Shown: in pieces, positions 1 to 32,783 of the stretch
Layout of the letters: each line of letters begins with the position of its first letter
Numbering within the stretch: the first letter of the stretch is position 1
Assembly: GCA_934597345.1 (NCBI GenBank)
Contig: CAKTRJ010000029.1
Coordinates: forward strand, 1-32,783
Direction of reading: 5' to 3'
From: an uncultured Oscillospiraceae bacterium
GTDB taxonomy: Bacteria; Bacillota; Clostridia; Oscillospirales; Oscillospiraceae
Length of the DNA stretch: 32,783 nt
Notes under the pieces: model-generated
The model's database searches: none
Seen by the model: the letters and a program-made list of their open reading frames with translations, nothing else
What the model was told of the DNA's origin: nothing
Made by a program: the position numbers and the translations under genes

Positions 1-632
1 GTAACGGTCACATAGGCACTGACCTTGAAGGTCACGTCCTCGGTGATAGTGGTGCCGTTCACGGCGTCCTCCCGCCATACGGTGGCGTTGATCTTAAAGG
101 GCACGGCATAGCGTCCCTTGCTGGCGAACTCGCTGATCTTGAACTCGAACCACACCTCCGCCGTGGAGTTGTAGGACATATCCTTTAAGCGCTGCACATC
201 GCTGGCGTAGATCAGCTCAAAGGGCCAGTTGGACACGCTGGCGTCGGTAGGCACATCGGGATAGATGTTGATGCTGCGCAGCATGTATTTCTCGCTGGGC
301 AGATATTCCTTGTTGACCGCCAGCGGCAGCACGATCTTCACCACCTGACCGGGAACGCCTTTGGGGGACTGTGCGCCGGTATCCATCAGGATCAGGGCGT
401 TGGCGTCGCTGGGTATGACCTTGATATCCGTGTTGGGCTTTTCGTCCGTAACCGAGACCCCGCTGACGCCGGCATCCTCTCCGTTTTCGTAAGACGTGTA
501 AGCCTCAATGGTGCTGTCATCTATCACATCCTCTGTGACTTCTTCCGCCATAGCGACGGCGGGCAGCAGGGATACTGTCATCCATACGCAGATCAACAGG
601 GCCAGTACCCGTTTTACCGTTTCTCTTTTCAC
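1..632 (-). CDS. Secreted protein, N-terminal part (cut by window edge)
   Basis: The reading frame is open from a GTG at 632-630 to the window edge (210 codons), so only the N-terminus is visible. The first ~28 residues are a signal peptide: a basic start (MKRETVKR), a hydrophobic core (VLALLICVWMTVSLLP) and an AMA-like cleavage site. The mature part is acidic at first, then rich in alternating beta-strand segments, as in the Ig-like/S-layer-associated proteins often encoded beside MacB-type exporters. I cannot name a domain. The GTG overlaps the TGA of the upstream ATPase gene (GTGA, 4 bp), so translation is probably coupled. It is the last visible gene of the 5626-to-1 operon. It may be the extracytoplasmic partner of an FtsX/MacB-like permease outside the window; that is inference. 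Confidence 0.75.
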   Translation of the reverse strand, partial: MKRETVKRVLALLICVWMTVSLLPAVAMAEEVTEDVIDDSTIEAYTSYENGEDAGVSGVSVTDEKPNTDIKVIPSDANALILMDTGAQSPKGVPGQVVKIVLPLAVNKEYLPSEKYMLRSINIYPDVPTDASVSNWPFELIYASDVQRLKDMSYNSTAEVWFEFKISEFASKGRYAVPFKINATVWREDAVNGTTITEDVTFKVSAYVTV

Positions 633-1348
633 TGTGCGTTCTCCTCTCCGGTGTGGTGATTTTCTATCTCTATCTTTCCGTCACTGAAATAGACGGTACG
701 ATCCGTGTAACGCTGCATCTGCGGGTCATGGGAGCTGAGGATGAAAGTGGTGTTCCGCTCCCGGAAGATCTCGCACAGCAACTCCATGACCTCCTGGCCG
801 GTACGGCTGTCCAGATTCCCGGTAGGCTCGTCCGCCAGCACGATGGAGGGCTCCGTAATAATGGCCCGGGCGATACTGACGCGCTGCTGCTGACCGCCTG
901 ACAGCTCCGCAGGCCGGTGATCTACGTGTCCGCGCAGTCCCACGCGGCTCAGGGCCTGCCACGCCAGCCAATTCCGTTCATCCTCCGGTACGCCCCGGAT
1001 GGCCAGCGGCAGTGCCACATTCTCCAGTGCCGTATACTGGGGCAAATTATTGTAGTTCTGAAAGACGAAGCCGATATAGCGGCGGCGGAACCTTGTCCGC
1101 TGCTCCTCGTCCATAGCCTCCAAATGATGCTTGCCTCGGACAATGATCTCCCCCTCCGTGGGCGGCTCAAGACCTGCCAGCATATTCAGCATGGTGGACT
1201 TACCGGAGCCGCTGCGGCCTGCGACACAGACAAATTCGCCTTGCAGCACGGACATGTCCACGCCATCCAGCGCACGAACCGTGTTGCCGCCGACGGTGTA
1301 GTGCTTCTTCAGCCCCACCGTCCTGATGATCGTTTTTCGTTCACTCAT
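629..1348 (-). CDS. ABC transporter ATPase, MacB/LolD type
   Basis: This 239-residue protein is a complete nucleotide-binding subunit. Walker A is GRSGSGKS at residues ~44-51, the Q-loop is near FQNYNNLP (~97-103), the signature LSGGQ is at ~149-153, Walker B is IVLADEP at ~169-175 with D-loop GNLD, and the switch His is in SSHDP. The Gly-Asn-Leu-Asp after Walker B and the overall length are typical of the MacB/LolD/FtsE group, which works with FtsX-fold permeases on lipoprotein, peptide or macrolide transport or on mechanotransmission. No such permease is visible, so it may lie beyond the left edge. The ATG at 1348 overlaps the S-component stop by 8 bp and the gene's TGA overlaps the next start. 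Linkage to an ECF importer in one overlapping operon is unusual, because ECF modules already carry their own ATPases. Confidence 0.9.
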   Translation of the reverse strand: MSERKTIIRTVGLKKHYTVGGNTVRALDGVDMSVLQGEFVCVAGRSGSGKSTMLNMLAGLEPPTEGEIIVRGKHHLEAMDEEQRTRFRRRYIGFVFQNYNNLPQYTALENVALPLAIRGVPEDERNWLAWQALSRVGLRGHVDHRPAELSGGQQQRVSIARAIITEPSIVLADEPTGNLDSRTGQEVMELLCEIFRERNTTFILSSHDPQMQRYTDRTVYFSDGKIEIENHHTGEENAQ

Positions 1349-2270
1349 AGTTCTCTCTCGCTATCTCAAATGTGGAGGGCGGCAGCACATAGTTCCGCTC
1401 CTCCGCCGTCAGGCCGAATTTGATCTTGATGCGCTCCAGCTTCCGTACCCACGGGTCGCCCAGTGCCCACAGCACCAGAAACGTACACAGCCCGTGGCAG
1501 AAGTCGAAGAAAAAGCTGGATAGATAGGCCGCGCCTATCGTCTGCCAGGTAAGGGGGCTTACATACCCGATGATGAAATACAGGTTCATGATCCAGCCGT
1601 ACAGAAAGCCGGACAGGAAACCATAAAGGCACAGCCGCAGGGGCGCGTGGTCGGTAAGCTGCCGCACAAAATGCAGCAAATCGCCCCGGTTGGTATTCTC
1701 CGGACACAGCCTGTCCCACCATTGCGCCGCAAAGTGACGGCGGCTTCCTCCCTTGAATGCACCTGCATTTTGCAGGATACCGGCCAGAAAGCCCACCAGA
1801 CCCCAGGTGAACATCTGCCACGGCGTCCATGGCCCTTGCCCGAAGATGAAGTTGCTGACAAAGCCTGTCAGTGCGCCGGTGAGGAAGCCCGCCTCCGGCC
1901 CGAAGGCCACCGCCGTAATGATAATGATGGCGGAGCAGGGCTTGAAGTTGGGCAGGGGGATGATCTCGAACACGGTGCGGCCCACAACGCCAATGGCCGC
2001 CATCACCGCGATGGGCACCAGTTCACGGGCCTGAGGCTTCTTCTTATCAAATACCAGAACGAAAGGGATAGCGGAGGCCAGCAGGAACAGCAGGCCCAGC
2101 AGAATATCCGAATTCAGGATGATGTAATCCCAGAAGGTACGGGAGCCCACTGGATTGACCGCGGGGCGATGGCTGTGGTAATAGCCGAAGGCCACCATCA
2201 GGGCGGGCAGTACCAGAAGGATCACCCACGCGGCGGCTCTGGTGCGTTTGCTAACAAAGAGCTTCGACAC
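1341..2270 (-). CDS. ECF transporter S component (substrate-binding membrane protein)
   Basis: This 309-residue integral membrane protein has about six to seven hydrophobic segments and ends in a charged cytoplasmic tail. The central stretch with KPCSAIIIITAVAFGP and GFLTGALTGFVSNFIFGQGPW is typical of ECF S components, which bind a vitamin or cofactor and dock on the EcfT/EcfA module. The start is GTG at 2270, inside the 3' end of the A-component gene (49-bp overlap), and is preceded by a near-perfect GGAGGTGATC ribosome site. The substrate cannot be read from sequence. The DUF4430 lipoprotein of the same operon has the fold family of the transcobalamin C-terminal domain, so a corrinoid is a reasonable but unproven guess. 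Confidence 0.85.
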   Translation of the reverse strand: MSKLFVSKRTRAAAWVILLVLPALMVAFGYYHSHRPAVNPVGSRTFWDYIILNSDILLGLLFLLASAIPFVLVFDKKKPQARELVPIAVMAAIGVVGRTVFEIIPLPNFKPCSAIIIITAVAFGPEAGFLTGALTGFVSNFIFGQGPWTPWQMFTWGLVGFLAGILQNAGAFKGGSRRHFAAQWWDRLCPENTNRGDLLHFVRQLTDHAPLRLCLYGFLSGFLYGWIMNLYFIIGYVSPLTWQTIGAAYLSSFFFDFCHGLCTFLVLWALGDPWVRKLERIKIKFGLTAEERNYVLPPSTFEIARENYE

Positions 2271-3874
2271 GACGCGATCACCTCCTCACAGGTAATGTCC
2301 GTGGGGAAATGCTCCGCCGCGATGCGGTTGGCGTCGGTGGTATAGAAGCGGTTGCCCGCGAAGAAAGCGTGAGGCTCGCCCTCAGACAGCAGCAGGCCAT
2401 CAAACATCAGGGCGCAGCGCGTGGCGTAGCGGGCGGCAAACTCCACATCGTGGGTCACGATCAGGATGGACGTGCCGTCCCGACACAGCGCCTGCAGCAG
2501 CTTTGCCAGCTCCGCCTTGGCGTAGGCGTCCAGTCCCTTGGTGGGCTCGTCCAGCAGCAGCACCGTGGCCTCACGCAGCAGCAGCTTACCTACCGCCAGA
2601 CGTTGGATCTCACCGCCGGACAGGTCGTAGGGGTGCCGCGCCAGCAGGGGTGTCAGTTCCAGCTTCTCCGCCATCTGCATGGCCTTAGCCTGATCCTGAC
2701 CGGCGCTGTCCAGCAGCTCCTTTTCCACCGTATCGGCCACGAACAGGGAGCGTGCGTTCTGGGGCAGCATACAGAGCCGCTGTCCCTTCGATAGCTTCAC
2801 CTTGCCACGATAGGGCTTCTTGAAGGTTGCCAGCGTTTGCAGCAGCGTGGTCTTGCCCGCGCCGTTGCCGCCCAGCAGGCACAGCAGCTCGCCCTCCCGG
2901 AGCGTCACGTCTGTGCCCCGCAGGATGTCTTTGCTTTTTTCGGTATATCGGAACCAAAGCTCCTTGCCCTCTAAAACAACAAGGCGCTTTGCTTCTTTCT
3001 CAGTCTTTTGCGAATCAGGCGCGGCAGGCTCCTCCGTGATGGGCAGCAGCCGCTCCAAGCGGCGGCGGCCATCCCGCACCGTCAGGGGCAGCTCGTCCGT
3101 CTGCTCCAGCTCGCTGAAAATGCGGACAGCAGCGGGAAGTCCGAAGTAAATGCGGCTTTTCTCCGCGCTGCCGGACAGCTGCCACGCAATCTCAGCCGGT
3201 GCGCCGTCCGAAAGGATGCGGCCCTTGTCCATGGTCACTACACGATCGGCGGCGGGGAATACCTCGTCCAGCCGGTGTTCTGTCATAAAGATGGCAACAC
3301 CCAGTTCGCGGTTGATCCGCTGGACGGTGGCAAGCAGGTTGCGGGCGGCCAGCGGGTCTAACATGGAGGTTGGCTCGTCCAAGATCAGCAGCTTCGGCCC
3401 CATAGCCAGCGCCGAGGCCAGATTCATCAGCTGCTTCTGGCCGCCGGACAGCTCCGTGGTCTTGCTGCGGAACCATGTCTCCATGCCGAAAAAAGCGGCC
3501 ATCTCCGCCACACGGCGGCGGATCACGGGAACAGGCAGGGCCATATTTTCAAGGCCGAAGGCCAGCTCATGCCACACGAAATCGGTGACGATCTGGTTAT
3601 CCGGATTCTGCTGCACGAAGCCGATCTCCGCCGCGGCGGTCAGCTCCGGCAGCTGAGAGAGAGGTTTTTCCTTATAAAAGGTCTCGCCGGCCTTTGCCCC
3701 AACAGGCAGCAGGCCGGGCTTGGCATGGCGCAGAAGTGTGGTCTTGCCGCAGCCGGAGGGGCCGCACAGCACCACATACTCGCCTTTCTGTATCTCCAAT
3801 GTCACTTCGTCCAACGCCCGCGTTTCGGCCAGCGGGTAGGCGAAGCTCAGTTGGTCAAACCGTAAGAGCGCCAT
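2222..3874 (-). CDS. ECF transporter energizing ATPase, two ATPase domains fused
   Basis: This 550-residue protein carries two complete ABC ATPase domains, equivalent to EcfA1 and EcfA2 in one chain. Domain 1 has Walker A GPSGCGKTT at ~38-46, signature LSGGQ at ~142-146 and Walker B LLILDEP at ~162-168. Domain 2 has Walker A GGNGAGKTT at ~335-343, signature LSGGE at ~418-422 and Walker B VLLLDEP at ~438-444. A charged linker (~255-300) joins them. Such fusions are known in the YkoD/EcfAA type. It powers uptake by the S component through EcfT. The ATG at 3874 follows AAAGGAGGGCATCAG. It overlaps ecfT by 28 bp upstream and the S gene by 49 bp downstream, so the three subunits are very probably translated as a coupled set. 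Confidence 0.93.
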   Translation of the reverse strand: MALLRFDQLSFAYPLAETRALDEVTLEIQKGEYVVLCGPSGCGKTTLLRHAKPGLLPVGAKAGETFYKEKPLSQLPELTAAAEIGFVQQNPDNQIVTDFVWHELAFGLENMALPVPVIRRRVAEMAAFFGMETWFRSKTTELSGGQKQLMNLASALAMGPKLLILDEPTSMLDPLAARNLLATVQRINRELGVAIFMTEHRLDEVFPAADRVVTMDKGRILSDGAPAEIAWQLSGSAEKSRIYFGLPAAVRIFSELEQTDELPLTVRDGRRRLERLLPITEEPAAPDSQKTEKEAKRLVVLEGKELWFRYTEKSKDILRGTDVTLREGELLCLLGGNGAGKTTLLQTLATFKKPYRGKVKLSKGQRLCMLPQNARSLFVADTVEKELLDSAGQDQAKAMQMAEKLELTPLLARHPYDLSGGEIQRLAVGKLLLREATVLLLDEPTKGLDAYAKAELAKLLQALCRDGTSILIVTHDVEFAARYATRCALMFDGLLLSEGEPHAFFAGNRFYTTDANRIAAEHFPTDITCEEVIASCRSSLLANAPEPPRG

Positions 3875-4740
3875 CTGATGCCCTCCTTTGTCTCAAGAAT
3901 ACCGGGCAGGAACATCAGCACGGCGTAGAACGCGAACATGGTATAGCTGGCACTGCCCAGCACCACCGGCGTCATGGCGGGATAGAACTCCATAGTACCA
4001 TGCCCGAAGGCGCGGGCGGTGATGCAGATGCCCGCCACCGACAGGATAAGGCCCAGCGTTCGGGCATCCCGACTGTCAAAGCGGAACAGGTGGAAGGTGG
4101 TACGCCGCTTGGCACCATAGCCCCGGGCTTTCATGCTGTCCGCCGTCTCCACCGTCGCCTCCATGCTCATGGTCAGCAGCACCGACAGGTTCCGCAGGGC
4201 GCTGCCCAACCTTTGCAGCAGGCGCGTACCTTCTTCCTGTAACATGGCCTGAGACTGCCGGATCTCGCGGCGGTTTTGCTGAAGCTGGGGGATGAACCGC
4301 AGCGTCATGGTGATCAGCAGCGATGTGCCAGGGAAGGGCTTGCCGAAGAGATACAGGAACTTATCCGAGGTCATGACCTCCTGATAGCAGGTGAACCACA
4401 TGATGACTGCGCACAGGGAGCAGCCGGACACCAGACCGTAGCACACCGCTTCCAGCGTGTACCACAGGTGGTTGATGGTAAAGAGCATGGTCACGCCCCG
4501 ATGGTTGAATAGCGGATTGGCAAGGGCAATCAGCAGAAACATAGGCCCCACAAACCGCATGGTGTGGCCGTAGGCCCTCCAGCCTCGCAGCCGGATGGAA
4601 AACCAGCTGGCGCCCAGGAACGACAGCACCACCGTGACCGGGTGCATACAGGCCAGTGTCAGGCCCAGAACCAGTACGAAGTACGCCATACTGACCGCCG
4701 GATGCAGGTTCCCGAAGAAACGCATCCGGGTATCAGTCAT
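3847..4740 (-). CDS. ecfT: ECF transporter T component (transmembrane coupling subunit)
   Basis: This 297-residue membrane protein with about five to six hydrophobic segments is of the EcfT/CbiQ family. The diagnostic feature is the Ala-Arg-Gly coupling motif in SMKARGYGAKRRTTF, which contacts the ATPases; the second copy of that motif is not clear. I place the start at ATG 4740-4738 (MTDTRMRFFGNL), because the frame further upstream translates to low-complexity shadow of the neighbouring gene. This start overlaps the lipoprotein gene's TGA by 8 bp. The C-terminus overlaps the start of the fused ATPase gene by 28 bp. It forms the scaffold on which the S component turns during import. Confidence 0.88.
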   Translation of the reverse strand: MTDTRMRFFGNLHPAVSMAYFVLVLGLTLACMHPVTVVLSFLGASWFSIRLRGWRAYGHTMRFVGPMFLLIALANPLFNHRGVTMLFTINHLWYTLEAVCYGLVSGCSLCAVIMWFTCYQEVMTSDKFLYLFGKPFPGTSLLITMTLRFIPQLQQNRREIRQSQAMLQEEGTRLLQRLGSALRNLSVLLTMSMEATVETADSMKARGYGAKRRTTFHLFRFDSRDARTLGLILSVAGICITARAFGHGTMEFYPAMTPVVLGSASYTMFAFYAVLMFLPGILETKEGIRWRSYGLTN

Positions 4741-5626
4741 GGTTATCCTTCCATTCCTTGCCGTAGCCGTAGGGATCTCCGTTTTCCAGATCGCAGCCGA
4801 GGTCGCAGGTGTAGTTCCACTCAATGACCTCGCCGGGCTTGACGAAGTACACGCCGCAGCCGTAGTTGGGATACCAGTCGTTGACACAGTACATCCAGCC
4901 GCTCCAGCGGCCGCCGTCGAATTCATAGAGGTTATTGATGCCATCCACATAGCAGCCACTGGAGGTACCGCCCCGATAGGACATGTGGATCTTATATTTG
5001 TCGCAGACATAGGAGAGGACATCAAAGACCGTATCGCCCTCCTTGATCTCCACCGTGGTCACCGGCAGGATCACGCCGGAGGCGGGGACGATACCCGCCC
5101 ACTTGCTTTCCAGATGCATGCCGTTATTCACCGCCGTATCGCAGCGGATGGTGATGGTGACGGTGTTCTTCTTGCTATCCGGCTTCTGCTCCGGTGTGGG
5201 CGCGGGGGTATTGTTATCCTCGGGCTTCTGGTCGTTCTTCTTGCTGTCGTCCTTCTTACCGTTGGAAGTAGGCGCTGTATTGGTGACTTCCTCCTCCGGT
5301 GTTGTATCAGCACTCTGGTCTGTCTTGCTGCCCTTGTTGCCCTGGGGCGTGTCCGCGTCGCCCTGGGTATAGAAATCCGCCACGCTGTCAGGCTTGCTCT
5401 GGGACGGAGTGGTTGTTGTCTCCTTCTTTCCGAAGCTGAAAGCGTCCGTGATCCAGGAGTACCACGGCTTTTCCTCTTCCGGCTGGTCAGTTTCTTCGCC
5501 TACATAGTCCAGATCCAAGCCGCCGTTGCTGCCGCTGCCAGTTCCGGTCTGAGCGCAGGCGCACAGGCTCAGCAGCATCATGAGCGCCAGTATCGACGCG
5601 ATGATATATCTTAAATTCTTTTTCAT
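4733..5626 (-). CDS. Lipoprotein with C-terminal DUF4430 (transcobalamin-like) domain
   Basis: This 297-residue protein starts at ATG 5626, preceded by GAAGGAGATAAC. A lipoprotein signal peptide ends at Cys22 or Cys24 (LSLCAC). Residues ~25-170 are a low-complexity spacer rich in Asp, Glu, Lys, Thr and Pro. Such spacers lift a domain off the membrane through the wall. The C-terminal ~125 residues (VTITIRCDTAVNNG, DVLSYVCDKYKIHM, GCYVDGINNLYEFDGG, SGWMYCVNDWYPNYG, DLGCDLEN) match DUF4430, a beta-grasp domain related to the transcobalamin/intrinsic-factor C-terminus. It is the first gene of the ECF operon and so probably captures the ligand for that importer. This inference rests on operon position and fold family; no ligand residue is identifiable. 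Confidence 0.85.
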   Translation of the reverse strand: MKKNLRYIIASILALMMLLSLCACAQTGTGSGSNGGLDLDYVGEETDQPEEEKPWYSWITDAFSFGKKETTTTPSQSKPDSVADFYTQGDADTPQGNKGSKTDQSADTTPEEEVTNTAPTSNGKKDDSKKNDQKPEDNNTPAPTPEQKPDSKKNTVTITIRCDTAVNNGMHLESKWAGIVPASGVILPVTTVEIKEGDTVFDVLSYVCDKYKIHMSYRGGTSSGCYVDGINNLYEFDGGRWSGWMYCVNDWYPNYGCGVYFVKPGEVIEWNYTCDLGCDLENGDPYGYGKEWKDNHD

Positions 5627-5658
5627 GTTATCTCCTTCAGTCCCGTTCCGGGCTGTTA

Positions 5659-5710
5659 TTTTTGAGGTTGGCGGGAGGGGCCGGCAAACCCCTCCCGCTC
5701 TATGGGAAAG
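5659..5710 (-). repeat. Intergenic hairpin repeat, copy 1
   Basis: A 10-bp GC-rich palindrome (GCGGGAGGGG at 5671-5680 pairing with 5689-5698) lies upstream of the DUF4430 gene. On the minus strand it is preceded by CCATAG and followed by CCTCAAAAA. Copies 2 (5739-5788) and 3 (13022-13088) share this frame around different stem sequences, so structure rather than stem sequence is conserved. It may end transcription or shape the 5' leader of the operon. Confidence 0.6.
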
Positions 5711-5738
5711 ACTACGGCATATGCCGTCTCGGTTTGGC

Positions 5739-5788
5739 TTTTTGAGGAAGTGGGGATGGGGCGGCTTAAGCCCCATCCCCTATGGAAA
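5739..5788 (-). repeat. Intergenic hairpin repeat, copy 2
   Basis: Palindrome GGGGATGGGG (5752-5761) pairs with CCCCATCCCC (5771-5780). On the minus strand CCATAG stands before it and CTTCCTCAAAAA after it, the same frame as copy 1, which lies 34 bp away. Confidence 0.6.
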
Positions 5789-5790
5789 GC

Positions 5791-5814
5791 AGACAGTCTC
5801 CGTTCAGACTGTCT
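5791..5814 (-). terminator. Hairpin overlapping the stop of the HNH-repeat gene
   Basis: AGACAGTCT at 5791-5799 pairs with AGACTGTCT at 5806-5814 and spans the stop codon (5804-5806). On the minus strand only a weak T stretch follows (GCTTTCC), so termination efficiency is uncertain. Confidence 0.45.
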
Positions 5815-6352
5815 CAGCTTGACTGGGGGATGTTCCTGCTGGTTCCTGTGTCTGCGCAGCTTTTTCTGCTTCGCGCTGGCAGGCTGCTGTGTCGCGGGCT
5901 TCTTTTTTCTCCCGCTCCCGTTTTTCCTTCAGCTTCGCCTCCTGCGCGGCGCGGCGAATGGCGGATCTGGCTCGTTTTTCTTTCTTTTTGCGCTCGGATT
6001 CCTCGAAAAACAGCGGCTCCTGTATCTTCTTTTCCGCCCGGTAACGGGCGGTCTCCTTCAGCTGCAATACCTTTCTCACAGGCGGCAGCTCTGCCATTTC
6101 CAGCGCCGCTTCCCAGCTGCCGAAGCGCTGCTCGATAAACGCGCCGCCGTCCACCTCGCAGGGAGAGGGCGTATGCCGCAGCAGTCCAGCGTTGCGGGCC
6201 AGATACTGCGCCAGCTCATTAAGCGGCGTCTCCGCGTGTTCTTCGGCAAAGGCCGCGTCGCATTCCGCCAGTGCTGCCTCCGTGCGCTTGACCACATTGC
6301 GGTCAAACCAGCTCTTATAATTAAATTTTTCCCGTGGGTGTCTGTTGGACAT
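5804..6352 (-). CDS. Small basic protein with a homing-endonuclease-associated repeat
   Basis: This 182-residue protein starts at ATG 6352 behind AGGGAGGAGTATATCC. Residues ~45-90 carry the pattern of the HNH/homing-endonuclease-associated repeat (ELAQYLARNAG, TPSPCEV, then FIEQRFGSWEAALEMAEL). That small helical module is thought to bind DNA and is often found apart from any nuclease. No HNH catalytic motif is present. The C-terminal half (~95-165) is a highly charged Lys/Arg/Glu/Ala helix, possibly a coiled coil, and the tail is polar. It lies 20 bp behind a terminator and downstream of the non-coding RNA on the same strand, so its expression may depend on read-through from that RNA or from the invertible promoter. 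A role in nucleic-acid binding is inference. Confidence 0.65.
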   Translation of the reverse strand: MSNRHPREKFNYKSWFDRNVVKRTEAALAECDAAFAEEHAETPLNELAQYLARNAGLLRHTPSPCEVDGGAFIEQRFGSWEAALEMAELPPVRKVLQLKETARYRAEKKIQEPLFFEESERKKKEKRARSAIRRAAQEAKLKEKREREKKEARDTAACQREAEKAAQTQEPAGTSPSQAETV

Positions 6353-6371
6353 GGATATACTCCTCCCTTAC

Positions 6372-6404
6372 AAAAAATCGCCGGTTTTCCAAAGAAAACC
6401 AGCG
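6372..6404 (-). terminator. Intrinsic terminator before the HNH-repeat gene
   Basis: The 11-bp stem at 6379-6389 pairs with 6394-6404 (one mismatch), with a 4-base loop, and six T follow on the minus strand (6377-6372). It is the second terminator in tandem after the RNA's own at 6421-6448 and stands directly before the Shine-Dalgarno of the gene starting at 6352. Confidence 0.8.
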
Positions 6405-6420
6405 GTGATCCGGCAGAAAT

Positions 6421-6448
6421 AAAAACACGCTGACGACCCTCGTCAGCG
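6421..6448 (-). terminator. Intrinsic terminator of the non-coding RNA
   Basis: A perfect 9-bp stem (6428-6436 with 6440-6448) has a 3-base loop. On the minus strand GTG and then five T (6425-6421) follow. Confidence 0.85.
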
Positions 6449-6760
6449 CGCACTCCTGCCTATGCCGTCAGGGAGAGAGCGCCCGCTGTACAACACTGAT
6501 CCTCCATCGTGCAATTCTTCTGCCCTAACGTCATGAAGGACTTTTGTCCTTCTCGTACCTGAACCTACCTTCTCAGAGCGTTCGCTCCAATGGCTGCTAT
6601 TCGCCACACGGCATTTCTGCCGCTTTGGTTCATTCCTTACGTCAACAGCGCCGTCCGCAGGGGGTATTACCCCGTTCCTTCAAAACTGCCACCTGACGAT
6701 CTCTCGCCTTTACAGTGACAGCCACACGACTTCGCAAGATCTTATTTACTTGTCTGATAT
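6421..6760 (-). ncRNA. Large structured non-coding RNA (~340 nt), possibly raiA-type
   Basis: This stretch has no convincing reading frame. It is bounded by a TATAAT box (6767-6772) and a strong terminator (6421-6448), both on the minus strand, which gives a transcript of about 340 nt. Several local hairpins are visible in the RNA sense: GGGG-TAATA-CCCC (about 6661-6673), CGGC-AGAAAT-GCCG, GAGCG-AA-CGCTC, and AAGGAC-AAAA-GTCCTT (6534-6549). Long-range pairing is also possible: TCGTCAG in the 5' third matches the CTGACGA arm of the terminator. I found none of the landmarks of tmRNA, SRP RNA, RNase P, 6S, T-box or cobalamin riboswitch. The raiA motif of Bacillota and Actinobacteria is my best guess from size, terminated form and taxon, but I cannot confirm it. 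It lies just outside the left repeat of the invertible recombinase cassette. Confidence 0.6.
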
Positions 6761-6766
6761 GGATGA

Positions 6767-6793
6767 ATTATACTGTTGGAGTATGCGCATACT
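6767..6793 (-). promoter_or_regulatory. Promoter of the non-coding RNA with a 14-bp perfect palindrome
   Basis: The minus-strand -10 box TATAAT is at 6772-6767. The -35 is poor (best TTCAGT at 18 bp). Where a -35 would lie there is a perfect 14-bp palindrome AGTATGCGCATACT (6780-6793), a candidate operator or activator site. On the plus strand the same region holds TATACT with an upstream TTTACT at 18 bp, which could drive the recombinase gene divergently. Confidence 0.6.
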
Positions 6794-6820
6794 GAAAGAT
6801 GCCGACAGGCAGCCGGTGTA

Positions 6821-6846
6821 TTTCGTAAATCAAACACAATTTACGA
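6821..6846. repeat. Left recombination-site repeat (IRL) of the invertible cassette
   Basis: This 26-bp sequence is the exact reverse complement of 8236-8261. Internally it is two 8-bp inverted arms, TCGTAAAT (6823-6830) and ATTTACGA (6839-6846), around the asymmetric 8-bp spacer CAAACACA (6831-6838). That is the core-site layout of tyrosine recombinases. Identity stops at both ends of the 26 bp. Confidence 0.9.
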
Positions 6847-6874
6847 TAGTATAATGACACAAATTCCGCTTCCT

Positions 6875-6903
6875 ACTATACATTGTTTCGTAAAGGAAGT
6901 CAA
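6875..6903 (-). promoter_or_regulatory. Outward-facing promoter inside the invertible cassette
   Basis: On the minus strand there is TTGACT (6903-6898), a 17-bp spacer, and TATAGT (6880-6875): five of six consensus bases in each box at ideal spacing. It reads leftwards across IRL towards the non-coding RNA. A further half-site-like TTTCGTAAA lies within its spacer (6886-6894), so bound recombinase could repress the promoter. Confidence 0.75.
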
Positions 6904-7055
6904 CGGGAAAACCGGAAAAATTGCGGAAAAGCTCAAATTTCCTGTAGGACCGTGAAAAGAAACTGTTAAAAATTCCAAAAATTGGAAATCACATTTTGGA
7001 AACGCTGTGCTGTCTCATTTTTTGCCGTCAGGATCATCGTCAAGGAGGGAAGTTT

Positions 7056-8252
7056 ATGCCACGTCGCGGAGAGAACATCTACAAACGGAAGGATGGCCGG
7101 TGGGAAGGCCGCTATATTCGCGGCCGGACACCTGCCGGAAAGGCAGAGTACGGATATGTTTATGCCAGGAGCTATACGGCCTGCCGTGAGAAGCGGCGGA
7201 AGATGGAAAAAGCCATCCCGCAGAAATCTGTTCTAACAGGTGAAATGTCTGTGGCTCAGGCGGTTTCGTTCTTTCTGTCAGACCGTCGCGGCGAACTGAA
7301 GGCTTCGACCATTGGACGCTATGCGTATATGACCAGCCATTATATCATTCCGGAGTTGGGAACGGTCATGCTTCATGAGTTGACGCCCGAAAAGCTTTCT
7401 GCGTTTTTCAGGCAGCTGCAAGACGGAGGATTGTCATGCAAAACCGCAAGGGATATCGGCGTGCTGCTAAAGACCATTTTCAAAGTTGTAAAGAAGAAAT
7501 GCCGGTGCGATTGCCCCGGCCGGGATGCGGAACTGCCTGCGTATCGGGGTAAAAAGGTCGAGGTATTTGCCGATCACGAGATAGCCGCGCTGGCACAGAA
7601 GGTGTTGGAAACGCCGGACATCACGGGACTGTGTATTCTATTGGTCTTGAACACGGGACTGCGGCTTGGCGAGATCTGCGCCCTGCGCAAAAGCGATATC
7701 GACTATCGCTCCGGCTTTCTGCGGATCGAGCGCTCAGCCGCCCGTGTGCGGGACACATCGGGAACTCGCTTGACCGTGCAAGCCCCGAAAAGTTCCAGTT
7801 CCGCACGTCTTGTGGCGATCCCCAACGACATGCTGGAACTGCTGGAAACGACCACGCAGCACATCCGGAGCGACAACTATCTGTTGACCAATACGGACAC
7901 GCCGATGGAGCCGCGCACACTGCAATACCGGTATCGGAAGCTGCTGGAGCGCTGCGGTATCCGTTATCGGAATTTCCACGCACTTCGACACACCTACGCG
8001 ACCCGGTGCATGGAAAATGGCGTGGACATCAAGAGCCTAAGTGAGCTCTTGGGCCACGCCGATATCCGGACGACTTTGCAGACGTATATTCACTCTTCTC
8101 TGGCCCACAAAAGGCAGGTGGTTCAGAGCATATGCTTCTTGCCCGTTGAAGGTGCGTGCGGCGTTTTAGTTCCGTCAAAAAATCCGTCAGAACTGTCAGC
8201 AAACACTGTATTGTCCAGCGAATCAGAAGCCTGCTTCGTAAATTGTGTTTGA
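7056..8252 (+). CDS. Tyrosine recombinase (integrase family) enclosed by inverted sites
   Basis: This 398-residue protein starts at ATG 7056 behind AAGGAGGGAAGTTT. The N-terminus (RGENIYKRKDGRWEGRY) is the AP2-like arm-binding pattern of Tn916-type integrases. A core-binding SAM-like domain covers ~65-150 and the catalytic domain ~170-350. The catalytic residues are all visible: Arg203 (GLRLGE), Lys245 (APKSSSS), His308 and Arg311 (HALRHT), His334 (LLGHAD) and nucleophile Tyr344 (TYIHSS). A 50-residue tail follows the Tyr. The last codons run into the right inverted repeat. No excisionase, relaxase or cargo gene lies nearby, so this is not a usual integrative element. It most likely acts on the two flanking 26-bp sites and inverts its own gene. 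Confidence 0.93.
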   Translation: MPRRGENIYKRKDGRWEGRYIRGRTPAGKAEYGYVYARSYTACREKRRKMEKAIPQKSVLTGEMSVAQAVSFFLSDRRGELKASTIGRYAYMTSHYIIPELGTVMLHELTPEKLSAFFRQLQDGGLSCKTARDIGVLLKTIFKVVKKKCRCDCPGRDAELPAYRGKKVEVFADHEIAALAQKVLETPDITGLCILLVLNTGLRLGEICALRKSDIDYRSGFLRIERSAARVRDTSGTRLTVQAPKSSSSARLVAIPNDMLELLETTTQHIRSDNYLLTNTDTPMEPRTLQYRYRKLLERCGIRYRNFHALRHTYATRCMENGVDIKSLSELLGHADIRTTLQTYIHSSLAHKRQVVQSICFLPVEGACGVLVPSKNPSELSANTVLSSESEACFVNCV

Positions 8253-8261
8253 TTTACGAAA
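8236..8261. repeat. Right recombination-site repeat (IRR) of the invertible cassette
   Basis: Exact reverse complement of 6821-6846. The arms are TCGTAAAT (8236-8243) and ATTTACGA (8252-8259), with spacer TGTGTTTG (8244-8251). The recombinase TGA (8250-8252) straddles the spacer/arm border, so either orientation keeps the same stop codon. Confidence 0.9.
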
Positions 8262-8282
8262 ACAGAACTTTGTGTGATCTCA

Positions 8283-8310
8283 CCGCAGGCGCCTGTGCCT
8301 GCGGTTTTTT
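8283..8310 (+). terminator. Intrinsic terminator just outside the right repeat
   Basis: A perfect 8-bp stem CCGCAGGC (8283-8290) pairs with GCCTGCGG (8297-8304), with a 6-base loop and six T (8305-8310). It ends recombinase transcription now. In the flipped state it would stop the cassette's outward promoter. Confidence 0.9.
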
Positions 8311-8779
8311 CGTCCGTCGTTTCTGGTGATCGGATCGCCGCAGTAAGCACAGTCGTTTCTTTAAAATTACCACGCCTTTCGCGCGAATATTGTCGGAATA
8401 AGTAATATGGCGGTAATAATTGTCAAAATATGGACATGGTTCCCCTCAAAGCGCAGCCGTTGAACAGACAGACGTGCAAGCCACTCTCCGCAGCGAGGCT
8501 CATCCCCAACCGCCGGAAATGCTCAGAACAGAAAAAACTCCCATGCCGCGCGGCACGCGCAGTATGGGAGAGGCTCCTCACGGAAGCGCTGATACGCTCC
8601 CTCCATGACCGGCAGTCTTTCACTGTCTTTCACAGAGAGAGCGTATCATCTGCTTCATGAACTTTGGTACCATTGATCCACAAAGGCAGACACGGTTTTG
8701 GCGGATAAAAATACGCCCGTACCGCATCAAGCCCCTTGGCAATTGCAAACATTCACCGCCGGTCTTTTCCTGCCCGAAT
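8311..8779. other. Gene-free spacer between cassette and cytidylate-kinase-like gene
   Basis: No supportable gene is present. It holds a TTGACA on the minus strand (8426-8421) with only a weak -10 near 8400, the minus-strand terminator at 8532-8570, and a partial copy of an intergenic repeat at ~8666-8785. The remainder shows nothing recognisable. Confidence 0.6.
8532..8570 (-). terminator. Terminator of the liv operon
   Basis: CTCCCAT (8538-8544) pairs with ATGGGAG (8564-8570), enclosing a GC-rich inner palindrome. Six T follow on the minus strand (8537-8532). It stands 210 bp after the last gene of the livKHMGF operon. Confidence 0.8.
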
Positions 8780-8785
8780 TCAGGT
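8666..8785. repeat. Partial copy of the MITE-like repeat
   Basis: About 120 bp align by eye with 13104-13225, for example TACCATTGAT versus TACCATCGATT, GGCAGACACGGTTTTG versus GGCAGACGCGGTTTTG, and the later CGCATCAAG-CCCTTGGCAAT block. The right end of the element is missing: the copy runs into the end of the cytidylate-kinase-like gene. Confidence 0.6.
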
Positions 8786-9406
8786 AAACAGCGGCAGGAG
8801 CTTCTGAATAAGCGCCACGCAGCCGTCCTCGCCCAGCTGCTCGGAGTCCAGCGACAGGTCGTACCCTGCGGCGTCCCGCCATTCCTCGCCGGTATAGTAG
8901 CGGTAATAGGCGGCGCGGCGCTTGTCCTCGGTGCGGACATACTTTGCCACCTCGCGGCCGCTCCAGGCCAGAGAATAGGACGCCACACGGGCCAGACGGG
9001 CCTCCAGCGGCGCGTGGACAAACAGCCGCAGCAGTCTGACATTGGGCTGATCCATCAGAAGATAGTTGGCGCACCGGCCCAGAATGATGCAGTCCTCCGT
9101 GGCGGCCAGCTCCTTGATGATCTTCGCCTGAAAGCTGAACAGGTTCCGGGTGGAGATGAAATCGTTGCTGTCCGGCGGCAGAATTTCGCCGGTATAGACC
9201 TTTTCCGCGGCGGAAAGCATCTCCTTCCAGCCGATGCGCTCATCCGCCGCGCCGAAAAGCCGCTCGTGGATACCGCTGACCTCAGAGGCCTTGCGCAGCA
9301 GGTCACGGTCATAATAGGGGATGTTCAGCTTCTCGGACAGCTTGCGGGTAATGTCGTGGCCGCCGCTGCCGGTCTCCCGGGCGACTGTAATGACAAAATG
9401 ATCCAT
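8780..9406 (-). CDS. Cytidylate kinase-like family protein
   Basis: This 208-residue protein starts at ATG 9406 behind AGGGAGGAGTAGCT, 13 bp after livF. The N-terminus has VITVARETGSGGHDI, which fills the P-loop place in the cytidylate-kinase-like family (PF13189 type) but is not a standard GxxGxGKS. Arg-rich lid-like stretches (RLARVASYS, TEDKRRAAYYRYYTG) follow, as does CIILGRCANYLL. Family members occur widely in anaerobic Firmicutes, often beside transporters. The true substrate is not established and I would not call it Cmk. It is the last gene of the liv operon, so it may phosphorylate something linked to amino acid supply, or merely be co-transcribed. Confidence 0.85.
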   Translation of the reverse strand: MDHFVITVARETGSGGHDITRKLSEKLNIPYYDRDLLRKASEVSGIHERLFGAADERIGWKEMLSAAEKVYTGEILPPDSNDFISTRNLFSFQAKIIKELAATEDCIILGRCANYLLMDQPNVRLLRLFVHAPLEARLARVASYSLAWSGREVAKYVRTEDKRRAAYYRYYTGEEWRDAAGYDLSLDSEQLGEDGCVALIQKLLPLFT

Positions 9407-9419
9407 AGCTACTCCTCCC

Positions 9420-10124
9420 TTACGCGCCCAGATAGGCTTTGCGGACCCGGTCGTCCTCCGCCAGCTCCGATGCCGCGCCCTCCATGGAGATGGTCCCCGT
9501 CTCCAGCACATAGGCCCGGTCGCTGACGGCCAGTGTCATTTTGGCGTTCTGCTCCACCAGCAGAATGGTGATGCCGCTTTTATGCAGCTCCTCGATGATG
9601 GCAAAGATCTCCTTCACCAGCAGGGGACTCAGGCCCATGGAGGGCTCGTCCATCAGCACGATGCGGGGGTTGGTCATCAGCGCACGGCCCGTGGCCAGCA
9701 TCTGCTGCTCGCCGCCGGAGAGAGTGCCCGCCAGCTGGCGGCGGCGCTCCTTCAGCCGGGGAAAATGGCCGTAGACCCGCTCCATGTTCTCCGCCACAAG
9801 TCTGGCGTCGGAAATGGTGTAGGCGCCCATCTTCAGGTTTTCCTCCACGGTCATCTGGGCAAACACATGGCGGCCCTCCGGCACATGGGCCAGCCCCATC
9901 CGGATGATGGAGTTGGCGGGGACGGACTGAAGATCCGTGCCATCCAGCGTGATGGAACCGGAGGCGGAGCGCAGCAGGCCGGAGATGGTGTGCAGCGTGG
10001 TGGTCTTGCCCGCGCCGTTGGCGCCGATCAGGGACACCAGCTCGCCGTCGCCCACCGTCAGGGAAATGCCCTTGAGGGCGTGGATCGCGCCGTAAAATAC
10101 ATGCAGATCTTTGATTTCCAGCAT
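9420..10124 (-). CDS. livF: Branched-chain amino acid ABC transporter ATPase LivF
   Basis: This 234-residue ATPase has Walker A GANGAGKTT (~36-44), signature LSGGEQQ (~135-141), Walker B RIVLMDEPSMGLSP and the switch region LLVEQNA, all typical of LivF. The start is ATG 10124 behind AGGGAGGGAACACAT. The frame further upstream belongs to the livG shadow. It lies 14 bp after livG. With LivG it powers uptake of Leu/Ile/Val, or of other hydrophobic substrates taken by this family. Confidence 0.95.
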   Translation of the reverse strand: MLEIKDLHVFYGAIHALKGISLTVGDGELVSLIGANGAGKTTTLHTISGLLRSASGSITLDGTDLQSVPANSIIRMGLAHVPEGRHVFAQMTVEENLKMGAYTISDARLVAENMERVYGHFPRLKERRRQLAGTLSGGEQQMLATGRALMTNPRIVLMDEPSMGLSPLLVKEIFAIIEELHKSGITILLVEQNAKMTLAVSDRAYVLETGTISMEGAASELAEDDRVRKAYLGA

Positions 10125-10138
10125 ATGTGTTCCCTCCC

Positions 10139-10915
10139 TTACTCGCCCAGATAGGCCGTGATGACCCGGGGATTGGCGGCGATCTCCTCCGGCAGGCCGG
10201 ACGCGATGGTCTGGCCGTAGTCGATGACCTGTATCCGCTGGCACACGTTCATCACCAGCGACATATCGTGCTCGATCAGCAGAATGGCGATGCCGAAGCG
10301 GTCCCGGATGGTGTTGATGCAGGCCAGAAGCTCCGCCGTCTCCGTGGGGTTCATGCCGGCGGCAGGCTCATCCAGCAGTAAAACCTTCATATTGGTGGCC
10401 AGGGCGCGGGCGATCTCCAGCTTGCGCTGCTGGCCATAGGGCAGGCTGGCGGCGGCGATGTCCGCCTTGTCCCGCAGTCCGCAGATCTCCAGCAGCTCCA
10501 GCGCCTTATCCGTGGCCTCACGCTCCGCCTTCCAGAATTTCGGTGTGCGGAACGTGGCGTCAAACAGGTTATAGTGGAGATCCTTGGTAAAGGCCACCTT
10601 CACGTTTTCGATCACCGTCATGTCCGTAAACAGGCGGATATTCTGAAAGGTTCGCGCGATACCGGCCTCCACGAACTGGTGGACTTTCTTTCCGTTCAGG
10701 GGAACGCCGTTCAGAAGGACGGTGCCCTCCGTGGGGACGTACACGCCGGTAAGCAGGTTGAATACGGTGGTCTTGCCCGCGCCGTTGGGGCCGATGAGAC
10801 CCACCAGCTCGCCGGAATAGATGGAGAGGTTAAAATCCTGCACGGCGTGCAGGCCGCCGAAGGAGATGCCCAGATGTTTGGTCTCCAGCACCGGCGTTTT
10901 CGTTGTTTCAGACAT
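10139..10915 (-). CDS. livG: Branched-chain amino acid ABC transporter ATPase LivG
   Basis: This 258-residue ATPase has Walker A GPNGAGKTT (~41-49), the LivG-type AGIARTFQNIRLF block, signature region ASLPYGQQRKLEIARAL (LivG has PYGQ rather than LSGGQ) and Walker B LLLDEPAAGMNPTE. Its C-terminus has the ITAYLGE motif shared by the LivF/LivG group. The ATG at 10915 overlaps the livM stop by 8 bp. Confidence 0.95.
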   Translation of the reverse strand: MSETTKTPVLETKHLGISFGGLHAVQDFNLSIYSGELVGLIGPNGAGKTTVFNLLTGVYVPTEGTVLLNGVPLNGKKVHQFVEAGIARTFQNIRLFTDMTVIENVKVAFTKDLHYNLFDATFRTPKFWKAEREATDKALELLEICGLRDKADIAAASLPYGQQRKLEIARALATNMKVLLLDEPAAGMNPTETAELLACINTIRDRFGIAILLIEHDMSLVMNVCQRIQVIDYGQTIASGLPEEIAANPRVITAYLGE

Positions 10916-12056
10916 GATGCCTGGCCTCCTTCTGTACGGATCTGCCCTCGGAGCGGGCAGCGCGCCACGCCCGGAGCTTTGCGGGCCACCGGGGAATATC
11001 GCACAGGGTAAACTCCCTGCTGCCCATGATGCCTCTGGGCCGGAACATGATCACGATGACCAGCGCGATGGAGTACACCAGCATGGGATAGGTGAACACA
11101 TTCTGTAAAAGCGCAGGCAGCGCGGACACCCACGCGCCGTTTTTGATGGTATAGTTCAGCAGGAACAGCACCACGGCGGCAATGACAGAGCCGGTAAGGG
11201 AACCCATGCCGCCCACCACCACCATGACCACGATGAACACGGAGTTCAGGATAGAACCGTTGGTGAAGGCAAAGGACGTGGTGGAAAGGGCCGCGTTGCA
11301 GCAGGCGTACAGCGCACCGGTGATCCCGGCGAAGAACGCGGAAATGGTAAAGGTCAGCATCTTGTAGTAGCTGACATTGATGCCGGAAGCGGCGGCAGCG
11401 ATCTCGTTGTCCCGGATAGCCCGGATGCTGCGGCCGTACTTGGAGCGGACGAACATGAACATGCAGGTCATGCAGAGGATGATGGCCAGCGCCGCCACCC
11501 ACAGATACCGCATCTTTTCATCGTTGGAAAAGCCCAGGCCGGTGGCATACAGTGACGAGGAGGCGGAGCCCTGGGCGAGGCCCTGCTGCCCGCAGAAGGG
11601 CAGGTTGTTGATGAGGTTGACGATGATCATGCCGAAGCCCAGGGTGATGATGGCCAGATAGTCGCCCTTCAGCCGCAGGGCCGGAATACCCACCAGCAGG
11701 CCCAGCAGGGCGGCGGCCGCTCCCGCGGCCAGCACGCTCAAAAGCAGCACCAGCAGAAAGACGGGGCCGGATTTTTCCGCATAAACGCCCGCCCGCTGAA
11801 ATGCCAGGGAGATCAGCGCCGCCGTATAAGCGCCGACGGCCATGAAGCCGCAGTGGCCCAGGGACAGCTGCCCCAGGAAGCCCAGCACCAGGTTCAGCGA
11901 TGCCGCCATGATGATCAGGTAGCTGCACTGCCAGATGGACGGGGTGATCTTCAGCTTCATGGCGCTGCCGCCCAGCTGGCCCATCAGGATCACGGCGGCG
12001 AACAGGATCACCAGCGCGATGAAGTTCACCAGATAACGCAGTTTCGTGTTTTTCAT
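10908..12056 (-). CDS. livM: Branched-chain amino acid ABC transporter permease LivM
   Basis: This 382-residue membrane protein is a LivM-type permease with about nine hydrophobic segments. The family block LGFLGQLSLGHCGFMAVGAY and the loop GLLVGIPALRLKGDYLAI, which contacts the ATPase, are visible. GRSIRAIRDNEIAA is the conserved cytoplasmic loop. The C-terminal ~50 residues are a longer charged tail than usual. The ATG at 12056 overlaps the livH stop (ATGA), so the genes are coupled. Confidence 0.94.
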   Translation of the reverse strand: MKNTKLRYLVNFIALVILFAAVILMGQLGGSAMKLKITPSIWQCSYLIIMAASLNLVLGFLGQLSLGHCGFMAVGAYTAALISLAFQRAGVYAEKSGPVFLLVLLLSVLAAGAAAALLGLLVGIPALRLKGDYLAIITLGFGMIIVNLINNLPFCGQQGLAQGSASSSLYATGLGFSNDEKMRYLWVAALAIILCMTCMFMFVRSKYGRSIRAIRDNEIAAAASGINVSYYKMLTFTISAFFAGITGALYACCNAALSTTSFAFTNGSILNSVFIVVMVVVGGMGSLTGSVIAAVVLFLLNYTIKNGAWVSALPALLQNVFTYPMLVYSIALVIVIMFRPRGIMGSREFTLCDIPRWPAKLRAWRAARSEGRSVQKEARHHV

Positions 12057-12946
12057 ACTTTTTCACCCACATTCTTTCCCAGAATACCGGCAGGCCGGAT
12101 CATCAGCACCACAATGAGGATCAGATACACAAAGGTGTCCGACATGGAGGAATTGATATAGGTATTGGCGCCGGACTGGACAATGCCGATCAGCAGGCCG
12201 CCCAGCATGGCGCCGGGCAGGGAGCCGATGCCGCCCAGCACCGCCGCCACAAAGGCGTAGATGCCCAGCGTCGCGCCCATGGTGGTATACACCTTGGGAT
12301 ACTGGGCGATGTACATCAGGGCCGCCACGGCGGCAAGCCCCGCGCCGATGCCGAAGGTGGTCAGGATGGTGTGGTTCACGTTGATGCCCATCAGCGTGGC
12401 GGCCTCCTTGTCCTCGGCCACGCACCGCATGGCGCAGCCCACCTTGGCCTTCTGGGTAAACAGGTACAGGGCCACCATGATAACGGCAGACACCGCCACG
12501 GTGATGATGGTGGCATGGCTGACGGACACGCCGCCGATGGTGAAGGTCTTGGCAAACAGGGTATAAGGCACCTTGGGGTCCGGGCCGATGGCCGGGATGG
12601 CCTGGGCCAGATTCTCCAGCACAAAGCTCATGGCGATGGCGGTGATGAGGCAGGTCAGGTTATTGCCGGTCTTACGGACGGGCCGGTAGGCCAGCAACTC
12701 CACCAGCATGCCCACGCAGGCGCAGATGATGATGGCGGGCACCACGGCCAGCCATCCGGGGATCCCCGCCGCCATCAGCACGGGAATGGTGAAGAACAGC
12801 GAATAGCCGCCCACCATGATGAAATCGCCATGGGCGAAGTTGATGAGCTTGATGATGCCGTAGACCATGGTATAGCCTAGGGCGATCAGGGCGTACACGC
12901 TTCCCAGACGCAGCCCGGTTATCAGGAATTGGATAAATGTGATCAT
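12053..12946 (-). CDS. livH: Branched-chain amino acid ABC transporter permease LivH
   Basis: This 297-residue membrane protein of the LivH family has the N-terminal ITGLRLGSVYALIALGYTMV and KLINFAHGDFIMVGGY and the C-terminal GLLIGIVQSGANTY stretch. I choose ATG 12946 (MITFIQF), preceded by GAGGGGGAACTTTTTCC. Upstream codons in the same frame translate the hairpin and repeat sequence and are not protein-like. The 443-bp gap to livK is filled by inserted repeats, so a separate promoter or read-through must serve livHMGF. Confidence 0.94.
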   Translation of the reverse strand: MITFIQFLITGLRLGSVYALIALGYTMVYGIIKLINFAHGDFIMVGGYSLFFTIPVLMAAGIPGWLAVVPAIIICACVGMLVELLAYRPVRKTGNNLTCLITAIAMSFVLENLAQAIPAIGPDPKVPYTLFAKTFTIGGVSVSHATIITVAVSAVIMVALYLFTQKAKVGCAMRCVAEDKEAATLMGINVNHTILTTFGIGAGLAAVAALMYIAQYPKVYTTMGATLGIYAFVAAVLGGIGSLPGAMLGGLLIGIVQSGANTYINSSMSDTFVYLILIVVLMIRPAGILGKNVGEKV

Positions 12947-13021
12947 GGAAAAAGTTCCCCCTCTCGGAAGCGGTTCAGAAATAGACGCACCTTGCTTCGC
13001 CGGCGGGCCGGCAGGGTGAGA

Positions 13022-13088
13022 TGCGGATGGGGCGGCGCAGGCTCCCTGAAAATCAGGAGGGAGGCGCATGCGCCTCCCTCCTATGGCG
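13022..13088 (-). repeat. Intergenic hairpin repeat, copy 3
   Basis: Perfect palindrome GGAGGGAGGCGCATGCGCC... spans 13052-13079 (about 13 bp per arm, no loop). On the minus strand it is preceded by CCATAG, as in copies 1 and 2. It lies between livH and the MITE-like element. Confidence 0.55.
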
Positions 13089-13105
13089 CGTTGTCCGCGT
13101 TTGTG

Positions 13106-13384
13106 ATACCATCGATTGACAAGGGCAGACGCGGTTTTGACGGGCAGAAATGCGCCCATACTGCGTCAAGTCCCTTGACAATACGGCAAGTATTCTCTGC
13201 GGGCCGTTTCTTGTCTGGGCACATTTCTGCTGGCGGCAAAAACTGCAAGGCACCTGCCAGCGATGTATTTTCGAGTGATTTTTGGTTTTTGAGACGCAGG
13301 CGGGCTGGCGCCCGCCAAGGTGAAAAGGGCAAAAAGCACCGGAAAGACACGCTGTCAGGCGTGTTTGCCCTTGTTAATCGATGG
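13106..13384. mobile_element. MITE-like element with terminal inverted repeats in livK-livH gap
   Basis: The ends are inverted copies: TACCATCGATTGACAAGGGC at 13107-13126 matches the reverse complement of 13365-13384, with a mismatch only at the G/A after ATT. Similarity continues inward for several bases. The ~280 bp between hold no supportable gene. A related partial copy lies at 8666-8785. Size, terminal inverted repeats, lack of coding and more than one copy fit a miniature inverted-repeat element. No clear target-site duplication is visible. Confidence 0.6.
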
Positions 13385-13389
13385 TACGG

Positions 13390-14613
13390 TCAGCTCTGGC
13401 TCAGAGCCTTGACGGTGATCTTGGTCACGGCGGCATCGCCGTCCGTGTAGGTGTAGCCCATCAGGACGCCGTCCTTGATGGGCGTACCGGTCCCATCGAA
13501 GGAGAAGGTGCCGCAGGTGCTGTCATAGGCGGCGCTGGTATCAGCCAGAGCAGCCTGCACGCTGGCAGCGTCGGAAGAGCCGCAGGCCTCCATGGCGGCC
13601 TTGTAGACATACACGGCGTCGTAGGCCAGCGCGTCAAAGTTGTTGGGGGTCTCGCCGTACTTGGCCTCATAGGCGGCAATGAATTTCTTGGAAACATCGC
13701 TGGTGGCCAGTTCCGTGGAATAGTGGTTCACAAAGTACACATTGTTGTAGACGGACAGATCCGCACCGGCGGGAATGGTGGTCTCGGTGCTGTCCACACC
13801 GTCGGCGCCCAGCAGGATGCCGGTAAAGCCTGCGCTGCGGGCCTGAGGCACCAGATAGGGGCCCATCACGTCATAGTAGAACGGGGTGAACACCAGCTCC
13901 GCACCGGCGGAGACCATCTTGTTGAACTGGTTGGTGTAGTCCACCTCGGTCATGGTGGCAACGGACTCCTCGGCCACTACCTCCAGGCCCTTGCTCTGGC
14001 AGGCCGCGATAAAGGCGTCACGCAGACCGGCGGAGTAGGTATCGGCGGAGCAGTAGACCACGCCCACCTTGGTATAGCCCTCGTCCAGCGCGTACTGGGC
14101 GGCCAGCTCACCCTGGAAGGAATCACGGAAGCAGGTACGGAACACATAGTCCATGGTGGTCGTCAGGGAATCCGCCGTACCGGTGGGGGTGATCAGGACC
14201 ACGCCCTCGGAGTTGGCGATGGCGGTGATGGCGGAGGTGCAGCCGGAGGTGGCGGAGCCTACCACCAGCTGGATACCGTCGGAGATCAGCGCGTTCATGG
14301 CGTTGACGCACTCGGTGGAATCGCCCTGATCGTCCTTGACCTCCAGCGCCAGCTGATGGGCGCCGTCGCTGAGCGTCACACCGCCGGCGGCGTTGATCTC
14401 CTCAATGGCCAGCTTGGCGCCGTTTTCATTGTGGGTGCCGTAAACGGCCAGGCTGCCGGTCAGCGGGCCGATCAGGCCCAGGGTAATGGTGTCGCTGCCG
14501 CCGGATGCGGCATCGTCAGACGCGGCGTCATTTCCAGAGCTGCCGCCGCAGGCGACCAGGCTGAAGGCCAGACAGCAGGCCAGCAGCAGCGCAATAATTT
14601 TCTTCATTTTCAT
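13390..14613 (-). CDS. livK: Branched-chain amino acid-type substrate-binding lipoprotein LivK
   Basis: This 407-residue periplasmic-binding-protein-fold type I lipoprotein starts at ATG 14613 (MKMKKIIALLLA) behind CAAGGAGGGCATTCTG. The lipobox LVAC ends at Cys22. The mature protein shows the LivJ/LivK pattern: TITLGLIGPLTGSLAVYGTH, ELVVGS-like QLVVGSATSGCTSAI, NPTGTADSL-type VLITPTGTADSL, and a C-terminal DAVYVYKAAMEACG. It delivers ligand to LivHM. The Ser and Thr at the ligand-contact blocks fit amino acid binding, but exact specificity cannot be read. It is the first gene of the operon, with its own strong promoter. Confidence 0.95.
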   Translation of the reverse strand: MKMKKIIALLLACCLAFSLVACGGSSGNDAASDDAASGGSDTITLGLIGPLTGSLAVYGTHNENGAKLAIEEINAAGGVTLSDGAHQLALEVKDDQGDSTECVNAMNALISDGIQLVVGSATSGCTSAITAIANSEGVVLITPTGTADSLTTTMDYVFRTCFRDSFQGELAAQYALDEGYTKVGVVYCSADTYSAGLRDAFIAACQSKGLEVVAEESVATMTEVDYTNQFNKMVSAGAELVFTPFYYDVMGPYLVPQARSAGFTGILLGADGVDSTETTIPAGADLSVYNNVYFVNHYSTELATSDVSKKFIAAYEAKYGETPNNFDALAYDAVYVYKAAMEACGSSDAASVQAALADTSAAYDSTCGTFSFDGTGTPIKDGVLMGYTYTDGDAAVTKITVKALSQS

Positions 14614-14655
14614 CAGAATGCCCTCCTTGTTTTGATTTTGGTCTGAATAAACAGA

Positions 14656-14693
14656 AAAGGCGTGTGTCCGGACGATCCCGGTCACACGCCTTT
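14656..14693 (-). terminator. Hairpin at the extreme 5' end of the livK transcript
   Basis: AAAGGCGTGTG (14656-14666) pairs perfectly with CACACGCCTTT (14683-14693). On the minus strand TTTTCTGTTT follows. It begins only a few bases after the predicted start site, so it is either an attenuator or a 5' stabilising stem. Confidence 0.65.
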
Positions 14694-14705
14694 GTGTTGC
14701 GCTTT

Positions 14706-14734
14706 ATCATAAGCGCAAATTTGGAGCTTGTCAA
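14706..14734 (-). promoter_or_regulatory. Strong promoter of the liv operon
   Basis: On the minus strand TTGACA (14734-14729), a 17-bp spacer and TATGAT (14711-14706) give a near-consensus sigma-A promoter. Transcription would begin near 14699, about 85 bp before livK. Confidence 0.9.
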
Positions 14735-14962
14735 TCGCCATAACTCCACAAAATATCACGTTGAATCATATACACATTTGTTACATCAAACGATTTTGCG
14801 GCGCAGTGGGCGAACATATGTAGAATCCATCCCGCGCACACAAATGTCCGTTTGTGGAATTTGCGCAAAACGGGTAGTTCTGGTACCCGCCATCAACTGC
14901 CATTGGCAAACGGGAAGCCTTCAGGTCATGTATGGCTCCGGTTAACAATGCGCGTTTCATTC
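14735..14962. other. Intergenic region upstream of the liv promoter
   Basis: No gene is supportable. Short inverted repeats occur (CACAAA-TGTCCG-TTTGTG and CGGGTA-GTTCTG-GTACCCG), which could be regulator sites for livK. I found no T-box or leucine-type leader. Confidence 0.5.
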
Positions 14963-15000
14963 AAGAGAGAGGGGCTGCCTGTGGGCAGTCCCTCTCTCTT
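14963..15000 (-). terminator. Terminator-like hairpin after the butyrate kinase gene
   Basis: A 17-bp stem (14963-14979 with 14984-15000, one G-T wobble) and a 4-base loop lie 37 bp after the gene's stop. Only TTGAAT follows on the minus strand, so the T-tract is weak. Confidence 0.65.
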
Positions 15001-15037
15001 TGACCATAAACCACGATATAACTCTTTTGCGGAATTC

Positions 15038-16108
15038 TTACTCCACCTTGGTATACGTCCGGGCGGATTCCTCACCGCGGAGGACGCGCAGGCAGCCGAA
15101 GGCCAGGGACTGCATCTCGTCCTCGCCGGGATAGACGATGACGGGAGCAATGAAGGACACGCGGCGGCGGATCTCCTCGTCGATATACTCCGAGTAGGTG
15201 ATGCCGCCGGTCAGCAGGATGGCGTCCACCTTGCCGCAGACGCCGGGTGCCGTTTTGCCGATGAACTTGGCCACGTTCAGGGCCATGGCGTCATAGATCA
15301 GCTTGGCGTGGGCGTCGCCGTTGTGGATGCGCTGCTCCACCTCGCGGCAGTCGGTGGTGCCAAGGTGGGCCAGCAGGCCGCCCCGGCTCTTCACCAGCTT
15401 CATCATGCTCTTGTCGGACTGGCCCTCCTCAAAGCTGCGGTGGATCACATCGTACACGGGCAGGCCGCCGGCACGCTCGGGAGAGAACGGGCCCTCCTCA
15501 TCGTTGACGCAGTCCTCGATCCTACCGTTGTGGTGCAGGTTCACGGTGATGCCGCCGCCCAGATGGGCCACGATGACGGTGATGTCCTTGTAGGCCTTGC
15601 CCTGCTCCCGGGCGTAGCGCATGGCGGCGGCGCGGGTGTTCAGGTTGTGGCCGATGCCCTTGCGGTGCATTTCCGGCAGGCCGGTGATGCGGTTGATATC
15701 CGTCAACTCGTCCACGGTGATGCCGTCATAGATGTAGGCGGGGATGTTCAGCTCTTTCGCAAGAGCGTGGGCGATCATGGGGCCCACGTTGGAGGCATGC
15801 TCATGCTGGGGCTTATACTGAAGCTGTCACACCATGTCCTCGTTGATCTCGTAGGCACCGGCATGGATGGGAACCAGCAGACCGCCGCGGGACACGATGG
15901 CGTTCAGGTCCCGGACGTCGAAGTCATGGCGCATCAGGCAGTCCAGCACCAGACGGCGGCGGAAGTCATACTGCTCCACCACCCGGTCAAAGGGCGCAAG
16001 CTCCTCGGCGGAATGGGTCAGGGATTCGGTGAACAGGGGCGTTTCGCCGTCGAACACGGCGATCTTGGTGGAGGTGGAGCCGGGGTTCAGAACCAGAATT
16101 TTCTCCAT
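15038..16108 (-). pseudogene. buk: Butyrate / branched-chain fatty acid kinase, interrupted by in-frame TGA
   Basis: The frame from ATG 16108 (behind TAAGGAGGCGCC) to 15038 encodes a full-length butyrate kinase (356 codons, family ~355) except for a TGA at 15829-15827 after residue 93. The two parts are in the same frame. The first has VLNPGSTSTKIAVFDGE (acetokinase-family phosphate loop) and GAYEINEDMV. The second has HEHASNVGPMIAHALAKEL, VAHLGGGITVNL, EGPFSPERAGGLPV and ILLTGGITYSEY, all intact. Butyrate kinase makes ATP from (branched) acyl-phosphate. The stop sits at a surface-helix position that is usually charged, and no SECIS-like reason is apparent, so I read it as a recent nonsense mutation or a sequencing error. 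It lies 9 bp after the oxidoreductase gamma gene. Confidence 0.85.
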
Positions 16109-16117
16109 GGCGCCTCC

Positions 16118-16663
16118 TTACCGCTGCTCCGCGCCCAGCTTCAGACCCAGCTCAAAGGCCTGCTTGTTCAGGGGCAGCAGGGCGGGCTTCTTGCCCAGCT
16201 TATGCTCGATGGTGTTCCACACCACATCGGCGGGCACCACCTTGGTATAGCCCACATACACGCCCAGCATGATGATGTTCAGCACCTTGGCGTTGCCCAG
16301 CTCCAGTGCCAGCTCCGTAACGGGAGCCTTCACCACCTTCACATCGCTGCGGGTGATCTCGTCGGTGACGATGGAGCTGTTGATATACAGAGTGCCGCCC
16401 TCCTTCAGCTTATAGAGGAACTTATTCAGGCTGGGGCCGTTCATGACGATCAGGTCGTCCATCACGTCGCCCAGGGGCGCGCCGATCTTCTCGTCGGAGA
16501 TGACCACATAGCAGTTGGCGGTGCCGCCACGCTGCTCCGCGCCGTAGGAGGGGAAGAAGGTCACGTTCTTGTCGGTGGAGTCGCAGGTGGCCTCCGCCAG
16601 AAATTTGCCCAGGGTCATGACGCCCTGACCGCCGAAACCGGCTACCATCAGATTCCGTTCCAT
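16118..16663 (-). CDS. 2-oxoacid:ferredoxin oxidoreductase, gamma subunit
   Basis: This 181-residue protein of the KorC/VorC/PorC gamma family has an N-terminal Gly-rich turn (MVAGFGGQGVMTLGKFLAEA) and the diagnostic SYGAEQRGGTANCYVVIS and IGAPLGDVMDDLIVMN blocks. The length is standard. It forms a complex with the beta subunit encoded 2 bp upstream. The substrate could be a branched-chain keto acid (2-oxoisovalerate) or 2-oxoglutarate; linkage to butyrate kinase and the liv transporter favours the former. Without the alpha subunit the enzyme would be incomplete. Confidence 0.9.
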   Translation of the reverse strand: MERNLMVAGFGGQGVMTLGKFLAEATCDSTDKNVTFFPSYGAEQRGGTANCYVVISDEKIGAPLGDVMDDLIVMNGPSLNKFLYKLKEGGTLYINSSIVTDEITRSDVKVVKAPVTELALELGNAKVLNIIMLGVYVGYTKVVPADVVWNTIEHKLGKKPALLPLNKQAFELGLKLGAEQR

Positions 16664-16665
16664 CG

Positions 16666-17454
16666 TTACGCCTCCTCCTTGCTCTTGTCACGGACGACGC
16701 CCAAGGGGAACTCGGGCAGCATCTTTTCCTCGATGTAATCCAGGGCCGACAGGGCGTCCAGGCCCCAGTTGGTGGGGCAGCTGGTGACGATCTCCACCAT
16801 GGAGAAGCCCTTGCCATCCAGCTGATTCTGGAATGCCTTGCGGATGGCGACCTTGGTCTTGGCCACGTTGGCGGGGGTGTTGCAGCTGGTGCGCTCCAGA
16901 TAGTAGGGCGCGGTCAACTGGTTCATCAGCTCACACATGTGCATGGGGTAGCCGTGCTCCTTGGGGTCGCGGCCCTTGGGCGCGGTGGTAGCCTTCATAC
17001 CCACCAGCGTAGTGGGTGCCATCTGGCCGCCGGTCATGCCGTAAATGCCGTTGTTGACGAAGATGACGGTGAAGTTCTCGCCCCGGTTGGCGGCGCTGAG
17101 GGTCTCGGCCAGGCCGATGGAGGCCAGGTCGCCGTCGCCCTGATAGGTATATACCAGAGACGAGGGGTTGCTGCACTTGATGCCGGTGGCCACGGCGCAG
17201 GCACGGCTATGGGGCGCGGTGGTGTTGTCATAGGCGATGTAGTCCATGTGCAGGCCGCAGCAGCCGATGCCCAGCACGCAGGCGGTGTTCTGCACCTGTC
17301 CCATCTCCTCCAGCACCTCGCCGATGAGCTTGATGACGGTGGAGTGCATGCAGCCGGGACAGAAGCCGGAGACCTTGTCCTCCTGAATGGTCTTGGTACC
17401 GTAAGGTATCGGGCCTTCTCTATTACACACCAAGGAGGATCGACATGCACGCAC
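16666..17454 (-). CDS. 2-oxoacid:ferredoxin oxidoreductase, beta (TPP) subunit, N-terminus altered
   Basis: The family core is complete. FCPGCMHSTVIKLIGEVLEE is the [4Fe-4S]/TPP N-terminal block, GIGCCGLHM follows, and GDGDLASIGLAETLSAANRG and IFVNNGIYGMTGGQMAPTT are the TPP/Mg motif. The first ~18 residues (RACRSSLVCNREGPIP) are not family-like. The only starts available (GTG at 17454 or 17430) have no good ribosome site. Family members begin a few residues before the TKTIQED part, so the native start was probably lost at a junction near 17400. The alpha and ferredoxin-type subunits normally encoded just upstream are absent. I therefore suspect a truncated operon and uncertain expression. 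Confidence 0.8.
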   Translation of the reverse strand: MRACRSSLVCNREGPIPYGTKTIQEDKVSGFCPGCMHSTVIKLIGEVLEEMGQVQNTACVLGIGCCGLHMDYIAYDNTTAPHSRACAVATGIKCSNPSSLVYTYQGDGDLASIGLAETLSAANRGENFTVIFVNNGIYGMTGGQMAPTTLVGMKATTAPKGRDPKEHGYPMHMCELMNQLTAPYYLERTSCNTPANVAKTKVAIRKAFQNQLDGKGFSMVEIVTSCPTNWGLDALSALDYIEEKMLPEFPLGVVRDKSKEEA

Positions 17455-17570
17455 AACGAATGCCGCCGCACATTACTACGCCCTTTGATGATTCCGGCGC
17501 CATGCGGCTGCGGCGGATGGGGCTGCTCACACCCGATGGGACGCCGGGCGAGCACATTAGAATTGTATAA
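17445..17570 (+). CDS. Short ORF (41 codons) with strong ribosome site, possibly a truncated gene
   Basis: An ATG at 17445 stands 6 bases after AAGGAGG and opens a 41-codon frame: MHAQRMPPHITTPFDDSGAM, then RLRRMGLLTPDGTPGEHIRIV and TAA. I do not recognise it. The good Shine-Dalgarno and its position against the altered 5' end of the oxidoreductase beta gene suggest the start of a gene truncated by rearrangement, or a leader peptide. Identical 8-bp sequences GGTACCGT flank it (17395-17402 and 17604-17611). Confidence 0.35.
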   Translation: MHAQRMPPHITTPFDDSGAMRLRRMGLLTPDGTPGEHIRIV

Positions 17571-17651
17571 GTAACCAAGGCGCTGTACAAGCATCACTGA
17601 AAAGGTACCGTGCCTTTTTGCGTATGCCGTTTATTAAAGATTCGGTATCCC

Positions 17652-18308
17652 CTAACAATCCATATTTCCTTGAGCGGATTTGATTCTCCTATACATCTCC
17701 TGCATCTGTCGGTCAATTTCGGCGATCTTGCCCGCGCATTCAAGCATCTCCTCGTTGATGCCCTCCGGCAGCTTTGTCTTATCTACCTTATACCGAATAT
17801 CGTGCTCTAGACTGGCCCAAAAGTCCATAGCGATCGTGCGGATCTGAATTTCCGCAGTTACCTGCTCCGTCCTATCTGACAGATACACCGGCACCCGGAT
17901 ATCCAGATGCAATGAGCGGTATCCGTTATAGTTTGGTATGCGGATATAGTCTTGTCTTTTGATAATCCTGACATCCTTTTGCAGCTCCAGCATCTCCGCC
18001 ACCCGGTACACATCGTCGATATAACTGCACACTACCCTGACACCGGCAATATCATTGATGCTCTCCCGTGCCGCCTCGATGGTCAGCGGCAACCTTTTAT
18101 TCAGCAGCTTGGCTGCAAGGCTTTCCACAGATTTTACGCGTCCTTCAATATGATGGATTGGGTTTCTCGAGTAGAGCACTTTGAACTCATTGTTCAGTAT
18201 TTCAAATTTCAGCGACAACTGCTTTACAGCTGAATCATAGAGGTTTCGCATTAGTCGTATCTCATACGGATCGTTACAAAGGGCTGCTCGAAATTCTGTT
18301 CTTAACAT
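17652..18308 (-). CDS. Small alarmone (ppGpp) synthetase, RelQ/YjbM-like
   Basis: This 218-residue protein starts at ATG 18308 behind AAAAGGGAGGTAACACGCAA. It has only the RelA/SpoT synthetase domain. Key blocks are SINDIAGVRVVCSYIDDVYR (~83-102), the KRQDYIRIPNYNGYRSLH pyrophosphate/GTP-binding stretch (~117-134) and TAEIQIRTIAMDFWASLEH (~151-169). There is no HD hydrolase, TGS or ACT domain, so it is a stand-alone synthetase converting GTP or GDP with ATP to (p)ppGpp. The C-terminal helix (NEEMLECAGKIAEIDRQMQE) is typical of the tetramer-forming RelQ group. It is monocistronic; 150 bp separate it from the TetR gene. Confidence 0.92.
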   Translation of the reverse strand: MLRTEFRAALCNDPYEIRLMRNLYDSAVKQLSLKFEILNNEFKVLYSRNPIHHIEGRVKSVESLAAKLLNKRLPLTIEAARESINDIAGVRVVCSYIDDVYRVAEMLELQKDVRIIKRQDYIRIPNYNGYRSLHLDIRVPVYLSDRTEQVTAEIQIRTIAMDFWASLEHDIRYKVDKTKLPEGINEEMLECAGKIAEIDRQMQEMYRRIKSAQGNMDC

Positions 18309-18459
18309 TTGCGTGTTACCTCCCTTTTTAATTTCCACCCTCCGAGGCACCAGACAAAGGCCCTCCATAGCGAGCAGATGGCGGCTGAGCTGATACTGCG
18401 TCTTTTTTCAGCATCCACAGTGTAGCAGTCTTGAGAAGTTCCTTCTTGCGAGCATTCTT

Positions 18460-19008
18460 TTATCGGAACAGCAAAAGGCTAACCTTCACTACCTGACTGA
18501 CAAAGTAGATCATTTCCTCCTTACTGTACTTGTCATAACCCTCTACAATAACATGCATCAAGCCGTTGGAAAGATGCGTATACATCATCTCCAACTCGGT
18601 TTCACTGGCCTTCGGCAATTCCCTGTGCCAATAAGCAAGGCTGTCGGTTTTCGCCAAAGCGATCATTTTCGCAATGACAGCCGAACTGGTATTCCCCAGA
18701 ATGAGTGTTCGGCAGGCTTCCTGATTTTGATCGACCATGTCATAGAGGGCTTCAATTAGAGCCGCCACATCAAAGGAATTGACATATCGGAGGGATTTCT
18801 CAAACGCATCAATGAGCTCGTTCTCAATGCTCTCCAGCAGTGCAAAGCAGTCGCTGTAATGGGTATAAAAAGTAGCCCGGTTGATCTGGGATAGTTCGCA
18901 GAGCTCCTTTACTGTGATTTTATTGACCGGTTTCTCCCTCAGCAGCTTCAAAAAAGACTGCTTGAGTATCATTTGTGTATAGCGTTTCCTTGCATCCAGT
19001 TTCTCCAT
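18460..19008 (-). CDS. TetR/AcrR family transcriptional regulator
   Basis: This 182-residue protein starts at ATG 19008 behind GAAGGAGATTTCTGG. The N-terminal helix-turn-helix spans ~12-55: ILKQSFLKLLREKPVNKITV, then ELCELSQINRATFYTHYSDC, the recognition helix with the RATFYTHY signature. The rest is an all-helical ligand/dimer domain of the DhaS-like C-terminal type. It is divergent from the epimerase gene at 19182. The shared intergenic region carries a perfect inverted repeat that could be its operator. The likely role is control of itself and that neighbour; the ligand is unknown. Confidence 0.92.
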   Translation of the reverse strand: MEKLDARKRYTQMILKQSFLKLLREKPVNKITVKELCELSQINRATFYTHYSDCFALLESIENELIDAFEKSLRYVNSFDVAALIEALYDMVDQNQEACRTLILGNTSSAVIAKMIALAKTDSLAYWHRELPKASETELEMMYTHLSNGLMHVIVEGYDKYSKEEMIYFVSQVVKVSLLLFR

Positions 19009-19041
19009 CCAGAAATCTCCTTCAAAAAGATTATAACGTTC

Positions 19042-19068
19042 ATCAACACTTTGGTATGCTGTGTTGAT
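19042..19068. promoter_or_regulatory. Candidate TetR operator
   Basis: ATCAACAC (19042-19049) and GTGTTGAT (19061-19068) form a perfect 8-bp inverted repeat with an 11-bp spacer. It lies just upstream of the -10 box TATAAT (minus strand, about 19035-19030) of the TetR gene, so binding would repress its own gene. Confidence 0.65.
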
Positions 19069-19096
19069 TTTATTTCAGTTGTACGGCAAGTGCTGA

Positions 19097-19125
19097 TTGT
19101 TTCTACTTTTCACTTCAAGTATACT
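19097..19125 (+). promoter_or_regulatory. Promoter of the epimerase/reductase gene
   Basis: TTGTTT (19097-19102), a 17-bp spacer and TATACT (19120-19125). A looser inverted repeat (TTTTCAC ... GTGAAAG) brackets the -10 and may be a second regulator site. Confidence 0.7.
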
Positions 19126-19181
19126 ATACTCGTGAAAGATAATCAACATCTGTATGCCTATTTTGAGAGGAGACTTTTTAG

Positions 19182-20189
19182 ATGTACGATAAATATCTCA
19201 TTACAGGTGCCACCGGCTTTCTCGGCAGAACTGTTGTGGAGGAGCTGGTGCACCACGACGCTCAGGTGCGTACACTTGTGCTGCATAACGACCCCTATAT
19301 CAACCTGCTCCCGAAGGAAGTCCATACTATCGTCGGCGATGTGTGTGATAAAAACTCACTTGCAGACTTCTTTGCGGATGCCGATAGCCGTACCTGTGTG
19401 ATTCACTGCGCGGGTATCGTCTCTGTCGCGTCCAGACCCAGCCCGAAACTCTATCAGGTCAATGTGGGCGGAACATGGAGAATCCTCCGGCAATGTTTAG
19501 AGCACGATGTGGGAAGGTTAATCCATGTCAGCTCCGTCCATGCCATACCGGAAAAACCAGAGGGCTGCGTTATCACGGAAAGCTGTGACCTCTCCCCAAG
19601 TCTTGTAGACGGCGATTACGCAAAGAGCAAGGCGGCCGCAACCGAACTGGTCTTCGACGCGGCCGAGCGTGGGCTGAATGCCAGCATTGTTTTTCCCTCC
19701 GGCATCATCGGCCCAGGCGACATACAGGGAGGGAGTTTCACCTCAATGGCAAAGTCTTTTCTGGCTGGGAAGTTGCCCTTTGCTGTTCGCGGCGGGTATG
19801 ACTTTGTGGATGTACGGGATGTTGCAAAAGGCATTCTGGCCTGCTCCGAAAGCGGAGAGCCCGGCAAGGGCTACATTCTGTCCGGCCACTATATTACGAT
19901 TCGCAAGATGCTTCAGCTTGTCGGAAAGGCCGCAAAGCTGAAGTATCATCCTATCTGTCTGCCATTGAGTCTTGCAAAGTTGGCAGCCCCATACTACGAA
20001 CGCCGGAGTCTGAAGGATCGAAAGCCACTGTTTTTCACTCCCTATTCCGTTGCCGTTCTTGCCTCAAACGGGCAATTCAGTCATGCCGCAGCATCGGAAT
20101 GCTTTGCATATCAGCCGCGCTCAATGGATGAGACTTTGTGGGATATGACAGTCTGGCTTATGGAGCAGAAAGAAAAAGGCGAAATATGA
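19182..20189 (+). CDS. NAD(P)-dependent epimerase/dehydratase family protein
   Basis: This 335-residue extended short-chain dehydrogenase starts at ATG 19182 after GAGAGGAGACTTTTTAG. The Rossmann motif is ITGATGFLGR at ~7-16 (TGxxGxxG). VIHCAGIVSVASRP holds the NAG-like block. Catalytic Ser is in HVSSVHA and the Tyr-Lys pair in GDYAKSKAAATE (YxxxK, ~143-147). The active-site triad is therefore complete. Overall resemblance is to the dihydroflavonol-4-reductase-like or hydroxysteroid-dehydrogenase-like group; the substrate cannot be told. It is controlled by the divergent TetR gene in all likelihood, which would fit a small-molecule detoxification or modification role. Confidence 0.9.
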   Translation: MYDKYLITGATGFLGRTVVEELVHHDAQVRTLVLHNDPYINLLPKEVHTIVGDVCDKNSLADFFADADSRTCVIHCAGIVSVASRPSPKLYQVNVGGTWRILRQCLEHDVGRLIHVSSVHAIPEKPEGCVITESCDLSPSLVDGDYAKSKAAATELVFDAAERGLNASIVFPSGIIGPGDIQGGSFTSMAKSFLAGKLPFAVRGGYDFVDVRDVAKGILACSESGEPGKGYILSGHYITIRKMLQLVGKAAKLKYHPICLPLSLAKLAAPYYERRSLKDRKPLFFTPYSVAVLASNGQFSHAAASECFAYQPRSMDETLWDMTVWLMEQKEKGEI

Positions 20190-20406
20190 ATTCGTCTCAT
20201 CCAAAAGTGCCTCAGGCAGACTTCGTATACTATTGATATGCGCCGTGGTTTTGGTTGCCATCCATACACATCCCATAAGAAGGATTTAACAAAGAGAATG
20301 AGAGCTTATGAAAACTTGCATTCACTCATTGCGTCATGATGCCCCGCCTCTCGCTTAAGAAGCGAGCCTCCCGCCGCCATAAAGAACATATTGACGGGCC
20401 TGCTGT

Positions 20407-20443
20407 GGGAGGGCGCTCTCGGGAGCATCCTCCCTCTTTCTTT
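20407..20443 (+). terminator. Intrinsic terminator upstream of the sensor cluster
   Basis: GGGAGG (20407-20412) pairs with CCTCCC (20429-20434), with an inner GCTC/GAGC stem, followed by TCTTTCTTT. It probably ends transcription from the epimerase side. Confidence 0.65.
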
Positions 20444-20462
20444 CCCGTCCGGCAGGAAAGAG

Positions 20463-20491
20463 TTGCGGTGGACGGCGTTTTGTGCTATATA
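20463..20491 (+). promoter_or_regulatory. Promoter of the 7TM sensor-kinase-regulator cluster
   Basis: TTGCGG (20463-20468), a 17-bp spacer and TATATA (20486-20491), about 50 bp before the TTG start at 20541. Moderate match. Confidence 0.5.
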
Positions 20492-20540
20492 TTAAGGCAT
20501 GTCTGCGGACACAGCCTGAAGAAAGCGAGGGCCTTGTCTC

Positions 20541-22166
20541 TTGAAAGGAACCACCAAGCATCTGCTGCCGACTGTCTTCGTGTGTACGGCAATCGCTATA
20601 GCCTATGCCTGCCGGATGCTGGCAAAATTCGACATCGGCGGCCCCGCCGTAAACCATATCCGGACGGCACTCTATCTGCTGCTTTTCGCCCTGTGGGGCT
20701 TTTCACTCGACCGGCGCATTATCCAGCGGCAGACGCTGCACTGCCTGCGGCTGACGGCGGCGCTGATGCTGCTGTGGCTCATACTGCGGACGCTGAAATA
20801 CAGCGTTGTTACCGGCCCGGCGGCGGGGCGGTACATATGGTATCTCTACTATCTGCCGATGCTGTTCCTTCCGCTGCTGTGGGTGTATATCGCCCTGTCC
20901 ATGGGAAAGTCAGAGGACTACCGCCTGAGCCGAAAATCCAGTATGCTGTCGATCATCCCTGCGGCACTGTTTCTGTTGGTGATCACCAACGACCTGCATC
21001 AGCAGGTATTTGCCTTCAAAAGCGGCGTCCCCGGATTGCCGGTTTCCGGCACGTATTCCTACCGCCCGCTGTATTTTATCTGTCTTGGCTGGATGGTGGC
21101 CTGTATGGCTTTTTCCCTTGTCTGCCTGTTTCGGAAGAGCCGTATCCCAAGTGGTGAAGGAAAGCGGATAACGCCGTTTGTGCTGGGCTGTGCGATGCTC
21201 CTGTACAGTATTCTCTATCTGTCGGGTATTCCGGCTGTTCGGTGGTGGTTCGGCGATATGAACGTGATGTTCTGCCTGCTGTATGCCGCCATCTATGAAA
21301 GCTGTATCCGCTGCCGTATGATACCGTCCAACACGGGATATGTGGAACTGTTTGAGGCCTCAACGCTGGCGGCCTGTATCGCAGACCGCAGTGGCCGGAT
21401 CGTCCTGCGCTCCCGTGCCGCAGGTGAGGATATGACCTGCCCGCAGGAGGGGCAGCGGATCGTTCGGCCCGACGGTATGTGCATTTCCTCGGCGGCCATC
21501 AGCGGCGGCTACGTCGTTTGGCAGGACAATGTGCGCCCACTGACGGAGCTGTGTGCCCGGCTGAACGCGAACAAGGAGGAAATGGAACGCAACAAGAGGA
21601 AGCTGAAGGACGCCTATCTTGTGCAGAGAAGTCTGTATGAGCTGACCGAAAAGAACCGTATATACAACGAGCTGGAGGCAAAGCACAGCAGGCAGACAGC
21701 TCAAATGCGGCAGATGCTTGCCCGATGCGAGAAGTCCGAGCCCGCCGAGAGGCGAAGGCTGCTGAAGAAGGTGCTGCTGCTGGGCACCTACATCAAGCGC
21801 AGCGCCAATCTGTACTTCCTCAGCAGCGAGTACCAGTGGCTGCCGCAGCAGGAGCTGCGGCTGACAGTTGACGAAGCCGTGCGAACCTTGACCGCCTGCG
21901 GCACGGAATGCGGCGTAATCTATCGCACAACAGGACCGATGCGTACCTCTGAGGTCGTGCGGCTGTTTGAGCTTTTGGAAGCCGTCGTGGAGACCACGGT
22001 AGACGATCTGCGCTCGCTGTTTATCTCCATTTCCGACAGCGCGATGGATCTGTCGGTGGAGTGCGCCGCCGATCTGTTGGCGGTCCCCTCATCGGAGGTG
22101 ACGGTGCGGCGGGAGGACGGCCTGTGGCTGGTCCGCACAGGGATAAGGGGGCGTGAGGATGCATAA
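20541..22166 (+). CDS. 7TM-domain sensor protein with degenerate kinase core
   Basis: This 541-residue protein has a TTG start (20541); no ATG with a better site exists upstream, and the ribosome site is poor (GCGAGGGCC). Residues ~8-255 hold seven to eight membrane spans of the histidine-kinase N-terminal 7TM type (e.g. ALYLLLFALWGFSL, YIWYLYYLPMLFLPLLWVYI). A PAS-like segment follows (~265-335: YVELFEASTLAACIADRSGR), then a coiled coil (~345-400). The C-terminal ~140 residues resemble a dimerisation/ATPase region but lack a clear phospho-acceptor His block, N-box and Gly-rich ATP lid. It probably senses a signal and passes it to the separate kinase encoded next, whose start overlaps this stop by 8 bp. 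Direct kinase activity is doubtful. Confidence 0.8.
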   Translation: MKGTTKHLLPTVFVCTAIAIAYACRMLAKFDIGGPAVNHIRTALYLLLFALWGFSLDRRIIQRQTLHCLRLTAALMLLWLILRTLKYSVVTGPAAGRYIWYLYYLPMLFLPLLWVYIALSMGKSEDYRLSRKSSMLSIIPAALFLLVITNDLHQQVFAFKSGVPGLPVSGTYSYRPLYFICLGWMVACMAFSLVCLFRKSRIPSGEGKRITPFVLGCAMLLYSILYLSGIPAVRWWFGDMNVMFCLLYAAIYESCIRCRMIPSNTGYVELFEASTLAACIADRSGRIVLRSRAAGEDMTCPQEGQRIVRPDGMCISSAAISGGYVVWQDNVRPLTELCARLNANKEEMERNKRKLKDAYLVQRSLYELTEKNRIYNELEAKHSRQTAQMRQMLARCEKSEPAERRRLLKKVLLLGTYIKRSANLYFLSSEYQWLPQQELRLTVDEAVRTLTACGTECGVIYRTTGPMRTSEVVRLFELLEAVVETTVDDLRSLFISISDSAMDLSVECAADLLAVPSSEVTVRREDGLWLVRTGIRGREDA

Positions 22167-23145
22167 GCTGAGACGCTTTAGCTTTAACGCCATCAAGGAG
22201 AGCTTTGACCGGCTACCCACCGCCGTATGCTTTTTTGACCGATCGGGCGGCATCGTGCTGTGCAACCGGCAGATGTATCGGCTGAGCCAGTATCTGCTGA
22301 ACAGCGATCTGCAATATCTGGAGGAGCTTCAAAAGGCACTGGCCTCTCCGCCAAAGGGCATAATGCACCTTGCCAGCCCGGAGGATACCTACCGCTTTCC
22401 AGACGGGCTGGTATGGAAATTTGAGAGGGCGGCTGTGACCGACCGATATGGGGAAACGTACATACAGCTGACCGCCGCAGATGTTACGGCGCTGCACCGG
22501 GCACTGGAGCAGCTGGCCGAGGATAACCGAAGGCTAGAACAGGACGCGGAAAAGCTGCGTCGTCTCTCGGAAAACGTTGCGGCGGTGGCCCGGGAGCGGG
22601 AACAGCTTGCCGCCAAATCCGCTATGCATGACAGCCTTGCCGCCTGTATCACCGTCACGAAGCAGTATCTGGCCGGGGACCTTGGCGGCATCGACGCAGA
22701 CATTGTGCTGCGGGAGTGGGAGAAAAGCATCGTCTTTCAGGAGGCGGATCTTTTGGCGGCAAGGGAAAAGCTGTATGAAAGCGCGGACAGCAGCGGCGTG
22801 ACCGTCAGAATAAGAGGCACAGAGCCGGCGAACGGCGCGGCGGACCTGATGTATGCCGCCATGCAGGTCTGCCTGAACAACGCCATACAGTACGCGCAGG
22901 CAACCGAACTGATGGCCAACATCTGGGAGGACGGCGACAGATATACCGTTCTGATCCGCAATAACGGAAGGCCGCCGGAAAAGACCATCACAGAGGGCGG
23001 CGGGCTTTCCAATCTGCGCCGCAGGATCGAAAGGATCGGCGGAACCATGACGGTGCAGAGTCTGCCGGAGTTCGCGCTGGTGATAGGAATACCAAATCGG
23101 GGGAATTTGGAGGAGGGGAACGAATGGCTGTCAGAGACATATTGA
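22159..23145 (+). CDS. Cytoplasmic sensor histidine kinase
   Basis: This 328-residue soluble protein starts at ATG 22159, 7 bases after AGGGGG; a GTG at 22153 is the alternative. A PAS-like domain covers ~10-115 (RLPTAVCFFDRSGGIVLCNR, YIQLTAADVT), a coiled coil ~115-155 and a dimerisation helix with the phospho-acceptor His in AMHDSLAACITVTKQYL (~156). The ATPase domain has N-box LNNAIQYAQATE and lids NNGRPPE and GGGLSNLRRRIERIGG. No membrane segment is present, so input probably comes from the 7TM protein encoded upstream. It overlaps the response regulator gene by 22 bp. The HK family resembles the NarL-partner HPK7/LytS-like kinases. Confidence 0.88.
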   Translation: MHKLRRFSFNAIKESFDRLPTAVCFFDRSGGIVLCNRQMYRLSQYLLNSDLQYLEELQKALASPPKGIMHLASPEDTYRFPDGLVWKFERAAVTDRYGETYIQLTAADVTALHRALEQLAEDNRRLEQDAEKLRRLSENVAAVAREREQLAAKSAMHDSLAACITVTKQYLAGDLGGIDADIVLREWEKSIVFQEADLLAAREKLYESADSSGVTVRIRGTEPANGAADLMYAAMQVCLNNAIQYAQATELMANIWEDGDRYTVLIRNNGRPPEKTITEGGGLSNLRRRIERIGGTMTVQSLPEFALVIGIPNRGNLEEGNEWLSETY

Positions 23146-23777
23146 TCGTTGAGGATCAGGCCCTCGCCAGAATGTATCTGTGCGCCTGCGTGGAAAAATG
23201 CGCGGATTGCCGGGTGGCGGGCACACTGACCCGTGCCGACGCAGCGCTTCACCGGTGTGGCGACGGGCATATTGACCTGATCCTGATGGACATCTGCACT
23301 GAAAATGATTCGGACGGTCTGACCGCCGCTGAGGCAATCAAAAAAAACTATCCCCATATCAAGATCGTGATGGTGACCTCCATGCTGGAGGGGCGCTTTC
23401 TGGAACGGGCAAGACGGATCGGAGCCGACAGCTTCTGGTACAAGGACTCTCCCTCCAGCGATCTTGTGGGCGTTATCGAGGGCACCTTGTCCGGCAAGTG
23501 TTTCTGGCCGGACGACGCGCCGTCGGTGCGGCTGGGAAATGTCCTGTCCTGCGACTTATCCGATCAGGAGCTGGAGACGCTGCGCCTGCTCTGCGAGGGA
23601 CAGACCTATGCGGAGATTGCCACGGGGATGAGCGTGGCGGAATCCACAGTACGCACCTATATCAACCGGATGCTGGAAAAAACCGGCTACCCCAACCGCA
23701 ACCGGCTAATGGTCGCCGCGGTCAGCAAGCGGCTGGTGGTGCCGGGAAGCCTGTTTGGCGCGGCAGAAGAAAACTGA
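23124..23777 (+). CDS. Response regulator, NarL/LuxR type
   Basis: This 217-residue protein starts at ATG 23124 behind GAGGAGGGGAACGA. The receiver domain (1-125) is intact: acidic pair in ILIVEDQ, phospho-acceptor Asp in LILMDICTEND, Thr in MVTSM and Lys in FWYKDS. The C-terminal LuxR helix-turn-helix (~150-210) has LSDQELETLRLLCEGQTYAE and VAESTVRTYINRMLEKTG. It should activate or repress genes when phosphorylated by the adjacent kinase. A long hairpin terminator follows at 23814, closing the three-gene operon. Confidence 0.95.
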   Translation: MAVRDILIVEDQALARMYLCACVEKCADCRVAGTLTRADAALHRCGDGHIDLILMDICTENDSDGLTAAEAIKKNYPHIKIVMVTSMLEGRFLERARRIGADSFWYKDSPSSDLVGVIEGTLSGKCFWPDDAPSVRLGNVLSCDLSDQELETLRLLCEGQTYAEIATGMSVAESTVRTYINRMLEKTGYPNRNRLMVAAVSKRLVVPGSLFGAAEEN

Positions 23778-23813
23778 ACGGGAATACGTCTATTCAAAAA
23801 ATTATCCGCAATC

Positions 23814-23861
23814 AGCGGCTCTGTCTGTCCTCACTTTTGTGGACAGACAGAGCCGCTTTTC
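23814..23861 (+). terminator. Strong terminator of the two-component operon
   Basis: A perfect 17-bp stem (23814-23830 with 23841-23857) has a 10-base loop and is followed by TTTT. A TACAAT box (23868-23873) just after it, with CAGACA at 17 bp inside the stem, may serve the next gene. Confidence 0.9.
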
Positions 23862-23936
23862 CGTGCTACAATAGCAACATACAATGGGATGCGGTAAGCT
23901 CATCAGATATACCGGGAAAGGAAGAGGGATGGCTCA

Positions 23937-24320
23937 ATGCGAAAAATTGTGATCGATATGCAGAATTATCTGTTTGCGGACGCAGTGGCGACCGCTTTCA
24001 AAAACTCCGACTACGATATCGAGGTGATCCGCGCCGAGTCCCCAAGGGATACTGTGGAGCTGTGCCAGGTGTACGAGCCGTTCGCCCTCGTGATGGAGGT
24101 GACGGGGTATACGCCGTGGAAGCTCAGTGAAAGGCTGAAGCTGCGCGACCGGGTGCGGGAGCTGTGCCCCAACTGCAAGATCGCGCTGATGGTGGACTCC
24201 AACACCGAAAGGCAGACGGCAAAGGACATCCGGGACGCCAAGAAGGACGGGCTGATCGATCAGTTTTTCTACGGCTCCATGTCCGCCGAGTATCTGATGG
24301 ATCAGATCTACGCCATGTGA
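23937..24320 (+). CDS. Stand-alone receiver-like protein, phospho-site Asp replaced
   Basis: This 127-residue protein starts at ATG 23937, preceded by GGAAAGAGGGATGGCTCA. The alternation of hydrophobic strands and helices fits a CheY-like fold: RKIVIDMQNYLFADAVATAF, then YEPFALVMEVTGYTPWKLSE, then CKIALMVDSNTE. In the strand-3 position, where a response regulator has Asp, this protein has Glu (LVMEVTG). The conserved Lys is also missing (FFYGSMS), and the acidic pair is reduced to one Asp. There is no output domain. It could be a constitutive, phospho-mimic-like or purely protein-binding receiver. Assignment rests on pattern only. Confidence 0.6.
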   Translation: MRKIVIDMQNYLFADAVATAFKNSDYDIEVIRAESPRDTVELCQVYEPFALVMEVTGYTPWKLSERLKLRDRVRELCPNCKIALMVDSNTERQTAKDIRDAKKDGLIDQFFYGSMSAEYLMDQIYAM

Positions 24321-24403
24321 GGGAAAGCGCCCACAATGGGATGATTTCATAAGTAGCTACAGGAACCTGCCGAATTGGGCAACGACGGAAAGGAGAAAAT
24401 GTT

Positions 24404-25156
24404 ATGGCGAACAAGTGCGGAATTTGCGGAGCGGACATCAACCTGATGCAGACCCAGAAGCTGGCGGACGGCAATTGCATCTGCCGAAAGAATTGCAGAA
24501 GCAGGGGCTTCAAGGTGTACGACTATGTGCATGGCAACCTGTCCGGCGTGAAGGCGCATCTGGATCAGGTGGAGCGGGGAACGAAGCTGTGGGATCACTA
24601 CTTTGTGCCCCGTCTGAAGACGAAGGATAAGAACCAGAAGCTGACGCGCTTCGGCGCGCACCTGTATGTGGCGGAGGACATCGGGCTGGTGGCCTTTACG
24701 CAGGTGGACTATAAGATCCTGGTCTTCGGCAAGACCACGCGGGCCTGCGTGTACCGCATCGCCGATCTGCGGAACTATAAGTATGAAGAGCAGATGGTGA
24801 AAAACGGCGACAAGACGGAAAAGAAGTCCACCGTGCGGCTGGTGTTCATCAACACCGCCGGCATGAACGCCTTTAACCTTGAGGTGAACAACTTCAAGGA
24901 GTATGAAAAGCTCAGCAAGTATTTCGATACGCTGTTCGGCGTGCAGAAAACGCTGGGCAACGCCGCCAACACGTGGAAGCAGCAGATGACCGCCATCAAG
25001 GATGTGGCCTCCGGACTCAGCGCCGCCATGCGGGGCCAGGAGGACGCCGGGGAGAAGGCGGCCGCCGCCATCAATTCGCTGGACGCGGCGGTGTACGGCG
25101 ACCGCACCGAATGGATCCGCCGGGCAGACGCGGCCCTTGCCGCGTTTAACGGATAA
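24404..25156 (+). CDS. DUF4428 zinc-ribbon protein with PH-like middle domain
   Basis: This 250-residue cytoplasmic protein starts at ATG 24404 behind GAAAGGAGAAAATGTT. The N-terminus (CGICGADINLMQTQKLADGN, then CICRKNC) is a four-Cys zinc ribbon of the DUF4428 type. Residues ~85-185 form a beta-rich segment (GLVAFTQVDYKILVFGKTTR, STVRLVFINTAGMNAFNLEV) of the kind seen in short PH-like domains fused to DUF4428. The C-terminal ~50 residues are Ala-rich and helical. No catalytic motif is present. Nearby genes encode further Cys-rich proteins. The function is unknown. Confidence 0.75.
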   Translation: MANKCGICGADINLMQTQKLADGNCICRKNCRSRGFKVYDYVHGNLSGVKAHLDQVERGTKLWDHYFVPRLKTKDKNQKLTRFGAHLYVAEDIGLVAFTQVDYKILVFGKTTRACVYRIADLRNYKYEEQMVKNGDKTEKKSTVRLVFINTAGMNAFNLEVNNFKEYEKLSKYFDTLFGVQKTLGNAANTWKQQMTAIKDVASGLSAAMRGQEDAGEKAAAAINSLDAAVYGDRTEWIRRADAALAAFNG

Positions 25157-25179
25157 ATATCAGTTAGGAGGAAGGAAAC

Positions 25180-26628
25180 ATGAAAAAGCAATGGCTCAGC
25201 ATGATATTGGCTCTCTGTATGGTGCTGTGTCTGACGCCCACAACGGCGCATGCAGCGGAGAGTGAAATGGGTACGCTGAAGATCACCGTGGATATAAGTG
25301 GGGTGTATGAAGTGGACAATGTAGGAGACAAGACATTTACCGTTGAGATTCTCCGCAAACACGGTACTTATGGCCACCATAAATATGTGGACATTACCAT
25401 TAAGTCGGGCAAGACAGCGGGCACAGTGGAAGTGCCAGTCGAGGCGGGAAAGTATATCGTAAAGCAAATCAGTCATGCTATAATAGACAAATATGATTGG
25501 AAGAATGCGTCCCATGACCCCGGCACCGCAGTTGAAAGCAAAGAGCAGGAAGTGTTTGCAGGCAAGACGGTGAAGGTTACCGTACATAACTTTTACGAAA
25601 TAGCGGTAACAAATGAGATCGCCGAGCTGCCGATCAAGATCAACGGATATGCGCTGGGTGCAAAGGTGGGCGACATCAATGCTTCAACAGACCAGATGCG
25701 CGTTACTATCGAAAATTTCACCATTCAGCAGCGCAATGCAAGCGGCGGCTGGGATAATCTGGCATCTGATGCCACGATTCAGGAAAATATCCAGTATGCG
25801 GTAGAAATCTTTGTTAACGCAAAAACGGGGTATACCTACACCGGGCTTACAAAGGAGAACGTGACCGTAAACGGGAAGGAGGCAAGCGAATTTGAGAAGA
25901 ATCCATCGACTCAACCTGGCGGCGATATGCGGGTATTCCACGAGCTTGATGTGCTGAAGGTCGTCAAGAAGGTGAAGGAGATCAAGATCACAACACCGCC
26001 CACCAAGACCACATACACGGCCGGTGAGGATTTTGACCCGGAGGGCATGGTGGTCACCGCGGTTTACAAAGATGACTCCACGGATGTCCTCCCCAGAGAA
26101 AAGTATGTGATCTTCTATGGTGACAAGCTCACGCAGGGGCAGACGTATGTGACGATCCAGTATGACGATGGCAGCGGCAATAGCGGTATCAAGGTCGATC
26201 AGAAGATCACCGTGGGGCCGTATGTGGGAGACCATCAGCATACCTACGACGGCAGCCCGTGGTACCAGGACGCAAAGAGCCACTGGCATTGGTGCACCGT
26301 CGAGGACTGCCCGGATCAGAAGAACAGCACGAAGGATCTGGATAGCCACACCTTCGTGTGGAAGGTAGACCAGGCGGCCACCACGACCCAGACCGGCCTG
26401 ATGCATGAGGAGTGTACCGTCTGCAGCTATAAGCGCAGCGAGAATACGGTGATCCCCATGCTGTCCGGCCACAGACCGGCCACCAGGCCGGACAGCGGCG
26501 CGGAGAACATCGTTATTACATCCGCCAAGACCGGCGATGCGGGTATCGCGCTGTATGCAGGGCTGTCCCTGCTGGCGCTGAGCGGCAGCGGCTGGGCCGT
26601 TGGCAAAAAGCGCAGAGGAGAGAAGTAA
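25180..26628 (+). CDS. Cell-wall-anchored surface protein with Ig-like domain
   Basis: This 482-residue protein starts at ATG 25180 behind TTAGGAGGAAGGAAAC. The signal peptide is residues 1-26 (MKKQWLSMILALCMVLCLTP, TAHA). Beta-rich domains follow. Residues ~270-350 match a bacterial Ig-like group 3 domain (TYTAGEDFDPEGMVVTAVYK). A His/Cys/Trp-rich module (HQHTYDGSPWYQDAKSHWHW, HEECTVCSY) is typical of gut Firmicute surface proteins. The C-terminus ends with SAKTGDAG, a hydrophobic span and KKRRGEK, which is a sorting signal of the xPKTGD type with Ala in place of Pro. It is probably displayed on the wall. Binding partner unknown. Confidence 0.85.
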   Translation: MKKQWLSMILALCMVLCLTPTTAHAAESEMGTLKITVDISGVYEVDNVGDKTFTVEILRKHGTYGHHKYVDITIKSGKTAGTVEVPVEAGKYIVKQISHAIIDKYDWKNASHDPGTAVESKEQEVFAGKTVKVTVHNFYEIAVTNEIAELPIKINGYALGAKVGDINASTDQMRVTIENFTIQQRNASGGWDNLASDATIQENIQYAVEIFVNAKTGYTYTGLTKENVTVNGKEASEFEKNPSTQPGGDMRVFHELDVLKVVKKVKEIKITTPPTKTTYTAGEDFDPEGMVVTAVYKDDSTDVLPREKYVIFYGDKLTQGQTYVTIQYDDGSGNSGIKVDQKITVGPYVGDHQHTYDGSPWYQDAKSHWHWCTVEDCPDQKNSTKDLDSHTFVWKVDQAATTTQTGLMHEECTVCSYKRSENTVIPMLSGHRPATRPDSGAENIVITSAKTGDAGIALYAGLSLLALSGSGWAVGKKRRGEK

Positions 26629-26642
26629 ATTTTACAATCTGT

Positions 26643-26672
26643 GGGCGGCAGGGATCGTTTCGCCCTGCCGCC
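26643..26672 (+). terminator. Hairpin after the surface protein gene
   Basis: GGCGGCAGGG pairs with CCCTGCCGCC around a 9-base loop (~26644-26672), without a T run. A second stem GCTTGCGC / GCGCAAGC follows at ~26685-26708. Confidence 0.5.
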
Positions 26673-26760
26673 TACAAAGATGGCGCTTGCGCTTTGACGG
26701 CGCAAGCAGCCGGAACGCCGTATTCCACGGTATTTTTTCGCGAAAAGGTGAGGCTCGAAC

Positions 26761-28086
26761 ATGAAAAAAAGAATCGTCTTATGCCTGTTGGTGCTGGCGC
26801 TGTTGTCGGTGGCAGGATGCGCGCAGAAAAAGGACGCGGAACCGCTGACCGTAACGCTGTGGCACGTCTATGGCGGCGAGGTGGATTCCCCGCTGAACGA
26901 CCTGATCAAGCGATTTAACAGCACGGTGGGCGCGGAGCAGAACATCCGCGTGAAGGTGGAGCTGGTCAGCAACAGCGGCAGCATCCATAAAAGCGTGCTG
27001 GCCGCCGCAAACAGCGACCCGGGCGCGCCGTCGCTGCCGGATATGTTCGTATCCTACCCCAAGACGGTGCTGGCGCTGCCGGATCAGGAGATTCTGGTGG
27101 ACTATCGGGACTATTTCAGTGAGGAAGAACTGGCGGCGTTTATCCCCGCCTTTCGTGAGGAGGGGATGATCGGCGGACGGCAGGCGATCCTGCCCCTTGC
27201 CAAATCCACGGAGGTGCTGTTTGTCAATCGGACGCTGTTTGATCGATGGGCGGCACAGTCCGGCGCCAGCTATGACGATTTGACCACATGGGAGGGCGTT
27301 TACGCACTGGCAGAGCAGTACGCCGCGGATACCGGCAAATGCTTCTTTATCCACGATTATCACTTCAATTATTTTCAGGTGGGCGTGGAGTCTCTGGGCG
27401 AGGACTTTTTTCAGAATGACGGCGTCAGGTTTGGGCCCGGATTTGAACGAGCCTGGGAGCCGTATGCCCGGGCAGGTCTGACGGGCGGTTTGTGGCTGTA
27501 CGACGGGTACGCCACGGAACCGCTTCGCACTGGAGATGCGGTGGTATCTGTGGCATCTTCCGCCAGTGTACTTTACTATTCCGACACGGTGACGTATCCG
27601 GACAACACCTCGGAAAAGGTGACGATCACCTCCATGCCGTGCCCGGTATTTGAAGGGGGCGACAAGCTGGTGATGCAGCGCGGTGTGGGAATGTGCACCG
27701 TGAAGTCCACCCCGGAACGGGAGCAGGCGTGCATCACATTCCTTAAATGGCTGACCGAGCCGACATGCAACGTGGAATTTGTGACCAGCCTGGGCTATAT
27801 GCCGGTGACGCAGGAGGCATTTGAGAACTATCTGCCCGACGCCGTGGAAAAACTGAGCGACCCGATGTATGTGTCGCTGTACGAGACATATCTGCAAACG
27901 CAGGAGGCATATACCTTCTACTATCCGCCCCAGATGGAGAATTATTTGGATCTGGAGACGCGGTTTGAAAATCTGGCGCGGCTGAAGCTGACGGCGGGCC
28001 GGACACAGTATCTGGAGGGCGGCAACACGCTGGACGCCCTGATCTGGGAGACTTTGGACAGTTTTAAGCTGGATTACGGCACATGA
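26761..28086 (+). CDS. Extracellular solute-binding lipoprotein (sugar-type, family 1)
   Basis: This 441-residue protein starts at ATG 26761 behind AAAAGGTGAGGCTCGAAC. The lipobox VAGC ends at Cys20. The mature chain is a MalE/UgpB-like binding protein: LTVTLWHVYGG, NDLIKRFNSTVG, KSTEVLFVNRTLFDRWAAQS (hinge and domain 2), and a C-terminal LTEPTCNVEFVTSLGYMPVT, the usual family-1 signature region. No ABC permease or ATPase gene lies near. The next gene, 13 bp downstream, encodes a membrane-spanning LuxR regulator. I infer that the binding protein may present its ligand to that sensor rather than feed a transporter. Confidence 0.9.
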   Translation: MKKRIVLCLLVLALLSVAGCAQKKDAEPLTVTLWHVYGGEVDSPLNDLIKRFNSTVGAEQNIRVKVELVSNSGSIHKSVLAAANSDPGAPSLPDMFVSYPKTVLALPDQEILVDYRDYFSEEELAAFIPAFREEGMIGGRQAILPLAKSTEVLFVNRTLFDRWAAQSGASYDDLTTWEGVYALAEQYAADTGKCFFIHDYHFNYFQVGVESLGEDFFQNDGVRFGPGFERAWEPYARAGLTGGLWLYDGYATEPLRTGDAVVSVASSASVLYYSDTVTYPDNTSEKVTITSMPCPVFEGGDKLVMQRGVGMCTVKSTPEREQACITFLKWLTEPTCNVEFVTSLGYMPVTQEAFENYLPDAVEKLSDPMYVSLYETYLQTQEAYTFYYPPQMENYLDLETRFENLARLKLTAGRTQYLEGGNTLDALIWETLDSFKLDYGT

Positions 28087-28099
28087 AAGAGGAAAGCTC

Positions 28100-29659
28100 A
28101 TGCGATCAATTCGGAATGCGATTCACAATCCATATGCAGCCCGCCACAGTATGGGTGTGCGGCTGCTGCTGTATTGGTTCACGATGGCGCTGCTGCTGGT
28201 GGCGGCCATCCTGTCGATCCTGATGGCTATGGGCGTGCTGTCCCACCCTGCGCGGCAGCTGGCCAGCGCCCTGGACATTCAGCAGAGAAATACATATGCA
28301 GCCTTGGATGCGCAGATGGATGAGCTGACGGCGCATGGCGTGGCCATGTCGGAAAAGCTGGGCCGGGAGCTGGATGCTTTTCTCGCGGCCAAGGGCATTC
28401 CTTTTGACGCGCTCAACGACGATCCGAAAACCATCGCGGAATTGGAAAAGAGACTATACACGCCGCTGAGCACTACGCTGAGCGCCGCCTCGTGCAGCGG
28501 AATTTTCTTCTGCCTGAACGTGACCGCCAACACGGCGCTGCCCAATGCGGACGCACTCAGGGCGGGACTGTATCTGCGCTATTCCGGGCTTCAGCCCACG
28601 GTGGCGTCGGAGCAGGATGTGATCTGCTTCCGCGGCGCGGCGGAGGCAGCGCGGGGATTACAGATTCAGATGCATAACCGCTGGAATCCGGAACTGAATA
28701 CCGCGCTGGTTCCCGGCAGTAATAAGGTTGCCACCAGTCAGGTTGAGCGTCTGGCAGAGGGCAGCCTGTGGACAAAACGCACAGAGCTGCTGGATACATG
28801 GGAGCATGTGATGCTGCTGTGCGTACCGATTCTGGACGGCAGCGGCACTGTGCGGGGGTTTTGCGGCATGGAGATCAGCGACCTCTATTTCAGCCTTTCC
28901 CACGACACTGTGTCCAGCAGCTATGGCAATATGCTGACCCTGCTGGCGCCGATTGACGGCGACAAGCTCGATCTGTCGGGGACTATGCTGGGCGCTACCA
29001 ACGGCTCGCGCCTGACGGCCGAGGGTACGCTGCACATCAAGCCGGGGAAATACTATACTATCTATACCGATGGCAAGGAGTCCTATCTGGGACGGTACCG
29101 GCTGCTGGATGCCGTTACCTCGGACGGCATTCCCCTTGCCGCGGTGACGCTTGTAACGGCCAACACCTTCCGCAGCTATGAGCGCGGGTCACAGTTCGCG
29201 TGGTTTTTGGGTTCGGTGCTCTTTTTGCTGGCGATGCTGGTTGCGGCAACCGTGCTGTCCCGCCGCTTTGTCAAACCGATCAATGAGAGTCTTGCGGCGG
29301 TCAGGGGCGATACAACGGAGGTGGTGACATCCGGTATTTCGGAAATTGACGAGCTGCTGACCATGATCCGGGAGCGGCCGGTGGGTGCGCTGCCACCTGA
29401 TGTGGAGGCGCGGCTGCGCGGCTTCACGGAGAGAGCAAATACGCTGACCGGTACGGAACGCACCATCCTGCAATACTATATGGACGGTTATACCGTCAAG
29501 GATATTCCCGAGTTGGCACGCATCAGCGCCAGCACCGTAAAGACTCATAACCGCAATCTGTACCGAAAGCTGGGGGTGGATTCGTTCGATGAGCTGAAGG
29601 TATATATTGAGCTGTTTGCCAGCTGCGGCCGCAGCGGTGAACTGCTGAACAGATCATAA
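28100..29659 (+). CDS. Membrane-spanning LuxR-type transcriptional regulator
   Basis: This 519-residue protein starts at ATG 28100 behind GAAAGAGGAAAGCTC. TM1 is at ~20-46 (LLLYWFTMALLLVAAILSIL). A large extracytoplasmic domain of about 315 residues follows, with dCache/PDC-like features (RYSGLQPTVASEQDVICFRG, MLLCVPILDGSGTVRGFCGM). TM2 is at ~367-388 (FLGSVLFLLAMLVAATVLSR), then a short HAMP-like/linker region and a LuxR helix-turn-helix at ~449-505 (LTGTERTILQYYMDGYTVKD, ISASTVKTHNRNLYRKLG). There is no kinase or receiver, so it is a one-component sensor that would act on DNA from the membrane. Known membrane-bound regulators (ToxR, CadC) use other DNA-binding folds. Confidence 0.88.
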   Translation: MRSIRNAIHNPYAARHSMGVRLLLYWFTMALLLVAAILSILMAMGVLSHPARQLASALDIQQRNTYAALDAQMDELTAHGVAMSEKLGRELDAFLAAKGIPFDALNDDPKTIAELEKRLYTPLSTTLSAASCSGIFFCLNVTANTALPNADALRAGLYLRYSGLQPTVASEQDVICFRGAAEAARGLQIQMHNRWNPELNTALVPGSNKVATSQVERLAEGSLWTKRTELLDTWEHVMLLCVPILDGSGTVRGFCGMEISDLYFSLSHDTVSSSYGNMLTLLAPIDGDKLDLSGTMLGATNGSRLTAEGTLHIKPGKYYTIYTDGKESYLGRYRLLDAVTSDGIPLAAVTLVTANTFRSYERGSQFAWFLGSVLFLLAMLVAATVLSRRFVKPINESLAAVRGDTTEVVTSGISEIDELLTMIRERPVGALPPDVEARLRGFTERANTLTGTERTILQYYMDGYTVKDIPELARISASTVKTHNRNLYRKLGVDSFDELKVYIELFASCGRSGELLNRS

Positions 29660-29668
29660 AGATGATGA

Positions 29669-29710
29669 ACAGAGTGCACAAACCGATGTGATTCGGACTG
29701 TGCACTCTGT
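29669..29710 (+). terminator. Hairpin after the membrane regulator gene
   Basis: ACAGAGTGCACA (29669-29680) pairs perfectly with 29699-29710, with an inner CCGA/TCGG stem. The T run after it is poor. Confidence 0.55.
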
Positions 29711-29715
29711 CTACG

Positions 29716-29759
29716 CCTAAGGGTGATTTTGGCGGTTGCAGGTAAAATTCACCCTTAGG
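29716..29759. repeat. Inverted repeat between regulator and Cys-rich gene
   Basis: CCTAAGGGTGA (29716-29726) and TCACCCTTAGG (29749-29759) form a perfect 11-bp inverted repeat. TTTT/AAAA continues the pairing after a bulge. It lies just upstream of the promoter at 29764 and may be an operator or a second hairpin. Confidence 0.6.
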
Positions 29760-29763
29760 ATAA

Positions 29764-29792
29764 TAGACATTTTACGTGAAAATAGATATAAG
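29764..29792 (+). promoter_or_regulatory. Promoter of the Cys-rich protein/lipoprotein cluster
   Basis: TAGACA (29764-29769), a 17-bp spacer and TATAAG (29787-29792): five of six consensus bases in both boxes. The AT-rich stretch contrasts with the GC-rich surroundings. Confidence 0.8.
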
Positions 29793-29855
29793 TATATACA
29801 GCTGAACTTGAGTAAGGAGAAGAGAGAACTGCGACGTAAGCAAGGAGGGACCGGA

Positions 29856-30227
29856 ATGCGCCGCATCATTAAAGCATCCATGGAGGACATATCTTCTATG
29901 GAGAGATTTCAGTTTTCATTGCGCTGCGCTGTATGCGGCTCCCTCTGGGAAAGCCAGCCGGTGCGCTTTTCCAAGGCGGGAATGCAGCCGGAGAGCGAGG
30001 GAAAGCGCGTGATTTTCCAGGCGCTGTACCAGCGTGAACGGGAGGATGCCTTTGAGCGGGCCGCAACGGAGGCAATGGAGTATTTCAGCCTGTGCCCGAT
30101 CTGCAAGCGGCTGGTTTGTGACCGCTGCTTCCTTTTGGGGGAGGATATCGACCTGTGTACCGACTGTGCGGCGTTTTTGCAAGAGCACGGCGAGCCGGTG
30201 GAAGGTCTGTCCGCGGAAAACAGATGA
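29856..30227 (+). CDS. Small Cys-rich zinc-ribbon-like protein
   Basis: This 123-residue protein starts at ATG 29856 behind CAAGGAGGGACCGGA. Cys pairs occur as CAVCG (~24-28), CPICKRLVCDRC (~83-94) and CTDC (~104-107), so up to two zinc sites are likely. It carries no signal peptide. I do not recognise the family; the layout resembles small zinc-ribbon proteins of unknown function in Oscillospiraceae. It is 18 bp upstream of a lipoprotein gene that also carries zinc ribbons. Confidence 0.75.
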   Translation: MRRIIKASMEDISSMERFQFSLRCAVCGSLWESQPVRFSKAGMQPESEGKRVIFQALYQREREDAFERAATEAMEYFSLCPICKRLVCDRCFLLGEDIDLCTDCAAFLQEHGEPVEGLSAENR

Positions 30228-30245
30228 TAAAGGGAGGCGGCACAG

Positions 30246-30884
30246 ATGAAGCGGAGATACTGGATAGGAGGTGTACTGCTGGTCATGATGCTGTGGGGAA
30301 TGATGGGCTGCGGCAGGGCGGAGGCTCCGCTGGCCGGCCAGATGGTGGACGGCCCCGGTATGATGTATACGCCGGAGGATCAGAGCCCCTTTGCGGGGTC
30401 GTGGCAGAGCCGGGATGGTACCATCATATTAGAGGTGGAGAGCCGGGGGCAGTTTGAGGCGTCCGGCATACAGGTGTTTGTGAACGGCGATCCGGACTTC
30501 GCGTCCGACGCATGGGTGTACAAAACCGGGAATGTAAAGCTGACGCAGGAGCATAAGGATATTCTCATGACGGGCACCTTCGACAATCTGACATTCAGCC
30601 ATGCGGAAAACGCCTTCCGCATCCGGTACAGCGACGGCAGCGGCCATAGATGGCTGACAAAGGACGGCGCGGCGTGCGGCGAGGAGGACGTGATCTTCTC
30701 CACGGAGTCGAAAACGCCGCCGGCAAAGGAGTGGATCTGCCCCAACTGTGAGACAAAGAACGAGAGTAAATTCTGTACCAACTGCGGTATCCGGCAGCCC
30801 TTCTGCTGCAAAAGCTGCGGCTGGCAGCCGACAAATGAGAAGATTCCTGTTTACTGTCCGGAATGCGGCAGCCGTCTCAAGTGA
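30246..30884 (+). CDS. Lipoprotein with C-terminal double zinc ribbon
   Basis: This 212-residue protein starts at ATG 30246 behind AAAGGGAGGCGGCACAG. The lipobox MMGC ends at Cys22. The middle (~45-150) is a beta-rich domain (SPFAGSWQSRDGTIILEVES, DAWVYKTGNVKLTQEHKDIL). The C-terminal ~50 residues hold four CxxC pairs: CPNC, CTNC, CKSC, CPEC, a double zinc ribbon. Zinc ribbons are normally cytoplasmic, so one on a predicted lipoprotein is unusual. Sequence shared with the next gene shows a tandem duplication. Confidence 0.82.
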   Translation: MKRRYWIGGVLLVMMLWGMMGCGRAEAPLAGQMVDGPGMMYTPEDQSPFAGSWQSRDGTIILEVESRGQFEASGIQVFVNGDPDFASDAWVYKTGNVKLTQEHKDILMTGTFDNLTFSHAENAFRIRYSDGSGHRWLTKDGAACGEEDVIFSTESKTPPAKEWICPNCETKNESKFCTNCGIRQPFCCKSCGWQPTNEKIPVYCPECGSRLK

Positions 30885-30951
30885 GACGTACCGATATGCG
30901 AGAAGGCACCCATGAAAAACGATCAGGAATGATGATTGGAGGGTGATGCCT

Positions 30952-31407
30952 ATGAAATGGCGGCTTTGGATAGGAGGTGTATTGCTGTTGGCGGTGCTTT
31001 GGGGAACGATGGGCTGCGGTGAAACCCGGGAACAGGGCGGCGACCATATGGTGGACGGCCCCGATATGGTATATACACTGGAGGATCAGTCCCCCTTCGC
31101 GGGAACATGGCAGAACGCCGACGAAAGTATTGTTCTGGAGATTGAGGGCATCGGGCAGTTTGAAGCGTCCCGCATGAATCTGACGGTCGATGGAGTGGTA
31201 AAGCTTACGTCTGATATGTGGGTGTACAAGACCGGTTATGTAAAGCTGACGGAGGGATACAATGACGTCTTGCTGCCGGAGCCCTTTCAGCTGCTGGAAT
31301 TCTTTCATTCGCTGGACGCCTTTTGCCTGTACACCACCGAAGGAGAGACCTTTATGCTGGCAAGGCCCGGCGTGGAGTCCCAGAGAATCCTCTCCTTCAG
31401 GCACTGA
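30952..31407 (+). CDS. Paralogous lipoprotein, zinc-ribbon tail lost
   Basis: This 151-residue lipoprotein starts at ATG 30952, behind TTGGAGGGTGATGCCT. The lipobox TMGC ends at Cys22. It is closely similar to the preceding protein along its length: WRLWIGGVLLLAVLWGTMGC, MVDGPDMVYTLEDQSPFAGT, GQFEAS and DMWVYKTGYVKLTEGYNDVL. It ends before any zinc ribbon. Downstream DNA still contains a decayed ribbon (see 31446-31516), so the shorter form arose by frameshift and nonsense changes after duplication. Confidence 0.8.
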   Translation: MKWRLWIGGVLLLAVLWGTMGCGETREQGGDHMVDGPDMVYTLEDQSPFAGTWQNADESIVLEIEGIGQFEASRMNLTVDGVVKLTSDMWVYKTGYVKLTEGYNDVLLPEPFQLLEFFHSLDAFCLYTTEGETFMLARPGVESQRILSFRH

Positions 31408-31445
31408 AAAACATGTATGAGGAAAGCCCTCAGAATATCGCTAAG

Positions 31446-31516
31446 TAGCACTGTCCCTCCTGCGGACAGGAGAGTCTGAGAAATTTTGCACCGAATGCGG
31501 TCATCGCCTCAAGTGA
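31446..31516 (+). pseudogene. Decayed zinc-ribbon tail of the duplicated lipoprotein
   Basis: From 31452 the codons read CPSCGQE. A 2-base AG duplication (31473-31474) then shifts the frame to SEKFCTECGHRLK and TGA at 31514. Just upstream is a TAG (31446-31448). The intact neighbour ends CPECGSRLK and TGA, and both are followed by near-identical DNA (GAGACGTACCGATAT versus GAGACGTGCCAATAT). Confidence 0.75.
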
Positions 31517-31571
31517 GACGTGCCAATATAGAGAAAGATAACACAGAAATACCGAAAAACAGGAGGAAAAG

Positions 31572-32783
31572 ATGATGAAAAGAGCGAGAAAACTTGCGGC
31601 GCTGCTTCTGGCGTTGGTGATGGCACTGACGCTGGCGGCCTGCGGCGGCAAGGGCGGCAGCAAGACAAACCCCGCTGTGGGCAAGTACATGGGCGAGGCT
31701 GTTTTGTCCTTTGACGAGTGGATACCCATGGACGATGTTTACGATCTGGGTGACAACTACATTGAGCTGAAAGAGGACGGTACGGGCTGCTTTATGCTGG
31801 ACGGCGACCCGACGACCATCGAGTGGAAGCTGACTAAGGACGGCGCCCTGACACTGGACAGAGACGGAGCGACCTGCAACTGTACGCTGAAGGACGGCCT
31901 GATCATGGTGAATGACTACTTCGGCTTTGACTTGAAGCTGACGTTCCGTAAGAGCGGGGGCAGCGGTACCGGCGGCACCAATGCCGGCAATACCGACAGC
32001 ACGGGACTGACCATTGACGACTTTGCCGAGGTGTACGGCGGTGACTGGCACGGCATGGCGGGTCTTACGGACGCCACCGGCGACTTTGAGGAACTGAACG
32101 ATACCGCCCACGAGATTCTGGCGCGTCTGGTCTTTGACGGCAACGGCGGCTGCCAGGTCTGGCTGGCCATGTATCTGGAGGGCGAGAACGACTTCAATTT
32201 CGCCAACACCTATGTCCGCGTGGTGCCCGATGACGATACCGGTCTGGATCTGCGGGGTGAGTTCATGGGCGGCGAGATGCAGGAGGGTATCCTGTCCGTG
32301 GACGAGACCGGCGCCCTGTATGTCAGCTGCGAGGTGGATTCCGACCTGGTGGACGGTTCTATCAGCCTGCTGGCGAACCTGCGCCATCTGGACGACGAGA
32401 ACTGGACGGACGAGGATTACATTCCCATGCCCGAAAGCGCGGTGGAGTACTATCGTGGCAAGACCTTTATGGAGATCGCCAATACCTATCAGATCGACAC
32501 CAGTCTGATCCCCGATGACGGCAGCGGCGATACCGCCTCTGTTCCCCCGGCTGGCGGCAGCGACAACGGTGGCCTGCCGGAGAACTATCCCTTTGAACGG
32601 ACTACCACCAACTGTCAGGGTGAGTACGGCAAGTCTAATCCCAACGCCACCGGCCGGGCGGATCTGCCCACCATGCAGAAGGTGCGTCAGGAGCTGTGGG
32701 ATATGAGCTCCTCCAAGTCCTCGAAATTGACCTATGACGACATCAAGGCCATGCTGGGCGGCGAGGACGGCATCCCCCATACC
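31572..32783 (+). CDS. Lipoprotein, acidic secreted domain, cut by window edge
   Basis: The frame is open from ATG 31572 (AGGAGG five bases upstream; ATG 31575 is equally possible) to the last base, 404 codons. The lipobox LAAC ends at Cys24. The mature protein is acidic with small repeated beta-type units: GKYMGEAVLSFDEW, YIELKEDGTGCFML, LTKDGALTLDRDGATCNCTL, a Gly/Ser/Thr spacer (~135-150), and a second unit (FAEVYGGDWHGMAGLTDATG). The KEDGTGxF pattern is common in Clostridial lipoproteins next to zinc-ribbon proteins. Function unknown. It is probably co-regulated with the two lipoproteins upstream. Confidence 0.8.
   Translation, partial: MMKRARKLAALLLALVMALTLAACGGKGGSKTNPAVGKYMGEAVLSFDEWIPMDDVYDLGDNYIELKEDGTGCFMLDGDPTTIEWKLTKDGALTLDRDGATCNCTLKDGLIMVNDYFGFDLKLTFRKSGGSGTGGTNAGNTDSTGLTIDDFAEVYGGDWHGMAGLTDATGDFEELNDTAHEILARLVFDGNGGCQVWLAMYLEGENDFNFANTYVRVVPDDDTGLDLRGEFMGGEMQEGILSVDETGALYVSCEVDSDLVDGSISLLANLRHLDDENWTDEDYIPMPESAVEYYRGKTFMEIANTYQIDTSLIPDDGSGDTASVPPAGGSDNGGLPENYPFERTTTNCQGEYGKSNPNATGRADLPTMQKVRQELWDMSSSKSSKLTYDDIKAMLGGEDGIPHT

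Follow-up and report, generated by a model that had tools for sequence, protein, structure and literature searches.

A predicted self-contained invertible promoter cassette with its own tyrosine recombinase beside a likely vitamin B12-uptake operon in an Oscillospiraceae bacterium

The whole stretch of DNA analysed here, 32,783 nucleotides in length and hereafter called the window, in all probability carries a self-contained invertible promoter cassette that acts as a phase-variation switch for a likely B12-uptake operon. Judged from the sequences compared, inversion of the segment by the recombinase that it encloses is very likely, and control of B12 by the switch is likely. We infer that the switch is active in the strain of the window and turns transcription ON and OFF.

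Organization of the cassette

The features of the cassette and its right-hand border are as follows.

6821..6846, no strand: left core site, 8-bp arms and 8-bp spacer CAAACACA; exact inverted repeat
6875..6903, minus strand: outward promoter match TTGACT-17-TATAGT inside the segment, directed towards the left operon (sequence match)
7026..7042, plus strand: direct repeat CGTCA-N7-CGTCA, candidate arm-type binding site (from sequence)
7056..8252, plus strand: tyrosine recombinase of 398 aa inside the predicted invertible segment (PF00589, E 4.9e-28; fold matches)
8173..8189, plus strand: second CGTCA-N7-CGTCA repeat, in the coding sequence of the C-terminal tail (from sequence)
8236..8261, no strand: right core site, reverse complement of the left site, containing the recombinase stop TGA at 8250-8252
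8282..8305, plus strand: terminator-like hairpin outside the right site (from sequence; a similar one in the related locus L001)

The core site of the window, TCGTAAAT-CAAACACA-ATTTACGA, consists of two 8-bp arms with an asymmetric 8-bp spacer between them, and the left and right sites match as reverse complements at 26 of 26 positions. A preliminary description of this DNA had reported both the exact reverse complements at 6821-6846 and 8236-8261 and the 8-bp inverted arms around an asymmetric 8-bp spacer, which were seen in both sites. The arm pattern, with up to three mismatches allowed, occurred at these two sites only (0.02 expected), so that no further copy of the core site was present in the 32,783 nucleotides; the exact 24-bp core of the site was not found in the viral contigs. 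In integrative elements attL and attR are direct repeats at the element ends, and the sites of the window are inverted. It had also been stated correctly that the sole gene between the sites is an intact tyrosine recombinase and that its stop codon, kept by a flip, lies within the right site. The exact reverse complementarity of the sites means that gene, stop codon and sites would all emerge unaltered from a flip, and for this reason the switch would be reversible. This overlap of stop codon and site was shared by L001, L002 and L003 and was absent from most of the wider family, in which 3 to 315 bp, in most cases tens of bp, separate the stop codon from the site that follows it; the recombinase frame of L013 reads through the site.

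A Pfam search of the recombinase returned one match, to PF00589 (E 4.9e-28). Together with the conserved R, H, R, H and Y residues this places the protein among the tyrosine recombinases and phage integrases; it does not belong to the serine recombinases of the Hin/Gin family. Residues R203, H308, R311, H334 and Y344, which we take to be the catalytic residues, were invariant across 34 aligned sequences. Scores for the FimB/FimE-type invertase models fell below their cut-offs (PRK09870, 26.7 bits against 221; PRK09871, 20.5 against 222). The gene looks to have been kept by selection, because comparison with the 80% identical recombinase of L001 gave a dN of 0.12 and a dS of 0.89 (dN/dS about 0.13).

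The predicted structure of the recombinase had a mean pLDDT of 78, with three strands and a helix at residues 8-52 and a pLDDT below 50 in the C-terminal tail (residues 365-398). Its nearest solved folds were the Tn1549 integrase (best, E 3.9e-13), XerA and lambda integrase. N-terminal domains of this kind, predicted beta-sheet domains of integrase-like recombinases, bind arm-type repeats, and on this ground the CGTCA repeats may serve as arm-type sites for the N-terminal domain. Among 70 elements, CGTCA-N4-9-CGTCA on the same strand was observed upstream in 13, downstream in 23 and in both places in five (0 expected upstream, 0.05 downstream); none was found on the reverse strand. The cassette, previously described as a minimal one of sites and recombinase, is thus not quite minimal, in that it also carries the outward promoter match and the paired CGTCA repeats.

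The operon and its leader

Beyond the left site, the following features were found on the minus strand.

6493..6744, minus strand: leader RNA resembling a cobalamin riboswitch, beyond the left site (full-length match to RF00174, 22.4 bits)
6425..6451, minus strand: terminator-like hairpin of 12 pairs after the leader (from sequence)
6379..6404, minus strand: second terminator-like hairpin, before the first operon gene (from sequence)
5804..6352, minus strand: HNH_repeat protein of 182 aa, first operon gene (PF18780, E 1.7e-6; homologues beside related cassettes)
4733..5776, minus strand: DUF4430 protein, probably a lipoprotein from a signal recognized by eye (PF14478, E 8.1e-18)
3847..4776, minus strand: ECF transporter T component, inferred start (PF02361 CbiQ, E 5.4e-6)
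2222..3874, minus strand: ECF transporter double ATPase (TIGR04520, E 1.8e-90, 303 bits against a cut-off of 315)
1341..2270, minus strand: ECF S component, CbrT-like (PF07155, PF12822; best PDB match 6fnp_A, E 7.6e-9)
629..1348, minus strand: ABC transporter ATPase, end of the same-strand run (PF00005, E 7.3e-35)

After the leader hairpins the order of genes is HNH_repeat, DUF4430, CbiQ-like T component, double ECF ATPase, S component and ABC ATPase. The S, A and T components that make up an ECF B12 transporter of the CbrT type are present, with CbrT as the nearest solved S component; 6fnp_A is tied to ECF-CbrT by PMC5997447, the paper in which this code appears most often and whose subject is an ECF-type ABC transporter for vitamin B12. 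Because the leader matches the cobalamin riboswitch and the S component is nearest to ECF-CbrT, cobalamin is likely both as the ligand of the leader and as the transport substrate, and the genes likely form a B12-uptake operon. The HNH_repeat protein was modelled with a mean pLDDT of 87 and a long helix at residues 102-168, and a fold search with the model returned no similar solved fold (best E 6.8). As a guess, this protein might have a role in controlling inversion. A solved relative was also sought for the DUF4430 protein, and none was convincing (best E 0.38).

The full-length match of the leader to RF00174 scored 22.4 bits and so did not reach the gathering score of 31.5; its E values were 0.0015 in 721 bases and 0.00082 in 401 bases; the search used permissive filters, and both short stretches were chosen after the fact. 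Positions 6450-6750 had at first been read as an unknown RNA, as no Rfam match reached the gathering score, a reading given up for the cobalamin match below the cut-off.

In the switch proposed here, recombinase made inside the segment would bind both inverted core sites and invert the 1.4-kb segment; contacts of its N-terminal domain with the inner CGTCA repeats would probably assist the binding. The orientation drawn would be ON: leftward transcription from the outward promoter would cross the left site and run on through the riboswitch-like leader to the likely ECF operon for B12 uptake. The inverted orientation would be OFF, with the same promoter facing the terminator at 8282-8305.

Relatives of the cassette

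Of 7996 candidates scored in a protein search, 7558 were homologues, and 120 homologue clusters were listed. The recombinase of the window as sole query against genome_contigs confirmed no close relatives; a search of the same collection with alignment A1 found 385 relatives, the best of them 41-42% identical. Loci were drawn from phage, plasmid and genome collections, those from genome_contigs being the best 80 of the 385. Strong relatives were present in 6 of 400 sampled genomes of the family at E 1e-80 and in 1 of 20 in another sample, and relatives at E 1e-75 in 3 of 32 and 1 of 3 sampled genomes.

The 103 sequences with a recombinase match, window included, comprised 12 that were too short or truncated and 91 that could be tested. 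A flanking inverted repeat scoring at least 15 was observed in 79 of the 91, against a maximum of 13 in 91 shuffles; with near-identical copies counted once, the figure was 68 of 80. The 12 lacking such a repeat were L008, L009, L026, L027, L031, L034, L039, L040, L048, L072, L077 and L083. Flanking inverted sites were absent from all of the 14 other tyrosine recombinase matches (below 33% identity) that served as a control, L102 and L103 in this set looking alike. In 40 elements listed, the spacer was generally the same at both sites of one element, a sameness that partly follows from the repeat-finding procedure, and differed between elements.

The promoter match of the window, on the minus strand from 6903 to 6875, lies between the left site and the recombinase gene and reads out across the left site. 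Taken alone it proves little, because a scan of 6300-8700 found two promoter-like sites where shuffles gave 2.3, and it is the family comparison that carries the claim. An outward promoter with at most two mismatches was found in 51 of the 68 distinct related elements, with about 3 expected from shuffles, and an inward one in 3 of the 68. The score counted mismatches, plus half a point when the spacing differed from 17; the 68 elements share ancestry, and these and the other family counts are accordingly not independent.

HNH_repeat homologues, located by tblastn, were found at 21 of 112 loci. Removal of duplicates and of the variant locus L146 left 12 distinct loci in which the sites enclose the recombinase. 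The HNH_repeat gene was on the promoter side in eight of these (the window, L001, L002, L003, L006, L107, L109 and L112, the sites of the last tested as L121) and on the other side in four (L005, L111, L113 and L145), and it was oriented away from the cassette in all 12. Ten of the 12 had an outward promoter with at most two mismatches, and L002 and L145 had one with three. A terminator on the non-target side, tried as a family-wide feature, was rejected, being present in the scan at 2 of the 12.

A cobalamin-type match stood beside the cassette at 6 of the same 12 loci. RF00174 matches were above the cut-off at L109, L111, L110 (the same locus as L005) and L108, the last being without an HNH_repeat homologue, and below it at the window (22.4 bits), L003 (28.7) and L006 (29.1). 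With permissive filters no such leader was found in L001, L002, L107, L113 or L147, nor at the gathering score in L121. Seven leaders, that of L001 among them, aligned with 27 invariant columns, and similar leader core motifs were recognized by eye in L145 and L146. A further match in L111 (31.7 bits) lies left of the cassette and is oriented towards it. In L006, cobalamin-type matches slightly under the cut-offs flank the cassette on both sides and face outward (4421-4670 and 6533-6684). Tandem cobalamin riboswitches were seen in L118 (8182-8362 and 8559-8765) and L124 (2332-2570 and 2612-2790), with the weaker match adjoining the site and the strong one after it.

The neighbouring genes of the wider family were surveyed by a domain scan of 67 of 72 neighbouring frames. 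Those outside it (L099:2942-3490, L106:625-1128, L002:5605-5952, L111:2382-2666 and L108:3454-3789) looked like near-duplicates or doubtful frames. In the 25 of 72 families listed, HTH_3 was the most frequent domain (9), ahead of response regulator receiver (8) and LytTR (7); S-layer, kinase and transport proteins were further neighbours. First genes facing away within 900 bp numbered 45 on the right side and 27 on the promoter side of 69 loci. This right-side excess may mean that many assembled copies are OFF, or that many right-hand genes are non-targets.

Orientation of the cassettes

The preliminary description held that the enclosed recombinase inverts the segment, and relatives in both orientations support it. 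In the cleanest inverted pair, the Ruminococcus loci L066 and L071, the recombinases are 95% identical over 350 aa, and the flanks are swapped, aligning from the first base outside the sites at 93% over 622 and 85% over 1502 bases, so that a 136-aa reading frame is on opposite sides. L010 and L012 (91% identical) have a response regulator on opposite sides, their other flanks being without a match, and between L109 and L111 (61%) pieces farther from the cassette are swapped. L121 and L122, from one genome, are in opposite orientation. In related genomes, where a search for the inverted locus had been proposed at the outset as a check, orientation differed from one species or contig to another. 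Many related pairs nevertheless keep one orientation: the same orientation was seen in the window and L001, in L020-L025, in L010, L014 and L016, and in L028 and L035. The window itself was seen in one orientation, and that part of the earlier claim stands as a prediction.

This single orientation would also be expected of a once-active switch now frozen ON in the strain of the window. We regard that as highly improbable, given that the sites are identical over 26 bp, the gene is intact and dN/dS against L001 is about 0.13.

The lengths of short contigs bear on the same question. The longest contig measured 1400-1480 bp in 11 of the 120 homologue clusters listed, against 1 to 4 clusters in each of the remaining 100-bp bins from 1200 to 2080. 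The P0013 contig of 1446 bp compares with an L001 element of 1447 bp at 99.5% identity, and the P0063 contig of 1416 bp with an L002 element of 1417 bp at 90%; for P0050, P0052, P0053 and P0110 the nearest locus is only 57-64% identical. Element-length contigs would be expected if assembly breaks at the sites where both orientations are present, and several copies of an element could do the same.

They would therefore also fit a multi-copy element, and the recombinase might be the integrase of a small mobile element, with the inverted sites as its ends and inversion as incidental. The best fold match, to the Tn1549 integrase, and the near-identical cassettes in six genera (L020-L025) are consistent with this. 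The sites, however, are inverted and not direct, so that inversion is predicted; the outward promoter and the HNH_repeat neighbours recur; and L066 and L071 keep their locus while their flanks are swapped. A mobile element is therefore very unlikely, if marginally less so than a frozen switch, and the invertible promoter cassette remains the preferred reading.

The variant locus L146 has a different arrangement. At 2484-2664 a 123-bp segment lies between perfect 29-bp inverted repeats; it is free of genes and contains the promoter match TTGACA-17-TATACT. The recombinase of this locus (307 aa) is outside the segment and matches the query from residue 50 onward only. L146 had been considered a cassette like that of L145, which was rejected since the DNA has the recombinase outside the 123-bp segment, and it was left out of the 8-to-4 count. 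The segment precedes a leader that looks similar by eye, and an HNH_repeat gene. A target of the HNH_repeat type seems, from these sequences, to be served by a classical switch in L146 and by a self-contained switch elsewhere.

The segment might also invert while the left operon depends mainly on another promoter, inversion then serving the recombinase itself or distant sites. The outward promoter is a sequence match in a region where chance matches occur (two found, 2.3 in shuffles), and L066 and L071 are inverted even though their outward match is poor (three mismatches, 146 bp from the site). Against this, the outward match is the sole one listed on the minus strand in 6300-8700 and is conserved in the family, and L146 has its HNH_repeat gene and similar leader behind a segment with a promoter alone. 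We consider this the least probable of the alternatives, and the outward promoter of the cassette is retained as the probable switch for the operon.

Comparison with known systems

In the Hin-controlled H segment, bounded by inverted sites, an outward promoter drives genes beyond one site. Two features of the Hin type are found in the window: inverted sites enclose the recombinase gene, and the segment contains a promoter that reads outward, as judged by sequence match. The cassette would work like Hin and is not a Hin family member. It has a riboswitch-like leader before a vitamin-type ECF operon, and its tyrosine recombinase, with a predicted N-terminal beta-sheet domain, differs from Hin, a serine recombinase according to a passage of PMC11868660. 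The preliminary description considered a minimal cassette of sites and recombinase to be seldom described, the recombinase of invertible promoters normally lying outside or acting from afar. Precedents are nevertheless given in passages of PMC5903667, in which the Salmonella Hin gene lies inside its own invertible segment, as does the recombinase gene of the window, and an 844-bp segment of Providencia stuartii encloses a recombinase reading frame. The Providencia inverton, likened to the window by description only, is at a fimbrial locus and has 14-bp imperfect repeats (PMC5903667).

The RecV switches of Clostridioides difficile (cwpV, flg), also treated in passages of PMC5903667, share with the window a tyrosine recombinase, a place in the Clostridia and invertible regulatory DNA, which is predicted in the window; compared by description only, they differ in that one recombinase serves several switches. 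Tn1549-type integrases offer the best solved fold match (E 3.9e-13) and differ in that the recombinase gene of the window is flanked by inverted sites, pointing to inversion and not excision. In gut Clostridia, inverton group 139 is linked to nearby tyrosine recombinases, invertase group 35, in parts of PMC11892184. The likeness lies in Clostridial invertons tied to nearby tyrosine recombinases; those parts state proximity or intersection within 5 kb and do not state that the recombinase is inside the segment.

Passages of PMC11477304 and PMC11868660 showed no inverted B12 operon and no trace of this recombinase family, a term search of PMC10939037 gave no match, and the titles and opening lines of abstracts of the open-licence papers listed held no B12 operon under an invertible promoter and no mention of this family. 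On Tn916 arm sites, nothing useful was found among the papers listed. Within these sources, a tyrosine-recombinase family of self-enclosed switches with a B12 target appears to be new.

Gut communities are probably shaped in part by competition for B12, and the switch would for this reason be a directly testable source of hidden heterogeneity. If the proposal is true, B12 uptake is bet-hedged in some gut Clostridia, in which clonal subpopulations with or without the importer would exist on top of riboswitch control. The cassette family also offers compact self-flipping switches, which surveys may miss because contigs often end at such sites. More tentatively, and with somewhat less than even confidence, we suggest that these are widespread plug-in flip modules of gut Clostridia, each with its own arm-and-core-binding recombinase and outward promoter, placed next to many different targets (regulators, surface proteins, B12 uptake). 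In Oscillospiraceae stochastic inversion would have been coupled to a cobalamin riboswitch, and B12 would be taken up only where the DNA orientation and the ligand state are both permissive; the HNH_repeat protein switched on in this way may feed back on inversion.

Several further observations were made among the relatives. In P0011 a reverse transcriptase frame runs into the recombinase start directly after YMDD, which may be an assembly chimera; this joined sequence and P0181 were set aside as possible chimeras. L002 has a second recombinase of 307 aa, similar to that of L146, at 8290-9213, about 2.7 kb beyond its cassette. An Erm(B) methyltransferase gene at L024:6566-7354 (NF012220, 565 bits, scanned in L024) lies beside the cassette, and homologous frames occupy the same place in L020-L025, with all six flanks in one orientation.
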